Assembly (NCBI RefSeq): GCF_010728925.1
Contig: NZ_AP022608.1
Coordinates: 2,170,001-2,234,000 of the forward strand
Length of the DNA: 64,000 bases
DNA from: Mycolicibacterium gadium
Lineage (GTDB): Bacteria; Actinomycetota; Actinomycetes; Mycobacteriales; Mycobacteriaceae
Reading direction: 5' to 3'
Shown: positions 1-64,000 of the stretch, piece by piece
Numbering within the stretch: the first letter of the stretch is position 1
Layout: the number at the start of each line of letters is the position of its first letter
The notes under the pieces: generated by a model
Told to the model about the DNA's origin: nothing
The model's database searches: none
What the model saw: the letters and a program-made list of their open reading frames with translations, nothing else
Made by a program: the position numbers and the translations under genes

Positions 1-177
1 ATCGTCGACTACGCCAACTCCCGCGGCGCCGACAAGGTCCTCTATGCCGGCTACTTCCCGATGGGGCTGTCGCTGGAACGAATATTCAGCGAGTTGCCCA
101 ACGTGCCGCTGAAGGAGGAGGTGTGGCCGAAGTTCTTGTACGGCAACGCCGCTCGTATCCTTGGTCTGGCGGACTGA
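1..177 (+). CDS. Amidohydrolase family protein, C-terminal fragment (cut by window edge)
   Basis: An open frame enters from the left edge and stops at TGA 175-177, giving the last 58 residues. The tail reads like the end of TIM-barrel amidohydrolase-2 proteins: a short 'YAGYFP' strand, a helix with 'LPLKEEVW'-like content and the closing 'FLYGNAARILGL', the usual C-terminal helix of this family in mycobacteria. The next gene starts 3 bases later, so they are probably one operon with the acyl-CoA dehydrogenase and a second, complete amidohydrolase downstream. Substrate cannot be told. Confidence 0.75.
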   Translation: MVDYANSRGADKVLYAGYFPMGLSLERIFSELPNVPLKEEVWPKFLYGNAARILGLAD

Positions 178-180
178 TTC

Positions 181-2400
181 ATGGCCCTAGCGATCACCGA
201 CGAGCAAGAGCAATTGGCGGACGCAGTCACGAGCTTTGCCGCGCGCCATGCACCGGTCGACAAGACGCGAGCATCGTTCGAGTCGATTGCAGCCGGCGAG
301 ATGCCGCCGTGGTGGGAAGAGTTCACGGCGTACGGGTTTCACGCGGTGCACCTCCCCCCTACTGCCGGAGGACAGGGCGGCTCCCTCACCGATCTCGGGT
401 GCGTCATCGAAGCCGCTGCTGCGGCCTTACTGCCTGGCCCCTTGCTTGCAACCGCGATCACCGGTGCAGTCGCCGCGCTGGCCGACGCTTCCGGTGCCAC
501 CATGATGGCCTACTGCGCTGCCGGAACACCCGCCGCCGTCGTGCTACCGGAGCACTCCAACGTCGTCGCTGTCCGCGACGGTGAGGGATGGCTTCTCGAC
601 GGCTCGAGCGCACCGACACTGGGAACTGTAGCCGCACAACGTATTCTGCTTGCCGCGACCAGTGACGACGGCACCGTGCGCTGGTTCGCACTCGATTCGC
701 AATCCGCGGGCCTGTCGGTCGCGCCCCAACGCGGTACCGACCTCAGCACAGACGTCGGCAGCGTCACATTGACCTCCCACTCGGTCGACGCTGGCGCTGA
801 ACTCACCGGAATCTCCACCGAGCGCGCACGCTGCACCGTGGTCGCCCTCACCGCGTGCGCGTCCGCGGGCACCGTGCGCCGATGTGCGGAGGACGCGACA
901 AATTACATCCGCACCCGCGAGCAGTTCGGTCAGCCCGTCGGCGCTTTTCAGGCAATGCAACACAAGGCGGCGGCGCTGCTCGTCAACTCCGAATTGTCCT
1001 CCGCCGCAGCCTGGGACGCTGTTCGGGCTTCGACGGATTCGACCGAGCAACAACGACTGGCCGCAGGGGCGGCAGCCCTGATGTCCGTTGCGACGGGTCC
1101 CGACCTGGTGCTCGACGCACTGCTCATGTACGGCGCCATCGGATACACATGGGAACACGACACCCACCTGTACTGGCGACGCGCCATCGGGCTCGCAGCG
1201 TCCATCGGATCAGTCACGCAGTGGGCGCGTGAGTCGGGTGAGCTCCTACTGGAGGAGAAGCGGTCGACCGCCTTGAATCTGGGGGCCATCGAATCGGAGT
1301 TCCGCGCATCTGTGGCGGCGACACTCGACCTCGCCCGCAACCGACACAACGAGCACGCGTCTTATGAGGACAGAGCACCTGGACTTGCGTGGGGAGACCA
1401 GCGAAATCTGCTGGCCGACCACGGACTGGTCGCGCCGCATCTGCCTGCGCCGTGGGGAGTCGGTGCATCCTCGCTCCAGCAGGTGATCATCGCCGAGGAG
1501 TTCGACAAGCGTCCCGATGTTCAACGGCCGTCGCTGGGCATCGCAGAGTGGATACTTCCCACGATCCTCACGCACGGATCCGACTATCAACGACAACGGT
1601 TCGCCGATCCGATCCTGCGTGGAACCCAGCGCTGGTGCCAGCTGTTCAGCGAACCGGGTGCAGGTTCTGACCTTGCGTCGCTGAGCACTCGCGCCAACAA
1701 AGTCGATGGCGGGTGGCTCATCAACGGCCACAAGATCTGGACATCACTGGCTCACCGTGCCCACTTCGGAGCCTTACTCGCCCGCACCGATCCCGACGCA
1801 TCCAAGCACCGCGGAATCAGCTACTTCCTCGTCGACATGGCGTCGCCAGGAATCACGATCGAGCCCATAAAGCAGGCCAGCGGGCACCAGGACTTCAACG
1901 AAGTTTTCTTCACCGACGTCTTCGTTCCCGACGAGATGCTGGTCGGCAAGCCCGGCGACGGCTGGAACCTTGCGGTAGCGACGATGGCCGTGGAACGCAC
2001 CGCGATCGGTAATTACGCCAGTATCGACCGGTCGGCGGCACTGCGACACGTTGCCCGCGCCGATGGACCCGACCGGGATAGCGCGCTACAGGCGCTCGGT
2101 GACATCGAGGCGTACACCGCGGCGATCAAGTCGATGGTGCTGCGCGAGACGCTTCGGCTCGTCGAGGGTCAACCGGCGGGTCCGACATCCAGCATCGCCA
2201 AGTTCGCCATGGTCACCCTGCTCCGCCGCGCGTCCACCGCGACGCTCCGACTGACCGGCGGGCTCGCGATGCTCGAAGAGTCCGATCCGGCGGTCATCTC
2301 GCCCTACTTCGAGATGCCGTCGGAACTCATCGGCGGCGGCACGGCCGAGATACAGCTGACGGTGATCGCGTCGATGATCCTCAGTCTCCCGCGAAAGTGA
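181..2400 (+). CDS. Two-domain acyl-CoA dehydrogenase (FadE34/FadE6-like)
   Basis: The 739-residue protein is about twice the normal acyl-CoA dehydrogenase length and contains two ACAD modules in tandem: residues 1-340 (N-terminal helical part, 'TREQFGQPVGAFQAMQH' signature near 250) and 385-739 (flavin-domain motif 'FSEPGAGSDLASL' near 495, then 'IWTSLAHRA'). This double architecture is known in mycobacterial FadE6 and FadE34 types, where one half is often catalytically degenerate. It should introduce a double bond alpha-beta in an acyl-CoA, using FAD. ATG 181 lies just after the stop of the preceding amidohydrolase. Flanking amidohydrolases suggest degradation of a cyclic or aromatic acid; the substrate is unknown. 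Confidence 0.88.
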   Translation: MALAITDEQEQLADAVTSFAARHAPVDKTRASFESIAAGEMPPWWEEFTAYGFHAVHLPPTAGGQGGSLTDLGCVIEAAAAALLPGPLLATAITGAVAALADASGATMMAYCAAGTPAAVVLPEHSNVVAVRDGEGWLLDGSSAPTLGTVAAQRILLAATSDDGTVRWFALDSQSAGLSVAPQRGTDLSTDVGSVTLTSHSVDAGAELTGISTERARCTVVALTACASAGTVRRCAEDATNYIRTREQFGQPVGAFQAMQHKAAALLVNSELSSAAAWDAVRASTDSTEQQRLAAGAAALMSVATGPDLVLDALLMYGAIGYTWEHDTHLYWRRAIGLAASIGSVTQWARESGELLLEEKRSTALNLGAIESEFRASVAATLDLARNRHNEHASYEDRAPGLAWGDQRNLLADHGLVAPHLPAPWGVGASSLQQVIIAEEFDKRPDVQRPSLGIAEWILPTILTHGSDYQRQRFADPILRGTQRWCQLFSEPGAGSDLASLSTRANKVDGGWLINGHKIWTSLAHRAHFGALLARTDPDASKHRGISYFLVDMASPGITIEPIKQASGHQDFNEVFFTDVFVPDEMLVGKPGDGWNLAVATMAVERTAIGNYASIDRSAALRHVARADGPDRDSALQALGDIEAYTAAIKSMVLRETLRLVEGQPAGPTSSIAKFAMVTLLRRASTATLRLTGGLAMLEESDPAVISPYFEMPSELIGGGTAEIQLTVIASMILSLPRK

Positions 2401-2433
2401 CGCTCATCAACCCCGACAATAAGGACAGCCTCG

Positions 2434-3627
2434 ATGACGACGGACCTAGGATTCACCTATTTCGACTGTGACAACCACTATTACGAGGCGCTCGATGCCT
2501 TCACCCGGCACATCGAACCCCAGTACAGAAAGCGCGCCATTCAGTGGGCGGAGATCGACGGCAGACAACGACTGATAGTTGGCGGCAAGGTCAACCGATT
2601 CATTCCGAATCCAACCTTCGATCCCGTAGGCAAGCCGGGCGCGCTCGACGAGTACTTCCGCGGCCGAAATCCCAAGGGCGCGGATATGAACGCGTTGTTC
2701 GGCGAGTTGGAGCCCATCCCACCGGCCTACCGCGACCGCGACGCACGATTGGCATTGATGGACGAGCAAGGCATGCACGGCTGCATCATGCTCCCGACGC
2801 TCGGCGTCGGCATGGAGCAAGCGCTACTCCCCGACTTGGACGCCACTGTCGCAACGTTTCGTGCATTCAATCGTTGGATGGACGAGGACTGGGGATTCGC
2901 TTATCAGGAGCGGTTGTTCGCAGCGCCTTACATCACGATGTGCAACCCGGACGAAGCGGTGCGCGAACTCGAATGGGCCCTGGAGCGCGACGCCCGGTTC
3001 ATAGTCATGATCCCCGGACCCATAACGACCGCCGTTGGCACGCGCGCCCCCGGTGACCCGATGTTCGACAACTTCTGGCGCCTGGCGAACGACTCGGGCA
3101 TCACCGTCTGCTACCACTCCGGCGAAACCTACTACTCCAAGTTCATGCCCGCGTGGGGCGAACCGGATTTCATGATGTCCTTCCAAGCGTTGCTGGGCTT
3201 CAGGACCCTGTTCTCGGGCGACCCGATACAAGACACCTTTGCCAACCATCTGCACAATGGGCTGTTCATCAGATTTCCCAACCTGCGTATGGCTTCTATC
3301 GAAAGTGGTTCGGCGTGGGTGTTTCACTTGTTTGAAAAACTGACGAAGTCCTACGGGCAGATCCCATTCATCTACCAGGAGGACCCCCGCGAGACGTTCA
3401 AGCGCCACGTCTGGGTGTCGCCATTCTACGAGGACGAACTCGCAAGCCTGCTCAGGCTTGTCGGAGTCGAGCGGATCGTCATGGGCTCTGATTTTCCTCA
3501 TGTCGAGGGTCTCGCTGACCCTGCCGCGTACATCAAAGATCTTCAGAACTTCGACTACACGCAAGAGGAATGCCGAACCATCATGCGCGACAACGGTCTC
3601 GAGCTGGCAACCCGTCGGCCGGTCTGA
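2434..3627 (+). CDS. Amidohydrolase family protein (TIM-barrel metal-dependent hydrolase)
   Basis: This 397-residue protein carries the metal-site pattern of the amidohydrolase-2 family: 'DCDNHYYE' near the N-terminus (a D-x-N-H variant of the D-x-H pair), 'CYHSGE' after mid-protein, 'ESGSAWV', and 'GSDFPHVEG' near 350 supplying the late aspartate. The family hydrolyses or decarboxylates cyclic or aromatic carboxylates. It follows the acyl-CoA dehydrogenase by 33 bases and is probably cotranscribed. Specific substrate not determinable. Confidence 0.85.
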   Translation: MTTDLGFTYFDCDNHYYEALDAFTRHIEPQYRKRAIQWAEIDGRQRLIVGGKVNRFIPNPTFDPVGKPGALDEYFRGRNPKGADMNALFGELEPIPPAYRDRDARLALMDEQGMHGCIMLPTLGVGMEQALLPDLDATVATFRAFNRWMDEDWGFAYQERLFAAPYITMCNPDEAVRELEWALERDARFIVMIPGPITTAVGTRAPGDPMFDNFWRLANDSGITVCYHSGETYYSKFMPAWGEPDFMMSFQALLGFRTLFSGDPIQDTFANHLHNGLFIRFPNLRMASIESGSAWVFHLFEKLTKSYGQIPFIYQEDPRETFKRHVWVSPFYEDELASLLRLVGVERIVMGSDFPHVEGLADPAAYIKDLQNFDYTQEECRTIMRDNGLELATRRPV

Positions 3628-3636
3628 CCTCACCGC

Positions 3637-3918
3637 GTGAAAGTCGAAAAGTCCAGCCTGGTCGCCATGCTGCTGGAGGTAGGGGAAGAGAATGCGGCCG
3701 TCTTGCTGGCGCGCTCTCAACTCGGCGACGAGATCGACACCCTGCGCGACCTCGCCACGCTCCAGGAGTTCGGGCTCGACCCGGACCAACTCGAGGAGGT
3801 TGCGGGATTGGTGATCGGTGCCATTCAACCCGAGGACGTCAATACCCGACGCCGGAGCGACGACCTCGCGAAGACGATCTCGCGACGCTGGGCCGACCTC
3901 GTAGATGAGTGGACCTGA
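3637..3918 (+). CDS. Small hypothetical protein downstream of amidohydrolase
   Basis: A 93-residue, acidic, mostly helical protein starting at GTG 3637, nine bases after the amidohydrolase stop. No signal peptide or membrane segment is visible; leucine and glutamate spacing suggests two to three amphipathic helices. No clear ribosome binding site precedes the GTG, so translation may be coupled to the upstream gene. I do not recognise a family. Conserved position at the end of this catabolic operon would be the main clue to its role. Confidence 0.55.
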   Translation: MKVEKSSLVAMLLEVGEENAAVLLARSQLGDEIDTLRDLATLQEFGLDPDQLEEVAGLVIGAIQPEDVNTRRRSDDLAKTISRRWADLVDEWT

Positions 3919-4048
3919 CCTCGGGGCGCCTGATTTCTAACAGTTCGTCCTCGCTTTGGTCACGAATGGAGACCGAGGGTCCACTTGGCGCGTCCACAGT
4001 GCTTGGATCTCCTGAGCGGCCTGCATTGACGAACGGCCCGGAGGTCAC

Positions 4049-4330
4049 ATGGTGCCGCAGGCAATCTTTCTGTTGGTGGCGGTCGCCGCCATTGCCGCCA
4101 TATGCGGCCATACCGCATCGGCGATCGCGCGGCGGAAGAAGCAGAGGGCGCGTCGGTACCTCACCGTCGGCTTCTTGTGCGGATTCACCGCGGGTGTGAT
4201 CGTCCGTCGTAACTGGCGCGACATCGCCCACCTAGTCGGACGCGCACTGAGCTCGAGGTCCAGTCGACTGGCCAGGCAACCGCATCGGGCCCTCCGACTT
4301 CCGTTGGCGCTGCTGCCTGTTCGACGCTGA
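4049..4330 (+). CDS. Small membrane protein, hypothetical
   Basis: A 93-residue basic protein with an N-terminal hydrophobic stretch (residues 3-20, rich in A, I, V) and a second weaker one (about 40-55). A GGAGG at 4040-4044 sits four bases before ATG 4049, which supports translation. The C-terminal third is arginine-rich. The preceding 130 bases (3919-4048) hold no gene I can support. Function unknown; it lies between the catabolic operon and the RsbQ/RsbP-like pair. Confidence 0.45.
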   Translation: MVPQAIFLLVAVAAIAAICGHTASAIARRKKQRARRYLTVGFLCGFTAGVIVRRNWRDIAHLVGRALSSRSSRLARQPHRALRLPLALLPVRR

Positions 4331-4383
4331 CCCGACGGACGAATTCGGAACCGACCCGGTGACGATGATGCGGTAGTGCGGCC

Positions 4384-4399
4384 CTTACTTGTAAGTAAG
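4384..4399. promoter_or_regulatory. Inverted repeat, candidate repressor operator upstream of rsbQ-like gene
   Basis: CTTACTT-GT-AAGTAAG is a perfect 7-base inverted repeat with a 2-base spacer, 41 bases before the GTG of the hydrolase gene. The size and symmetry resemble TetR/MarR-type operators. No regulator gene is adjacent, so the binding protein is unknown. Confidence 0.45.
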
Positions 4400-4439
4400 T
4401 TTCCGTGTCGCCGCATCCACTGGAGGCTTAAGCTGAATC

Positions 4440-5240
4440 GTGGATGTTCACGCCAGGCACAACATCAATATCGTCGGCGCCGATGACGGCCCGACCATCT
4501 TGTTCGCGCATGGCTTCGGATGCGATCAAACGCTATGGCGCCACGTAGTCGACGAACTCAGGCCGGACTTTCGTTTGGTACTCATCGATCTCGTCGGCTC
4601 GGGATCCTCGGACCGGAGTGCCTGGGACGCGAACAAGTACTCCTCGCTGGCCGGCTATGCCGCCGACATTCTGGAGATCCTTGACGAGCTGGATCTGCGC
4701 GAGGTGGTATTCGTCGGCCATTCCGTGTCGGCGATGATCGGCGCTTTGGCCACGATCAGCGACCCGAGTCGATTCGCCAAACTCGTCCTGCTGACGCCCT
4801 CGCCGCGCTACCTCGATGACGACGACTACCGCGGCGGTTTCTCGGCTGCGGACATCGACGAACTCCTGACGTCCCTGGAGCAGAACCATCTTGGGTGGTC
4901 GCAGGCCATGGCGCCGGTCATCATGGGCACCCCGGACCGCCCCGACCTGCAGGATGACCTTGCGGCAACCTTCTGCCGCACCGACCCGGAGTGCGCCCGC
5001 GTGTTCGCCCGCACCACGTTCCTCTCGGACAATCGCGCCGATCTGCCGCTGATATCGCTGCCCACACTGGTGATCGAATGCGCGCAGGACGCGATCGCAC
5101 CGCGCGAGGTGGGAGCGTACGTGCATGCGCACGTCCCCGGCAGTCACATCGTGACCTTGAACGCAACCGGGCACTGCCCGCACGTCAGCGCCCCGCTTGC
5201 CACCGCCGACGCGATTGCTGCTTTCGCCCGCTCGACATGA
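4440..5240 (+). CDS. rsbQ: RsbQ-like alpha/beta hydrolase (energy-stress sensor partner)
   Basis: This 266-residue alpha/beta hydrolase resembles Bacillus subtilis RsbQ over its length: nucleophile elbow 'GHSVSAMIG' near residue 97, 'SPRYLDDDDYRGGF', the late acid in 'ECAQDAIAP' and the histidine in 'GHCPHVS'. In B. subtilis RsbQ works with phosphatase RsbP to activate SigB under energy stress, probably by supplying a small ligand. Here it overlaps by four bases (ATGA) with a PAS-PP2C gene of the RsbP type, which strongly supports the pairing. GTG start; a GGAGG lies at 4422-4426, rather far upstream. The target anti-anti-sigma factor is not in the window; mycobacterial SigF is the likely regulon (inference). 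Confidence 0.82.
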   Translation: MDVHARHNINIVGADDGPTILFAHGFGCDQTLWRHVVDELRPDFRLVLIDLVGSGSSDRSAWDANKYSSLAGYAADILEILDELDLREVVFVGHSVSAMIGALATISDPSRFAKLVLLTPSPRYLDDDDYRGGFSAADIDELLTSLEQNHLGWSQAMAPVIMGTPDRPDLQDDLAATFCRTDPECARVFARTTFLSDNRADLPLISLPTLVIECAQDAIAPREVGAYVHAHVPGSHIVTLNATGHCPHVSAPLATADAIAAFARST

Positions 5241-6397
5241 CCGATTACTCCGTCGAGGATTCTTGGCAACACGCTCCGAGCGGACAGATCATCGCTGACA
5301 CCGACGGACGCATGATCCAAGTGAATGCCACGCTGACGAAGTGGCTCGGACACGATCCGAATACGTTGCGCGGTAAGCTGTTCACCGATCTTCTGAGCGT
5401 CAGTGGACGCATCTTGTACGACACTCATTTCGGACCTCTGCTGAATATGGGGGGCGAACTCAACGGTGTAACGGTCGACATGGTGTCTGCCGACGGGACA
5501 CGGCTCCCGATGTTTCTCACCGCGAACGTGAAGAGTGACGCTTACCGGAAACCGCAATTTCTCCGGATCAGCATTGTGGACGCATCCGATCGCCGTGCCT
5601 ACGAAGTAGATCTCCTGCAGGCGCGCCAGCAGGCCGAAAGAGAGCAGGGGCGAGTCAGGAAATTCGCAGAAACGTTGCGACGGTCTTTGCTTCCGCCGGT
5701 GTTGTCACCGCCTGCCGGCCTGGAAGCGGCCGAGTACTACTACACCGCTTCGGTCGACGAGGTGGGGGGCGACTTCTATGACCTGTTCCCGCTGTCGCGC
5801 ACGACGTGGGGCTTCTTTCTCGGCGATGTTTCGGGGAAGGGTGTCGAGGCCGCCGTGCTGACCAGTCTGACCAGGTACACGTTGCGCGCCGCGGCGGTTT
5901 ACGACGACGACCCGGTGGAAGTGCTGCACAACCTCAACATCGTCCTGAGCCAGGAACTCGGTGGCGGACTCAGCCGGTTCTGCACCCTGATCTTCGGGAA
6001 GCTGACCAGGAGCGACGACGGCTTCGACGTCCATCTCGGCAGTGGCGGGCACCCGCCGCCCCTGCTGTTCGGCGCCGACGGCAGCGCCTACTACGTCGAC
6101 ACCATCGGCGGCCACGCCGTCGGCATCACAACCGAGCCGCACTTCGTCGCCAGCCAATTCGTCCTCGCACCCGGCGACACGCTCGTGCTCTACACCGATG
6201 GGCTGACGGAAGCCAGTACGGGCGTCGGCCGCGAACGATACGACGACGAGGGCGCACTCCTGCGTTTTGCGAAAGCACACTCTCCGACATCCGCATCACA
6301 CATCGTCGAATCCGTTGCCGGCCTACTCGAGGGTCTCGGTGCAGGCGTCGAGGACGACACAGCCGTATTGGCGCTCGGCGTGCCTCCGCGGCGCTGA
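5237..6397 (+). CDS. rsbP: RsbP-like PAS domain PP2C-type serine phosphatase
   Basis: 386 residues from ATG 5237, the start that overlaps the rsbQ stop; the open frame extends further upstream but inside rsbQ. Residues ~10-120 form a PAS domain ('IIADTDGRMIQVNATLTKWLG'-type opening), ~125-155 a coiled coil ('ARQQAEREQGRVRKFAETL'), and ~160-386 a SpoIIE/PP2C phosphatase with metal-binding aspartates in 'VGGDFYDLF', 'GDVSGKG', 'YTDGLTEA' and 'EDDTAVL'. The layout equals RsbP. It should dephosphorylate an anti-anti-sigma factor to release a stress sigma factor. The nearby CsbD gene and SigF-like promoters fit this. Confidence 0.85.
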   Translation: MTDYSVEDSWQHAPSGQIIADTDGRMIQVNATLTKWLGHDPNTLRGKLFTDLLSVSGRILYDTHFGPLLNMGGELNGVTVDMVSADGTRLPMFLTANVKSDAYRKPQFLRISIVDASDRRAYEVDLLQARQQAEREQGRVRKFAETLRRSLLPPVLSPPAGLEAAEYYYTASVDEVGGDFYDLFPLSRTTWGFFLGDVSGKGVEAAVLTSLTRYTLRAAAVYDDDPVEVLHNLNIVLSQELGGGLSRFCTLIFGKLTRSDDGFDVHLGSGGHPPPLLFGADGSAYYVDTIGGHAVGITTEPHFVASQFVLAPGDTLVLYTDGLTEASTGVGRERYDDEGALLRFAKAHSPTSASHIVESVAGLLEGLGAGVEDDTAVLALGVPPRR

Positions 6398-6440
6398 GCA
6401 CCCGGAACGAACTCCTCGCGTCGCCCGATCATGACGAAAC

Positions 6441-6465
6441 GTTTCAGATGACTCTATTAGCGGTA
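6441..6465 (+). promoter_or_regulatory. SigF-like promoter of the CsbD gene
   Basis: GTTT at 6441-6444 and CGGTA at 6461-6465 are separated by 16 bases, close to the mycobacterial SigF pattern GTTT-N15-17-GGGTA. The CsbD start is 53 bases downstream. Confidence 0.5.
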
Positions 6466-6517
6466 CCCCACCGTGGAGGCTCATTAGAGCCGTTGCAAAT
6501 AAGCGAAGGAAGACGTC

Positions 6518-6691
6518 ATGGGTGCAGGCGACAAGGCAAGCAACAAGATCGACAACGCGGGTGGCAAGGCCAAGGAGGCCCTGGGCAAGGTGAGCGGCGA
6601 CAGCAGCACCGAAAACGAGGGCAAGGTCGATCAGGCCAAGTCGAGCCTCAAGGACGCCGGCGAGAAGATCAAAGACGCGTTCAAGAATTAA
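6518..6691 (+). CDS. CsbD family stress protein
   Basis: A 57-residue, very hydrophilic, Lys/Asp/Ala/Gly-rich protein (starts MGAGDKASNKIDN, contains 'GGKAKEALGKVSGD' and 'GKVDQAKSSLKDAGEKI'). This is the CsbD fold signature: a small helical protein induced by general stress in many bacteria, with no known enzymatic activity. A purine-rich AGCGAAGGAAGA precedes ATG 6518. The SigF-like promoter upstream and the RsbQ/RsbP-like genes next door place it in a stress regulon. A strong hairpin follows the gene. Confidence 0.85.
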   Translation: MGAGDKASNKIDNAGGKAKEALGKVSGDSSTENEGKVDQAKSSLKDAGEKIKDAFKN

Positions 6692-6700
6692 TTGACTTCA

Positions 6701-6747
6701 AAACGCAACTGGCCCGCCGCCCGAACGGACGGCGGGCCAGTTTGCGT
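6701..6747. terminator. Strong bidirectional hairpin terminator
   Basis: AACTGGCCCGCCG (6707-6719) pairs with CGGCGGGCCAGTT (6730-6742) around a 10-base loop, extended by flanking ACGCA/TGCGT with one bulge. It lies between two convergent genes (CsbD and the 'FVDDP' protein) and can end both transcripts. Confidence 0.8.
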
Positions 6748-6752
6748 AACGA

Positions 6753-7280
6753 TTACGCCGCAAGCAACCGCTGGAAGAACTCGCGATACCGCTGCAGGGC
6801 CAAACGCAGATCTTCGGTGGACGCCTGCTCACCTTTCGCCCATCGCGCCTCGAGTCGCGAGCGGGCCTCGGAGAATCCCGCTGTCACCTGCTCTACGACT
6901 TCGGCCACCAGGGTGTCGGCCTTTTGCACGCAATCGGCGGGGTCGTCGACGAACACCGCCTGAATGTCGTCCCAGCGCGACCGCAATCCGGAAGTGTCTG
7001 CGTTGAAAAGCAACTCGTCGGAGGGCGGCTGAACTTCAGCACTCGCTGGCACCGACTTCGGTTGAGGTGACTCGGCGGGTGCGCTTGATGCCTCTTCATG
7101 GGCGACCGATTGCTGGTCGTGTGCGGGCGCAGCTCCGGTCGGGGTGTCGGATACGCCCGTGTCATCCCATACTTCTGGCGAAACATGCTGCGCTGGAACA
7201 GGTTCCCTACCGGGCTCCGAGAATTCAGGCTGCGCAGAGCGCATCGCGGCACTTTCGTTCTGCTGGTCGTGGGTAGTCAT
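6753..7280 (-). CDS. Hypothetical protein with C-terminal 'FVDDP' domain
   Basis: A 175-residue protein with a long low-complexity N-terminal half rich in Pro, Ala, Glu, Ser and Gln (1-95) and a helical C-terminal half. Residues ~100-175 contain 'WDDIQAVFVDDPADCVQKAD', followed by a helix and 'LQRYREFFQRLL'. The same pattern appears in the upstream gene, so the two are paralogous in this domain. The gene overlaps its upstream neighbour by four bases (ATGA), so they are co-translated. I know of no assigned biochemical role for this domain; the SigF-like promoter of the pair and the CsbD neighbour suggest a general-stress function (inference). Confidence 0.7.
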   Translation of the reverse strand: MTTHDQQNESAAMRSAQPEFSEPGREPVPAQHVSPEVWDDTGVSDTPTGAAPAHDQQSVAHEEASSAPAESPQPKSVPASAEVQPPSDELLFNADTSGLRSRWDDIQAVFVDDPADCVQKADTLVAEVVEQVTAGFSEARSRLEARWAKGEQASTEDLRLALQRYREFFQRLLAA

Positions 7281-7858
7281 GCCGTCGCCTCCTTTGGCGT
7301 GTCATTCTCGATTGCGCGATCTGCGCCGAGCAATTCCTCGAAGAGCGCGCGATAGTGAACGAAGGCCTGGCGCTGCGCTTCCGTGCCGATGTCGGCCTTC
7401 TCCTGCGCCAGATGCAGGGTGTGCGCGGCACGATAATGTTCGACCGTGCCGGGGTGATCGACCGAGATATCCGAGGCGCGCTGGTCGAAATCGCTTATTG
7501 GATAACCGCGTTCGCGCATCACCTCGGTCACCAGGCGATCTGCGTAGCCAACTGCGCTCGAAGGGTCGTCAACGAACGAGCGTTGAACCTCTACCCACTG
7601 CTCCGAATACCGGCGGTGGGCCTCGGGAGTCAACGCGACGATGTCGAATCTTTTCCTTTTTCGTTCACGCGCCACTAGCTCGTTCTCGGCGGCGCGCCGA
7701 TCTCCCGCATCCTCTACGGCGTGCTCATACTCCGGACCGAAATGTTGTTTTAATCGCCTCGTTCTCCTGCGACCGGTCGCGGCCAATACCGCGGCGAGCA
7801 GCAATGTCAACGCGATCAGCACACCTGCTGCGATGAAGAACCAGCTCCAGACGGGCAT
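7277..7858 (-). CDS. Membrane-anchored hypothetical protein with 'FVDDP' domain
   Basis: A 193-residue protein with one N-terminal transmembrane helix (residues 4-28), then an Arg/Lys-rich juxtamembrane stretch ('RRRTRRLKQHFGPEYEHAV') and a cytosolic domain containing 'WVEVQRSFVDDPSSAVGYAD' and 'HYRALFEELLGA'. The domain matches that of the next gene. AGGAGG (complement of 7866-7871) lies seven bases before the ATG, and a SigF-like promoter is just upstream. Role unknown; the topology would put the domain at the inner face of the membrane. Confidence 0.72.
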   Translation of the reverse strand: MPVWSWFFIAAGVLIALTLLLAAVLAATGRRRTRRLKQHFGPEYEHAVEDAGDRRAAENELVARERKRKRFDIVALTPEAHRRYSEQWVEVQRSFVDDPSSAVGYADRLVTEVMRERGYPISDFDQRASDISVDHPGTVEHYRAAHTLHLAQEKADIGTEAQRQAFVHYRALFEELLGADRAIENDTPKEATA

Positions 7859-7880
7859 CTTCCCACCTCCTGTGGGGCGG

Positions 7881-7906
7881 ATACCCGACCATCGCCGACG
7901 GAAACG
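7881..7906 (-). promoter_or_regulatory. SigF-like promoter of the FVDDP gene pair
   Basis: On the minus strand CGTTT (complement of 7902-7906) is followed after 15 bases by GGGTAT (complement of 7881-7886), an almost perfect mycobacterial SigF promoter. The ribosome binding site begins only ~10 bases downstream, so the 5' leader would be short. Confidence 0.65.
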
Positions 7907-7944
7907 TCAATTCTTGGGCGCGATCACCGCCACCCAGTCCGGCC

Positions 7945-8406
7945 TCAGCGCGATGTCGTGACGATGTGGATCTCCGAGGTCAGGGTCTGATGAATCGGGC
8001 AGCGTCCGGCGATGAGGAGCAATCGTTGCCGCTGGGCGTCATCGAGATCGCCGATCAACTCAATGCCAAGATCGATATGGTCGAGCATTCCGGTGCGGGT
8101 TTCGCAGTCTTCACAGTCTTGTGCGTGAATACGCGAGTGCCGCAAGGAGACTCGGACTTGCTCAAGGGGCCAGTCCTTGCGCTTGGCGTACATCCGCACC
8201 GTCATGGAAGTACAGGCACCGAGCGCCCCGAGTAGCAGATCGTAGGGTGTCGGACCCGCATCCTCCCCGATCGGCCGCGGCTCGTCGGCAACCAGTTGGT
8301 GCTCCCCCACACTGATCCGCTGGGTGAGTGCTGCCGGGTCCATCCCCTCCACGACGACGGTGGTCTCTGCCGACGCCGGATCCTGGGCCGTCTCGAGTGT
8401 TGTCAT
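7945..8406 (-). CDS. OsmC family peroxiredoxin-like protein
   Basis: 153 residues with the OsmC/Ohr layout: '[23 protein letters not shown]' region with the first redox cysteine at 65, and '[10 protein letters not shown]' with the second at 136. The family reduces organic hydroperoxides through these two cysteines. An additional 'CEDCE' pair (98, 101) lies in the middle loop and is not part of the canonical active site. Single gene between the stress island and a divergent monooxygenase gene. Confidence 0.85.
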
Positions 8407-8504
8407 GCCCGACCCTATCGCCCAGCTCAGGGCCGGGCAGGACCATTCGCGGCCTTCTGAGACGCGCCTGCAACCCGGCGCGGGGCCGGGTCCAGAATGT
8501 CCGA

Positions 8505-9662
8505 ATGCGATTCGGAAACTTCATGGCGCCGTTCCATCCCACTGGACAGAATCCGACGCTCGCTCTCGAGCGTGACCTCAAACTGATCCAAGCGATGGAC
8601 GAGCTCGGATTCCACGAGGCGTGGATCGGCGAGCACCATTCCGCCGGGTTCGAGATCATCGCCTCACCGGAGGTGTTCATCGCCGTCGCCGCCGAGCGAA
8701 CCAAGCACATCAAGCTCGGGACCGGGGTCAGCTCGCTGCCGTACCACAACCCCCTGATGCTCGCCGATCGCATGGTGCTGCTCGACCATCTCACCCGGGG
8801 CCGGGTCATGCTCGGCTGCGGGCCAGGCCAGCTCACCTCCGACGCGCACATGCTCGGCATCCCAGCCGATGAGCAGCGACCCCGTATGGAGCAGTGCCTC
8901 GACGCGATCATGCGATTACTGCGCGGCGAAACCGTCACCATGGACACCGACGGATTCACCCTCCAGGACGCGCGGCTGCAGCTGAAGCCCTACAGCGACC
9001 CCTGCTTCGACGTCGCTGTCGCAGCGTCCTTCTCCCCCACCGGCCCGCGCGGAGCGGGCAAGCACGGGATCGGCATGCTGTCGATAGCGGCGACCGCGAG
9101 GCAAGGCATGAACATGCTCGCCCACCATTGGTCGACGTGGGAGGAGGTCGCCGAAGACCACGGCCATGTAGCCGATCGCTCCAAATGGCGACTCGTCGGC
9201 CCGATGCACCTCGCCGAAACTCGCGAGCAGGCCGAACGCGACGTCGAATACGGAATCGCCGAATTCTCGCGCTATTTCAGGCACATCCTTCCAGCCGGGC
9301 CCGTACAGGGCGACACCCCGGCGGAGATCATCGCCAACAACCGTGAGTCCGGCTTCGCAGTCATCGGGACACCCGAGGACGCAGTCGCCAAGATCGAGGA
9401 ACTCGTCGAGGCGAGCGACGGCGGATTCGGTGCATTCCTGTTGTTCGATCACGACTGGGCAGCCCCCGCTGCCAAGCTCAAGAGCTATGACCTCTTCGCG
9501 CAGTTTGTGATTCCACATTTCACGGGCCAACTGAAAGGGCCGTCCGCTTCGGCCGACTGGGTGGCCGCCAGCGGAACCGAGTTCGTCGACCGCGCGTCGC
9601 ATGCGATCGGCAAGGCCATCGAGGACCACGCGGCCGAACGGGCGGCGCGTCCCGCCACCTAG
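8505..9662 (+). CDS. Luciferase-like (LLM-class) flavin-dependent monooxygenase
   Basis: 385 residues from ATG 8505 ([12 protein letters not shown]); the open frame runs further upstream but that part overlaps the divergent OsmC promoter and has no family similarity. The TIM-barrel of the bacterial luciferase family is visible: '[19 protein letters not shown]' near 40, '[20 protein letters not shown]' near 80 and '[12 protein letters not shown]' near 105. It probably uses reduced FMN or F420 to oxygenate a small molecule, resembling limonene/alkane monooxygenase-type members. Substrate unknown; stands alone. Confidence 0.82.
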
Positions 9663-10105
9663 CGGGGTACTCCCCCAGGCGATCGCCGTCAGACTCGACG
9701 GCATGACGCGCTGCGCTTTTGACCGTCGTCAAACTCATCGGCTTCGGCGAATGGTGGTAGCCACTCCGAGGGATTTGCTCACTCCGGTCGCCCGCATTTG
9801 CAGGAGCATGCACCCGATACGCATTGCTCGATGCTTTGCGTCGCTGGCGGGAGGCCGAACGAAGATCTTCAGCAACCCATTCCAAGCCGAATGGCTGACC
9901 GCCCCCCGCAAAGTGATGTGGTTTCCCACACGCTGACGCACGTAGCCCCCTGCGACGTCTGACTCTGGTGTAAATTCGCGCTCTGCTGCTTCGTGATTTT
10001 GCAACGACCGTGCTTTAGCTGGGATGTCTTCGCTTTCTGGACATCACTGAAGCGACCGCATCACCCGGAGGCAACCCCTTCTTGGTCAGACGAATCACTT
10101 GTTTA
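9663..10105. other. Intergenic region, no gene supported
   Basis: 440 bases between the monooxygenase and the iron-box protein. Short open frames exist on both strands but lack ribosome sites, codon bias and family likeness. No terminator with a U-tract is visible. Only the IdeR-like box at its right end stands out. Confidence 0.5.
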
Positions 10106-10124
10106 TAAGGTTAGCCTCAGCTAA
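10106..10124. promoter_or_regulatory. IdeR (DtxR-type) iron box
   Basis: TAAGGTTAGCCTCAGCTAA matches 17 of 19 positions of the IdeR consensus TWAGGTWAGSCTWACCTWA. It lies 48 bases before the GTG of the exported repeat protein, a position suited to iron-dependent repression. Confidence 0.75.
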
Positions 10125-10171
10125 TCTTCAGCCTGCCATAAGGCAAATTCACAGGCACAACAGGAGACAAC

Positions 10172-11737
10172 GTGCAACTCGCAGTTCATGCCGGCTCGCC
10201 GGATTTCGATCTGTCGCCCAGCCACTCGCCGTCGACTCGCCGCAGCACAAAATTCATGGTTGCTGGCGTTGCGATGGCAAGTGCAGGCGTGATCGCGGTC
10301 AGCCCGGTAGCCCCGCCGATGCCCACCGTCCAGGACGTCCAAGAGCGCGTTACGCAGGCGGCGGTCCAGCTCACGGCGGCCACCAACCCGCTCATCGCGT
10401 GGCAGCAGACCATCGCCAACACGTTCGCAAGCCTCGACACGCTCATCGACGGATCCTCGTTGGCGACGGACAACCTGGTCGGGGCGCTGAGCACCGGCTA
10501 CATCTTCCAAGAAGTCGCGAACGTCCTGATTCAGAACACCCTCAACCCGGGTCCTCTGCTGGATGAGATCATCAATTTCAATTCCAACTTCGGTCCCGTG
10601 ATCGATACCGCGATCACCGACACCATCGACCGACTGACGCTTGCCGCCCAGCAGTTCCCGGAGGTGCTCACCAACACGCTCACGTACCTGTCGCAGGGGC
10701 AGTTCGTCGAATCGTTCTCCGAGATCAACGGCTGGTTCGTGCTTCGGGTGTTGGGGGGCGTCCGTCCGCTGATTCCGATCCTTGACATCCCCGGTAACTT
10801 CGCTGCTGCCCTGCCCGGCGTGGAAAAGCTGGACGACCTACTCAAGGTCGTGTCCGAGTTCGCGCTCACCAAGGCGATCTTCGAGCCGGTCCTTGGCGGG
10901 ATCCTCCAGTCGGCGGAGCTGTTGGACGCCGCGCGGGCGGCGTTCGGCGAGGGGGACTATGTCGACGCCGTCAGCAATCTGGCGAACATCCCGGTCCTGG
11001 GGTTCAACGCCCTGGTCAACGGAATGACGCCGGCCGGCACCACCTCGGAGTGGCAGGGTCTGCTCGACCGCGGTCTGGTTTCCTACCTCGCGGTCACATT
11101 TACCAACCTGATCGCGAACGCGATCAAGCCGCCGGTACCCGTCGACACGCTGGCCTTCCGCGCGAACGACACTCTGGAACCGCAGGCCCCGACCGACTAC
11201 AGCTTCGGTGGTAAGACCTACACCTTCGAGAACAGTGCGGTGGGTCTCGACAACTCGGGCGCGGGTGACGGCGCCGGCGCGGGTGACGGCTCAGGCTCCG
11301 GTGCTGGCACGGGCGATGGCGCGGGCGCGGGTGACGGCACGGGCTCCGGTGCTGGCGCGGGTGACGGCACGGGCTCCGGTGCTGGTGACGGCACAGGCGT
11401 TGGCGCAGTTGACGACTCCGACGACGGCGAGGATGCCGGCAGCGGTGACGGCGAGGGTGCCGGCAGCGGTGACGGCGAGGGTGCCGGCAACGATGACGGT
11501 GACAACGGCTCGGGCAGCGGCGCGGGTGCCGGCTCGGCCAGCGGCGCGGGTGCCGGCTCGGCCAGCGGCGCGGGTGCCGGCTCGGCCAGCGGCGCGGGTG
11601 CCGGCTCCGGCTCCGGCTCGGGCAGCGGCTCCGGCTCGGGCAGCGGCTCCGGCTCCGGCTCCGGCTCGGGCAGCGGCTCCGGCTCGGGCAGCGGCTCCGG
11701 CTCCGGCTCGGGCTCGGGCTCGGGCTCGGGCAACTAA
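10172..11737 (+). CDS. Exported Gly/Ser-repeat protein, candidate iron-regulated cell-envelope protein
   Basis: 521 residues. GTG 10172 follows AGGAG at 10162-10166. Residues ~22-50 form a signal-like segment (basic 'TRRSTK', then hydrophobic '[18 protein letters not shown]'). Residues ~50-345 are an Ala/Leu/Ile-rich domain ('[16 protein letters not shown]', '[16 protein letters not shown]') that resembles the globular domains seen in exported mycobacterial hypothetical proteins. The C-terminal ~155 residues are a low-complexity Gly/Ala/Asp tract turning into an uninterrupted Gly-Ser run with no cysteine. It is not a PE or PPE protein: the N-terminal motifs are missing. An IdeR box upstream suggests induction under iron starvation. 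Function unknown; surface exposure and a part in iron or heme capture are guesses. Confidence 0.7.
11258..11734 (+). repeat. In-frame Gly-rich coding repeats
   Basis: Imperfect tandem units encode Gly-Ala-Gly-Asp, then Ala-Gly-Ser-Gly-Asp-Gly-Glu-Gly, then a 24-base unit (GGCGCGGGTGCCGGCTCGGC + CAGC) repeated three times near 11519-11590, ending in 6-base GGCTCC/GGCTCG/GGCAGC units coding Gly-Ser. Such tracts tend to change length by slippage. Confidence 0.85.
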
Positions 11738-11753
11738 AATACGCACCACATCG

Positions 11754-11781
11754 ACGGCCCCCTCGGCAACGAGGGGGCCGT
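11754..11781 (+). terminator. Hairpin terminator after the Gly/Ser-repeat gene
   Basis: ACGGCCCCCTC (11754-11764) pairs perfectly with GAGGGGGCCGT (11771-11781) around a 6-base loop, 17 bases after the stop. The following bases (CTCTCGCTC) are pyrimidine-rich but not a T-run, as is common in mycobacteria. Confidence 0.7.
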
Positions 11782-11995
11782 CTCTCGCTCATCTCCGGAT
11801 CAGGGCAGTGTCAACGCATTTGGTACATCGCAACGGGACCACGCATGCGCGAACAGTGTCCGCTTCCGGTGAACGGTGGGTTTTCGTTCGCATTCTGCGA
11901 CAGAGTGCCCGTATACGGCTGGTCACAGAGCCTGACGACAGGATCGTTTCTTGGGATCGGTAGCCCGTCGGCCTGTCTTTACTCAGTGACGTAGG

Positions 11996-12015
11996 GGCGC
12001 CACGGACGTGGCGCC
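11996..12015. other. Perfect hairpin in the intergenic region before the CdsA-like operon
   Basis: GGCGCCAC-GGAC-GTGGCGCC forms an 8-base-pair stem with a 4-base loop. It lies in the 280-base gap 11782-12058, which otherwise holds no gene I can support, 44 bases before the small ORF. It may be a 5'-leader structure or an operator. Confidence 0.4.
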
Positions 12016-12058
12016 ATGACTTGCAGGTAAAGCGGCACGAAAACGAAAGGAGCCAGCC

Positions 12059-12181
12059 GTGAACACACATAACGCCATTCACACCGTCGCCCGGGCGACG
12101 CCGCGGGGAGCACACGCGGCTGGCCTCTACGCCCTGAAGCCAGGGTTCACGGGTCGCTTGACGCGCGCCGAGGCGGCCTGA
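12059..12181 (+). CDS. Small basic ORF (40 aa) immediately upstream of cdsA-like gene
   Basis: GTG 12059 is preceded by AAAGGAG (12046-12052) at good spacing. The 40-residue product (begins VNTHNAIHTVARATPRG) ends at TGA 12179-12181, one base before the ATG of the next gene, so the two are almost certainly translationally coupled. The peptide is basic and not hydrophobic. It could be a leader peptide or a small protein; no family recognised. Confidence 0.5.
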   Translation: MNTHNAIHTVARATPRGAHAAGLYALKPGFTGRLTRAEAA

Positions 12182-12182
12182 C

Positions 12183-13103
12183 ATGGCAATCGTCGAGTCG
12201 CTCATCGACCGCTACTTGTGGTTCGTTCACCTCGATCGGCGGATGCCGTTCAATCTCGACCTCGGCCCGCTGCACATCCATCTGTACTCCCGCGCCGTGT
12301 TTTTCATGTGGGTGACGGCCGCGCTCCTGGTGCTGGCCGGGGTGGCGGTGCTCATCTCGCGCAAGCCCGAGCTGGTCCAGAAATGGCGCACCTGGGTGCT
12401 GATCGCCCCCATCGTCGGCTTTCCCATGTGGATCGGCGAAGGCACCACCGCCGCGCTGGCCGCCGTACTGGCCGTCGTCGCCGTGATCGAATATTCGCGG
12501 CTGACGCAACTGGCGAAAGCAGACACCTGGGTCCTCGTGGCACTGGCCGTGATGTATCCGCTGGCGGCCTGGCTGCGCCCGTCGCTGCTGCACCTCGCGC
12601 CTGTCGTTCTGCTGCTGTGCGCACTGCCGTCGGTCCTCGGTGGCGACGTCGAGAACGGCGCCAAGCGCAGCGCTTTCACCGCTTTCGGTTCGGTATGGAT
12701 CTGCTGGTCTTTGTCTCATCTGGTGATGGTCTGGCCCGATTCGTTCCTGCTGTGCTTCGCCGTCGCGGCCACAGATGTCGCCGCGTGGTGCGGCGGAAAG
12801 GGCTTGCGCCGCATGGCCTGGGCGCGCCGCCCACTGTCCCCGTTGAGCCCCAACAAGACGATCGGCGGTTTGGTCGGCGCCGTCATCGGGGCGTTCATCA
12901 TCCTCACGCTGCTGGGGACCATTTCGGTCGGCCTGCTGATCGCGGTGGCCATCGGCGGCGTCTTCGGCGACCTCCTCGAGTCCATGTTGAAGCGGCAGGC
13001 GAAGGTCAAGGATGCCGGCGACTGGCTGCCGGGCTTCGGCGGTCTGCTCGATCGGATCGATTCGCTGTTGCTCGTCCTCCCGTTGGCGTACTTCCTAGGA
13101 TGA
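12183..13103 (+). CDS. Phosphatidate cytidylyltransferase (CdsA family)
   Basis: 306 residues with about eight membrane helices. The CTP-transferase signature is clear near the C-terminus: 'SPLSPNKTIGGLVGA' and 'FGDLLESMLKRQAKVKDAGD' followed by 'LPGFGGLLDRIDSLL'. The family makes CDP-diacylglycerol from phosphatidate and CTP in the inner membrane. It overlaps the next gene, an FHA-ABC exporter, by four bases, so lipid-precursor synthesis and lipid export may be linked. Mycobacteria carry a separate housekeeping cdsA; this may be a paralogue, since the N-terminal ~100 residues are atypical. Confidence 0.8.
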   Translation: MAIVESLIDRYLWFVHLDRRMPFNLDLGPLHIHLYSRAVFFMWVTAALLVLAGVAVLISRKPELVQKWRTWVLIAPIVGFPMWIGEGTTAALAAVLAVVAVIEYSRLTQLAKADTWVLVALAVMYPLAAWLRPSLLHLAPVVLLLCALPSVLGGDVENGAKRSAFTAFGSVWICWSLSHLVMVWPDSFLLCFAVAATDVAAWCGGKGLRRMAWARRPLSPLSPNKTIGGLVGAVIGAFIILTLLGTISVGLLIAVAIGGVFGDLLESMLKRQAKVKDAGDWLPGFGGLLDRIDSLLLVLPLAYFLG

Positions 13104-15403
13104 GCGTTCACATGATGTCTCCTCCAGCGCCCGCGATCACCATCCGCTCCGGCGGTTGGCAACGCACGTTCGCCGCGGGTCACGATGTCGTCGTCGGGCG
13201 GGATATTCACGCGGACGTTCGCATCCCGCACCCGGCGATCGCCCGCTCGCATGTGATCCTGCGATACCTCGACGGTCGCTGGGTCGCGTTCGACGACAAC
13301 AGCTTCAACGGAATGTTCGTCGCGGACCAACGCGTGCAGTCCGTCGAGATCGACGATCAGCGGACCATCCACCTCGGAGGCCCCGACGGACCGCCCCTGA
13401 CGTTTGAGCTCGGCACCGCGCCACCAGCGGACCAGAGCCCCACGCAGTCTAGGGATTACATCACCATCGGCCGGTCGGCCGACAACGACATCGTCGTACC
13501 GGATATGCTGGCGTCCCTTCACCACGCCAAGCTGGTCACCACAGGCGTTGACGTGCAATTGCAAAACACCGATGGCAGCGGCACATTCGTCAACGGCGAG
13601 AACGTCACCGCCGCCACACTGGGTGAGCACGACGTCGTGACGATCGGCAACGTCGACTTCGTCTACACGGATGGTTCCCTGGTGCGTCGCACCCAGCCGG
13701 CGGCGGCAACAGGCGGACTCGAGGTCCGCGACGTGAGCCTCGCGGTCGGGCGCGATACCCTTCTACTGGAACGCATTTCGCTGGACGCCCGCCCGGGCAC
13801 GCTGACGGCGGTGATCGGCCCGTCGGGTTCGGGTAAGTCCACGCTCTCCCGGGTGATCGTCGGTGCCGCCCGCCCGACCGGCGGCGCGGTCTCACTCGAT
13901 GGACGCGACCTGCACGACGGATACGGCTCCCTGCGCAGTCGGATCGGCATGGTGCCCCAGGACGACGTCGTGCACGGACGGCTCACCGTCGCACAGGCGC
14001 TGGGATTCGCCGCGGAACTGCGGATGCCCGCCGACACAACCGAGGCCGATCGGCGGCGGGTGATCGACCAGATTCTCGAGGAACTCGAGTTGAGCGCCCA
14101 CGCCGCTTCCCGCATCGACAAACTGTCCGGCGGGCAACGCAAACGGGTGTCGGTCGCCTTGGAGCTGTTGACCGGCCCGTCGCTCCTGGTTCTCGACGAG
14201 CCCACGACAGGTCTGGATCCGGCACTGGACCGGGCCGTGATGACGATGTTGCGCAGGCTCGCCGATGCGGGACGCGTGGTCGTGGTGGTGACGCATTCGC
14301 TGACGTTCCTCGAGGACTGTGACCAGGTGCTGCTGTTGGCGCCCGGCGGCAAGACCGCTTTCTGCGGTCCCCCCGCCGAGCTCGCATCGGCGATGGGAAC
14401 CACCGATTGGGCTGACATCTTCACGATGGTGAGCGCGGATCCCGACGACGCGCAGCGACGGTCCATCGAGCGCTCCGGGCCGACGGTCGAACATCGGGAG
14501 GAGGCACCGCCGGCGACGAGCGACACCGTTTCGCAACTCGAGGCAGGCAATGCGGTGCAGGCACCGCAACCGGCACCTACCAGCGCGTGGCGCCAATTCG
14601 CGACGATCGCCCGCCGACAGGTGCGGCTCCTGATCGCCGACCGCGGCTACCTCGCGTTCCTCGCGATGTTGCCGTTCGTCATCGGTCTGCTGCCGCTGAC
14701 GGTTGTCGGCCACGCGGGTTTCGGACATCCACCATCGGATGGCTCCGCGCCGTTTGAGCCCAAACACGTCATCGCGTTGATCAGCTTTGCCGCCATCTTG
14801 ATGGGAGCGACGCTGACCGTACGAGACCTCGTCGGCGAGCGCGCCATCTTCCGACGAGAACAGTCGGCCGGATTGTCGGCCTCGGCATATCTGCTCGCCA
14901 AGATCGCGGTATTCGGTGCGGTCGCGGTCATCCAGTCCGCCCTCCTGGTTCCGGTCGTGACAGCGCCCGGGTTCGGCAAGCCCGGACCGTCCGGAGCGGC
15001 GGCACTGGGTGTCCCGGCGCTGGAGTTGTTCATCGATGTCGCGGCGACGTGCGTGGCGGCGGCGGTGCTGGGACTTGCGTTGTCGTCGCTGGCGCGAACC
15101 AACGATCAGGTCATCGTGCTCCTGGCGGTGGCACTGGTGACGCAACTGGTGTTCGCGGGCGGATTCATCCCGGTGACGGGGCGACCGCTGTTGGAGACCA
15201 TCGCGTGGATCATGCCGGGACGATGGGGTTTCGCCGCCACTGCCTCGACAGCGGATCTGAGCAACCTCGTCGTCGGGATCGCGCAGGACTCACACTGGCA
15301 GCACTCGGCGGCGGCGTGGCTTTTCGACATGGTCATGCTGGGTGTGCTGACAGCCCTGTGCGCCGGTGTCGCACGGTGGAGGCTGCGGCTCCCGACCGGA
15401 TGA
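13100..15403 (+). CDS. FHA-domain ABC exporter (Rv1747-like)
   Basis: 767 residues from ATG 13100. Two FHA domains bind phosphothreonine: ~30-100 ('VVGRDIHADVRIPHPAIARSH') and ~120-190 ('ITIGRSADNDIVV', 'SGTFVNGENV'). The ABC ATPase has Walker A 'GPSGSGKST' (240-248), 'LSGGQRKR' (342-349) and Walker B 'LLVLDEP' (362-368). Residues ~490-767 contain an ABC-2-type permease with six membrane helices. This order is that of M. tuberculosis Rv1747, which is phosphorylated by PknF and exports cell-wall lipids. It is about 100 residues shorter than Rv1747, mostly in the inter-FHA linker. No Ser/Thr kinase gene adjoins it here. Confidence 0.88.
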   Translation: MSVHMMSPPAPAITIRSGGWQRTFAAGHDVVVGRDIHADVRIPHPAIARSHVILRYLDGRWVAFDDNSFNGMFVADQRVQSVEIDDQRTIHLGGPDGPPLTFELGTAPPADQSPTQSRDYITIGRSADNDIVVPDMLASLHHAKLVTTGVDVQLQNTDGSGTFVNGENVTAATLGEHDVVTIGNVDFVYTDGSLVRRTQPAAATGGLEVRDVSLAVGRDTLLLERISLDARPGTLTAVIGPSGSGKSTLSRVIVGAARPTGGAVSLDGRDLHDGYGSLRSRIGMVPQDDVVHGRLTVAQALGFAAELRMPADTTEADRRRVIDQILEELELSAHAASRIDKLSGGQRKRVSVALELLTGPSLLVLDEPTTGLDPALDRAVMTMLRRLADAGRVVVVVTHSLTFLEDCDQVLLLAPGGKTAFCGPPAELASAMGTTDWADIFTMVSADPDDAQRRSIERSGPTVEHREEAPPATSDTVSQLEAGNAVQAPQPAPTSAWRQFATIARRQVRLLIADRGYLAFLAMLPFVIGLLPLTVVGHAGFGHPPSDGSAPFEPKHVIALISFAAILMGATLTVRDLVGERAIFRREQSAGLSASAYLLAKIAVFGAVAVIQSALLVPVVTAPGFGKPGPSGAAALGVPALELFIDVAATCVAAAVLGLALSSLARTNDQVIVLLAVALVTQLVFAGGFIPVTGRPLLETIAWIMPGRWGFAATASTADLSNLVVGIAQDSHWQHSAAAWLFDMVMLGVLTALCAGVARWRLRLPTG

Positions 15404-15454
15404 CGACTGATATACAGAACGGCGTAACCCAACGCCGAGGAGCGCCGCCGGAGC

Positions 15455-16078
15455 ATGAACGCCGATGCAGGGACGCCACCGGCTCACCGACTGTTCGAAC
15501 AGGCGTGGCCCGACGGCGACTTCCGGTTCTTTCAACTGGGCCATGTCGTCGACGATGTACTCGCTGCAGCGTCTAGATGGGCACGCGCGTTCGGTATCGG
15601 CCCCTTCCACGTGCTGCCGGTGGTGGAACAGCAAGCCACCTACGAAGACGAAATGCGCTCGCTCCAAATTCAAGTCGCCGTCGCACAGGCCGGACCCATA
15701 CAGATCGAACTGATCCAGCAGCACTGCAGCACGCCGAGCATCTTCCGGGAATGGAGCAACAACGGCGCCTCGGCCTTCCACCAGATTGCCACCGTCACAG
15801 ATCATTACGATCGAAAGAAAGCGCACTTCGAGACGCTCGGCTACCACGTCGTCGCTGAAAGCGACGCGGGCAAGTTCCGTGTCGCGTACGTGGACACATC
15901 GGCGGACTTCGGGTTCTACACGGAGATAGTCGAAAACCATCTCGGCTTCCTGACGCGGTTACAGGCCATCTCCGACACCTGCGCCGGCTGGAACGGCGTC
16001 GACCCGGTCCGGATCCTGACGCGTGACGGCTACCGTGTACCCGTCGAGCAAAGGTCCGGTGACGATGGTCGACACTGA
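15455..16078 (+). CDS. VOC (glyoxalase/bleomycin-resistance) family protein
   Basis: 207 residues with the beta-alpha-beta-beta-beta repeats of the vicinal-oxygen-chelate fold: N-terminal 'FFQLGHVVDDVLAAASRWARA' and second half 'FHQIATVTDHYDRKKAHFETLG' with likely metal ligands His and Glu ('GFYTEIVEN'). Members act as dioxygenases, epimerases or lyases. It overlaps the thioesterase gene by about 14 bases and probably belongs to the same catabolic transcript. Confidence 0.75.
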   Translation: MNADAGTPPAHRLFEQAWPDGDFRFFQLGHVVDDVLAAASRWARAFGIGPFHVLPVVEQQATYEDEMRSLQIQVAVAQAGPIQIELIQQHCSTPSIFREWSNNGASAFHQIATVTDHYDRKKAHFETLGYHVVAESDAGKFRVAYVDTSADFGFYTEIVENHLGFLTRLQAISDTCAGWNGVDPVRILTRDGYRVPVEQRSGDDGRH

Positions 16079-17000
16079 CTTGAGAGGACCGCTGCGCGGC
16101 ACGGGCACCCCGATGGAGAAAGCAGTCCTCGGAGCTCTCGACAATCTCGAACGCGCTCTGTACCTGGAACCTCAGGGCGACAACCGGTTTCGCGTCGGCA
16201 ACGAGCCCGGTCGGTTCGGTCGGCTCTTCGGCGGCCAGTTGCTCGCACAGGCGGTGCTGGGCGCCGCCGAGACCGTCAGCGACCACGTACCGCAGTCGCT
16301 GCACGCGTACTTCGTCCGATCAGGCGTTTCGGATGCCCCACTGGACATTGTGGTCGACCGGGTGCGCGACGGGCGGTCCATGGCGACCCGGCGGGTCGAC
16401 GTGCTGCAGGACGGACGCAACGTCCTCACCGCGATCGCCTCCTTCCACACCAATGCCGTCGAACCCGAGCTTCCCCAGCCGCCTCTCGACTCGCCGCCGC
16501 CCGAAGTTCTACCGCTGCTGCAACACTGGGTTCAATACACGCCGCCGGAGATGCGCGGGAACGCATCGACGTGGATCGATGTGCCACCGCCACTGGAGAT
16601 GCGGATCGCGGAACCACCGACCTTTCTGGGTGGTGCCCAGACCGCCGGCCCACGATCGCATTGGATGCGGCTCCCGCGCGACATCGGCGACCGGCCGGCC
16701 GTTCATCACGCGATGCTGGCCTACGCGAGTGATTATCTGCTCCTCGACATGGCGTTCCGCAACCATCCGCAGCGCGTGGATTACGGATCACTTGTGGCGG
16801 TGAGTCTGGACCATGCCATCTGGTTTCACCGTCCCGTCCGGTTCGACGAATGGCATCTGCACACGCAGGAGACGGTGTCGCTGACCGGGCATAGAGCGAT
16901 GGTCCGCGGAGCCGTTCGCGATGCGGCAGGACGGATGGTCGCCAGCACGGCACAGGAAGTGCTCGTGCGGCCCCATGCCGGGCTGGCCGGCGCCCGTTGA
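16065..17000 (+). CDS. tesB: Acyl-CoA thioesterase II (TesB-like)
   Basis: About 311 residues from ATG 16065 (GTG 16059 also possible, with AAAGG upstream). The double hot-dog architecture of TesB is present: 'RLFGGQLLAQAVLGAA' near 45, 'PQSLHAYFVRSG' near 75, and second hot dog with 'RPAVHHAMLAYASDYLLLD' and 'SLDHAIWFHRPVRFDEWHLH'. It hydrolyses acyl-CoA to free acid plus CoA in the cytosol. The start overlaps the end of the VOC gene. In this setting it may release the product of a nearby CoA-dependent degradation route. Confidence 0.85.
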   Translation: MVDTDLRGPLRGTGTPMEKAVLGALDNLERALYLEPQGDNRFRVGNEPGRFGRLFGGQLLAQAVLGAAETVSDHVPQSLHAYFVRSGVSDAPLDIVVDRVRDGRSMATRRVDVLQDGRNVLTAIASFHTNAVEPELPQPPLDSPPPEVLPLLQHWVQYTPPEMRGNASTWIDVPPPLEMRIAEPPTFLGGAQTAGPRSHWMRLPRDIGDRPAVHHAMLAYASDYLLLDMAFRNHPQRVDYGSLVAVSLDHAIWFHRPVRFDEWHLHTQETVSLTGHRAMVRGAVRDAAGRMVASTAQEVLVRPHAGLAGAR

Positions 17001-17052
17001 CTTCGCTCGTGAGGCAGCGGAATGTGTAGAGGCCGATAAACGAGAGGTGACG

Positions 17053-17898
17053 ATGACGAACACAGTGGGCCGGGTGGCCGGCAAGGTCGCGTTCATCACG
17101 GGTGCGGCGCGCGGTCAGGGCCGCGAGCACGCGATCCGGCTGGCCGAGGAAGGCGCCGACATCATTGCCGTCGACGCCTGCGCCGACATCGACGGCGCCC
17201 CTTACCCCTTGGCCACCGAAGCCGACCTGGACGAAACAGCGGCGCTGGTCGAGAAGTGGGACCGCCGCATCGTCACCGCGAAGGCCGATGTCAGGGACGT
17301 GGAGGCGCTGGGAGCCGCGCTGCAGCAGGGGATCGACGAACTCGGCCGGCCGGACATCGTCATCGCCAACGCCGGAATCAGCGGCAGCCCCGCGCCCGCC
17401 GCAATGATCGAGGAAGCCGCCTGGCAGACGATGCTCGACATCAACATCACCGGGGTCTGGCACACGGTCAAGGTGGCGGTTCCGCACATGTCCGACGGGC
17501 ACGGCGGATCGATCATCCTGGTGAGTTCGATGCTTGGACTTCGCGGCGGCGGCTACATGGCTCACTACGCGTCGGCCAAGCACGCAGTCGTCGGCTTGAT
17601 GAATTCGCTCGCCAATGAACTTGCTCCACAATGGATTCGGGTGAACTCCATCCATCCGGGGAACGTCCGGACACCGATGATCGACAACGAGCAGTTCCAT
17701 CGCACTCTGCGGCCTGACCTCGCCGATCCGACCATGGCCGATGCGGGCGAGATCATCGGGACTTTCCACATGCTGCCGGTGCCGTACTTCGAGGCACGTG
17801 CGGTCAGCAATGCGGTGCTGTTCCTGGCTTCGGATGAGGCCAAGTACATCACCGGCGCGGCGCTCCCGATAGACGCGGGAGCGACCGCGAAGTTCTGA
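17053..17898 (+). CDS. Mycofactocin-coupled short-chain dehydrogenase/reductase
   Basis: 281 residues from ATG 17053. It has the NAD motif 'TGAARGQGREHAIRLAEEG', followed by an insert after 'IIAVDACADID', which marks the mycofactocin-coupled SDR group whose NAD stays bound and is re-oxidised by mycofactocin. The catalytic Ser-Tyr-Lys set is in 'VSSMLGLRGG' and 'YASAK'. It should oxidise an alcohol to a ketone or aldehyde. Upstream ORF codons (from 16921) overlap the thioesterase and lack family likeness, so the later start is chosen. Confidence 0.87.
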   Translation: MTNTVGRVAGKVAFITGAARGQGREHAIRLAEEGADIIAVDACADIDGAPYPLATEADLDETAALVEKWDRRIVTAKADVRDVEALGAALQQGIDELGRPDIVIANAGISGSPAPAAMIEEAAWQTMLDINITGVWHTVKVAVPHMSDGHGGSIILVSSMLGLRGGGYMAHYASAKHAVVGLMNSLANELAPQWIRVNSIHPGNVRTPMIDNEQFHRTLRPDLADPTMADAGEIIGTFHMLPVPYFEARAVSNAVLFLASDEAKYITGAALPIDAGATAKF

Positions 17899-17901
17899 GG
17901 C

Positions 17902-19662
17902 TCAGCGCGCCCCGCGCACCAGCCGGCCCGGGCGTGCGCCGGTGTCCATGCTGTCGCGGCGGGTGATGACTCCATTGACGATCGTGGCGCTGTATCCGCT
18001 GGCGCCCTGAACCAGTCGCTGGCCGCCGGCGGGCAAGTCGTACACCATTTTCGCCGGGTGCAACGTCAGCGCGTTCATGTCGATGACGTTGAGATCGGCC
18101 TTCTTGCCCTTCTCAATGACGCCGCGGTCGGTCAGTCCGAACAGCTGGGCGGTGTCGTGAGATTGCTTGCGCACCACGTACTCCAGTGACAGCTTGTCGC
18201 CACGACGCCGGTCTCGCGCCCAATGCGTCAGCAGGAACGTGGGATACGACGCGTCGCAGATCATGCCGCAATGCGCGCCGCCATCGGACAGGCCCATCAC
18301 CCCCGCCGGGTGGGTCATCATTTCGCGAATCGCATCGCAGTTGCCGTAGGAGTAGTTGAACATCGGCAGCATCAGCATCGACGTCGCATCGGACTCGAGC
18401 ATCAGGTCGTACAGAGTGGCGAGCGGATCCTCGCCCCTCTCGGCCGCGATCTTCTCCACCGTGCGATCGTCGGTCGGCTCGTAGTCGGGCGGGTCTCCGA
18501 TGTGATAGATGCGACCGAGCGAGTGTTGCACCAGGGCGAACATGCCGTCGAACAGCTTCGTCGGGTCCGGCGCCAAGTCGTCTTCCGCCAGGATGGCCGC
18601 CTTCACCGCGGGATCAGCGAGCCGTTGAGCCATCTCCGCGCGGCCGCATTCGGCTTTGAGCTGACGGAACGTCGGACGATGGGTGAATGCGTGATGCCCG
18701 GAGAAGCCGAACAGCATGCCGAATGGCCGAGCGGCGACCTGTGGAAACAGTCGACTGCCCGATTCGTAAGCCTCCGCGGAGATGTCCATCAGCTCACGCC
18801 ACAGGTCTGGAGCGGCATCCACCTGGATCATGGCGAACGACACCGGCCGGTCGATCTCGGCGCTGAGCCGTTTCATCCATTCGAGTTCTTTCTTGGGCGC
18901 GACGATGTCCTCCCCCGCGGCGCCTTGAGGCGCGAGCTCGAAGACCGCCTGGCCGCCCGCGGCCATCGCACGACCGAGACCGAACAGTTCGTCTTCCGCG
19001 GCGAAGGTCCCTGGGACCGGCTCACCGTCCATCGCGCGGTGACCCAGCGTTCTCGACGTCGAGAGGCCAAGTGCGCCGGCCTCGATCGCTTCTTGCACCA
19101 GCCAGGCCATCGCGTCGATGTCCTCAGGGGTAGCCGGCTCGTTTCTGGCGCCGCGCTCGCCCATCGCGTAGGCGCGTATCGCGCCATGGGCGACCTGACT
19201 TCCGACGTCGATCGCGAGTTCGTGTTTGCCGATCGTGTCGAGGTATTCGGGGTAGCTCTCCCAGCCCCAGGTCAGCCCCTCGGTGAGGGCGGTACCCGGA
19301 ATGTCCTCGACGCCTTCCATCAGCTCGATCAGCCATTCTTCGGAGCCTGGGCGTACGGGGGCGAAACCGACGCCGCAGTTCCCCATGACGACAGTCGTCA
19401 CGCCGTGCCCGCTCGACGGCTCGAGCGAGCTGTCCCAACTCACCTGGCCGTCGTAATGCGTGTGGATGTCGACGAATCCCGGAGCGACGACCTTGCCCGT
19501 CGCGTCGATCGTCTCGGTCGCGTTGCCCTCCAGTGGCGCATCACCGGGACCACGGCGATGAATCTCGGTGATCCGACCGTCCTTGATGCCCACATCGGCC
19601 TGGAATCGGTCTCCGCCCGTGCCGTCTACCACGGTTCCGCCAGTGATCTTCAGGTCGAACAC
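17902..19662 (-). CDS. Amidohydrolase, N-acyl-D-amino-acid deacylase type
   Basis: 586 residues. Opens with the composite beta-sandwich '[17 protein letters not shown]', then metal site '[12 protein letters not shown]' near 70, 'GNCGVGFAP' near 105, and ends with '[20 protein letters not shown]', all typical of the D-aminoacylase branch of the amidohydrolase superfamily. In mycobacterial catabolic clusters such proteins are of unknown true substrate and may not act on D-amino acids. It converges with the SDR gene (3-base gap) and is divergent from the Rieske oxygenase gene. Confidence 0.83.
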
Positions 19663-19704
19663 GATTTACTCCCTCAACGTCCGGGCTGCCGTTATGGTGG
19701 CCAA

Positions 19705-19719
19705 TGTAACACCGTTACA
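19705..19719. promoter_or_regulatory. Perfect inverted repeat TGTAAC-ACC-GTTACA, candidate TetR operator
   Basis: It lies in the 87-base gap between the divergent amidohydrolase and Rieske genes, and a TetR gene overlaps the end of the Rieske gene, so autoregulation and local control by that TetR is the simple reading. Confidence 0.6.
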
Positions 19720-19749
19720 GACGGCGGCAGCCGGAATCGGAGGGCAATC

Positions 19750-21111
19750 GTGACGCGAACGGCACCGGTCGGCCCCACCGTCGGCAACCCGACCCAAAAA
19801 CCCCGCGAAGACGCCATTGGCACGCCGCCTCAGCGCCCCACGCTCGTGCCCGCTGATCGCTATTACTCGGCCGATTTCGCCCGCCTCGAGGTGGAGCGGA
19901 TGTGGCCCAAGGTGTGGCAGCTCGCCTGCACCGTCGACCACGTCGCCGAACCGGGCGACTACTTCGAGTACCGCTGCGGGCCCTACTCCGTCCTGATCGT
20001 GCACGGCGACGACGGCGAACTGCGCGCCTTTCAGAACGTGTGCCGGCATCGAGGCAATTCGTTGTGCGCCGGATCCGGCTCCGACTTGCGTGAACTGCGA
20101 TGCGGCTATCACGGGTGGACCTGGGATCTGACCGGCGAACTGAGGCGCGTCCCCCACCGGAAGGGCTTCGGCGCACTCCGTCTGGCCGACTTTCCCCTGC
20201 TGCCAGTCCGCGTCGACACCTGGGAGCGGCTCGTCTTTGTCAACCTGGACTCCGATGCGATCCCATTGCGCGACTATCTCGAGGCCATGCCCGACGACAT
20301 CGGCTGGAACCGACTCGGCGACTTCCGGTGCTACGCCACCATGACCATCGAGGTCGAGGCGAACTGGAAGACGATCGCAGACGGGTTCAGCGAGACTTAC
20401 CACATTCAGACCCTGCATCCGGAACTCCACAGGTGCATGGACGACGTGTATGCGCCACAAGTCATCTGGGGTCACACCGGCAAGTCCGAACAGCTGTACG
20501 GTGTGCCAAGTCCGGCCATCAAGGAGCCGGTGACCGACGCCGAGGTGTGGGACGCCTACGTCACCACGCAGGGCGCGCTCATGGGGGTCGAGGACGGCGC
20601 CCCGTTTCCCTCCGATCAGCAGGGCCAGTCCGCGGCCGATGTAATCGCAGCGCAGACAAAGGCTTTCGCGGACGGGCGCGGGGTCGACCTCAGTTGGGCG
20701 AGCACCGATCAAGTGTTGCGGCTGCACCAGTACAACGTGTTCCCGAACATGTCGTTGCTGACCAATGCCGACCACCTGACGGTGCTGGTGGCACGCCCCG
20801 GACTGGATCCCGATCGCGGTGAACTGGTGATGATCGTGTGGATACGGATGCCGCCGGCCGCGCCACGAATCAAGCCGACCGATGTCCGGATGACGGCCGC
20901 CGACGCGCACCCCGGTTTGGTGCTCACACAGGACATCCAGGTGTTGGCGGGCCTGCAGCGCGGCCTGCATCAGCCAGGGCTCACCCACGTCGTGCTGTCC
21001 AATGAGGAACGCCGTGTGATCAACATGCACCGCAACCTCGAACGCTATCTGAACTTGCCTGAAGCGGATCGCATCACCGGAGGTGAGACGGTTGACGCAG
21101 CCAGGCGGTAA
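19750..21111 (+). CDS. Rieske non-heme iron oxygenase, alpha subunit
   Basis: 453 residues from GTG 19750; the open frame extends ~500 codons upstream only as an antisense shadow of the amidohydrolase. The [2Fe-2S] Rieske motif is C98-x-H100 ('CRHRGNSLC') and C118-x2-H121 ('CGYHGW'). The mononuclear iron site is in 'DGFSETYHIQTLH' (H218, H223, bridging D211). The family hydroxylates aromatic or steroid-like substrates using an external reductase, which is not in the window. The neighbouring TetR, sulfotransferase and SnoaL genes follow in the same direction with overlaps. Confidence 0.88.
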   Translation: MTRTAPVGPTVGNPTQKPREDAIGTPPQRPTLVPADRYYSADFARLEVERMWPKVWQLACTVDHVAEPGDYFEYRCGPYSVLIVHGDDGELRAFQNVCRHRGNSLCAGSGSDLRELRCGYHGWTWDLTGELRRVPHRKGFGALRLADFPLLPVRVDTWERLVFVNLDSDAIPLRDYLEAMPDDIGWNRLGDFRCYATMTIEVEANWKTIADGFSETYHIQTLHPELHRCMDDVYAPQVIWGHTGKSEQLYGVPSPAIKEPVTDAEVWDAYVTTQGALMGVEDGAPFPSDQQGQSAADVIAAQTKAFADGRGVDLSWASTDQVLRLHQYNVFPNMSLLTNADHLTVLVARPGLDPDRGELVMIVWIRMPPAAPRIKPTDVRMTAADAHPGLVLTQDIQVLAGLQRGLHQPGLTHVVLSNEERRVINMHRNLERYLNLPEADRITGGETVDAARR

Positions 21112-21739
21112 GGGCAGCGACCCGGTCACGGCCGACCAGATACTTCAGACCGCGGCGGAGTTGATCGACGTCGACGGTGTGGACGCTTTCAGCATGCGTC
21201 GGCTCGCCGATCAGCTGGGTGTCGCGGTGACCTCCATCTACTGGCACATCGGCGGCCGGGACAAACTCTTCGACGCTTTGGTCGAACGCCTGCTCGGCCA
21301 GATGGCCGATCTCCCGAGCGACGGCGACAATCCGGTCGATCACATTGCCTCCCTTGCGCGTTCGCAACGCAAGATGCTCATCGACAAGCAGCACCTGCTG
21401 GCGATCGCCCATGAACGCGACCGTACACCGCAGCTGTTCCTGCCGATTCAGCAGCGGCTGGCGACGCAGCTCTCCGAGCTGGGCATCACCGGAAGCGATG
21501 CCGCCCTGGTGTTGCGAGCGGTGCAGGTGCACGTGATTTCCTCTGCGGTGATGCAGTTCTCGGCGGTGCGGGGGGCCGAGCACGACGAGGAGGATCCATC
21601 CTTGTGGGCGGACGCCTGGCCCGACCGGGCACTCGTCGAAGCGCTGCAATCCCCCACCGATTATGACGCCGTCTTCGAATACGGGCTGAACGCGCTGCTG
21701 GCACCGCTGCGCGACGGCATGACCGACTTCCGTGGGTGA
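21092..21739 (+). CDS. TetR family transcriptional regulator
   Basis: About 215 residues. TTG 21092 is eight bases after GGAGG (21079-21083); GTG 21083 would overlap that ribosome site. The helix-turn-helix is at residues ~15-60 ('FSMRRLADQLGVAVTSIYWH'). The C-terminal ligand domain is all-helical. The start overlaps the Rieske gene and the end overlaps the sulfotransferase gene, so it sits inside an operon and probably controls it through the repeat at 19705. Confidence 0.87.
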   Translation: MTQPGGKGSDPVTADQILQTAAELIDVDGVDAFSMRRLADQLGVAVTSIYWHIGGRDKLFDALVERLLGQMADLPSDGDNPVDHIASLARSQRKMLIDKQHLLAIAHERDRTPQLFLPIQQRLATQLSELGITGSDAALVLRAVQVHVISSAVMQFSAVRGAEHDEEDPSLWADAWPDRALVEALQSPTDYDAVFEYGLNALLAPLRDGMTDFRG

Positions 21740-22898
21740 CATTTCGCCCGCGGCGGTCATCGCCGCAGCGCAGGAAAACACCGGGCTCTCCGACTTCGGG
21801 AGTGACGATTGGCGTATTGCCCTCGACACGTTGACCGACGCATTGGCCGCCGAGGCCGCCTTGACGGAGTTCGGACACGTCGTCGCGCAGGGCGACCTCG
21901 TCGGATCCCTCACGAGGCGACTGCAGGTCGTCGATTACCGGCGGGCGCACCCCGAGGTTGCCGAAATGCGAATCGAGCAGCCCATTTTCATCGTCGGCCA
22001 AGTGCGCACGGGGACCACAATCCTGTACGAACTATTGGCGCAGGATCCCGACGCCCGCGCACCGTTGACGTGGGAAGTCGACGCGCCCTGTCCGCCACCG
22101 GAGTTGGCGACGTATGACATCGATCCCCGCATCGAGGACAGTCGTCAGATTCAGGAGATGGTGACGTCGATCGTCCCCGACCTCAAGGCAATGCATCCGA
22201 TCGGACCACTGCTGGCCCAGGAGTGCGTCCGCATCACGGGGATGGATTACAAGAGCTTCATCTTTCCCACGATGTACCGCGTCCCGTCCTACGCCCAGTG
22301 GCTGCTGCGCGCCGACATGGCATCGGCCTACCAATGGCACCGTCGCTTCCTGCAACATCTGCAGTCGCGAATCCCGGTGAACCGCTGGGTGGTCAAGTCC
22401 CCCGGACATATCTGGGCCCTGGACGCAATGATGAAGGAGTACCCGGACGCGCGGGTGATACAGACACACCGGGATCCGCTGCGGACCATCGCGTCGGTGT
22501 CGTCGCTGGCGCGCACGCTGCGCACGTTTGCCGCCGAACCGACGCCCATCGAGGAGGTCGCCCGCGAGTGGGCCGAGTACGTCATCGACGGCCTCGACAG
22601 ATCCATCGACGCGCGGGAGTCCGGAATCATCCCGGCTTCCCAGGTGGTCGACGTGCAGTACCAGTCGTTCGCGGCTGACCCGATCGCTGCGGTGGCGGCG
22701 GCATATGACCGACTCGGACTACCGTTCAGGGCCGAAGCTGAAAACAGAATGCGCGGGTTCTTGGCTGCCCAACCTGCCCACGAACACGGCGGTCACCACT
22801 ACACGTTCGCTCAAACGGGGTTGAACGAGAACGAGCTTCGCGAGCGGACGGCGCGCTACCAGGAATACTTCGGTGTCCCCGACGAACAACTAGCATGA
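21732..22898 (+). CDS. Sulfotransferase family protein
   Basis: 388 residues. The PAPS 5'-phosphosulfate loop is 'FIVGQVRTGTTILYELLAQD' near 80, and the 3'-phosphate region is 'ARVIQTHRDPLRTIASVSSL' near 240. Mycobacteria have many such enzymes that sulfate lipids or small molecules, and some members do not use PAPS. GTG start overlaps the TetR stop; the end overlaps the next gene by four bases. Confidence 0.83.
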   Translation: MGDISPAAVIAAAQENTGLSDFGSDDWRIALDTLTDALAAEAALTEFGHVVAQGDLVGSLTRRLQVVDYRRAHPEVAEMRIEQPIFIVGQVRTGTTILYELLAQDPDARAPLTWEVDAPCPPPELATYDIDPRIEDSRQIQEMVTSIVPDLKAMHPIGPLLAQECVRITGMDYKSFIFPTMYRVPSYAQWLLRADMASAYQWHRRFLQHLQSRIPVNRWVVKSPGHIWALDAMMKEYPDARVIQTHRDPLRTIASVSSLARTLRTFAAEPTPIEEVAREWAEYVIDGLDRSIDARESGIIPASQVVDVQYQSFAADPIAAVAAAYDRLGLPFRAEAENRMRGFLAAQPAHEHGGHHYTFAQTGLNENELRERTARYQEYFGVPDEQLA

Positions 22899-23440
22899 CC
22901 GCGATGGACCCGAGACTGCAGGAAATGCTCGACGAGTTCGCGTTGCGCAAGCTCGTCCATGCGTACTGCCGCGCGGTCGACCGAGGCGATATCGATGCGC
23001 TTCGGGACCTCTATCATCACGACGCCGTCGATGATCACGGTGCATTCTCGACTGGGTCGGTCGAGGGATTCTTCGAGCAGCTCGTCGCCTCCCGTCCCTA
23101 CCTACGGGCAATGCAGCACCACATCACCACGGCGAACTTCGCCATCCGCGGAGACACGGCTGAGGGCGAGAGCTACAACATCGCGGTCCACACACTGGCC
23201 GCCAAGGAGCGCGACATCGATCTGGTGATCGGCGGGCGCTACCTCGACAAGTACGAGAAGCGCGACGGCATTTGGAAATTGCTCGAGCGAACCATCGTTA
23301 CAGATTGGGCGCGCGTGACGGATCCGTCCTCGATGGATACGAGTCACCCGATCACCAAGGACACGCTCAAGGGCGTCCTCGACGAGAGCGATCCGTCCTA
23401 TCGGTTCTTCTCTTTGATGACCGGCCCGCCGCCGAAGTAA
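22895..23440 (+). CDS. SnoaL-like / nuclear transport factor 2 fold protein
   Basis: 181 residues with the SnoaL-4 pattern: 'ALRKLVHAYCRAVDRGDIDALRDLYHHDAVDDHG' (first ~50 residues), mid-sheet 'MQHHITTANFAIRGDTAEGE' and 'GGRYLDKYEKRDGIWKLLERTI'. The cone-shaped fold serves isomerases, hydratases and hydroxylating-dioxygenase small subunits. Adjacent to a Rieske alpha subunit this could be a beta-subunit-like partner, although sequence alone favours the generic SnoaL group. Start overlaps the sulfotransferase stop. Confidence 0.8.
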   Translation: MTAMDPRLQEMLDEFALRKLVHAYCRAVDRGDIDALRDLYHHDAVDDHGAFSTGSVEGFFEQLVASRPYLRAMQHHITTANFAIRGDTAEGESYNIAVHTLAAKERDIDLVIGGRYLDKYEKRDGIWKLLERTIVTDWARVTDPSSMDTSHPITKDTLKGVLDESDPSYRFFSLMTGPPPK

Positions 23441-23550
23441 GAACCCCGCGTCAAATCAAGACGAGCAAATTCGACCCAGCGAGGGGAAGAGGCGTTACGC
23501 TCGCGTTTATCCGCGCGGTCCAGAAAAGGGCTATGCGCACCGAAGGGTGA

Positions 23551-24846
23551 ATGCGATGTGCGATGGCAACCTCTGAGCGCCCTCCGCATCGGTCTCGGGC
23601 GATCGTCGTCTGGGGCCTCGGCACCCTTTTCCTGGGCTTGGGTCTGCTCACCGCGGTGATGATCGGCATCGTCGCCGAGCAGGTCCGGGACCGTCTCGAG
23701 GTGTCCGAACACGCCATCGGCATGTTGAGCGCAGTCTTCTACGTCGCGTACTCGATCGCACAGTTCATCGGCGGCATCATGCTCGACCGCCTGAGCCCGC
23801 GTTGGATTCTCGGAATTTCGTCGCTGATCGCCGCGGTCGGTTGCGTACTGCTCGCCAACGCATCGACCATGGGTGTGACCGTCGTCGGCAGAGTCGTACT
23901 CGGGATCGGTCTGTCGACCAGCTTCCTCGGAGCCATCTATCTCGCCAGGATCTGGTTCCCTCCGCAACGATTCGCGGTCATGTCCTCCATCTCGCAGCTC
24001 GCGACCAATGCGATTTTGGCCCTCATGCTGATCGGCCTCTCGGTTACCGAGACAATTCCGCCGCTGCACGCCGCGATGATCGGCATGGCGGTCGGCTACG
24101 TGGTACTGGGCGTCGCCATCTTTCTCCTCGTATCGAGACCCGGCCACGCCGCCGCCGCTCCGCCGGGCGACAGCGACGTCGGCATCGGCAGCCAGTTGCG
24201 GATGGTGGTCGGAGTGCCGCAATTCTGGTTGGGCACAGCATTTTTCGCGAGTGTATTCGGTGTCCTCATTGCATGGAACGACCTGTGGGGCATCATGAAC
24301 CAGCGGGCCTACGGGCGCACGCTAGAAATGGCGACGGCATTGACATCCACCGGCGCCATCGCCGCCGGCGTCGGTGGACTCATCCTGGGCTGGATCTCGG
24401 ACCGACTCGGCATGCGGTCACGAATCACCCAGATCACCATCTGGCTACTGACCCTCACGGTGGCGTTGGTGCTGTTCCTTCCGCGACTGCCGACTGCCGG
24501 CGTCTTCGTTCTCCTGTTCGTCTTCGGTTTCCTACTGGGCAGCAACATCCTCGGTTTCGCACAGATCGGACAGCACATCGCCGACAACGCCCAGGCGACC
24601 GCGTTCGGACTGATGACGAGCGTCGGATTCCTCACCGGCGCCGGCCTGGACTACGTGATCGGCGTGCTCGTGGGTGAGGCCCCGCCCGCGGGGACGGACA
24701 TCGCCATCAGCCACTACCGAGGAGCGTTGATACCGCTGCTCGTCGTGCTCGCCATCGGTGCCTTGTGCTCGGTTGCCTTGAAAGACCGCGCGCTACCGCC
24801 AGCATCCGCGACGGCAGATCCGCTGCCGATCCAGACCGCAAAGTAA
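23551..24846 (+). CDS. MFS transporter
   Basis: 431 residues with 12 predicted membrane helices. The loop 2-3 motif is 'GGIMLDRLSPRWILG' near 75 and the repeat in the second half 'GLILGWISDRLGMRSR' near 280. It belongs to the major facilitator superfamily, possibly an organic-acid permease. ATG 23551 or ATG 23563 may be the start. It follows the catabolic genes and precedes a nucleoside deaminase in the same direction, so it may import their substrate. Confidence 0.83.
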   Translation: MRCAMATSERPPHRSRAIVVWGLGTLFLGLGLLTAVMIGIVAEQVRDRLEVSEHAIGMLSAVFYVAYSIAQFIGGIMLDRLSPRWILGISSLIAAVGCVLLANASTMGVTVVGRVVLGIGLSTSFLGAIYLARIWFPPQRFAVMSSISQLATNAILALMLIGLSVTETIPPLHAAMIGMAVGYVVLGVAIFLLVSRPGHAAAAPPGDSDVGIGSQLRMVVGVPQFWLGTAFFASVFGVLIAWNDLWGIMNQRAYGRTLEMATALTSTGAIAAGVGGLILGWISDRLGMRSRITQITIWLLTLTVALVLFLPRLPTAGVFVLLFVFGFLLGSNILGFAQIGQHIADNAQATAFGLMTSVGFLTGAGLDYVIGVLVGEAPPAGTDIAISHYRGALIPLLVVLAIGALCSVALKDRALPPASATADPLPIQTAK

Positions 24847-24857
24847 GGAGTCGATTG

Positions 24858-25340
24858 ATGGACGACATGAAGTTTCTCCTGCATGCCGTTGAAGTGTCCA
24901 AACGGTCTGTGCGCGAGGGAAATCACCCTTTCGGATCCGTCCTCGTCGACAGCGAGGGCAACGTCTTGCTGGAGCAGACGAACATCGAAGTGACCGACTC
25001 GGACTGCACCGGCCACGCCGAAACCACCCTGATGCGCCAGGCGTCGAAGAAGTACGACAAGGACTTCCTGGCCACCTGCACGCTCTACACGACAGCGGAG
25101 CCGTGTTCGATGTGCGCGGGGGCGATGTACTGGGCCAACGTCAGACGACTGGTGTACGGCATCACGGAAAAGCAGTTGCTCGCCGAAACCGGTGACGACC
25201 CGAGAAATCCGACATTGAGCCTCGATTGCCGAACGGTGTTCGGCGCGGGCCAGAAGGACATCGAGGTCGTCGGCCCGGTACCGGAGGTGGCCGACGCCGT
25301 GCTGGAACCGCACAAGAACTACTGGAACCAGCAGAGCTGA
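24858..25340 (+). CDS. Nucleoside/nucleobase deaminase (CDA/dCMP deaminase fold)
   Basis: 160 residues from ATG 24858 with AAGGAG 13 bases upstream. The zinc site is H53-A-E55 and 'PCSMC' (C83, C86), with E55 the proton shuttle. The group includes guanine deaminases and tRNA adenosine deaminases; the size and the C-terminal 'HKNYWNQQS' favour a small-molecule (guanine or related) deaminase. It lies 11 bases after the MFS gene, so a purine or other heterocycle may be the transported compound (inference). Confidence 0.85.
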   Translation: MDDMKFLLHAVEVSKRSVREGNHPFGSVLVDSEGNVLLEQTNIEVTDSDCTGHAETTLMRQASKKYDKDFLATCTLYTTAEPCSMCAGAMYWANVRRLVYGITEKQLLAETGDDPRNPTLSLDCRTVFGAGQKDIEVVGPVPEVADAVLEPHKNYWNQQS

Positions 25341-25348
25341 GGCCGCTT

Positions 25349-28258
25349 TCAGCTGCGCTTCACTGCGGCGACCTCGTCGTCGTCGTCCCACAGCAGAAGC
25401 TGGCGCACCGCTGGGCGGGAACCGTAGGGCTGCAGCATGGTGCTCGCCGGCCGCGGACGGACTCGTAGCGGCCACCAGAACCATCGTCCGAGAAGCACCG
25501 CGATCGACGGCGTCATGAACGAGCGCACGATCAAGGTGTCGAACAACAGACCGAGGGCGATGGTTGTGCCGAGCTGCCCCAGCACAAGTAGATCGCTGTA
25601 CACGAAGGACGCCATCGTGAAGGCGAACACCAGGCCGGCGGCGGTGACCACGCCACCGGTACCCGCCATGGCCCGGATGATGCCGGTGTTCAGTCCGGCC
25701 CCGATCTCTTCTTTGAAGCGAGAAATCAACAGCAAGTTGTAGTCCGAACCCACGGCCAGCAGCAGGATGACCGCGAGCGGAATGATGACCCAGTACAACT
25801 GCAGGCCCAGGATGTGCTGCCACACCAGAATCGACAGCCCCAGCGAGGCCCCGAGTGACAGCGCGACGGTGCCCACGATGACGATCGCGGCCACCAGGCT
25901 TCGGGTGATGAACATCATGATGAGCAGAATGAGGCAGAGCGAGGCGATGATGACGATCATCAGGTCGTACTTGGCGCCTTCCTGGATGTCCTTGTACGTC
26001 GCTGCCGTGCCGCCGATATAGATGTGGGAGCCCGCCAACGGCGTGCCCTTGACGGCCTCCTCCGCCGAGTGCCTGATCGCGTCAATATGCGAAATTCCCT
26101 GCGGTGTAGCGGGATCGACGTCGTGGGTGACGATCATCCGCGCGGCTTTGCCGTCGGGAGAGAGAAAGAGCTTCAGACCGCGCTGGAACTCGGCATTCTC
26201 GAACACCTCCGGCGGCACGTAGAACGAGTCGTCGGTTTTCGATGCGTCGAATGCTGCTCCCATAGCTGTCGAGTTCTCGAGGGCCGCAGCATTCTGCTCG
26301 TAGATTCCCGACAGCGTGGCGTAGTTGGTCATGACCAGGTCACGATTGATCTGCTGACTGGCGAGCTGGGGCGGGATCAGCTCAAGCAGCTTTGGCTGGA
26401 TCGAATCCAGCTTGTCCAGGCTCGCGGTGACATTCGCCAGCTGGTCGGTGAGCGCGTTTATGCCGTCGAGCGCATCGAAGAGCGACCGAATCGCAAAACA
26501 GATCGGGATGTCGTAACAGTGCGGCTCCCAATAGAAATAGTTGCGCAACGGGCGGAACATGTCGTCAAAGTTCGCGATCTTGTCCCGCAGGTCCTTTGCC
26601 ACCTCGACGGTTTCGTGGAATGCCGCGACTTGTTCGTGCGTGGCATCGTTGGCCTGCTGCTGCAGTGTGGCCTGTTGTCGCAGGATGCCGATCGTCTTGT
26701 CGATTTCATCCACCTGCTTGAGCAGGTCCTTGGCCCGGTCCTGCTGATAGCCGAGGTTCTGTATCTGACCGGCGCTCTGCGCACTGATCTGGAATGGAAT
26801 CGAGGTGTGGTCCAGCGGTGTGCCCAGCGGTCGCGTAATCGATTGCACCTGAGCGATACCCGTCGTGTGAAACACGGCCTTGGCGACGCGCTCCAAGAGA
26901 ATCATGTCGGTGGGATTGCGCAGGTCATGATCGGCCTCGATCATTAAGAGTTCGGGGTTGAGCCGGGCCTTCGAGAAATGACGCTCGGCAGCGGCATAAC
27001 CGATATTGGAGGGTGCGCGGTCGGGCAAGTACACGCCGGTGTCGTAGCTCGTCTTGTAACCGGGTAGCGCCAACAGGCCTACGGCGGCCACCGCCATCGT
27101 CGCGACCAGGATCGGTCCGGGCCATCGAACGATCGCTGTGCCGATCCGACGCCATCCTCTGGTACGCGCTTTCCGTTTCGGATCCAGCAGCCCGAAGCGG
27201 GCGCCGATGACCATCACAGCGGGCGCAAGCGTGAGCGCCGCCGCCAAGGCCACGAAGACGCCGAGCGCGGCGGGTACGCCAAGACTCTCGAAATACGGCA
27301 GCCGGGTAAAAGTCAGGCATAGAACTGCGCCTGCGACGGTCAGACCCGACCCCAAAATGACATGGGCCGTGCCCCGATACATGTTGTAGTAAGCGGTTTC
27401 TCGGTCAAGTCCCTTGCTGCGATCCTCGTGGTAGCGGCCTAAGAGGAAGATTGCGTAATCCGTGCCGGCCGCGATGACCAGCAGCGTGAGGAGATTAGTC
27501 GAGTATGTCGACAGTCCGATGATTCCGGAGTTGCCGAGGAAGGCCACGATGCCACGGGCTGCAGACATTTCGATGAGGACAGTGATCAGCACCAACAGCA
27601 TGGTGACGATCGAGCGATAGACCAACAGCAGCATCACCGCGATCACCAGCACCGTCAGCACGGTGACCTTCGTGGTGCCTTCGTTGCCCACTTCGAACTG
27701 GTCGGTGACTTGAGGCGCCGGTCCGGCGACATACGCCTTGATGCCAGGTGGGGCGGGCGTGCTGTTCACGATGTCGCGGATCGCGTCAACGGACTCGATG
27801 GACTCAGGTTCGCCCAGGTTGCCGGTGAGGAACACCTGGACATAAGCAGCCTTGCCGTCGGAGCTCTGAGATCCCGCCGCCGTCAACGGGTCTCCCCAGA
27901 AGTCCTGAACGTGCTGGACGTGCTTGTGATCCTGCTCAAAACGGTCGATCAGGGTGTCGTAGTACTGATGCGCTTCGGCTCCGAGCGGCTCGTCGCCTTC
28001 CAGCACAACCATGGCCGCACCGTCGGAATCGAACTCTTGAAAAACGGCGCCGATCTTCTTGAACGCCTGCTGCGATGGTGAATCGGGTGAGCTCATTGCC
28101 ACGTTGTGTGCTTCGCCGACCACCTCCAACTGAGGGACGAGGGCGTTGGTGAGCCCGGCGACAACCAACCAGAACAGCACGATGGGTACCGAAAGCACGC
28201 GAATCGACTTCGCGATGCGGTCCGTCAGCGACGTGCGCGATTCTTGATGGGTAGTCAT
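25349..28258 (-). CDS. MmpL family RND transporter
   Basis: 969 residues from ATG 28258 (MTTHQESRTSLTD); the frame continues upstream through mmpS but only as a shadow. Typical MmpL layout: N-terminal helix, large periplasmic loop (~60-190), helices 2-6 with 'GTDYAIFLLGRYHEDR', a second long loop with coiled-coil content (~430-740), helices 8-12 with 'GSDYNLLLISRFKEE', and the C-terminal tail 'RQLLLWDDDDEV'. The Asp-Tyr pairs in the two motifs carry protons. It overlaps mmpS by four bases. Substrate is probably a lipid or siderophore; the pairing with MmpS and a TetR resembles the MmpS4/5-MmpL4/5 type. Confidence 0.9.
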   Translation of the reverse strand: MTTHQESRTSLTDRIAKSIRVLSVPIVLFWLVVAGLTNALVPQLEVVGEAHNVAMSSPDSPSQQAFKKIGAVFQEFDSDGAAMVVLEGDEPLGAEAHQYYDTLIDRFEQDHKHVQHVQDFWGDPLTAAGSQSSDGKAAYVQVFLTGNLGEPESIESVDAIRDIVNSTPAPPGIKAYVAGPAPQVTDQFEVGNEGTTKVTVLTVLVIAVMLLLVYRSIVTMLLVLITVLIEMSAARGIVAFLGNSGIIGLSTYSTNLLTLLVIAAGTDYAIFLLGRYHEDRSKGLDRETAYYNMYRGTAHVILGSGLTVAGAVLCLTFTRLPYFESLGVPAALGVFVALAAALTLAPAVMVIGARFGLLDPKRKARTRGWRRIGTAIVRWPGPILVATMAVAAVGLLALPGYKTSYDTGVYLPDRAPSNIGYAAAERHFSKARLNPELLMIEADHDLRNPTDMILLERVAKAVFHTTGIAQVQSITRPLGTPLDHTSIPFQISAQSAGQIQNLGYQQDRAKDLLKQVDEIDKTIGILRQQATLQQQANDATHEQVAAFHETVEVAKDLRDKIANFDDMFRPLRNYFYWEPHCYDIPICFAIRSLFDALDGINALTDQLANVTASLDKLDSIQPKLLELIPPQLASQQINRDLVMTNYATLSGIYEQNAAALENSTAMGAAFDASKTDDSFYVPPEVFENAEFQRGLKLFLSPDGKAARMIVTHDVDPATPQGISHIDAIRHSAEEAVKGTPLAGSHIYIGGTAATYKDIQEGAKYDLMIVIIASLCLILLIMMFITRSLVAAIVIVGTVALSLGASLGLSILVWQHILGLQLYWVIIPLAVILLLAVGSDYNLLLISRFKEEIGAGLNTGIIRAMAGTGGVVTAAGLVFAFTMASFVYSDLLVLGQLGTTIALGLLFDTLIVRSFMTPSIAVLLGRWFWWPLRVRPRPASTMLQPYGSRPAVRQLLLWDDDDEVAAVKRS

Positions 28259-28686
28259 CCCGACTTGTCCAGGCAGAAGGTGTAGGCGTTCATGGTGTCG
28301 ACCTGTCTCTCGTCCTTGACCACGTCGTCGATGACGATGCGGCAGCCGAGGGAGTCGCTGTTGCCCTGCGCCATGACATTGACGAGCACCGCCGTCTGTG
28401 TCGTCGTGATGTCGTACCTCCACGGCAAGGTCACATTTTCGGCGCGCTGGGGTTGGGCGTTGACGTCCAGATAATTGATCGTCGCCACGGTGCCCGGCGG
28501 CCCGAAAACCTCGAGGACCACGTGCTTGGGGTTGAACGGGATGATCTCATCTGAGAGGGCTTCGGCTGTCCCGGTGTCGTGGTCTGAGCCGAAGATGCCA
28601 TGTAGACGGAATACGGCGTAGCCGGCCACTGCCACGACCACGATGGCGACGATGAACATCCAGCCACGACCCAGAAGGCGACTCAT
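28255..28686 (-). CDS. MmpS family membrane protein
   Basis: 143 residues from ATG 28686, preceded by AGGGG seven bases upstream; a start 78 bases earlier is possible but adds an unusual N-terminus. One membrane helix (~10-30, 'MFIVAIVVVAVAGYAVFRL') then a periplasmic beta-rich domain with two cysteines ('SLGCRIVIDD' and 'AYTFCLDKSG') that probably form a disulfide. It assists the MmpL transporter, whose start overlaps its stop. Confidence 0.88.
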   Translation of the reverse strand: MSRLLGRGWMFIVAIVVVAVAGYAVFRLHGIFGSDHDTGTAEALSDEIIPFNPKHVVLEVFGPPGTVATINYLDVNAQPQRAENVTLPWRYDITTTQTAVLVNVMAQGNSDSLGCRIVIDDVVKDERQVDTMNAYTFCLDKSG

Positions 28687-28783
28687 CGAAAACCCCTGCA
28701 CCCGCCAGCCTTTCGATCCCGCGACACGAGGCGTGGACTGAACCCTATCCCAGTCCGGCGACATATCAACCTCGTTGACAGTA

Positions 28784-28812
28784 CGGTACCGGACATCACA
28801 AGCCGTACGGCT
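28784..28812. promoter_or_regulatory. Two palindromes upstream of mmpS: CGGTACCG and AGCCGTACGGCT
   Basis: CGGTACCG (28784-28791) and the perfect 12-base AGCCGTACGGCT (28801-28812) lie between the TetR gene and mmpS. GTAC-centred palindromes are common TetR operators in mycobacterial mmpSL loci. They are the likely binding sites of the TetR encoded just upstream. Confidence 0.5.
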
Positions 28813-28840
28813 GGGCCGACTCCGCGGTCCACGGCGGGTC

Positions 28841-29437
28841 TTACCTGTTCAGGCGAGTGAGACTGGGAATCATCACGTCATCGACGAGGGATTGCACCGT
28901 GCGGCGACTCGGCGGCCGCAACGAAAAAATAGATCGGAAGATGAGGTAGCCGGGCATCACGTCCCAGAGGTCCTCGGTGACGGCGGCCGGATCGATTTCA
29001 CCGCGATCAGCGGCCTGCCCCAGTATCTGCTTGAACAGGGCCTTCCGTTGGTCGAGGAACTGGTGCTGCATGACGTCGTTGAGCGCGGGATTGCGCGATA
29101 CCTCGACCAGCACCGCGCGCATCGTGCCGGCGTGCGTCCGCGCCTGATCGCAGATCACCTCACCCAACTGGACCAGGTCGCCGCGCAAGCTACCGGTCTC
29201 GGGTGCGACGGCGACCTGCCGCACGCCCTCGATGAACGCGGCCAGCACCAACTCCGCCTTGGTCGGCCACCGCCGGTAGACGGTCGCCTTGCTGGCGCGC
29301 GCAGTGGCGGCGACCGCGTCCACGGTCAACCCGTCGTAACCCTCTTCCTGCAGGAGCTGCAACGTCACGGCGAGGAGTTCGGCCTCCCGCGGCGACCACG
29401 GCGAAGACTCTGCAGCGCGAGCGGCACTCCGGGTCAT
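28841..29437 (-). CDS. TetR family regulator of the mmpS-mmpL locus
   Basis: 198 residues with an N-terminal helix-turn-helix at ~18-65 ('LTVDAVAATARASKATVYRRW') and a C-terminal domain ('FRSIFSLRPPSRRTVQSLVDD') of the TetR_C_11-like type. It reads in the same direction as mmpS and mmpL, with a 154-base gap containing two palindromes. It probably represses the transporter genes. Confidence 0.87.
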   Translation of the reverse strand: MTRSAARAAESSPWSPREAELLAVTLQLLQEEGYDGLTVDAVAATARASKATVYRRWPTKAELVLAAFIEGVRQVAVAPETGSLRGDLVQLGEVICDQARTHAGTMRAVLVEVSRNPALNDVMQHQFLDQRKALFKQILGQAADRGEIDPAAVTEDLWDVMPGYLIFRSIFSLRPPSRRTVQSLVDDVMIPSLTRLNR

Positions 29438-29553
29438 GGCCCCACCATAGATCGGTCAGACTCTGACGACGATCGACGCCAGGCATTCGGACCACCTCGG
29501 TATGACGCGTTTCGGCCGTATTGGAGGTCGGGCCATGCAGAATTCTTGCCACG

Positions 29554-31233
29554 ATGACATTGGCCAAGTGGGTACCCGGCGTCGCGCAGTTTCGGGGATA
29601 TCAGCGGGGCTGGTTGCGAGGGGACGTCCTGGCGGGCCTGACTGTTGCGGCCTATCTGGTACCGCAGGTGATGGCCTATGCGACTGTCGCCGGCCTTCCA
29701 CCGGTGGCCGGGCTGTGGGCGGCGATCGCGCCACTTGCCCTCTACGCCGTCCTCGGCTCGTCGCGGCAACTCTCGGTCGGCCCTGAATCCACAACCGCTT
29801 TGATGACTGCCGTCGTTCTTGCCCCGATCGTCATCGGCGATCCAGCACGCTACGCGGCTCTCGCCGCGGTCCTCGCGTTGCTCGTCGGCGCGATCTGTCT
29901 CTTGGGCGGCATCGCACGGCTGGGCTTTCTCGCCAACCTGCTGTCGCGGCCGGTACTCATCGGATACATGACGGGCATTGCCCTCGTGATGATCGCCAGT
30001 CAACTGGGCAAGACCACCGGCGTCGCGGTCCGTGGAGACGAGTTCACCGACCAGATAAGGACTTTCGCTGCCGAAATCGGGCAGGTGCACTGGCCGACGG
30101 TGGCGCTGGCCGCTTTGGTGCTGTTGCTGCTGCTATCTCTGGCGCGGTGGCTGCCAAGCGCGCCAGGACCGGTGATCGCTGTCCTGGTGGCCACGGCATC
30201 CGTCGGCGCCCTGTCCTTGGATACGCGCGGAATCGCCGTCGTGGGCGATGTTCCTTCCGGCCTGCCGACGCCGGGTGTACCGCCAGTTTCGTTGAGTGAT
30301 CTGGCAGCACTGGCTGTTCCGGCAGTCGGCATCGCGATCGTCGCGTTCTCCGACAACGTGTTGTCCGCGCGCGCGTTCGCCACTCGTAGAAGCGAGGAGA
30401 TCGACGCGAACGCGGAACTGCGCGCCGTCGGGATGTGCAACCTCGCCGCCGGGGTGACACACGGTTTTCCGGTCAGCTCGAGCGGCAGCCGGACCGCCGT
30501 CGGCGACCTTGTCGGCAGCCGCACGCAACTCTATTCACTGACCGCGCTCGGATGCGTCATCCTCGTGCTCCTCTTCGCAGGCGGGGTGTTGGCGATGTTC
30601 CCGACCGCGGCGCTTGGGGCGTTGGTGGTATTCGCCGCACTGCGCTTGATCGACATCGAGGAGTTTCGTCGCCTGGCGCGGTTTCGCCGCAGCGAACTGG
30701 TCCTCGCATTGGCCACTACCGCCGCTGTGTTGGCCTTCGGCGTGCTCTACGGCGTTGTCGTCGCCGTCGTTCTTTCGATTCTGGAATTGCTACGACGCCT
30801 CGCACACGCACACGACAGCGTCCTCGGCTTCGTGCCGGGCATCGCCGGGATGCACGATGTCGATGATTACCCAGGGGCTACTCGCGTCCCCGGCCTGGTG
30901 GTGTACCGCTATGACGCACCGCTGTGCTTCGCCAATGCGGAGGATTTCCGGACGCGCGCACTGGCCGCGGTAGACGACAATCCAGAACCCGTCGAATGGT
31001 TTGTGCTCAACGCCGAATCCAATGTCGAGGTCGACTTGACGGCGCTCGACGCCCTGGAGCAGCTGCGCGTCGAATTGACCCGCCGTGGAATCGTTTTCGC
31101 TATGGCCCGCGTCAAGCAGGACTTACGCAAGTCGTTGCACGCTGCGGGGATTCTCGACGAGATAGGCGAAGATCACATCTTCATGACGCTGCCCACCGCG
31201 GTAGATGAGTTCAAGCGCCGCAACAGGTTTTGA
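29554..31233 (+). CDS. SulP family anion transporter with STAS domain (Rv1739c-like)
   Basis: 559 residues from ATG 29554, nearly the length of M. tuberculosis Rv1739c (560). Residues ~20-410 hold about ten to twelve membrane helices with the SulP signature 'PQVMAYATVAGLPPVAGLW'. Residues ~430-559 form the cytosolic STAS domain ('FVLNAESNVEVDLTALDALE'). Rv1739c was linked to sulfate uptake. The gene converges with the histidine kinase (11-base gap). No DosR-type box was seen upstream. In M. tuberculosis it also sits near hypoxia genes. Confidence 0.87.
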   Translation: MTLAKWVPGVAQFRGYQRGWLRGDVLAGLTVAAYLVPQVMAYATVAGLPPVAGLWAAIAPLALYAVLGSSRQLSVGPESTTALMTAVVLAPIVIGDPARYAALAAVLALLVGAICLLGGIARLGFLANLLSRPVLIGYMTGIALVMIASQLGKTTGVAVRGDEFTDQIRTFAAEIGQVHWPTVALAALVLLLLLSLARWLPSAPGPVIAVLVATASVGALSLDTRGIAVVGDVPSGLPTPGVPPVSLSDLAALAVPAVGIAIVAFSDNVLSARAFATRRSEEIDANAELRAVGMCNLAAGVTHGFPVSSSGSRTAVGDLVGSRTQLYSLTALGCVILVLLFAGGVLAMFPTAALGALVVFAALRLIDIEEFRRLARFRRSELVLALATTAAVLAFGVLYGVVVAVVLSILELLRRLAHAHDSVLGFVPGIAGMHDVDDYPGATRVPGLVVYRYDAPLCFANAEDFRTRALAAVDDNPEPVEWFVLNAESNVEVDLTALDALEQLRVELTRRGIVFAMARVKQDLRKSLHAAGILDEIGEDHIFMTLPTAVDEFKRRNRF

Positions 31234-31244
31234 GCGAACCACCT

Positions 31245-32954
<1,710 letters not shown>

Positions 32955-33025
32955 TCACCGAGCCTCCCGAATAGTGACGATTCCGGGACTTAACCGACGA
33001 GGCGGACGGATTCCAATCCCGGGGG

Positions 33026-33724
33026 TCAGCTGCCGGCAGCGATGCCGCCTCGATCGCATCGATGTTGCGTCAAATAGTCCACGACGTCGTCTCGACGTTG
33101 GCGCTCCGCACGGTCACGTAGTCCGCGCATCATCTTCTGCTCCATGACGAAATGCACGACATCGAAGGCCGGGTTTCCAATGGCTCCCCCAGTGCCCCGA
33201 ACCAGCAGACGGGTCCATGCATTTTGTCGCCGAAGGCAGAACGCCCACGCGCCAGAGGCTTTTTCGCCGCACTGCACGCGCTCGAAGTCGGTCGGTGACA
33301 CCAGTACCAGGTGTGACTCCGACTCGACCGCGGCCACGACTTGGCGGGCGCGTTCGCCGTATCGACGGGCGAGCCAAACGGTGTCGCCGACATGCAGGTC
33401 CTGCCACTCGGGGTGGACGGTATTCGCGTTGTGAATCTGTGCGCCAACCATCCGTTCGAACAGCGAGTAGCTGTAAAAGCCGCCGCGGTTCTCGCCAATC
33501 TGCACAAGCCATGGCCATACGAAACGACCCGGGGCATCGATGGTCAGCGCGCGGGTCGTCCGCGCCGTTCCGGCCGCAATCAGTTCGTCCCCCGGCAGTG
33601 TTGCCGTGATTTCGCCGTCGTCGGCACCCCAGGCATACATCCACGGCCGCAGTTCGCGTCGGTACATGGCGATGACGCCGGCTGCGGCCATCAGTCCGGC
33701 CAGCCATGGTCGACGTTTGCCCAT
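33026..33724 (-). CDS. SRPBCC-like protein with N-terminal membrane segment
   Basis: 232 residues. A short hydrophobic N-terminus is followed by an SRPBCC-type domain: 'GDELIAAGTARTTRALTIDA', 'VWPWLVQIGENRGGFYSYS', 'ANTVHPEWQDLHVGD'. The gene at 40548-41234 encodes a clear paralogue with the same landmarks. Such proteins occur in DosR-type islands of environmental mycobacteria; ligand unknown. A DosR-box-like palindrome ends 37 bases before the ATG, so hypoxic induction is likely. Confidence 0.72.
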   Translation of the reverse strand: MGKRRPWLAGLMAAAGVIAMYRRELRPWMYAWGADDGEITATLPGDELIAAGTARTTRALTIDAPGRFVWPWLVQIGENRGGFYSYSLFERMVGAQIHNANTVHPEWQDLHVGDTVWLARRYGERARQVVAAVESESHLVLVSPTDFERVQCGEKASGAWAFCLRRQNAWTRLLVRGTGGAIGNPAFDVVHFVMEQKMMRGLRDRAERQRRDDVVDYLTQHRCDRGGIAAGS

Positions 33725-33760
33725 ACGCCCAACGCTAAAAACAGCGCCGGCACGCGCTAA

Positions 33761-33774
33761 GGGCCGAAGGTCCT
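33761..33774 (-). promoter_or_regulatory. DosR box upstream of SRPBCC gene
   Basis: On the minus strand AGGACCTTCGGCCC matches 12 of 14 positions of the DosR core GGGACTWWNGKCCC. Confidence 0.6.
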
Positions 33775-33852
33775 GAGCATCGATGCCAAACGCGCTCTAC
33801 CGGCCGCACTTACCGAGATCGACGATCACCGGCTCATGCCAGTGTGCGTCGT

Positions 33853-34728
33853 TCAGTCGGTATGTCGGTGGTCCTGCGCGTAGGCCTTGATGACGGCGTC
33901 AGTGTCACCACCGAGTTGCAGGAACTCTTCGTCGAGCAGGCCGACGAGGCTGTCCACCGCGGCTGAGAGCATGGCACCGGCGAGTCGTGTCTGCGGCTGT
34001 TCACTCGCCGTAGCCTCCCTAGCGAGATCGGTCGCATATTCCAGCGAGAACGCCAATGACGCGTCTGCTTCGAGGTCGCGAAAATAATAGGTCGCACCGT
34101 ACTGCGTGAAGTCGTTCCGGGCTTCGACAACCGAGTTGGCCAGTCCAGCGAGAACGTCGGTGGGAACACTATCGACACCGAGGTCGGGATTGGCTCGGCG
34201 CCCCTGCCTCAGAGTCGAGAGTTGAAGCGCCAAAACGCGTCTGCGGTGAAGGGCGGGATAGATCTGGAGAACCCACGATACCGCCGCCGTGAGAAGCATG
34301 AATCCGAACAGCGCCTCGAGTGGGACGATCACGCGAAGCCACGGCGACGTGGGCACGATGTCGCCGAAACCGAGCGTGCCGATGGTCACCAGCGACACGT
34401 ACAGCGAGTCGAACACCGTATTGCGTTCAACGGGATTCAGCTCTGAACTGTAGGCGAAACCTTCTGGCATCAGCGCGAAGTACAGCATCGCCCACCCGAC
34501 GATCGCTATCGCTCCCCAAGTCAACACCACCAGGGCGATCCCGAGTGGGCCCGTCAGTGAAGCGATACGGCGATCCGAGGGGAATAGCCGCAGTAGCCGC
34601 CAGACGAACCTCATCACTTGCGGTGCGATACTGCCGTGGCCGATCGGATGAAACAGTGTGTGGAAAACGTCGCGAACCACCACTGCCACGAGTAGGGACC
34701 CGACTACCGCGATCACCCAGTCCCTCAC
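33853..34728 (-). CDS. Two-pore-type potassium channel family protein (Ion_trans_2)
   Basis: About 291 residues from GTG 34728, preceded by GAGGAG at five bases; an ATG at 34872 in frame is less likely. Membrane helices occur at ~3-25 and ~65-90, then a pore helix and filter 'TIGTLGFGDIVP' near 130, followed by another helix ('VPLEALFGFMLLTAAVSWVLQ'). The 'GFGD' in the filter is the K+ channel hallmark. The C-terminal ~120 residues are cytosolic and helical, without an RCK motif. It lies between DosR-box-preceded genes and may reset membrane potential in hypoxia. Confidence 0.83.
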   Translation of the reverse strand: MRDWVIAVVGSLLVAVVVRDVFHTLFHPIGHGSIAPQVMRFVWRLLRLFPSDRRIASLTGPLGIALVVLTWGAIAIVGWAMLYFALMPEGFAYSSELNPVERNTVFDSLYVSLVTIGTLGFGDIVPTSPWLRVIVPLEALFGFMLLTAAVSWVLQIYPALHRRRVLALQLSTLRQGRRANPDLGVDSVPTDVLAGLANSVVEARNDFTQYGATYYFRDLEADASLAFSLEYATDLAREATASEQPQTRLAGAMLSAAVDSLVGLLDEEFLQLGGDTDAVIKAYAQDHRHTD

Positions 34729-34793
34729 GGGTCTCCTCACTAGCAGGCATCCAGAGCTCAGCTCATGAAATCGGACCACCAGCTTATGGCTTA

Positions 34794-34807
34794 GGGTCGA
34801 AGGTCCT
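34794..34807. promoter_or_regulatory. DosR box between divergent K+ channel and KAS-III genes
   Basis: GGGTCGAAGGTCCT (plus strand), i.e. AGGACCTTCGACCC on the minus strand, matches 11 of 14 core positions. It lies 58 bases before the KAS-III ATG and 66 before the channel GTG. The surrounding ~50 bases resemble the box region at 33757-33808. Confidence 0.55.
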
Positions 34808-34865
34808 CGGCCACGATGCCCAAAGCGCCCTACCCTCTCATCGTCTGGCGCCACATGATCGGTTG

Positions 34866-35972
34866 ATGACACACACGGACTGGCTGGTCAAGGAGCCCAC
34901 AGCGGGGACTCCCGACGCGCCGTTCCGCGCGCGGTTGGCGGGCGCCGGGCGGCGCCTGCCGACGACGCACCTGGGCACCGATGAGCTGATGTCGACGACA
35001 CGGCATCGCACGCACATCGACCTGGAACGACTGACCGGCATCAGGGAACGCCGCGTCTCGGTAGGAGATGAAGACTCCTACAGCCTCGCCACGGCGGCGG
35101 CAATAGACTGCCTGGACAAGGCCCAGGTCGACCCCGCATCAGTCGACGTGGTGATCAGCTGCAGCATCACGAAGTTCCGGGATGGCCTCACGCAGTGGCT
35201 CGAGCCGACAATGAGCGCTGGAGTCGCGCATGCCATCGGGGCGCCCAATGCCATGACGTTCGATCTGTCGAACGCATGCGCAGGAATGCTGAGCGGCGTC
35301 ACGGTCGCCAACAACTGGATTCGGCAGGGCTCGGTCCAACGGGTGCTGGTGGTCAGCGGCGAATACATTTCGCAGTTGAGCCAGAATGCGGCCAGACACA
35401 TCCGCACCATCATGAGTAAGGAGCTCGCCTCCCTGACCCTCGGCGACGCGGGTGCCGCGCTGCTACTCGAAAGGGCCGCACCTGGATCCGCGGGTATCGA
35501 GCTTGCGGGCTTCACCACCGTCGCCCAATACAGTCGACTCTGTCTGGCGTACCCCAAGGGCGGTGAACCTGCTGCGCGAATGTTCACCGATGCACGCGGA
35601 ATCCACCAGGCCGCTATGTCGAACACTCCGGTGCTACTACACGAAGTTCTTGAAGCGGTGGGCATCTCGATACACGACATCGATCATGTGATCACCCACC
35701 AGACCTCGGCACGCGCTATTCGCAAAGGGATGGCGCGGGTTTCCGCTGCCTTTGGCGACAGCCCTCGACACGATGCGGTGATCACTGTCGACCGCTACGG
35801 CAACACGGCATCGACCACCCATACGGTCGCCCTGGTCGAGGAACTCGAGGCGGGAAGCATCCGGCCCGGTGAAACGGTCGCATTGATCGCGCTGGCGTCC
35901 GGCCTGGAAATCGGAGTCGTCCTCTTGACGCTGGACGAGAAAATGGTGGAACGCTATGGGCACTGTGATTGA
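34866..35972 (+). CDS. 3-oxoacyl-ACP synthase III family protein (active-type subunit)
   Basis: 368 residues from ATG 34866; the longer upstream frame is a shadow of the channel gene. The KAS-III triad is intact: C138 in 'LSNACAGML', H278 in 'ITHQTS' and N313 in 'YGNTASTT'. The enzyme should form a C-C bond between an acyl thioester and a second (malonyl or acyl) unit. It overlaps by 17 bases with a second, divergent KAS-III-like gene, which suggests a heterodimer. Substrate-specificity is unknown; housekeeping FabH is normally encoded elsewhere. Confidence 0.83.
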   Translation: MTHTDWLVKEPTAGTPDAPFRARLAGAGRRLPTTHLGTDELMSTTRHRTHIDLERLTGIRERRVSVGDEDSYSLATAAAIDCLDKAQVDPASVDVVISCSITKFRDGLTQWLEPTMSAGVAHAIGAPNAMTFDLSNACAGMLSGVTVANNWIRQGSVQRVLVVSGEYISQLSQNAARHIRTIMSKELASLTLGDAGAALLLERAAPGSAGIELAGFTTVAQYSRLCLAYPKGGEPAARMFTDARGIHQAAMSNTPVLLHEVLEAVGISIHDIDHVITHQTSARAIRKGMARVSAAFGDSPRHDAVITVDRYGNTASTTHTVALVEELEAGSIRPGETVALIALASGLEIGVVLLTLDEKMVERYGHCD

Positions 35973-36825
35973 TGCCGTCGGCTCCGCCGATGGACGCTGG
36001 CGCACACGACACAGCGCCCTTCATCTCGCGGTCGAGTCGGCCGAGGATTGCCTGCGCCATGCCGGACGCGCCGCACGGGAGATCGATCTGTTGATCAATG
36101 CCGGGATCTATCGCGATCGCAATCTGGCCGAGCCGGCGCTGGCCGCACTGATACAGCAGGATGTCGGCGCCAACCCCGAAGAACCACACGAAAACGGCCA
36201 TGGCACATTCTCGTTCGACGTCGCGAACGGATCCTGCGGTCTCCTCACGGCGCTACAAATCGCCGACGGCTTCCTGAAGTCACGCGTGATCAGGTGCGCC
36301 ATGGTGGTGACCAGCGATGCCGACCCCGGACACGGAATGAGCGAAAGATTCCCGTTCGCGGCGGCCGGCGCATCACTCTTGTGCACGTGGTCGGACGACG
36401 ACCGCGGACTCGGGCCAACGTACTGGCAGAATCTCCTGGACCAAGGAGAATCTCTCTCCGCCACAGTCGGGCTGGTGGATCACCGAAATGTACTTCGCTT
36501 TCACCAATCATCCTCACTGGACCAGAAATTCGCTGACGCTGCATCACGAGCCGTTGACCGGTGCCTTCGCGATGCATCGCTGACGATCGACGACGTCGAC
36601 GCAATTGTCGCAACTCCGCCCAGGCCGCAGTATCGCGCCGAACTCGCGGTCCACCTCGGTGTGTCACCAGAAAGAATCACGATGGCTGACGACGAAAGAC
36701 TGCACACCGCCTCCTTGGCGTCTGCGTTCCACCGGGCGGCCACCGCCGTCGGGGCGCCCGGCCTGATTCTCATCGTCGCTGCCGGTGCTGGAGTGACAGC
36801 CGGCGCAGCACTGTACCGGATGTGA
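35956..36825 (+). CDS. Divergent KAS-III-like protein lacking His/Asn (partner subunit)
   Basis: 289 residues of thiolase fold. It keeps a cysteine at the nucleophile position (C94 in 'ANGSCGLL'), but the region equivalent to the HQ motif reads 'VATPPRPQYRAEL' (~218-230) and the Asn position is occupied by His250 in 'RLHTASLASAF'. The N-terminus is shorter than in FabH. It overlaps the preceding, catalytically complete KAS-III. The arrangement recalls PqsB/PqsC, where one subunit is inactive. Alternative: an unrelated thiolase-fold regulator. A DosR box follows the gene and belongs to the next one. Confidence 0.75.
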   Translation: MGTVIDAVGSADGRWRTRHSALHLAVESAEDCLRHAGRAAREIDLLINAGIYRDRNLAEPALAALIQQDVGANPEEPHENGHGTFSFDVANGSCGLLTALQIADGFLKSRVIRCAMVVTSDADPGHGMSERFPFAAAGASLLCTWSDDDRGLGPTYWQNLLDQGESLSATVGLVDHRNVLRFHQSSSLDQKFADAASRAVDRCLRDASLTIDDVDAIVATPPRPQYRAELAVHLGVSPERITMADDERLHTASLASAFHRAATAVGAPGLILIVAAGAGVTAGAALYRM

Positions 36826-36837
36826 ATGTCATGCCCG

Positions 36838-36851
36838 GAGACCAAAGTCCC
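36838..36851 (+). promoter_or_regulatory. DosR box upstream of Acg-like nitroreductase
   Basis: GAGACCAAAGTCCC matches 12 of 14 core positions. It lies 65 bases before ATG 36917. Confidence 0.65.
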
Positions 36852-36916
36852 TCAACTCGAAGCAGTTTGAACGAAATTTGTCAATGTCGGACATCTAGAC
36901 TGTAGGGGTAGTGTCG

Positions 36917-37906
36917 ATGACACAAGCGATACCGAGTTTCGCGGTGATCCAAGACGCCGTACGTTTGGCCTGCCGCGCTCCGTCGCTGCACAATAGCCAG
37001 CCATGGCGCTGGGTGGCTGAAACTTCGACACTCCATCTTTTTGCCGATTTCACGCGAGTGATGAACGCCGCTGACCCCGAAGGCCGCGAGATCTACCTCA
37101 GTTGTGGCGCCGCACTCGATCATCTGACGGTTGCGATGGCCGCCTTCGGATGGGAAGCGAACGTGCAGCGCTTTCCCGATCCTGACGATCCTCTACACGT
37201 GGCGGCGGTCACCTTCGATTCGGCGCCGCCGGGAATGGCCGCAGACAGTCGAGCGCACGCGCTGGCGATCGGCAGGCGCTACACCGACCGGCGACCCTTT
37301 GAGGCTCCTGCTGATTGGGCGAGATTCGAAGTGCTGCTTCGTCAGACCGTCATCCCCCACCACGTGATGTTCGACACCGTGCTCGATAATGCGCGGCCCA
37401 CTTTGGCGACCGTCTCCCGACTTACCGCGACGATCCGGACGAACGACCCCTCCTATCGAGCGGAAATGAATTGGTGGACCTCACCTTTCGCATCTGGGGA
37501 CGGTGTCCCGCAATCCGCGTTGTTATCAGTCGAAGCAGCAGGACATATCGATGTGGGCCGACGTTTTCCCAGTCCGTACGCCGCTACCCACGCTGAAGAC
37601 GTCGAAGTTGACCGGTCCAAAATCGTGGTCCTGTCCACCCATCACGAAGATGCGCGGCTGGACGTATTACGTTGCGGAGAGGCGCTATCAGCGGTACTCC
37701 TCCAATGCACGGCAAGCGGGCTGGCGACGTGCACGCTCACACATATGACCGAACTGGCTCAAAGCCGGGAGATTGTCCGTGAATTGACGGGTCAACGGGG
37801 AATGCCTCAGTTGCTGATCAGGATCGGATATCCCCGGCCCGCGGATGCGGCATTGGCCGCTACACCGCGCAGGCCGCTGGCCGATGTGCTCGAACGACGT
37901 GGCTAA
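36917..37906 (+). CDS. acg: Acg family nitroreductase-like protein (Rv2032/Rv3131-like)
   Basis: 329 residues from ATG 36917 (GTG 36911 possible; AGGGG is eight bases before the ATG). Strong likeness to M. tuberculosis Acg: 'ACRAPSLHNSQPWRW' near 20, 'GCGAVLDH'-type 'SCGAALDHLTVAMAA' near 70, 'FPDPDDPLHVAAV' and 'GLATCTLTHMTEL' near 280. Acg proteins have a doubled nitroreductase fold whose FMN site is covered by a lid, and are thought to store or sequester FMN rather than reduce substrates. A core DosR-regulon member, fitting the upstream box. Confidence 0.9.
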   Translation: MTQAIPSFAVIQDAVRLACRAPSLHNSQPWRWVAETSTLHLFADFTRVMNAADPEGREIYLSCGAALDHLTVAMAAFGWEANVQRFPDPDDPLHVAAVTFDSAPPGMAADSRAHALAIGRRYTDRRPFEAPADWARFEVLLRQTVIPHHVMFDTVLDNARPTLATVSRLTATIRTNDPSYRAEMNWWTSPFASGDGVPQSALLSVEAAGHIDVGRRFPSPYAATHAEDVEVDRSKIVVLSTHHEDARLDVLRCGEALSAVLLQCTASGLATCTLTHMTELAQSREIVRELTGQRGMPQLLIRIGYPRPADAALAATPRRPLADVLERRG

Positions 37907-37938
37907 TTACGCGGTGCGGAGCACAAGCCCGTTCGGCT

Positions 37939-39984
37939 CTACAGCCCCGTAGGATATGTCTCGGGTGTTTCGCCCGCGGTCCACAGACTTGTGACCTCAA
38001 GCGGCTCAAGTGCTCGCGTTCTGTCGATGTGGATGATCGCATCGAACTGCTCACCGGGGCGAACGTGGTAGTAGTGACTCTGTCGTTCCGTCGCGGGCTG
38101 ATAAATGACGCCGATAGCACGCCCCAGCCGAACGACATCCAGAGGATCGGTCGCGTCGCGGCTGACGGACGACGAGACCAAGAATTCGGAACGCTCCGTC
38201 TCATGGAACAGTTCCTCGACACTACCGTTCAGGGCAGGTCTGACGAACCTGCGTTCGGCGATGCCACCCCACTCACTGGCGGCAGTGACGGTGCCCGAGT
38301 ACGTGGTAAAGCCGATCAACCGGGAGTCGTCCCCGTACCGCTCGCGCACGAGTTGGCCGAGAGTCAGCTGCCCGTCGCCGCCCACTTCGGTGGCTCTGGC
38401 ATCGCCGACATGCGAATTATGCGCCCACACCACGACGCGGGCGGGCTGCTGGTCGTGGTGCCGACCCAGGTGAGCCACCAGAGCGTTCAGGGTATGGGCC
38501 ATATGCCGATCCCGAAGATTCCAGGACGTGACTCTGCCGCTGAACATCGCTCGGTAGTAGACCTCTGCGTCCCTCACGGTCTGCGCGTTCTGCTGAGCGT
38601 AGAACGCCTCATCCTCGGCTACCAGTCCGTCACGTTGCGCATATTCCAACGCAGCACGCTGCATCTCGACCAGTTGCTCGATCGCTTCGCGCTCGCACGA
38701 CAGACCGGCGCCGAACGCCGCCGCGAATCCATACGCCTGACCGTCATCCGCCGATGTGTGGTCGAAGCAGGCGTACCTGGCCCTCGCTCGCGCCGCTGCC
38801 TGCGGGTCAACAGTGTCTAGGTAGGCGATCACTTCTTGCATAGACCGATGCAGGCTGTAGAGGTCGAGGCCGTAGAAACCCGCCTCCGGTCCACGGAGAG
38901 TACGAGCTCTCTGATTGTGATCGTGCAGCCAATCGACGAAGTCGCGCACCACGACATTGCGCCACATCCAAGCAGGGAATCGTTCAAACCCGCGCAACGC
39001 GTCGTCGGCGGTTCGGTCTTCGCCCGACCCACGTACGTATCGGTTGACTCTGTACGCGTCCGGCCAGTCCGCCTCCGCCGCAACGGCGCTGAAGCCCTTC
39101 TCTTCGATCAACCACTTGGTGATCTCTGCACGCGCCCGGTAGAACTCGTCTGTGCCGTGCGAGCTTTCACCGATCAGTACGATCCGGGCGTCGCCGATGA
39201 TTTCGTCGAGCACTTCGAACGGCGGAACGCCGCCGGGCGCGTCGATCGCAACGCGGTCGATCACCTCCGCGGCGGTCTCCTCGATGCGTATACCGACAGT
39301 AGCGAAACCTGTTGTCGGAGTGGCGAGCAGGTCACGCACCTCTTGGTCGCTCACCTGCCGAAAATCCCAGAACGACTCCCCGACTGCGAGAAATGGTGTC
39401 GGCATCGACGCACAGACAACGTCGTCGACGATCGCTGAGAACTCGCGGCAGGTCGATTCGGGGGCCGCCGGAACCGCGATCACGATTTCGGCAGGTTCCA
39501 TCTCCCGCAGGGCCTGCACTGCGGCCAACATGCTGGCACCGGTCGCAAGACCATCGTCGACGAGAATCACGGTCTTGTTCGCCAGATCCAGCGGAGGCCG
39601 ACCGCCGCGGTAGGCGGTCTCACGCCGGATGAGCTCTCGGCCCTCGCGTTCGGCGACGTCGCGCAGCTGTTGCGGCGTGACTCGTAGCGCCCGCAGTACG
39701 TCGTCATTGACGACGACGCGCCCGCCGCTGGCCAAGGCGCCGACGGCGAACTCCTCATGACCGGGCGCCCCGAGCTTCCGCACGACAAAGGTATCAAGGG
39801 GCGCAGCCAAAGCGGCCGCCACTTCCCACGCGACGGGAATGCCGCCGCGAGGCAAGCCGAGCACCACGACACCTTCGCGTCCACGGTATGCGCCGAGCAT
39901 GCCGGCCAGCACACGACCAGCTTCGCGACGGTCGCGAAAGACGCGTCTGGCTTTGCCCTTCAACACCCCTGAGGCACGAGTCAT
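37939..39984 (-). CDS. Phosphoribosyltransferase-erythromycin esterase fusion protein (Rv2030c-like)
   Basis: 681 residues. Residues ~10-220 are a phosphoribosyltransferase domain with '[18 protein letters not shown]' and the PRPP loop '[14 protein letters not shown]'. Residues ~235-675 are an erythromycin-esterase-like domain with '[18 protein letters not shown]' and '[14 protein letters not shown]'. The same fusion is M. tuberculosis Rv2030c, part of the hspX-Rv2030c-pfkB-Rv2028c DosR operon. Its chemistry is unproven. GGAGGG precedes ATG 39984. It follows the Rv1738-like gene by 25 bases and probably shares its DosR promoter. Confidence 0.9.
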
Positions 39985-40009
39985 TTCGGCCCTCCGTCTT
40001 CGACAAGTG

Positions 40010-40294
40010 TCAGTACTGCAATTTCGCCGGTCGATGGGTGACGGACTCGATGTCGTGTGCAGACACCGCCATCAACCGTCTCCCCAGATCTGACAAGGCA
40101 CGGCCGACGGCAAGTTCGTCACCGATCTCGGCGATATCCCGGTCATCGGGATTGAGCCTCGCCGTGCCGATACCCACCTCTTCTTTTTCGCGCCAACGCA
40201 GCCGCGCCTTGGCCCTGGTGAGCCCCATGTGCTCGTCGATCGACACGTCAACTGTCCAGTTCTTCTCCACGACATCCGATCGTTCGCCAGTCAT
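40010..40294 (-). CDS. DUF1876 protein, Rv1738-like (dormancy, ribosome-hibernation-like fold)
   Basis: 94 residues, the same length as Rv1738. Starts MTGERSD at 40294 with AAGGAG nine bases upstream; longer in-frame starts lack family similarity. Landmarks: '[20 protein letters not shown]', '[17 protein letters not shown]' and '[15 protein letters not shown]'. The Rv1738 structure resembles hibernation-promoting factors, and the gene is among the most hypoxia-induced in M. tuberculosis, so a role in quieting ribosomes is proposed in the literature. Two boxes in the divergent promoter agree with DosR control. Confidence 0.92.
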
Positions 40295-40360
40295 CGCAGT
40301 CATCTCCTTCACGTCGTCACTCCCAACATGCATCCGACCACCCACAGCGGCTGCCCGGTA

Positions 40361-40374
40361 GGGCCCGAAGACCC
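40361..40374 (-). promoter_or_regulatory. DosR box upstream of the Rv1738-like/Rv2030c-like operon
   Basis: Minus strand GGGTCTTCGGGCCC differs from the core GGGACTWWNGKCCC mainly at position 4 and resembles the strong hspX-type box GGGACTTCGGGCCC with one change. It is 66 bases before the ATG. Confidence 0.7.
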
Positions 40375-40498
40375 CGCCGCATCGGGCCGTTCGGAGGCCC
40401 CATGCACGTTCATCGGTCGGCGGAGCGACCAGCGGGTCTCGACGGCCGGCGCCGTCGCCACCATGCGAAAAGGCCACGGCGAAACGTCGATCAGATCA

Positions 40499-40512
40499 GG
40501 GACTAGCGACCC
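40499..40512 (+). promoter_or_regulatory. DosR box upstream of second SRPBCC gene
   Basis: GGGACTAGCGACCC keeps both half-sites of the DosR core (11-12 of 14) and ends 35 bases before ATG 40548. Confidence 0.65.
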
Positions 40513-40547
40513 TAGCCCGGTGTACCCGGCCAGCGCACTGTTGGTTC

Positions 40548-41234
40548 ATGATCAAGAACGGACTCCGGCTCGCCGGGGCAACGGCGTTGCTGTACGCAGC
40601 GCGGCGGTACTACCGCAACTGGGGCACCACAAAGGAAGAGTGCCAGATGTTCCTCGACGGCGATGAGCTCATCGCCGGGCCTGTCGTACGAAGCACCGAA
40701 GCGGTGTCAATCGATGGCCCACTCGGCGCGGTCTGGCCATGGCTGGTTCAGATGGGCCAAGATCGCGGCGGCCTGTACACCTTCGAGAAATTGGAGAACT
40801 TTGCCGGGTTGCGGTACGTCAACGCAGACCGCACTCATCCTGAGTGGCAACACCTCGCGCCGGGTGACACCGTCAGGCTTGTTCCCAAGGGCTGGATGGG
40901 ATTACGTGACGGATTCGTGTTCAAGGTGGAGGAAGTCGTCGATCAGCAATCCATCGTGCTCAGCGCTTCAGTTCGCCGGGAATGGAACCGAGAATGGAAC
41001 GTAGTGTGGTCGTTCCACGTCATTCCTCACTGGGATGATCGCTGCCGGCTTCTCGTTCGCATTCGCACCCCGTTGCGCCGTCCAGGCCAGGTGCTGGTCA
41101 CCGAGCTCGCGGGACCAGCGACGGCGTTTGTGACGCGGGGGATCTTGCTCGGCATCAAACGCAGGGTCCAACAACAGGTCCAGGCCGAGGCGGCGGCTGC
41201 CAAAGCGAGCGACGACCTCCACCGCGTCATCTAG
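40548..41234 (+). CDS. SRPBCC-like protein, paralogue of the 33026-33724 product
   Basis: 228 residues. Shares with its paralogue 'DGDELIAG', 'VWPWLVQMGQDRGGLYTFE', 'ADRTHPEWQHLAPGDTVRL' and the hydrophobic N-terminus. The C-terminal ~60 residues are a different, basic helix ('GIKRRVQQQVQAEAAAAKAS'). A hydrophobic ligand pocket is expected for the fold. The DosR box directly upstream points to hypoxic expression. Function unknown; two such paralogues within 7 kb suggest recent duplication. Confidence 0.73.
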   Translation: MIKNGLRLAGATALLYAARRYYRNWGTTKEECQMFLDGDELIAGPVVRSTEAVSIDGPLGAVWPWLVQMGQDRGGLYTFEKLENFAGLRYVNADRTHPEWQHLAPGDTVRLVPKGWMGLRDGFVFKVEEVVDQQSIVLSASVRREWNREWNVVWSFHVIPHWDDRCRLLVRIRTPLRRPGQVLVTELAGPATAFVTRGILLGIKRRVQQQVQAEAAAAKASDDLHRVI

Positions 41235-41253
41235 GTCGGCGTCTGGCGGCGAC

Positions 41254-41688
41254 TCACGCGATCGTGAATTCGCGGTCCGGCTCGGACCCGAAGGTGAAGC
41301 GCCGACCGCTGATGCTCAACGGGCGGATGCGCACGTAGTGCTGCTTGACCGTGGCCGTCCACGGGAGCAGTTGGGCCCGCTCGGCCTCGTCGATCTCGGC
41401 ATCGGTACGCATCGACCTCGCAATCCCCTTGACGATGACGCTCCAGCCCTCGACGGCGCTGTGGTCGTCGACTTCGAACAGCACGTTGTTGTTGATGGCC
41501 GAGCTGACCAATTTGGTGCCCTCAGCCGTGCGAAACAACACCGTCTTGTGCTGGACTACGAAGTTGACGGGAAAGATGTCCGGTTGACCGTCGACGCTCG
41601 TGACGAGCCGTCCCAGCGAGACACTAGACATGAGGCTCCAGCATTCCGTCTCCGACAGGATGGAGATCGGTTGAGTCGGTGTGGTCAT
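41254..41688 (-). CDS. Pyridoxamine-5'-phosphate-oxidase-fold flavoprotein (Rv3129-like)
   Basis: 144 residues from ATG 41688 (MTTPTQPIS). Matches M. tuberculosis Rv3129 closely: 'KTVLFRTAEGTKLVS', 'EVDDHSAVEGWSVIVKG' and 'EAERAQLLPWTATVKQHYVR'. The split-barrel fold binds FMN or F420. Rv3129 is a DosR-regulon gene next to tgs1, and here too it sits next to the Tgs1 operon. A near-perfect DosR box is 37 bases upstream. Biochemical activity unknown. Confidence 0.88.
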   Translation of the reverse strand: MTTPTQPISILSETECWSLMSSVSLGRLVTSVDGQPDIFPVNFVVQHKTVLFRTAEGTKLVSSAINNNVLFEVDDHSAVEGWSVIVKGIARSMRTDAEIDEAERAQLLPWTATVKQHYVRIRPLSISGRRFTFGSEPDREFTIA

Positions 41689-41724
41689 GGCCGCAACGCT
41701 ACCGAACGCCTCTGCCCGGGAATG

Positions 41725-41738
41725 CGGCCAAAAGTCCC
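41725..41738 (-). promoter_or_regulatory. DosR box upstream of Rv3129-like gene
   Basis: Minus strand GGGACTTTTGGCCG matches 13 of 14 core positions. A weaker second site (GGACCCAAAGGAC on the plus strand) lies about 10 bases further upstream. Confidence 0.75.
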
Positions 41739-41809
41739 ACAAATTCAGGACCCAAAGGACGTGGACATCTGTCAGCCGGACGGCGGCCGATCCACTCTCA
41801 GGTCACAAG

Positions 41810-42619
41810 TCACCCGATGACGGGCAGCCGACGCTTGCGCGCCAATGCGACCAAGGCGTGCTGCATCACCGCGCGCACGTGGGCGTCGACCCTTCGCACA
41901 TCGGGGTCATCGCCGAACTCTGCGGCGATATCGATCGCCGGCAACACTTGCGTGACGATCTTCGTAGGCAGCGGCATATTGATCGGCAACACCACGCTGA
42001 CGCCGAACGGGAATCCGATGGTTACCGGAAGGATGTTGGTCCGAAAGAGATTGCGCTCGAGCGCCGTCAGCCGCAACGCGCGCGCCAACCACCGCCCCCT
42101 GGTCAGGTAGAACTGGTTCTCCTGGCCGCCGATCGATACCGCGGGAACGATGGGCACGCCGGCCTCGATCGCCGTCGTCACGTACCCGGTCCGCCCGCCG
42201 AAATCAATGACGTTCTCCCGCCGGGTGGGCCGGTAGACGTCGTAATCCCCACCGGGGAAGACGAGCACCAGGCCACCGGCCGCGAGGGCCTCGGCGGCGT
42301 GCTCGGGGGTGGCTCGGATGACACCGGTGCGCTCGAGAAACCCGGCCACCGGTCCGCGAAACATATTGTCGTGGGCCAGCGCGTAGAGCGGCCGCTCGTA
42401 TCCGAAGGTCTTGTAGTAGTCGACGGCCAGTACCGACATGTCGACGGTGATCAGCCCGCCCGAGTGGTTCGCCACCATCAGCGCCGGCCCAGGCGGCACG
42501 TTCTCCAATCCGAGTACCTGAGAACGGAAGTAGCTCTTCACAATCGGGCGGTGCAGGTCCACAACACGTCGTGTGAGACCCCGATCCCACTTCGCCACTA
42601 CCGAAGGTTCGTCGGCCAT
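41810..42619 (-). CDS. Lysophospholipid/glycerol-phosphate acyltransferase (PlsC-like)
   Basis: 269 residues from ATG 42619. Acyltransferase motifs: 'MVANHSGGLITVD' near 50 (an NH...D variant with a longer gap than NHx4D), 'GVIRATPEHAAEAL' near 100, 'LVFPGGDYDVYRPTRR' near 118 and 'IVPAVSIGGQE' near 157. Such enzymes acylate lysophosphatidate or other glycerol acceptors. It is the last gene of a four-gene operon with tgs1, a second DGAT and a membrane protein (start overlaps the latter by 22 bases), so it probably feeds triacylglycerol synthesis. Confidence 0.85.
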   Translation of the reverse strand: MADEPSVVAKWDRGLTRRVVDLHRPIVKSYFRSQVLGLENVPPGPALMVANHSGGLITVDMSVLAVDYYKTFGYERPLYALAHDNMFRGPVAGFLERTGVIRATPEHAAEALAAGGLVLVFPGGDYDVYRPTRRENVIDFGGRTGYVTTAIEAGVPIVPAVSIGGQENQFYLTRGRWLARALRLTALERNLFRTNILPVTIGFPFGVSVVLPINMPLPTKIVTQVLPAIDIAAEFGDDPDVRRVDAHVRAVMQHALVALARKRRLPVIG

Positions 42620-43059
42620 TCGTCCCGCTCCGCCGACGGCGCTGATTTCTGTACCCCGTCCGACGGCTCCCCCGGCGTGGACCGCTCTGGAACAACGCGC
42701 AACGCCAGCGCACCGAGTCCGAGCACCGACACCGCAGGAGTGAGGAACAGCAGTATCGCCCAGGCGAGCCCGACACCCACCCCGCTCAGCGCCCTCACCA
42801 ACGTGAATACCGCGACGAGCCAGCTGATGCCGCCGGCAAGGACCGAGACCACGGCCGCGACGGCCATCGCGCGGCCAAGCCCGTAGAGCCGGTATCCGGT
42901 AGCGGCCAACAGAGTCGCCGTGGGAGCCAGAATGACCAGGGCACCCAACCACGGCGCGTCCGCACCGAGGCGCAACCCCGGCACGAGCACGAGCGTCGCG
43001 AGGCCGGCGGCGCCCACGGTGCCGGCGACTGCGCTACCTCGACCATCCGTCCTAGGCAT
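42598..43059 (-). CDS. Small integral membrane protein in the triacylglycerol operon
   Basis: About 153 residues from ATG 43059 (ATG 43071 also in frame). Four hydrophobic segments are visible (~10-30, 38-55, 62-82, 92-118) and a hydrophilic tail. The start overlaps the stop of the DGAT gene and the end overlaps the PlsC-like gene, so expression is tightly linked to lipid acyltransferases. No family recognised; a lipid-droplet or membrane-adaptor role is only a guess. Confidence 0.65.
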   Translation of the reverse strand: MPRTDGRGSAVAGTVGAAGLATLVLVPGLRLGADAPWLGALVILAPTATLLAATGYRLYGLGRAMAVAAVVSVLAGGISWLVAVFTLVRALSGVGVGLAWAILLFLTPAVSVLGLGALALRVVPERSTPGEPSDGVQKSAPSAERDEWPTNLR

Positions 43060-44425
43060 GGCCCAAGCCAAGCGCCAACACCTCGTCGAACCCGGCGACG
43101 AGGCTGTCCATGAATACGTCGTGGTCGGGAATCGCGCCGGTATCTACGTCGATGCCGAGCGTGCACACGTCCACGTACGTCAGCAACGTGACGTTGACCG
43201 CCGCGCCGATCGTCGGGCCGAATGCGTACTGCGTCAACACCTTGGCGCCACCGAGGAACACGGGCACCGGTATCCCCGGCACGTCGCTGCACAGGAAGTC
43301 GACATTGCGCAGGATCGAGCCGATGTACCAGCGCGGCATCATGTTCAGAGCACCGGCGATCCACTGCGTGTAAGGCAGCGACTTCTCGTGCCGCACCTTG
43401 GCGGTCCTGTCGTGGATCTGGCGGATTCGCTCCTCGGGGTCGGCGGTGCCGACCGGCACGTCGAACCGCATGATGGTGATGCGGTTGCCGCCCATGTCGT
43501 CGCCCTCTTCGCGCAGGCTCATCGGCATCGTCAGGTGAAGGTCGCCGACCGTGACGCCGTGCTTTTCGTGGTAGAGGCGCAGCCCACCGGCGACGCCGGC
43601 GACGAACGCGTCGTTCAACGCACCGCCGCCCTGGTGCGCGGCGGCCCTCAGCTGTTCGAACGGGACTTCGAGCACGCCGAGCCTGCGGACCAGGCTGCGC
43701 TTGTTCATAAGCGACGAGCCGGTCCGGCTGACCGGGCGCATGGTGCGGTAGACCGAGGCGGCCAACTCGGCTGCCGACGAAGCGGTTTTCACCGGGTTCA
43801 GAATGCCGTCGGCAATCAGCTTCGGAGCCGTCCTCAGAGCCCCCGTCACCACGTCCGTCACCAAGCCGGCGCCGTATCGCGCGGTGTCGCGGTAGCCGCG
43901 TAGCCACGGCGGCGGGGGCTCCTCGGGCAGTGCCGCCACCGAACTGTGTTTGTCGGGCACCTCGGACAGATCGAAGAGGATCATCCCGATCTGGATGCCT
44001 CCGACTCCGTCGGTCAGCGCATGATGGAACTTGAGCAGCATTGCCGCGCCGTCGTTTTCGAGTCCGTCGATCAGCGTGGCCTCCCACAGGGGGCGGGCTC
44101 GGTCGAAGTCCTCCATGGCCGCGACCCGCGCCATCTCCAGCACCGTGTCGATGGTGCCGGGCGAGGGTGCCGTCACTCGGCGCATGTGGAAGTCGAGGTC
44201 GAAGTCGGGGGCGTGCTCCCACCTCGGCGGTGCGGGTGGCGGCGATGGAACGACACGCTGGCGCACCATCGGCACCATGCGCGAAATGATGTCGAAGCGA
44301 TCGCGCACTTTGTTCCAGTCCGGCGATCGGTCGAGCATGATCACCGTGACCACCGTGGATCGCAACCGAGGATCGCTTTCCATCGCCCAGGTGAAAGCAT
44401 CACTGCTTCGCATGAATTCGGTCAT
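43052..44425 (-). CDS. Wax ester synthase/diacylglycerol acyltransferase (WS/DGAT)
   Basis: 457 residues. The catalytic HHxxxDG motif is 'FHHALTDGVGG' near 135; other family blocks are 'RARPLWEATLIDGLENDGAA' near 115, 'GALNDAFVAGVAGGLR' near 290 and 'SDVPGIPVPVFLGGAKV' near 385. It transfers acyl groups from acyl-CoA to diacylglycerol or alcohols at the membrane. It starts inside the tgs1 stop (ATGA). The C-terminal 'SLVAGFDEVLALGLG' is echoed by a gene remnant at 60444-60497. Confidence 0.9.
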   Translation of the reverse strand: MTEFMRSSDAFTWAMESDPRLRSTVVTVIMLDRSPDWNKVRDRFDIISRMVPMVRQRVVPSPPPAPPRWEHAPDFDLDFHMRRVTAPSPGTIDTVLEMARVAAMEDFDRARPLWEATLIDGLENDGAAMLLKFHHALTDGVGGIQIGMILFDLSEVPDKHSSVAALPEEPPPPWLRGYRDTARYGAGLVTDVVTGALRTAPKLIADGILNPVKTASSAAELAASVYRTMRPVSRTGSSLMNKRSLVRRLGVLEVPFEQLRAAAHQGGGALNDAFVAGVAGGLRLYHEKHGVTVGDLHLTMPMSLREEGDDMGGNRITIMRFDVPVGTADPEERIRQIHDRTAKVRHEKSLPYTQWIAGALNMMPRWYIGSILRNVDFLCSDVPGIPVPVFLGGAKVLTQYAFGPTIGAAVNVTLLTYVDVCTLGIDVDTGAIPDHDVFMDSLVAGFDEVLALGLGHA

Positions 44426-45819
44426 GTGTGGTCACCGGCCGCTCGTGTCTGTCGTCGCGAGCCGCCGAGCGTCGCCAAGTGTTGTACGGCGTCCTCGATA
44501 CCCTTGGCGAGCGCGTCGACGTCGGGCGCGTTGTCAAAATCTGCGGTGATGCCGAAGAAGAAGCGGTCGGCGTAGCTGAGCATCGCGATGCCGGTGCGCA
44601 GGTGAAGGGCGATCGGCGGCACCGGCAGGATCTCCAACACGTCCCGACCCATCAGCCGCTGCCGGGTGCGGGGCCCCGGCACGTTCGTCGCCAACGCGGA
44701 TACCGACTTCTGCGGCAGGTGGGTCAGCAGTCGAATCGCCCACGCCGAGAAGGCAAATGGAATGCTGCCCGTCATGGCGAGGACGGCGCTGCCGCCTTCG
44801 GATTGACCGCTTCCCTTGGCCTCGGCCAGTCGCTGGTGGACGATCTCCAACTGCTTGACGGGATCGGGTTCATCGACCGGCAAGAGCGGCAACATCGCCG
44901 ACACCCGGTTGTCAGTCACATCGAAGTCGTCCACCGAACGCATCGAGACGGGGACCAGCGTGCGCAGTGCATGGGGTCCCGGCGTTTCGCCGCGGTCGAG
45001 CAAGATCGTCCGGTAACCGCTGGTGATTGCGGCCAGCGCCACGTCGTTGAGCGTGACGTCGAAATCCCGGCACACCTGCTTCATCACGGCCAGGTCAACG
45101 CGCGCGGCGCTGTAGCGACGCATCTTGGTGATGGGTCCGTTCAGTGAAGACTCCTGCGCGGTGGTGAGCACACGAGCCGTTAGTTCGGCGGCCCCGACCA
45201 CGGCGTGTTCGGCGGCGCTGGTCGCAGCGAGCGTCGCTTGCCAAATGCCGCCCATCCAGGTCAGCGGGTTCAGCCTGGGCCGCAGCAGATCGAGGATAGA
45301 TTCGCCGGACTCCCGCGCTGCGCGGATACTGGTCGCGAAGGTCTCCTGAGCGCCGGCGTCGCTGAGCTTTGCCAGCATCTGCGTGGTGGCGATGCCGTCG
45401 GCAATGCAGTGGTGGATCTTCATCAACAGCGCCCACCTGTTGTCGGTGAGTCCCTCGATGATCCAGCACTCCCACAGCGGGCGGTCGCGGTCCAGCCGTT
45501 GTTCCATGATGCCGGCGATCGCCCCGAACAGCGCGGAATCGTCTCCGGGATGAGGCAACGCGATGCGGTGGAGGTGGTGCGCGACATCGAAGTTGGGGTC
45601 GTGCACCCATTCCGGTGCCCCGAGGTCGAACGGGTGCGTGCGCAGCACCTGGGTGCAGCGCGGGATGGCCTGCGCTCGGTCGGCGAACGCCGACACCAGA
45701 TCGCCGTAGTCGGGCGGCGGTCCTGCCACGATCGACACGCCGCCGACCGCCAGGCTCACGTGGGAATCGGAATCCTCGGCCTGCAGGAAGCTCGCATCGA
45801 GCGTCGTGAGGTGCTCCAT
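44422..45819 (-). CDS. tgs1: Triacylglycerol synthase Tgs1-like WS/DGAT
   Basis: 465 residues from ATG 45819 (MEHLTTLDASFL), nearly the length of Rv3130c (463), and very similar in blocks: 'RPFDLGAPEWVHDPNF'-type region, catalytic 'KIHHCIADGIATT' near 138, 'SSLNGPITKMRRYSAA' near 225 and 'VATNVPGPR'-type 'ALATNVPGPRTRQRLMG'. Tgs1 is the main hypoxia-induced triacylglycerol synthase of M. tuberculosis and a DosR target. Here it leads an operon with a second DGAT, a membrane protein and a PlsC-like enzyme. Divergent from ppsA with DosR-like boxes between. Confidence 0.92.
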   Translation of the reverse strand: MEHLTTLDASFLQAEDSDSHVSLAVGGVSIVAGPPPDYGDLVSAFADRAQAIPRCTQVLRTHPFDLGAPEWVHDPNFDVAHHLHRIALPHPGDDSALFGAIAGIMEQRLDRDRPLWECWIIEGLTDNRWALLMKIHHCIADGIATTQMLAKLSDAGAQETFATSIRAARESGESILDLLRPRLNPLTWMGGIWQATLAATSAAEHAVVGAAELTARVLTTAQESSLNGPITKMRRYSAARVDLAVMKQVCRDFDVTLNDVALAAITSGYRTILLDRGETPGPHALRTLVPVSMRSVDDFDVTDNRVSAMLPLLPVDEPDPVKQLEIVHQRLAEAKGSGQSEGGSAVLAMTGSIPFAFSAWAIRLLTHLPQKSVSALATNVPGPRTRQRLMGRDVLEILPVPPIALHLRTGIAMLSYADRFFFGITADFDNAPDVDALAKGIEDAVQHLATLGGSRRQTRAAGDHT

Positions 45820-45855
45820 GCAATGACCTTGCGCGGTGTGACGGCAGTCGCGGCA

Positions 45856-45869
45856 GGGTCGCAAGTCCT
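45856..45869 (-). promoter_or_regulatory. DosR box upstream of tgs1
   Basis: Minus strand AGGACTTGCGACCC matches 11 of 14 core positions and ends 37 bases before the ATG. A further half-site GGGAC lies at 45879-45883. Confidence 0.55.
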
Positions 45870-45984
45870 CAACCCGTAGGGACAACGTCGTTCCGACTCG
45901 TCGCACTGCCTGATTGCCACGATGAATCTCCGTTTTGCATTGGACCTTTGGGGGTCGCGTCACGTCGTAGCGTCACCCACTCGA

Positions 45985-45998
45985 GTGACCTTCGGCCC
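45985..45998 (+). promoter_or_regulatory. DosR box upstream of ppsA
   Basis: GTGACCTTCGGCCC matches 12 of 14 core positions, 74 bases before the ppsA ATG. Confidence 0.55.
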
Positions 45999-46071
45999 TG
46001 TGTCCACACCTACCGAAGTGGGAGGTTGGGCACGTGGGCGGCAGTGGTGCCGTGCGACGAGAGGACACGTC

Positions 46072-48468
46072 ATGGGTACATCTGAATACGTTCGCTTTTT
46101 CGAAGACATGGGCATCGATGATGTGCCGCTCGTCGGCGGCAAGAACGCCTCACTCGGCGAGATGTTCCAGAAGCTCTCCACACAGGGTGTGCGCGTTCCG
46201 CACGGATTCGCCATCACCGCTGCCGCCTATCGCCACATGCTGGACGAGGCCGGGGCGTGGGGCCGCCTGCACGCTGAACTCGACGACATCGACCCGGCCG
46301 ACGTCGCCGCGCTGGCGCGTAAAGCCAAGCGCGCCCGGGAGATCGTCTACGGCGCCGGACTACCCGACGATCTGGCTGCCGCGATCCTTGAGGGATACCG
46401 CGCTCTGCAGCGGGAATACGGCGAGGAGGTCAGCCTTGCGGTGCGCAGTTCGGCGACTGCCGAGGACCTACCGACCGCCAGCTTCGCTGGACAGCAGGAT
46501 TCGTATCTCAACATCAAGGGCGAGCAGAGTCTCCTCGACACCTGCCGACGGTGTTTCGCCAGCCTGTTCACCGACCGGGCGATTCACTACCGAATTGACC
46601 AGGGCTTTGACCATTTCAAGGTCTCGCTCTCGATCGGCGTGATGAAGATGGTGCGCTCCGACATCGCGTCATCCGGAGTGATGTTCTCGCTGGACACCGA
46701 ATCGGGATTCCGCGACACCGTCTTCATCACCGGCGCCTACGGCCTCGGCGAGAACGTGGTGCAGGGCGCCGTCGACCCAGACGAGTTCTACGTCCACAAG
46801 CCGACGTATCTCGCCGGCTACCGCACCGTCCTCCGGCGCCTGCGCGGCGACAAGGCCGTGAAGATGATCCTCGTCGATGGCGAGACCAAGAACACCACGA
46901 GGAACATCCCGACCCCGAAGGCCGACCGCACCCGGTTCTGCCTCACCGATGCCGACGTGTTGGAGCTGGCCGGCTATGCCTGCTCCATCGAGGCGCACTA
47001 CGGCAGGCCGATGGACATCGAGTGGGCCAAGGACGGTCTCGACGGAAAGCTCTACATCGTCCAGGCCCGACCTGAAACGGTGGCCTCTCAGCACAGCGTG
47101 ACCGCACTGGAAACCTACGTGCTCGAGGGCAAGGGCGAGATCATCACCGAGGGCCGCTCGGTGGGCGAAAGGATCGCCTCGGGTGCGGCAAGAAGGGTCG
47201 AGAACCTAGCGCAGCTAGCGGCATTCAAGCCCGGCGAGGTGCTGATTGCCGACACCACCACACCCGATTGGGAGCCGGTCATGAAGACCGCCGCGGCGAT
47301 CGTCACCAACCGCGGCGGCCGCACCTGCCACGCATCGATCATCGCCCGCGAACTCGGCATCCCGGCTGTGGTGGGCACCGGTGACGCGACCACCTCCGTA
47401 CCCGACGGCCAGATGGTGACGGTGTCCTGCGCCGAGGGCGATACCGGCCGGGTATACGAGGGCGCTGTGGGTTTCCATCTGGACCGCACCGAAGTCGGCG
47501 ACCTGGCGCGGCCCCGAACGCAGATCATGCTCAATCTCGGCAACCCCGACCTCGCGTTCAAAACGTCGTTCCTACCGAACGACGGCGTGGGACTGGCCCG
47601 CATGGAGTTCATCATCAGCGAATACATCCGGGTGCACCCGCTCGCCCTACTGCACCCGGAGAAGGTGGACGACCTAGACGCACGCCAGACCATCGATCAA
47701 CTCACTCAGGGTTACACCGATGGCAGGGCGTTCTTCGTCGAACGGCTCTCCGAGGGAATCGGCACCATCGCCGCCGCCTTCTGGCCCAAGCCCGTGGTAG
47801 TGCGGATGTCGGACTTCAAGTCCAACGAGTACGCCAGCCTCGTCGGCGGGCAGAGCTTCGAGCCGTCCGAAAGCAACCCGATGATCGGCTTCCGCGGCGC
47901 CTCCCGCTATGCGCATCCGGCCTACGCCGAGGGCTTTGCACTGGAATGCCGCGCAATGCAACGGGTTCGCGATGACATGGGCTTGACCAATGTCATCATC
48001 ATGCTCCCGTTTGTCCGCCGCATCGCCGAGGCCGACCTAGTCCTGCAGACGATGGCGGAACTGGGCCTGCGGCGAGGCGAGAACGGGCTCAAGGTGTACG
48101 CGATGTGCGAGATCCCGAACAACGTGATCCTGATCGACGAATTCGCCAAGCGCTTCGATGGCTTCTCCATCGGTTCCAACGACCTGACCCAGTTGACGCT
48201 CGGCGTCGACCGGGACAGCGAGATGGTCGCCTTCGACTACGACGAACGCGACGACGGCGTCAAGGAGATGATCCGGTTGGCCGTCGAAGGCTGCCGCCGC
48301 AACGGGATTCACTCCGGGCTGTGCGGACAGGCCCCGTCGGACTATCCGGACATGGCCGACTTCCTGGTCCGGCTCGGCATCGACTCGATGAGCTTGAATC
48401 CCGACACCGTGGTGAAGACCACCCGCCGGGTCCTGGAGTTGGAACGACAGCTGGTCCCCGCGCCGTGA
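46072..48468 (+). CDS. ppsA: Phosphoenolpyruvate synthase
   Basis: 798 residues from ATG 46072, close to E. coli PpsA (792). N-terminal ATP-grasp domain ('VGGKNASLGEMFQKL' near 20, 'AVRSSATAEDLPTASFAGQQ' near 125), central phosphohistidine domain 'GGRTCHASIIARELGIPAVVG' region with the catalytic His near 421, and C-terminal TIM barrel binding pyruvate/PEP ('GSNDLTQLTLGVDRD', 'GLCGQAPSDYPD' with the catalytic Cys). It converts pyruvate + ATP to PEP + AMP + Pi, opening gluconeogenesis. The stop overlaps the GTG of otsB1, linking it to trehalose metabolism; a DosR box is upstream. Confidence 0.92.
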   Translation: MGTSEYVRFFEDMGIDDVPLVGGKNASLGEMFQKLSTQGVRVPHGFAITAAAYRHMLDEAGAWGRLHAELDDIDPADVAALARKAKRAREIVYGAGLPDDLAAAILEGYRALQREYGEEVSLAVRSSATAEDLPTASFAGQQDSYLNIKGEQSLLDTCRRCFASLFTDRAIHYRIDQGFDHFKVSLSIGVMKMVRSDIASSGVMFSLDTESGFRDTVFITGAYGLGENVVQGAVDPDEFYVHKPTYLAGYRTVLRRLRGDKAVKMILVDGETKNTTRNIPTPKADRTRFCLTDADVLELAGYACSIEAHYGRPMDIEWAKDGLDGKLYIVQARPETVASQHSVTALETYVLEGKGEIITEGRSVGERIASGAARRVENLAQLAAFKPGEVLIADTTTPDWEPVMKTAAAIVTNRGGRTCHASIIARELGIPAVVGTGDATTSVPDGQMVTVSCAEGDTGRVYEGAVGFHLDRTEVGDLARPRTQIMLNLGNPDLAFKTSFLPNDGVGLARMEFIISEYIRVHPLALLHPEKVDDLDARQTIDQLTQGYTDGRAFFVERLSEGIGTIAAAFWPKPVVVRMSDFKSNEYASLVGGQSFEPSESNPMIGFRGASRYAHPAYAEGFALECRAMQRVRDDMGLTNVIIMLPFVRRIAEADLVLQTMAELGLRRGENGLKVYAMCEIPNNVILIDEFAKRFDGFSIGSNDLTQLTLGVDRDSEMVAFDYDERDDGVKEMIRLAVEGCRRNGIHSGLCGQAPSDYPDMADFLVRLGIDSMSLNPDTVVKTTRRVLELERQLVPAP

Positions 48469-51400
48469 AGCTGCCGATCACCATCGACCCGCGTCGTCAC
48501 GACGCGGTGCTCTTCGACCTCGACGGAGCCCTGACCACCGACGCGCCGCTCTTCGGGGCGACGGTGGAACTGGCGCGCAAATTGCAGGGCATCGGCATGG
48601 CCGCGGCGGCCTATTCGTCGAGCCCGCAATGCCAGCAGGCCCTGAAGGCCGCCGGGATCGACGATCTGTTCGAGGTCTGCATCGACGGCGTCGCAGGCGA
48701 ACGCGGGACGGCGGAGAACCCCGACCCCACGGTTCTTTTGGAGTCTGCGCGTCGACTCGGTGTGCGACCTCAACGGTGTGTCGTCATCGAGAGTTCCCCC
48801 GAAGGCGTGGCCGCAGGACGCGACGGGGGCTTCGGGCTCGTCATCGGTATCCACGGCACCGGACGCGCCGACGAATTGTCCCGCCGCGGCGCCGACGTCG
48901 TGCTCGCCGACCTGGACGACGTCGCCGTCCGAACCGGTGACAAGCGGATCTCCGAACTCCCGAATGCGCTGGCGTCCTACGGTCAGTTGATCGGCATCAC
49001 CAGCGCACGCGAGTCGATGCTGTTCCTGGACTACGACGGCACGCTGTCCCCCATCGTCTCGGATCCCGCGGAGGCCAGGCTCGTCGACGGCGCCGCCGAG
49101 GCGTTGGAGCTCGTCGCCAAGGTGTGTCCCGTGGCCATCCTGAGCGGTCGCGACCTCGCGGACGTCCGCAGCCGGGTAGGCGTTCCCGGCGTCTGGTACG
49201 CAGGCAGCCACGGCTTCGAGTTGACGTCGCCCGACGGCGCCTACCATTGCAATGAGGCTGCTGCCGAGTTCGTCCCAGTCCTCGAGCGCGCCGCCGCGGA
49301 ACTGAGCCAGGACCTGGACAAGATTCCGGGAGTACGCGTCGAGCACAAGCGTTTTGCCGTCGCGGTCCACTACCGAGAGGTGGAGCCGGATCGAGTCGGT
49401 GAGATCGTTTCTGCCGCACATCAAATCGGGGGCAGGGCGGGCCTGCGGGTGACAGGTGGGCGAATGCTCGTAGAGTTGCGGCCCGACCTCGACTGGGACA
49501 AGGGCACCACCTTGGCGTGGATCCGCGACCAGATCGACGCCGCCGGCTCGCTGCTGCCGATCTACATCGGCGATGACCTGACCGACGAGGACGCCTTCGA
49601 CGCGGTCAAGTTCGACGGCATCGGGATCGTCGTCGGACACGATGAGGACGGCGACCGCAAGACAGCTGCGCACTTCACCCTGCAGAGTCCGGATCAGGTG
49701 CGCGAGTTCATGCAGCGCGGGTCGCAGTGGCTGGCCTACAAGCACCAGGTCTCAGGTGAGGCGTGGGATTACGTCTTCGACGGCTACGACCCGACAAACG
49801 AAAAGCTCCGTGAGGCCCTGTGCACGTTGGGAAACGGGTACTTCGCCACCCGGGGAGCCGCGCCCGAGTCGAAGGCCGGGCAGGTGCACTACCCGGGCAC
49901 CTACGCGGCCGGGGTGTTCAACCGGCTCGTCGACAACGTGTCGGGAACCGAGATCGACAACGAAAGCCTGGTCAATCTGCCCAACTGGGTGTCGTTGACC
50001 TTCCGCATCGACGGCGGCAGTTGGTTCGACATCGACGCGGTCACCGTGCTGTCGTACCGGCAGAGGCTCGATATTCGCGGGGCGGTGCTGCATCGGGAGG
50101 TGCGCTTCCGCGACGACGCAGGCCGGACGAGCTCCCTGAGGCAACGACGGTTCGTGGCGATGCACCTGCCCCACGTCGGCGCCCTCGAGACGACGATCGT
50201 CGCCGAGGACTGGTCGGGGACAATCGAATTCCGCTCGACCGTGGACGGCAACGTGACGAACTCCCTCGTCGAGCGATACAGGGACCTGGCCAGCGAGCAT
50301 CTCGGGTCGCCGGTCACCCGCGAAATCTCGAACAACTCGGTCCTGCTGACCGTCCAGACCAACCAGTCCCACATCCCCGTCGCCATGGCCGCGCGAAACG
50401 CCGCGCTGCGCGACGGTGAACCCGTCCCCGCGACATTTCAGCTGTTCACTCTCGACGCCGAGATCGGTCACGACATCGCTGTCCAGCTGTCGGCCGGAGA
50501 GTCGGTGACGATCGAGAAGGTCGTGACCGTCTACACCGGCCGGGACGTGGCTACCTCCGAACCCGGTGTCGACGCGCAGCGGTGGGTCGGCAGGCTCGGC
50601 GGCTTCGCCGAACTGCTCGACGGGCATCGAACCGCCTGGACGCATCTGTGGGAGAGGTTGTCCATCGAATTCGACGACTTCACCGACGAAGTGCGGATTC
50701 TGCGGTTGCATCTGCTGCACCTGCTGCAGACGGTCTCACCGAACACCGCCGACCTCGACGCCGGCGTGCCGGCCCGCGGACTGCATGGTGAGGCGTATCG
50801 CGGCCACATCTTCTGGGACGAGTTGTTCATCTTCCCGGTACTCAACCTGCGGATTCCGACGGTCACCCGGTCCCTGCTCGGCTACCGCTACCGGCGCTTG
50901 CCGGAAGCCAGGCACGCCGCCCGCGCGGCGGGCCATACCGGGGCGATGTTTCCCTGGCAGTCCGGCAGCGACGGTCGCGAGGAAAGTCAACGGCTGCACC
51001 TGAATCCGCGCAGCGGCCACTGGAACCCGGACGCCAGCGCCCGCGCGCACCACATCGGCATCGCGGTCGGCTACAACGCCTGGAAGTTCTATCAGGTCAC
51101 CGGCGACCTCGCCTACCTGATCGACTACGGCGCGGAACTGCTGGCCGAGATCGCGCGGTTCTTCGTCAGCTTGGCCACCTACGACGACGAGCGCGCACGC
51201 TTCAGCATCAAGGGCGTCATCGGCCCCGACGAGTTCCATTCCGGCTATCCCGACGCTCCCTACAACGGCATCGACAACAACGCCTACACCAACGTCATGG
51301 CGGTCTGGGTCATCATGCGCGCCATCGACGCACTGAACCTGTTGCCGCTGCCGAACCGCCTGGATCTGATGGAGACTCTGGGCCTCAGCAGTGCCGAGCT

Positions 51401-52142
51401 CGCGCACTGGAACGACGTCAGCCGACGGATGTTCGTCCCGTTCCACGACGGTGTGATCAGCCAGTTCGAGGGCTATGGCGACTTGGCGGATCTGGATTGG
51501 GACCGCCTGCGCAGCCAGTACGGGAACATCCAACGGCTGGACCGCATCCTGGAGGCCGAGCACGACGACGTGAACCGCTATAAAGCGTCCAAGCAAGCCG
51601 ACGCGCTGATGTTGCTGTACCTGCTGTCGGCAGACGAGCTGCGTGAGCTGCTCACCCGGCTCGGTTACCGCTTCACCCCGGAGCAGGTACCGAAGATGGT
51701 GGACTACTACCTGGCCCGCACCTCGCACGGGTCGACGCTCAGTGGTGTCGTACACACCTGGGTGCTGGCCAGAGCCAACCGCGACCGGGCCATGGAGTTC
51801 TTCACCCAGGCGCTGAAGGCCGACGTCTCCGACATCCAGGGCGGCACCACATCCGAAGGCATTCATCTGGCGGCCATGGCTGGAACCGTCGACCTCATGC
51901 AGCGGTGTTTCACCGGGCTGGAAACCCGGTCCAACCGCATCATCCTCTCGCCACATTGGCCGGAAAGCCTTGGCGTGCTGGCGATACCGATCCTCTACCG
52001 CGGCCTGCACCTGCATCTGCGGGTCAGCGGGAAGGGCGTGATCATCAGCGTTGATCCGCGCAACGCCGCCGGGATCGAAGTGGAGTGCCACGGCAAGGTC
52101 GTCGAGCTGATGCCCGGCACCACCGTCCGATTCCCCGGCTGA
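48465..52142 (+). CDS. otsB1: OtsB1-like three-domain protein: HAD - trehalose-6-phosphate phosphatase - GH65
   Basis: 1225 residues from GTG 48465 (GTGA overlap with ppsA). Domain 1 (~10-165) is a beta-phosphoglucomutase-like HAD ('DAVLFDLDGALTTDAPLFG'). Domain 2 (~180-420) is trehalose-6-phosphate phosphatase ('MLFLDYDGTLSPIVSDP', 'IYIGDDLTDEDAFDA'). Domain 3 (~440-1225) is a glycoside hydrolase family 65 trehalose phosphorylase with general-acid Glu in 'GVIGPDEFHSG' near 922 and 'YKASKQADALML'. The order equals M. tuberculosis OtsB1 (Rv2006, 1327 aa), a DosR-regulon gene. The set would interconvert trehalose, trehalose-6-P, glucose and beta-glucose-1-P. Confidence 0.9.
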   Translation: MKLPITIDPRRHDAVLFDLDGALTTDAPLFGATVELARKLQGIGMAAAAYSSSPQCQQALKAAGIDDLFEVCIDGVAGERGTAENPDPTVLLESARRLGVRPQRCVVIESSPEGVAAGRDGGFGLVIGIHGTGRADELSRRGADVVLADLDDVAVRTGDKRISELPNALASYGQLIGITSARESMLFLDYDGTLSPIVSDPAEARLVDGAAEALELVAKVCPVAILSGRDLADVRSRVGVPGVWYAGSHGFELTSPDGAYHCNEAAAEFVPVLERAAAELSQDLDKIPGVRVEHKRFAVAVHYREVEPDRVGEIVSAAHQIGGRAGLRVTGGRMLVELRPDLDWDKGTTLAWIRDQIDAAGSLLPIYIGDDLTDEDAFDAVKFDGIGIVVGHDEDGDRKTAAHFTLQSPDQVREFMQRGSQWLAYKHQVSGEAWDYVFDGYDPTNEKLREALCTLGNGYFATRGAAPESKAGQVHYPGTYAAGVFNRLVDNVSGTEIDNESLVNLPNWVSLTFRIDGGSWFDIDAVTVLSYRQRLDIRGAVLHREVRFRDDAGRTSSLRQRRFVAMHLPHVGALETTIVAEDWSGTIEFRSTVDGNVTNSLVERYRDLASEHLGSPVTREISNNSVLLTVQTNQSHIPVAMAARNAALRDGEPVPATFQLFTLDAEIGHDIAVQLSAGESVTIEKVVTVYTGRDVATSEPGVDAQRWVGRLGGFAELLDGHRTAWTHLWERLSIEFDDFTDEVRILRLHLLHLLQTVSPNTADLDAGVPARGLHGEAYRGHIFWDELFIFPVLNLRIPTVTRSLLGYRYRRLPEARHAARAAGHTGAMFPWQSGSDGREESQRLHLNPRSGHWNPDASARAHHIGIAVGYNAWKFYQVTGDLAYLIDYGAELLAEIARFFVSLATYDDERARFSIKGVIGPDEFHSGYPDAPYNGIDNNAYTNVMAVWVIMRAIDALNLLPLPNRLDLMETLGLSSAELAHWNDVSRRMFVPFHDGVISQFEGYGDLADLDWDRLRSQYGNIQRLDRILEAEHDDVNRYKASKQADALMLLYLLSADELRELLTRLGYRFTPEQVPKMVDYYLARTSHGSTLSGVVHTWVLARANRDRAMEFFTQALKADVSDIQGGTTSEGIHLAAMAGTVDLMQRCFTGLETRSNRIILSPHWPESLGVLAIPILYRGLHLHLRVSGKGVIISVDPRNAAGIEVECHGKVVELMPGTTVRFPG

Positions 52143-52187
52143 TGGCTGATTCCAGATCGAATGACGGTTTCCGCGGCGAGTCGCCGG

Positions 52188-52649
52188 TCACAACCAATGC
52201 TCTCCACGAAGATGGGCTGTCGCACCGTCCAAGTTGCGCTGCGCCGCGGGGGTCAACCCCATTGCGAGTCCAAACTCGTATCCCCTGATCGCGAGGACAT
52301 ACACCTCCGGCAGCCGCTGAAAACACTGCTGGCAGGTCGCCATGATGGCGGGGATCGAGATGGCGTGCGACGTGAAGGTGAAGTCCATTCGGGGCGTTGG
52401 GCGGCCCAAGGTGAACGATTCCACCGAAGCCTCTTTGGTGGAATCGACGAACAACACCCGTTTCTTGTTGCTGATCAGTTCGGCGTCCTCCAGCAGAAGC
52501 TGATAGCCCCGCTGCATCTCCGAGCTCGAGCAAAGACCCAGCGCCTGAAGCCAATCGACGAACGCCCAGCCCAAGCCGTCATCTTGGCGACCCACGTTGC
52601 CGATGCCATAGATCAGACAGGAATCGTTGTCGAAATCGTCGAGTCTCAT
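52188..52649 (-). CDS. hoxW: Hydrogenase maturation protease HoxW
   Basis: 153 residues from ATG 52649, which overlaps the hoxH stop. The peptidase M52 (HycI/HoxW) pattern is seen: 'IYGIGNVGRQDDGLGWAFVD' near 13-32 with the first nickel-binding Asp/Glu position, 'VLFVDSTKEASVE' near 66, and 'FTFTSHAISIPAIM' with the His near 95. It removes the C-terminal peptide of the large subunit after nickel insertion. Its position directly after hoxH fits. Confidence 0.85.
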   Translation of the reverse strand: MRLDDFDNDSCLIYGIGNVGRQDDGLGWAFVDWLQALGLCSSSEMQRGYQLLLEDAELISNKKRVLFVDSTKEASVESFTLGRPTPRMDFTFTSHAISIPAIMATCQQCFQRLPEVYVLAIRGYEFGLAMGLTPAAQRNLDGATAHLRGEHWL

Positions 52650-54127
52650 GAACCTGACCCCGAGCGGACACGTTCGTTGATCACCAATCCCGCCGCATCG
52701 CGGACCGTCACGATCAGCGGCATCTGGCCGAAGGCGTGCGTCGCACAACTCAGGCAGGGATCGAAGGCACGGATTCCGACTTCGATCGCATTCATCATCC
52801 CTTCGGTGATCTCGCCGCGACCCACCAGGTAGTCCTCGGCCACCGAGCGCACCGTGCGGTTGAGAACCTGATTGTTGTGTGTCGTGGCCACAATGAGATT
52901 GGCGAAGGTGATGTCCCCGTCCGGACCGGCGCGGTAGTGATGAAGCAACGTGCCGCGAGGTGCTTCGACGACACCGACGCCCTCGCCGACCCAAGCGCCC
53001 GCCGCGGGCGTGACGATGAGATCCTCGTTCTGCAGATCGGGGTCGCGCAGCAATCCTTCGATCACTTCCGCGGCGTGGAGCACCTCGATGGTCCTCGCCC
53101 AGTTGGTGTGCAGCGTCATATTGTTGGGGGCGCCGCCGGTGTAGGCGTGGAACCGCTCCAGCGCCTCCTGCGCGCGCGGAGTCGACAGCGTCTTGGTCAC
53201 ATTCATCCGCGCAAGCGGGCCCACCCGGACCGAGCCCTTCTCCCTGCCGAGGTCCTTGAGGAAGGGGAACTTCATGTAGCTCCACTCTTCGACGGCTTCC
53301 GAAAAGTGATCGAGGTAGTCGTGATAATCGAATTCACCGACGATGCGCTTGTTCTCGTCGACGATACGCAGGGCGCCGTGGTAGTAGTCCACGTTGCCGT
53401 CGGCGTCGACCAGGGACATGTTGAGGGCGGGAACGTTGGCGAACCCGTCCACCGCGCTTCGGTTCTTTTCATGGAAGTCGTAGAACAGTTGAAGCCCGTC
53501 CTGCGCGTAGTCGATGATCTCGTCGACCGACGGGAGTCCCTCCTCCCCGTTGAGCAGACGGTCGCATTCGGCGCGGCTCAAGTTCTTGTCGACACCTCCG
53601 GGCACCGAGTTGATGCCGTGCATCCTCCTGCCGAAGACGGTCTTGATGACCTCCTGGCCCCACTTGCGCAGCATGATCACTCTTCGCATCAACGCCGGGT
53701 CGGCCTCGATGAGACCGAGAAGATTGCGCTGCTCGGGCGCGGCATCCATCCCGAACATCATCTCGGGGACCACCAAGTAGAAGTATGCCGTCGCATGAGA
53801 CTGCAGCATCTGCGCGTAATGGCCGAGCCGACGGATCTTCTCTGCTGTGCGCGTTATGGCGACTTCTGAGTTCACGCCGGCGCCGATGATGTCGTCGAGC
53901 ACTTTGGCGCCAGACAGGTGGTGACTGACGAAGCAGATTCCGCAGATGCGCTGCATCAGCATCGGCGCCTCCCAGTACGGGTGGCCCTGAACGAACTTCT
54001 CGAAACCGCGGAACTCGACGACATGCAGCCTGGCGTCGACGACGTTGCCGTCGTCGTCGAGGTTCACGGTCACCTTGCCGTGGCCCTCGATGCGGGTAAC
54101 GGGGTCGATGACGAGCTTTCTGCTCAC
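52646..54127 (-). CDS. hoxH: NAD-reducing [NiFe] hydrogenase large subunit HoxH
   Basis: 493 residues. The nickel ligands are in the L1 motif 'RICGICFVSHH' (C62, C65) and the L2 motif 'DPCLSCATHAFG' (C458, C461). H464 is followed by a 29-residue extension, the peptide HoxW should cleave. The C-terminal motif and partner genes place it in group 3d (bidirectional, NAD(H)-linked, cytosolic). Phe follows the L1 cysteines where Pro is usual in this group. It catalyses H2 oxidation or proton reduction. Accessory hyp genes are not in the window. Confidence 0.92.
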   Translation of the reverse strand: MSRKLVIDPVTRIEGHGKVTVNLDDDGNVVDARLHVVEFRGFEKFVQGHPYWEAPMLMQRICGICFVSHHLSGAKVLDDIIGAGVNSEVAITRTAEKIRRLGHYAQMLQSHATAYFYLVVPEMMFGMDAAPEQRNLLGLIEADPALMRRVIMLRKWGQEVIKTVFGRRMHGINSVPGGVDKNLSRAECDRLLNGEEGLPSVDEIIDYAQDGLQLFYDFHEKNRSAVDGFANVPALNMSLVDADGNVDYYHGALRIVDENKRIVGEFDYHDYLDHFSEAVEEWSYMKFPFLKDLGREKGSVRVGPLARMNVTKTLSTPRAQEALERFHAYTGGAPNNMTLHTNWARTIEVLHAAEVIEGLLRDPDLQNEDLIVTPAAGAWVGEGVGVVEAPRGTLLHHYRAGPDGDITFANLIVATTHNNQVLNRTVRSVAEDYLVGRGEITEGMMNAIEVGIRAFDPCLSCATHAFGQMPLIVTVRDAAGLVINERVRSGSGS

Positions 54128-54142
54128 GCGAAGCCTCCGAGA

Positions 54143-54760
54143 TCAGTCGTAGTGATTGAGCGAGCGGGGCAGCGCAACTGGACGACCATGTATCAGATCC
54201 TCGAGCACGGTGAAGATGGCGTCGGCATCCGGTGGACAGCCGGGGATGAAGTAGTCCATCTTGACCACTTCGTGGCAGGGGTGGACCTTGGTGGTGATTC
54301 GGGGGATGTCCGGGTGGCAGGGGATGACGGGTTCGGCACCGGGAACGGCGGTCGGCGAGTTGACATACGCCTCAGCCAAGCAATCCTTCAGCTCGAAGAC
54401 ATTGCGCATCGCCGGGACGCCGCCCCAGACCGCGCAGGCTCCGACGGAGATCAGAATGTCGCAGTTGTTCCGGAAATGTCGCAGCGTCTCGATGTTCTCC
54501 TCATTCGCGACACCACCTTCGATGAAGCCGATTGCGCAACGCTCGGTGATTCTCTTGATATCGGTGAGCGAGGACCGGTGGATGGTGACCTTCGTCAAGA
54601 GCGGAACGATCCGCTCATCCATGTCCAGAAACGACAACGTGCATCCCCAGCAGCCACACAAACCGATCATTGCCACATGGATCTTGCCCTCGCGAGCCGC
54701 CGACAACGCCGGATCTGCTGGCGTCGAGGGGAGTTCGTCCGATCTGGTTTCGTCAGTCAC
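54143..54760 (-). CDS. hoxY: NAD-reducing hydrogenase small subunit HoxY
   Basis: 205 residues from GTG 54760, overlapping the hoxU stop by four bases. The proximal [4Fe-4S] ligands are in 'GLCGCWGCTLSFLD' (C37, C40), 'ISVGACAVWGGVPAMRN' and 'YFIPGCPPDADAI'. It is the short, single-cluster type typical of group 3d rather than a membrane-bound hydrogenase small subunit, and has no Tat signal. It passes electrons from the NiFe site to HoxU/HoxF. Confidence 0.9.
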   Translation of the reverse strand: MTDETRSDELPSTPADPALSAAREGKIHVAMIGLCGCWGCTLSFLDMDERIVPLLTKVTIHRSSLTDIKRITERCAIGFIEGGVANEENIETLRHFRNNCDILISVGACAVWGGVPAMRNVFELKDCLAEAYVNSPTAVPGAEPVIPCHPDIPRITTKVHPCHEVVKMDYFIPGCPPDADAIFTVLEDLIHGRPVALPRSLNHYD

Positions 54761-55473
54761 GGCGCGTCCGATCCGCCTGCTTGGTCGAGTGCCCGGTCGC
54801 GGACAGATTTCACTTCGTACTTGCGTCGGCCGATCGGGACGTCGAATCCGACCCGTTTCTCGAGGATGGCGCCGACCGGACAAATCTCGACGGCATAGCG
54901 GACCTGCTCGGCCGGCATCGCGTTGGCACGTTCGGCGTCGACTTCGATCCGGGACTCGGCGCCGCGGTGGCTGATGCTGAAGATCTTCTGGCCGGTTGCT
55001 TCGTCGCGGACGAATTCCACGCAGCGCTGGCAGAAGATGCAACGGTCGCGCTCCAGCCAGATCCGTTCCGACGCGTGCTCGCGCTCTCGAACCGGGAACC
55101 GGTACGGAAAGCGCGACACCAGCATGTCCAGCTCGTAACCGACCGCCTGCAGCGTGCAGCGGCCGCTCTTCTCACAACTCGGACAGTTGTGGTTGCCTTC
55201 GGTGAACAGCAGTTCTACCAACGCCTTTCGCATATCGGCTGTTTCCGGTTCGTCGACCTCGACCGTCATCCCGTCCGAGACGGCGACCGTACACGCCGCG
55301 ACCACAGCGCCGTTCACCTTCACCGAGCACACCCGGCATGTCCCCAGGCACGGCTTGTCTCTGAGATAGCACAGTGTCGGGATGTACACACCGGCGTCGG
55401 CGGCGACATCGACCAGGGTTGCGCCCTCCTCGGTCGACACCGATACTCCATCGATCTCGATTCCGATGGTCAT
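54757..55473 (-). CDS. hoxU: Hydrogenase diaphorase subunit HoxU (NuoG N-terminal-like)
   Basis: 238 residues. N-terminal [2Fe-2S] domain with C35, C46, C49 and C61 ('LRDKPCLGTCRVCS'), a His/Cys-rich [4Fe-4S] site 'HNCPSCEKSGRCTLQ' near 95, and a ferredoxin-like pair of [4Fe-4S] sites 'CIFCQRCVEFVRD' and 'VEICPVGAI'. This wires HoxF to HoxY. ATG 55473 overlaps the end of the hoxF frame (ATGA). Confidence 0.9.
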   Translation of the reverse strand: MTIGIEIDGVSVSTEEGATLVDVAADAGVYIPTLCYLRDKPCLGTCRVCSVKVNGAVVAACTVAVSDGMTVEVDEPETADMRKALVELLFTEGNHNCPSCEKSGRCTLQAVGYELDMLVSRFPYRFPVREREHASERIWLERDRCIFCQRCVEFVRDEATGQKIFSISHRGAESRIEVDAERANAMPAEQVRYAVEICPVGAILEKRVGFDVPIGRRKYEVKSVRDRALDQAGGSDAP

Positions 55474-57280
55474 GTCGTCTCACCCGACTGCAGTTCGATC
55501 CGCGCCTTCTCGTGCCCGGCCAGCGCGGCATCGAGGTCGAACGATGCCAACAGGGTGTGTTCCCCGGTGCGCAATCTTTGCCGATAGATCTCGGGGAACT
55601 TCTCGAGTGTGGTCAGGATGGGATTGGCGGCAGTCGCCCCGAGGCCGCACCGACTGGTCGCGTGCACCAGGGCACCCCACCGGGCCACCTCGTCGAGATC
55701 CTTTACTACCGCGTTGCCTGCGATGACGAGTTCGACCTTGCCGTGCAGATCCACGGTGCCCGCCCGGCAGGGCACACAGATGCCGCAGGATTCGTCGGCG
55801 AAGAACTTGGAGTAATCCTTGACGCAGTCCAGCAGGTCACGGTTGGAATTGAAGATGGTGACTGCTCCGTTGCACGGGATGTCCTCGTACGCGATGCGGC
55901 GTCGGCCATCAGCCGCAACCGACACGCACTCCCCGATGGCCCGCTGATCTGGACCGCGCGGGCGTCGGCCGCACCGACCATGGTCAGTACTTCATCGAGG
56001 GTGATGCCCCACTCGACCTCATAAACTCCCGGACGATTGCAGTCTCCGGCGACGCTCAACAGGCGGGCGCCTGCCGAGTCGGGGGTACCCATGCGCCGGA
56101 ACCATTCGGCGCCTTCTTCCATGACGCGGGTTGCGGCAGCTAAGGTCTCGACGTTGTTGACGCTGGTCGGTTTGCCGAGGTAGCCCTCCCGAACGGGGAA
56201 GGGCGGTTTCAGCCGGGGGGTGCCCCGATTGCCTTCACAGGACTCGATCAGCGCAGACTCTTCACCACAGACGTAGGAACCGGCACCCAGCTGGATACGG
56301 ATGTCGAAGTCGAAACCCGATCGCCCGCCGATACTGCGTCCCAGCAATCCGTCGTCGCGGAGTTGCTGAAGCTGGCCTTCCAAATAGCGCTTCAGATAGA
56401 CGTATTCAGCACGGAGATAGACGATTCCGTGAGAGCTGCCGATCGCGTAGGCCGCGATGACCATCCCCATGAACACGTCTTTCGGTGATCGGGTCAGGAG
56501 CGCACGGTCTTTGAACGTGCCCGGCTCCCCCTCATCCGCGTTGCAGATGACGTACTTCTCGTCGCCAGGCGCGGCCCTGCACAACTGCCACTTCAACCCC
56601 GTTCGAAACCCTGCACCGCCGTAGCCCCGCAGCCCGGATTCGCTGACAACGCCGATCGTCTGCTCGGGCGTGCCGGCGAGGCAGTTCTTGAGCAACGTTT
56701 GGTAATCCGGCTCGCCGCGGAAGAACACGGGGCCCCGCGTGTGGACATTGGACTCCACCAGAGCCTCGACGTAGGCGATGCCATCGTCGGGCAGCCCCTC
56801 AGGGTTGGCGATATCGGCGGCGGTTTTACCCGTTTTCAACTGCGCGATGATGGTCGCGACGCTGTCAGGTGTCAGTCGGGTGAACACCACGCTGTCGACC
56901 ATCATCGCGGGTTCCTGATCGCTGAGCCCGATACACGGCGTTTCGAAAAGACCGAATATCCCGTCCGCGTCGGTCTCCCCGAAGCGAGCCCCGGTCTGGC
57001 GCTCGAGCGCATCGTAGACCGCTTGAAAACCGTTCATCTTGGCAACCACGGTGTTGCTCAAGTAAATCCGGTGGCGTCCGGCTGGCGTGCTGTGGAAGAA
57101 GTGATAGAAGGAAGCCGTCTCGACGATGTCCAACGGAGTCCGATTCAACCCAATCGCCATCTGCGGCAGATGCTCGGCGGGGATGTAGCCGTACAGATGT
57201 TGGACATCCCACAGGATGTCGATCAGCCGCGTTCCGTCGTAGCGGTAGCGCCGGAGCACAGTGTCGATATCTGCGTTCAT
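55470..57280 (-). CDS. hoxF: Hydrogenase diaphorase subunit HoxF (NuoE-NuoF fusion), frameshifted
   Basis: Two overlapping frames make up one gene of ~602 codons. The first (57280 to ~55935) has a NuoE-like part (1-160), then NuoF-like FMN/NADH motifs 'GYGGAGFRTGLKWQLC' and 'NADEGEPGTFKDRA'. After '...ISGPSG' the frame is lost; the second frame (from ~55930 to 55470) continues with 'ECVSVAADGRRRI' and the [4Fe-4S] motif 'ESCGICVPCRAG'. One extra G in the GGGG run (55931-55934, C on the plus strand) would restore it. In the NuoE-like part three of four [2Fe-2S] cysteines are absent (only 'ETPCIGLSDQEPAM' keeps one). Role: NADH/NAD+ exchange with the hydrogenase. Either a pseudogene, an assembly error or slippage. 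Confidence 0.85.
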
Positions 57281-57324
57281 CTATCTGCGTTCGCCCGTGC
57301 GGATCCGATTGACGCGATCGCCAT
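57277..57324 (-). CDS. Short leader ORF (15 codons) coupled to hoxF
   Basis: ATG (complement of 57322-57324) is preceded by AGGAG (57331-57335) at six bases. It encodes MAIASIGSARANADR and its TGA overlaps the hoxF ATG in an ATGA. hoxF itself has no good ribosome site, so translation may depend on re-initiation from this leader. Confidence 0.5.
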   Translation of the reverse strand: MAIASIGSARANADR

Positions 57325-57752
57325 CTGAAACTCCTCTCGGCTGTCGACCGATGTCCCGGGGCGGACCCGCCGCGTTACGTCAGCCTCCAGCGTGGGTACG
57401 CCGAAGAAACAGCGGTGCCGCTGATATCGGCACCAATCCGCTGCCCCGACGGCCGGCGAAGCGTCCCACCATTCACGATAGTGGCCACGGCGCGGAGCGG
57501 CGGGCTTGCGAGCGATCTACTGCTTGTCGCCGTCGGACTTTGGTCAGGGCCCGCTCGGGGATGTCGCGCGTTGCGATTCAACTGCCTGGACCATGTAGAA
57601 CCTCTCATCGTGGAATCGTTACAGCTGTCGACGCTATTGATCGCTGGGGCCGGCCACTACCGACGAAGGTCACCCCGCGAGTGGCGATGGTCCCTTCGTG
57701 CTTGTCCGGCACCACGTGCGTTTCCGCCCCTGACGTCGTTGCCTGCTGGTCG
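57325..57752. other. Divergent promoter region of hox and the 57794 gene
   Basis: 430 bases without a supported gene. Contains a weak DosR-like site CGGACTTTGGTCAG (57534-57547), which could serve the hox operon, and scattered GC-rich inverted repeats. No other element recognised. Confidence 0.4.
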
Positions 57753-57766
57753 GGGACCATAGACCC
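57753..57766 (+). promoter_or_regulatory. DosR box upstream of the 57794 gene
   Basis: GGGACCATAGACCC matches 12 of 14 core positions and ends 27 bases before ATG 57794. Confidence 0.7.
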
Positions 57767-57793
57767 TAGGTCGGTCCGGCCTGTCCGTCCACG

Positions 57794-58474
57794 ATGAACC
57801 TCATGACCACCTCTGATTGCGGCCCGCTTCTCATCGACTCGGCGATGCCCGCCTACGACGCCGTGATTGCCGAGCACATGGTGGTAGCGGCGGGCCCGGC
57901 TACGACATTCGCCGCGGCACGCGAACTCGACCTGCTCACCGTGCACTCACCGCTGCTGGACGCGTCGATGTGGATACGAGGGCTGCCGGCCCGACTCACG
58001 GGACACGCTGTGACAACCGCGCCCAAGATCGTCATCGCCACGGACATGGGACTGCCGGGCTGGACGTTCCTCGGCGAACGCTCGAACCGCGAGATCGCTT
58101 TCGGCGCCATCGGCAGATTCTGGAAGCCCACCATCGAGTGGCTCGATGTGCCGGTCGCTGACTTCCGTGGTTTCGACGAACCTGGTTGGGGAAAGATCGC
58201 TGCGAACTTCTCCATGCTGCCCTACGGCGTCTCTGCGACGCTGCTCACTTACGAATGTCGCACGGTGACAACAGATCCCGAGTCTCGTCGCCGGTTTCTG
58301 GGTTACTGGCACCTGATCCGGCCGTTCGTCGGCCACATCCTGCGGGCCACCCTTCGACAGATCGCAGCGAACGCCGAAGGGTCCACAGCACGCGACACCT
58401 CCGCATCGGGCGTGGAACTTGAGGCTGATGATCAGGGACCAAGGCCTTCTCAGCGCCGTGAGTCATGTCGATAG
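57794..58474 (+). CDS. Hypothetical protein, possibly SRPBCC/DUF2867-like
   Basis: 226 residues. Conserved-looking blocks are 'PAYDAVIAEHMVVAAGPATTF', 'GERSNREIAFGAIGRFWKP' near 95 and 'GWGKIAANFSMLPYGVSATLL', a pattern of START-like lipid-binding folds. The C-terminal ~35 residues are hydrophilic and low in conservation-type residues, and the gene ends at TAG 58472-58474, exactly where the OTCase homology begins, so its 3' end may have been altered by the same deletion. The DosR box upstream predicts hypoxic induction. Function unknown. Confidence 0.65.
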   Translation: MNLMTTSDCGPLLIDSAMPAYDAVIAEHMVVAAGPATTFAAARELDLLTVHSPLLDASMWIRGLPARLTGHAVTTAPKIVIATDMGLPGWTFLGERSNREIAFGAIGRFWKPTIEWLDVPVADFRGFDEPGWGKIAANFSMLPYGVSATLLTYECRTVTTDPESRRRFLGYWHLIRPFVGHILRATLRQIAANAEGSTARDTSASGVELEADDQGPRPSQRRESCR

Positions 58475-59329
58475 CCTCGTCACGAGAAGAGTTCGACGCG
58501 GACTCGGTGCGCGTTCGAGGTGGCGGCATACGACGAGGGCGCCCACGTGGCGTACATAGATCCCGCGTCGTCGCAGATCGGACACAAGGAGTCGATGAAG
58601 GACACCGCCCGCGTGCACGGACGGATGTACGACGCGATCGAGTACCGGGGTGCGGGACAGAAGATCGTCGAGGAGCTGGCGGAGTATGCGGGGGTGCCGG
58701 TGTTCAATGGGCTCACCGATGAGTTCCATCCCACCCAGATGCTCGCCGACGTCCTCACGATGACCGAGCACTGCTCAAAACCGTTGACCGACATTGCTTT
58801 CGCGTTCGTCGGTGACGGCCGCAACAACGTCGCCAATTCGCTGCTGCTGGTGGCGGCCAAGCTCGGCATAGACGTGCGCATCGGTGCGCCACCGGACCTG
58901 TGGCCGAACGATGACCTGGTAGCGCAGTGTCGGGAGTTCGGCGCCGCATCCGGGGCTCGGATCATGGTCACCGACGATCCGTTCAAGGCGGTGAGCGGTG
59001 TGGACTTCATCTACACAGATGTGTGGGTGTCCATGGGCGAGCCGGTGGAGACGTGGGGAGATCGGATAGACCTGCTGCTGCCCTCTCAGGTCAACGCGAA
59101 ATCGATGACTGCGGCAGCTAATCCGCGGGTGATGTTCATGCACTGCCTGCCCGCCTTCCATAACTCCGAGACCGCGGTGGGTGCGCAAATCGCTTCGCAG
59201 TATCCGCATCTGTCCGACGGCATCGAGGTCACCGAGGATGTCTTCGAGTCTGCGGCGAACATTGCCTTTGAGCAGGCCGAAAACCGGATGCACACGATCA
59301 AGGCGGTCCTCGTGTCCGCGCTGGCCTGA
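58475..59329 (+). pseudogene. Ornithine carbamoyltransferase, N-terminally truncated
   Basis: In-frame homology starts right after a TAG with '[20 protein letters not shown]', the carbamoyl-phosphate motif STRTR, and continues to the normal C-terminus ('[11 protein letters not shown]', '[13 protein letters not shown]', 'MHCLPAFHN'). The first ~45-50 residues expected of OTCase are absent in all frames. The first possible start codon is GTG 58520, after STRTR, so any product lacks the substrate loop and is probably inactive. The '[10 protein letters not shown]' block resembles catabolic (ArcB-type) enzymes; with carbamate kinase next door it would have split citrulline to yield ATP. Confidence 0.8.
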
Positions 59330-59346
59330 GCGAAGAGGGAGCCGCA

Positions 59347-60252
59347 GTGCGAATCGTGATCGCCCTGGGTGGCAACGCGTTGCTGCGACGGGGACAGCCG
59401 ATGACCGCGGAGAATCAGCGCGCCAACATCCGTGTCGCGGCGGAGGCGATCGCCCAAGTGGTGCCTGGAAACGAGATCGTCGTCGCGCATGGCAACGGCC
59501 CGCAGGTTGGGTTGTTGGCGCTGCAGGCGGCGGCTTATCACGAGGTCGCGCCGTATCCCCTCGATGTGCTCGGGGCGCAGACCGAGGCGATGATCGGCTA
59601 TGTCATCGAACAGGAACTCGGCAACCTACTGCCCGCCGACCAGTCGCTCGCCACGCTATTGACGATGATCGAGGTCGACCGCAACGATCCGGCGTTCGCC
59701 CATCCCACCAAACCAATCGGCCCGGTCTATGACCGGGAAACCGCGGAGCGCCTCAAGGCCGTCAGCGGCTGGGCCATCGCACCGGACGGCGATAAGTTTC
59801 GGCGAGTCGTCGCCAGCCCAAAACCCAAGAAAATATTCGAGATTCGATCGATCCGGAGCCTGGTGGAGCAGGGCGCCATCGTGATCTGCGCGGGCGGGGG
59901 TGGAATTCCGACGATGTACGACGAAGCCGGCTTACTGCACGGCGTGGAGGCGGTCATCGACAAGGACCTCGCCTCGGCTCTGCTGGCCGAACAACTCGAC
60001 GCCGACCTGCTCGTCATCGCCACCGACGTGGACGGTGTCTATACCGATTGGGGCACACCGCGACAGGCGCGCCTCGGGCGAGTAACCCCCGAAGAGCTGG
60101 CCGCTCTCGACCTCCCACCGGGATCGATGGGGCCCAAGGCTCACGCTGCGTGCGGCTTCGCGCAATCCACCGGCAATGAGGCGGTCATAGGATCGCTCAC
60201 TGACATCGCGAAAATAATCGCCGGGGACGCCGGCACCCGCGTGAGGACCTGA
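59347..60252 (+). CDS. arcC: Carbamate kinase
   Basis: 301 residues from GTG 59347, 17 bases after the OTCase stop. Amino-acid-kinase landmarks: '[12 protein letters not shown]' at the start, '[16 protein letters not shown]' near 45, '[12 protein letters not shown]' near 180 and '[12 protein letters not shown]' near 225. It makes ATP from carbamoyl phosphate and ADP, the energy-yielding step of fermentative arginine/citrulline use. No arginine deiminase gene is in the window, and the partner OTCase is truncated. Ends 40 bases before a DosR-like box. Confidence 0.9.
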
Positions 60253-60291
60253 CCACCGCCACCGCATGATATGACCTTCGACCGTCGACCA

Positions 60292-60305
60292 GGGTCGTTC
60301 GGCCC
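60292..60305 (+). promoter_or_regulatory. DosR-like box upstream of candidate small RNA
   Basis: GGGTCGTTCGGCCC matches 12 of 14 core positions. Its centre is 43-44 bases upstream of the start predicted from the -10-like GATAGT (60330-60335), the usual activator spacing. Confidence 0.5.
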
Positions 60306-60342
60306 TCCGATCGGGTACCCCGACGGTGCGATAGTTAGTGGT

Positions 60343-60430
60343 GCCGGGCAACCGGCGATCTGCCCGAAGGCCGGAAGCCGTGGCTGAGTGGGGGACTCAG
60401 GACCGGGCCTCCGCCTTCGGGCAGTTTTTT
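60343..60430 (+). ncRNA. Candidate DosR-regulated small RNA with intrinsic terminator
   Basis: No coding frame is convincing here. CTGCCCGAAGGC (60360-60371) pairs perfectly with GCCTTCGGGCAG (60413-60424), followed directly by TTTTTT (60425-60430). The 41-base apical region holds an inner hairpin CTGAGT-GGGGG-ACTCAG (60384-60400). Upstream are GATAGT at 60330-60335 and a DosR-like box. A transcript of about 85-90 bases is predicted. At least the terminator is solid; the independent promoter is inferred. It could instead be just the arcC terminator, though an intervening GC-rich stem that long with an inner hairpin is unusual. Confidence 0.5.
60360..60430 (+). terminator. Rho-independent terminator (12-bp stem + T6)
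   Basis: The 12-base perfect stem and T6 tract are among the strongest termination signals in the window. It would end transcripts from arcC or from the small RNA. Confidence 0.75.
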
Positions 60431-60443
60431 GTTAGAACGCGGG

Positions 60444-60497
60444 CTAATTCGCGACTGCGAGCACGTCGTCGAAGCCGGCGACGAGGCTGCGAGAAAG
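60444..60497 (-). pseudogene. 3' remnant of a WS/DGAT gene
   Basis: On the minus strand the bases encode 'SLVAGFDDVLAVAN' and a stop, nearly the same as the C-terminal 'SLVAGFDEVLALGLG' of the DGAT at 43052-44425. No WS/DGAT sequence precedes it, so it is a decayed or recombined gene end. Confidence 0.5.
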
Positions 60498-60598
60498 ACC
60501 GGTATCGGGTCGAGGACTCCGGCGATGGTTTTGGGTGTAGGACAGCGACTACTCGACCAGGGTGAAAGTGTCGGTTTCGGTTAGGAATTCAGCCAGGG

Positions 60599-60829
60599 CT
60601 ACGCGGCGACGGTCACTTCGATAGACAGGTATTCAGCGATGGCGTGCGCGGCCGTCCAATTGCCGGTGCGCACCGTGCGGGCAAGGTCGTCGACCAGGGG
60701 GCTACGGGTGTCCAATTCCGCTAGCCATGCCGATACCGCGGCGACGATGCCATCAGCCGATACGCGGACGATCCGTCCTGCATGCAGGCGGTCAGTGAGC
60801 TGATAGGTTCTCACCCGCTGTGACTTCAT
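60599..60829 (-). CDS. Small hypothetical protein
   Basis: 76 residues from ATG 60829 (MKSQRVRTYQLTD), with GGGAGG six bases upstream; a start 27 bases earlier lacks such a site. No signal peptide or membrane helix. The middle contains 'ADGIVAAVSAWLAELD' and 'TAAHAIAEYLSIEVTVAA'. It resembles no family I can name. It is divergent from the universal stress protein gene and may share the DosR-box region at 60945-60981. Confidence 0.5.
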   Translation of the reverse strand: MKSQRVRTYQLTDRLHAGRIVRVSADGIVAAVSAWLAELDTRSPLVDDLARTVRTGNWTAAHAIAEYLSIEVTVAA

Positions 60830-60967
60830 GGGTGGCCTCCCCGTTGAGCGGACCATCTGATCACACCACTCGCGAACATCGGCGACGTAGGGGCCAAGGC
60901 ACGGTGCCCGCAGTGCTTTCGGCCTGGTTTTCGGCGCGCCGGGCGAGGCCCTTTGGCCGAACGGGTA

Positions 60968-60981
60968 GGGACTAAAGACTC
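60968..60981 (+). promoter_or_regulatory. DosR box upstream of universal stress protein gene
   Basis: GGGACTAAAGACTC matches 12 of 14 core positions and ends 35 bases before ATG 61017. A weaker second site (AGGCCCTTTGGCCG) lies at 60946-60959. Confidence 0.7.
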
Positions 60982-61016
60982 ACGCCTGGAACGGCCCGGC
61001 TGCCTTAACGTGCCGT

Positions 61017-61898
61017 ATGTCTTCGATTGCTCCGCCGGAAATCGTGGTAGGCGTCGACGGGTCACCCGCGGCCAAGGTTGCGGTCGATTGGGCGGCACGC
61101 GACGCCGCACAGCGCGGCGCAACGCTCACCCTGGTCCACGTCGTCAGCAGTGTCCTCGGTTCCTTGTCCCACACGCCCGTGCCTACCGGTATCGGAAAAT
61201 GGCAACAGCAGAAGGCTCACGAAGCCGTTGACGAGGCGATGGCTGTCGTTGCAGCGGCGCAGCGGGACACCGGCCCGTTGGAGGTCCGCACCGAAATCTA
61301 TTACTCGTCCGCCGTTCCCACGCTCGTCGACATGTCGAAGGGCGCGGGCATGGTCGTAGTGGGTAGTCGCGGCCACGGCGCCATCGGCAATCTGCTTGGT
61401 TCGGTCAGCGCAGGCGTCGTACAGCACGCGCACTGCCCGGTGGCGGTCATTCACGACGAAGATCCGTTGATGCCGCATCCGGCGCAAGCACCGGTCCTGG
61501 TCGGGATCGACGGCTCCCCCGCGTCCGAGCTGGCCACCGCGATCGCGTTCGATGAGGCGTCACGCCGAGGCGTTGACCTCATCGCCCTGCACGCATGGAC
61601 CGAATTCGGGGTGGGCGACTTTCTCGGGATGAACTGGCTGGAGATGAAGTCGTCGGAGGATGCAGCGCTCGCTGAGCGACTGGCCGGATGGCAGGAGAGC
61701 TACCCGGACGTGACGGTCCGACGGGTTGTGGTCTGCGATCACCCCGCTCGCACGCTCGTCGAGCACTCGGAACAGGCCCAGCTGGTTGTCGTCGGAAGCC
61801 ACGGCCGTGGCGGCTTCGCCGGCATGCTCCTCGGCTCGGTCAGCGCCGCGGTGGTTCAGTCAGCGCGCATGCCGGTGATCGTCGCGCGGCAACCGTAG
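61017..61898 (+). CDS. Universal stress protein, tandem UspA domains (Rv2028c/Rv2005c-like)
   Basis: 293 residues made of two UspA domains: ~6-145 ('EIVVGVDGSPAAKVAVDWAA', 'VVGSRGHGAIGNLLGSVSAG') and ~155-293 ('PVLVGIDGSPASELATAIAF', 'VVGSHGRGGFAGMLLGSVSA'). Each has the G-x2-G-x9-G(S/T) ATP-binding loop. Tandem USPs are prominent in the mycobacterial DosR regulon and restrain growth or signal energy status. It converges with pfkB as in the hspX-pfkB-Rv2028c group of M. tuberculosis, although orientation differs. Confidence 0.9.
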   Translation: MSSIAPPEIVVGVDGSPAAKVAVDWAARDAAQRGATLTLVHVVSSVLGSLSHTPVPTGIGKWQQQKAHEAVDEAMAVVAAAQRDTGPLEVRTEIYYSSAVPTLVDMSKGAGMVVVGSRGHGAIGNLLGSVSAGVVQHAHCPVAVIHDEDPLMPHPAQAPVLVGIDGSPASELATAIAFDEASRRGVDLIALHAWTEFGVGDFLGMNWLEMKSSEDAALAERLAGWQESYPDVTVRRVVVCDHPARTLVEHSEQAQLVVVGSHGRGGFAGMLLGSVSAAVVQSARMPVIVARQP

Positions 61899-62022
61899 CC
61901 TCGCGCGCTTTCCGCTGACCCGAAGATACATGTACTGCCCGCGGGAGCGGATCGGAAAGCTCAGTGCAGCAAGCGATTCAGCCAATCTCTTCGGACGTCC
62001 GTGCCCTGTTCTCAAGACAGAT

Positions 62023-62976
62023 TCATCCGCAAACGACAGCGACTTCTACTGGCTCTTCCGCAATTTCGAAAAGTCGCTCGGTGTCGGCGCGCGTGCACGG
62101 GGCGGTCCCGGGGGTCATCAGCATCGCCGCGCCGGCGGCCATGCCGAAACGAACCGCCGTGCTCAACGGCCATCCGCGAGTCAGACCCACGGTGATGCCG
62201 GCGACCATCGCGTCCCCCGCGCCAACTCCGCTGACCGCACGCATCGGAATGGCGGTGAATCGGCAGCTTTCGGTCCGGGTAGCGAGCAGTGCGCCCTGAG
62301 CTCCTAGCGACACCACGACGGCCTCGGCGCGGCCGGAATCGACGAGTTCGTGCGCAGCGTCGAGCTGTTCGGCTTCGGTCGTCAGCTCACGTCCCACGCA
62401 TTCGCGGAGTTCGCGCTCGCTTGCCTTGAGCACAAACACACCACGAGTGACGTGCTGTAGACCGGCGCCCGAGGTGTCCAAGACGAATCTGACCCCGACC
62501 TCACCGCAGACGTCCGCGATTCGCTGGTAGAAGTCCGTGGGCACACCCGGCGGCAAACTCCCGCTGGCGACGACGAATTGTGCCGAGGCCGCCTCAACAC
62601 GCAGCCGATTCACACACCCGGCCTGTTCGGACGTAGTCAGCCGCGGGCCCGGAAGCACGAACCGGTACTGCAGACCAGTGGAGGTCTCATCGACGGTGAG
62701 GCTCTCCCGCGTGGGCTCGGTGATGTCGATCCGTCTAAACGGCACACCCGCCTCAGCGACAAGCTGGCTGACGAGGTCGCCGCTGGCACCTCCAGCAGGG
62801 AAAACGGCCGATACCGGCGCGCCGAGGACGTGTGCGATCTTTGCCACGTTGATCCCCCCGCCGCCGGCGTCGTAACGAGCGCGTGAGCAGCGGATCTTGC
62901 TGGTGGGACGCACGGCGTCGGCGGCCACGGTGATGTCGAGCGCCGGGTTCATCGTCAGGGTGACGATTGAATCCAT
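62023..62976 (-). CDS. pfkB: Phosphofructokinase PfkB (ribokinase family)
   Basis: 317 residues from ATG 62976, with GAGGAGG seven bases upstream. PfkB-family motifs: 'LTMNPALDITVAADAVRPTS', 'GGGGINVAKIAHVLG' near 40 and the active-site 'GVGAGDAMVAGI' near 250 with the catalytic Asp. Homologue of Rv2029c, a DosR gene. It phosphorylates fructose-6-phosphate (or tagatose/related sugars) with ATP. A perfect DosR palindrome lies 63 bases upstream. Confidence 0.9.
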   Translation of the reverse strand: MDSIVTLTMNPALDITVAADAVRPTSKIRCSRARYDAGGGGINVAKIAHVLGAPVSAVFPAGGASGDLVSQLVAEAGVPFRRIDITEPTRESLTVDETSTGLQYRFVLPGPRLTTSEQAGCVNRLRVEAASAQFVVASGSLPPGVPTDFYQRIADVCGEVGVRFVLDTSGAGLQHVTRGVFVLKASERELRECVGRELTTEAEQLDAAHELVDSGRAEAVVVSLGAQGALLATRTESCRFTAIPMRAVSGVGAGDAMVAGITVGLTRGWPLSTAVRFGMAAGAAMLMTPGTAPCTRADTERLFEIAEEPVEVAVVCG

Positions 62977-63038
62977 GGCACAGCCTCCTCGCTTCATGAG
63001 CCGACTTTGATCCGACTACATCGCGGATCACGACGATA

Positions 63039-63052
63039 GGGACCGAAGTCCC
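63039..63052 (-). promoter_or_regulatory. DosR box upstream of pfkB (perfect core)
   Basis: Minus strand GGGACTTCGGTCCC fits all 14 positions of GGGACTWWNGKCCC if position 8 is relaxed, and is a near-perfect palindrome with its plus-strand form GGGACCGAAGTCCC. Best box in the window. Confidence 0.8.
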
Positions 63053-63106
63053 GCGGCGGGGAGGCGTTGGCCCTTGACGCGATGCCAATGCTGATTCCAG
63101 ATGTGG

Positions 63107-64000
63107 TCAACCGAGCAACACGGTGACCGCACCGAGATAGATCGCGATCGACAACAGATCCTGGATCACGGTGGCCAGCGGACCGGAACCGAACGCGGGA
63201 TCTTTGTCCAGCGCCTGGAGCAACCAAGGCAGTATCAACGCCACCATCGTGGCGATCGTGCTCGCCGCCAGCACCGCGATCGCGACCGCCGCCGCGAGCC
63301 TCCAGTCGTTCGTCATGAGTGCCACCACCGGCAGCATGAGCAAGCCGAGCAGTATGCCGACGGTCAGCCCCGTCAGGCTTTCCGGAGCCAGGATGCGGCG
63401 AATCCCAACACCGACCGACAGACCGCGGATCGCGACCGTTTCCGTTTGCGTGCCAACGGCATCAGCCAGATAGACGATCCCAGGCACGAAGTAGGCAACC
63501 GCCAGCACGGCGTTGAGTTGGTCTTCGAAGGCCGCCATCATCCCCGCCGACAACATTGCGCCGATCAACCCGACCACCAGCCATGGCAGGCGGTGCCACA
63601 GCCGCCTGGTGACGGTCTCGAGTGTTGTCCTTCTGGTCGACTCGACCGTGTGCAGAAACCCGCCCAATCGCGCCATGTCTTCGTCGTGTTCATGTAACAG
63701 GACAGCGAGCAGCTGCTGCGGGGCAATCAGCCCATAGAACCGACCGTGCTCGTCGACAACCGCGAGACCTGGCTCGTTATCCTGCACCACCCGCCAGGCG
63801 GCGCGCTCCTGGTCGGTGTCCGGCGTCACCACGGGTGGCGTCCGGTCCATCACATCGCGCAACATCGCATCGCTGTCCGCCGCAAACATCTGCTCAATGG
63901 TCGCGACACCCACGAGACGATCCCCGTCAAGAACTGCCACGGCGGCAGCACTGTCGAAGCGCCTGCCCCGCATTCGTTCCAGGGTCGTGCCGACCAGATC
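63107..64000 (-). CDS. mgtE: MgtE-type divalent cation transporter, C-terminal part (cut by window edge)
   Basis: The frame runs off the right edge (in-frame codons 'DLVGTTLERMRGRRFD' precede the first internal Met). The visible 297 residues contain two CBS domains (~10-130; 'VAVLDGDRLVGVATIEQM', 'LAVVDEHGRFYGLIAP') and about five membrane helices (~150-297) with the signature 'YLADAVGTQTETVAIRGL'. MgtE is a Mg2+ channel gated by its cytosolic CBS domains. No box of the DosR type was seen; relation to the hypoxia genes is uncertain. Confidence 0.85.
   Translation of the reverse strand, partial: DLVGTTLERMRGRRFDSAAAVAVLDGDRLVGVATIEQMFAADSDAMLRDVMDRTPPVVTPDTDQERAAWRVVQDNEPGLAVVDEHGRFYGLIAPQQLLAVLLHEHDEDMARLGGFLHTVESTRRTTLETVTRRLWHRLPWLVVGLIGAMLSAGMMAAFEDQLNAVLAVAYFVPGIVYLADAVGTQTETVAIRGLSVGVGIRRILAPESLTGLTVGILLGLLMLPVVALMTNDWRLAAAVAIAVLAASTIATMVALILPWLLQALDKDPAFGSGPLATVIQDLLSIAIYLGAVTVLLG

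What the first reader, a model, noticed from the sequence alone, without database searches (positions are those of the whole stretch)
60292..60430. Candidate DosR-controlled small RNA downstream of arcC
Seen: DosR-like GGGTCGTTCGGCCC, 24 bases later GATAGT (-10-like), then a 12-bp perfect stem enclosing a second hairpin and a T6 tail, with no coding frame. The box centre falls ~43 bases before the predicted start, the normal activation geometry. Known: M. tuberculosis has a DosR-dependent, very abundant small RNA (DrrS/MTS1338) at a different locus. Inference: this is a functional analogue.
Basis: partly seen in the sequence, partly recalled or inferred. Interest (0 to 1): 0.75.

Follow-up and report, generated by a model that had tools for sequence, protein, structure and literature searches.

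The report
Oxygen-starvation small RNA in environmental mycobacteria
A short structured RNA gene behind two binding sites for the low-oxygen regulator DosR belongs to an RNA family, not listed in the Rfam library, that turns up in about one in eight mycobacterial genomes sampled, so the well-known tuberculosis small RNA DrrS may be one branch of an old family rather than an invention of pathogens.

Summary
At 60271-60430 lie two DosR-like boxes, an ANNNT -10, a hairpin at the predicted 5' end, a long hairpin and T6. Close orthologs exist in four related genomes; the hairpin differs at 3-6% of sites against 16-26% at fourfold sites of arcC, and it survives in one genome where arcC is lost. A covariance model built only from distant relatives finds the window's RNA (E 5.5e-5) and matches 51 of 396 genomes of the genus (two matches doubtful). 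In 44 of 52 sites both boxes stand at like distances from the RNA start (3 of 21,946 control places). Sixteen of 41 base pairs show double compensatory changes. Rfam has no such family. DosR is encoded 23 kb away. Published features of M. tuberculosis DrrS/MTS1338 (5' stem-loop at nucleotide 1, long imperfect stem, DosR site, -10 flanks) fit the family; its letters were not available here, so that membership is inferred. The window's branch is shorter, lacks the unpaired UUGACCCACC common in the family and shows a GGGGG loop and a U-tail. Transcription is not shown.

The parts
60271..60284 (+). distal DosR-like box ATGACCTTCGACCG, start -71 from the predicted RNA start
   Evidence: 7 of 11 consensus positions; a box of at least 7 at -69..-73 in 48 of 52 family sites
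60292..60305 (+). proximal DosR-like box GGGTCGTTCGGCCC, start -50, centre -43.5
   Evidence: variable only at motif positions 4, 6 and 9 in five orthologs
60330..60335 (+). -10-like GATAGT (ANNNT = 60331-60335)
   Evidence: ANNNT starting at -13..-10 in 46 of 52 sites, 9.7% of control places
60342..60430 (+). predicted small RNA, 89 nt
   Evidence: R1 and R2 matches 60342-60435 and 60342-60434; fold -57.1 kcal/mol; start and end are predictions
60342..60357 (+). 5'-terminal hairpin, 6-pair stem, GCAA loop
   Evidence: stem kept, loop varies in length and letters between orthologs
60360..60424 (+). long hairpin; outer 12-bp stem 60360-60371 / 60413-60424
60384..60400 (+). apical hairpin CTGAGT-GGGGG-ACTCAG, particular to this branch
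   Evidence: GGGGG invariant in five orthologs; G213 breaks one stem pair
60425..60430 (+). T6 after the stem: likely intrinsic terminator
   Evidence: T5 in three orthologs, interrupted TTCTGT in M. tusciae
59347..60252 (+). arcC (carbamate kinase-like, amino acid kinase family), upstream neighbour
60444..60500 (-). 3' end of a degraded convergent WS/DGAT (tgs) gene; stop codon 60444-60446; far edge approximate
   Evidence: intact 454-aa gene in G145
61017..61898 (+). universal stress protein gene; DosR-like match with one mismatch at 60968-60981

Best explanation
A stand-alone small RNA gene of the DosR regulon. Under hypoxia or NO, phosphorylated DosR binds two sites about two helical turns apart (starts -71 and -50) and recruits RNA polymerase to a -10 (ATAGT); an RNA of about 89 nt starts near 60342 and folds into a 5'-terminal hairpin that should shield the 5' end and a long hairpin that with U6 ends transcription. 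It then acts on target RNAs by base pairing, in this branch most likely through the GGGGG apical loop. It is a shortened, diverged member of a mycobacterial family of DosR-fronted RNAs that probably includes DrrS/MTS1338. Shown here by sequence: boxes, spacing, structure, conservation, family, DosR gene. Inferred: DosR binding, transcription, 5' protection, termination, targets, DrrS membership.
For: Both boxes at like distances in 44 of 52 sites, 3 of 21,946 control places. R2, whose rows do not include the window's branch, finds the window's genome (E 5.5e-5), G145 (1.1e-5), G169 (2.5e-4), 51 of 396 genomes in all; R1, built only from the window's branch, finds the wider family. Sixteen of 41 pairs with double changes against 3.5 +/- 1.1 in shuffles. 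Hairpin 4/67 differences between window and G145 against 43/163 at arcC fourfold sites, p 2e-4. RNA kept in G213, where only a tail of arcC remains. DosR ortholog in the genome, 383 bits to PDB 3c3w. DrrS features: PMC5360333, sections 6, 8 and 9.
Against: No transcript or 5' end seen. In the five sequences of the window's own branch none of 57 predicted pairs has a double change: too little divergence. The rows of R2 were chosen because R1 matched them, so the match back is not fully independent. The box distances and score limits were set after looking, and many of the 52 sites come from close relatives. The window's proximal box has G at position 6, against C in the four orthologs and against the published weak consensus. 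The T-run is interrupted in M. tusciae. Part of the model score comes from the palindromic stem, which also matches on the other strand (window minus strand 26.2 bits with R1). DrrS's own sequence could not be compared.
Confidence: 0.85

Rival explanations
1. The hairpin is only the terminator (3' UTR) of the arc operon and the DosR-like boxes are chance or a relic.
For: It lies 107 bases after the arcC stop codon and has a stem plus T6. In G213 it again follows a + strand operon.
Against: Boxes, -10, 5' hairpin and long hairpin are kept together across the family at loci where the frames read are not arcC; in G213 the arc genes are gone but the RNA stays at 90% DNA identity. A terminator role beside the RNA role is not excluded.
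Confidence: 0.06
2. A DosR-controlled RNA that resembles DrrS only by convergence: the window's family is real, but DrrS is not a member.
For: DrrS letters were not available; the exact DrrS -10 string was found in 0 of 180 genomes, 140 of them of the genus; papers say that MTS1338 occurs only in highly pathogenic mycobacteria, or not in M. avium. DrrS lies at another locus (between rv1733c and rv1735c).
Against: Same order of parts and similar size; -10 flanks gcc...ggtgat shared with L130; the stretch of MTS1338 reported to pair with cydC, nt 56-70, is of like place to the family's UUGACCCACC (starting at nt 61 in L171, 70-86 in the others that have it).
Confidence: 0.27
3. A 5' leader or attenuator of a downstream gene.
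For: The stress-protein gene lies about 590 bases downstream on the same strand; in L171, L172 and L180 the next frame downstream is also on the same strand.
Against: In the window that gene has its own DosR-like box and a terminator lies between; the next gene is convergent in the window (remnant), G145, G176 and the class-2 loci with a dehydrogenase-like frame.
Confidence: 0.03
4. A small protein gene.
For: A GTG-started frame runs through the hairpin.
Against: Start codon and stop not conserved in five orthologs.
Confidence: 0.02

Closest known systems
DrrS / MTS1338 / ncRv11733 of M. tuberculosis
   Same: From PMC5360333 (sections 6, 8, 9 read): DosR-dependent; DosR site 34 bp upstream of the start; -10 region with gcc...ggtgat flanks; short GC-rich 5' stem-loop starting at nt 1; long imperfect stem; 108-109 nt.
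   Different: DrrS has one clear and one weak DosR site, no U-tract, and is cut from a longer transcript; the window's RNA has two boxes, a T6 terminator, is about 89 nt, at another locus. Letters not compared.
Distant members of the same family in other, unnamed Mycobacterium genomes (this work, model R2)
   Same: Twin DosR-like boxes, -10, 5' hairpin, outer stem like UCUGCCCGAAG/CUUCGGGCAGA.
   Different: 112-136 nt in the 41 aligned members, multi-branched interior, in most with unpaired UUGACCCACC; the eight distant members listed after their stem have no T-run like the window's; the window's branch has a single G-loop hairpin inside.
6C (B11/MTS2822), MTS0997/Mcr11, MTS2823/Ms1
   Same: Known mycobacterial small RNAs.
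   Different: No Rfam match in the window; that they are not DosR-fronted is recalled, not tested.

Membership tests
Mycobacterial DosR-fronted RNA family (model R2) | full-length covariance match | tested here: met
   window 60342-60434, 32.2 bits, E 5.5e-5 for its genome, by a model whose rows exclude its branch
Mycobacterial DosR-fronted RNA family (model R2) | two DosR-like boxes at about -49 and -71 | tested here: met
   -50 and -71; 44 of 52 sites
Mycobacterial DosR-fronted RNA family (model R2) | 5' hairpin followed at once by the outer long stem | tested here: met
Mycobacterial DosR-fronted RNA family (model R2) | unpaired UUGACCCACC inside | tested here: not met
   absent in all five sequences of the window's branch; exact in 35 and near-exact in 3 of 53 sites; also absent in L138, L162, L172, L173, L174, L176, L177, L178, L180 and L182, so it is common but does not define the family
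DrrS / MTS1338 | sequence homology to DrrS | not testable with these tools
   no genome with DrrS found; exact -10 string in 0 of 100 and 0 of 80 genomes
DrrS / MTS1338 | DosR site overlapping the -35 region | tested here: met
   box centre -43.5 from the predicted start; DrrS site 34 bp upstream of TSS2
DrrS / MTS1338 | 5'-terminal stem-loop from nt 1, then long imperfect stem | tested here: met
   start predicted
DrrS / MTS1338 | 3' end made by processing, no U-tract | tested here: not met
   T6 at 60425-60430; so it is not filed as a DrrS, only as a probable relative that works alike
DrrS / MTS1338 | DosR-dependent accumulation, high stability | not testable with these tools
   needs RNA
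Rfam families | match above gathering score | tested here: not met
   0 in the window, 0 in seven relatives' loci; P10 at 60463-60518 minus is below its cut-off and beside the element

The most novel reading that the evidence does not exclude
DrrS is not a pathogen-only invention but one branch of an old, genus-wide DosR-driven RNA family; the scaffold (twin boxes, capped 5' end, long stem) is constant while the pairing segment is swapped, so that the environmental branch in the window (GGGGG loop, own terminator) regulates other targets in the same oxygen-starvation programme.
Probability: 0.55. Interest if true: 0.82.

Novelty: new variant of a known kind. Interest (0 to 1): 0.72.

Why it matters
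DrrS/MTS1338 is a much-studied small RNA of M. tuberculosis, and its reported restriction to pathogenic mycobacteria is used as an argument for a role in virulence (PMC10178195 and PMC3774663, passages). A family with the same regulator, promoter layout and architecture in some fifty sampled genomes, M. tusciae and M. neglectum among its carriers, would point to a general oxygen-starvation function that can be studied in other strains. It also gives a covariance model for a family absent from Rfam.

Tried and rejected
Plasmid and phage records: no DNA match. Rfam: none. tRNA origin of the hairpin: no tRNA called there. First alignments of orthologs were wrong because loci were cut at the wrong place or on the other strand; redone. 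Identity with the abundant M. avium RNA igMAV_1034-1035: thought unlikely, because MAV_1035 is listed as an Rv1754c ortholog while the relatives here lie between SRPBCC-like and dehydrogenase-like reading frames; that these are different genes, and that those relatives include the M. avium group, is recalled, not tested. L133, an R1 match inside an ORF, and L182, a 51-base R2 match without boxes, were dropped as chance; L179 has neither boxes nor 5' hairpin and may be a degenerate copy, but was kept among the 52. The idea that the G-loop arose by inversion of the inner hairpin was only looked at by eye. For the covariation count I gave 41 of 53 sources (left out: the five of the window's branch and L171, L172, L175, L178, L179, L180, L182). 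Literature: eight searches; no listed title, abstract start or passage read describes this family.

Full report
What is there. The window belongs to a 5.96-Mb genome whose nearest named relatives here are Mycolicibacterium tusciae and Mycobacterium neglectum. Behind arcC (59347-60252) the + strand carries ATGACCTTCGACCG (60271-60284), GGGTCGTTCGGCCC (60292-60305), GATAGT (60330-60335), a hairpin (60342-60357), a long hairpin (60360-60424) and T6 (60425-60430). One of 200 shuffles folds as well. The proximal box is the only exact GGGNCNTTNGNCCC of the window, and GGGNCNTTNGGCCC occurs 7 times in the genome. The window looks like a DosR-type island: an Acg-family oxidoreductase gene at 36911-37906 and a hydrogenase-like gene at 52646-54127, a WS/DGAT gene at 43052-44425 and a GAF sensor kinase gene at 31245-32942, a universal stress protein gene at 61017-61898. 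Four Acg-family genes over the cut-off occur in the genome, three of them between 2.207 and 2.256 Mb, in or near the window. A DosR ortholog lies at 2,253,345-2,253,995, 23 kb downstream, aligned over 211 residues with the DevR/DosR structure 3c3w (383 bits), with receiver and LuxR-type domains.

Close relatives. A DNA search of 396 genomes of the genus gave four with a match at E 1e-6 or better, the own genome included (G000, G145, G169, G213); M. tusciae DSM 44338 was added from the arcC search. In the five sequences the proximal box varies only at positions 4, 6 and 9, the -10 only at its first and third bases, and the loop of the 5' hairpin varies in length and letters while its stem is kept, once by a G-U pair. 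The long hairpin differs at 2-4 of 66-67 sites between pairs; arcC at 16-26% of fourfold sites; one-sided Fisher p is 2e-4 to 3e-3 for the six pairs tested. In G213 the arc genes are missing: a dihydroorotate-dehydrogenase-like frame (named by eye) is followed by the last residues of arcC and then by the RNA. In G145 an integrase-core gene stands directly before arcC; in the window arcB lacks its N-terminus. So the RNA has outlived its neighbour at least once. No pair shows a double change in these five; they are too similar.

The wider family. Covariance model R1, from these five alone, matched 24 of 396 genomes at E 0.1 or better; beside the close orthologs and one chance match (L133) these are RNAs of 112-125 nt with the same 5' hairpin and outer stem but a larger interior. 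Model R2, from 14 of those matches and none of the window's branch, matched 51 of 396 genomes at E 0.01 or better: 32 of them at E below 1e-20, the window's genome at 5.5e-5, G145 at 1.1e-5, G169 at 2.5e-4. Because R2's rows were picked by R1, the match back is not fully independent; the members that R1 had not found, and the promoters, are. G213 is not among the 51 but scores 28.3 bits when its locus is searched. One of the 51 (G342, L182) looks like chance and one (G157, L179) is degenerate. In 41 members (39 distinct), 97.0% of 1,537 cells are standard pairs (94.2 +/- 0.2 in shuffles), 16 of 41 pairs have changes on both sides (3.5 +/- 1.1; 0 of 500 shuffles as high), and structures slid by 1-3 columns give 2-8. 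In the mixed alignment of 19 with the window's branch, 5 of 25 pairs have double changes. Rfam has no such family at gathering scores.

The promoter. Of 52 sites (53 extracted, L182 dropped), 44 have both a proximal box (at least 8 of 11 consensus positions, start -48 to -50) and a distal box (at least 7, start -69 to -73); at random places of the same loci this happens 3 times in 21,946. These distances and limits were set after looking, and the sites are related to one another, so the counts are not independent events. The eight exceptions are L154, L173 and L177 (proximal score 7), L171, L175, L178 and L180 (two boxes nearer to the model's start, as if the RNA started later) and L179 (none). 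ANNNT begins at -13 to -10 in 46 of 52 (9.7% of control places). The window's branch, with its divergent RNA, has the same distances (-50, -71).

How it probably works. DosR on the two sites would activate a promoter without a -35. A 5'-terminal hairpin contributes to the hours-long life of DrrS (PMC5360333, passages). The distant members mostly keep UUGACCCACC, unpaired in the folds (exact in 35, near-exact in 3 of 53 sites), a plausible pairing segment; one study reports that MTS1338 binds cydC mRNA through nt 56-70 (PMC11446857, passages), and the segment starts at nt 61 in L171 and at 70-86 in the others that have it. The window's branch lacks it and shows an invariant GGGGG loop and a U-run. 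So the same switch seems to drive an RNA with other targets. This last step is inference.

DrrS. PMC5360333 (sections 6, 8, 9 read; other passages) gives: a DosR site 34 bp upstream of the start, -10 region gccAGTATTggtgatA, a 5-bp GC-rich stem-loop at the 5' end beginning with nt 1, a long imperfect stem, 108-109 nt, a CU(C) end in ATCCTcatcct. L130 has gccATAGTggtgatT before its 5' hairpin, and L171 has ATCCTC at the end of its outer stem. The fit is good, but DrrS's letters were not available and its exact -10 string was in 0 of 180 genomes. Papers state that MTS1338 is present only in highly pathogenic mycobacteria (PMC6901956, PMC10178195, PMC12840758: passages), that M. avium lacks it (PMC3774663: section 12 and passages) and that M. 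smegmatis encodes no homologue (PMC5360333, section 9). Eight literature searches listed no paper that, from title, abstract start or the passages read, describes this family; only an open-licence library was searched.

Verdict. Observation confirmed; DosR-controlled small RNA well supported by comparative evidence; transcription unproven; relation to DrrS likely but not tested by sequence.

Noticed in passing
window 58520-59329: arcB lacks roughly its first 65 residues and no arcA-like frame was seen between 57280 and 58520, whereas M. tusciae (L039) has arcA-, arcB- and arcC-like frames in a row; the arginine deiminase pathway may be broken here.
   Followed up: partly
window 60444-60600 (-): Convergent WS/DGAT gene reduced to remnants; G213, G169 and M. 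tusciae also carry only remnants, G145 an intact gene.
   Followed up: partly
L171, L172 (genome G190): One genome carries two members of the RNA family; L171 lies between a WS/DGAT-like and a stress-protein-like frame, as in the window's island (frames named by eye).
   Followed up: no
L179 (genome G157): Inner part of the family RNA without boxes or 5' hairpin, beside a dehydrogenase-like frame: perhaps a dying copy.
   Followed up: no
window 60599-60856 (-): 85-aa frame without Pfam or NCBIfam match; similar DNA seems to follow arcC in L044, L046 and L048 (by eye).
   Followed up: no
window 11574-11668: ARAGORN reports a tRNA-like hit with a four-base anticodon, probably spurious.
   Followed up: no
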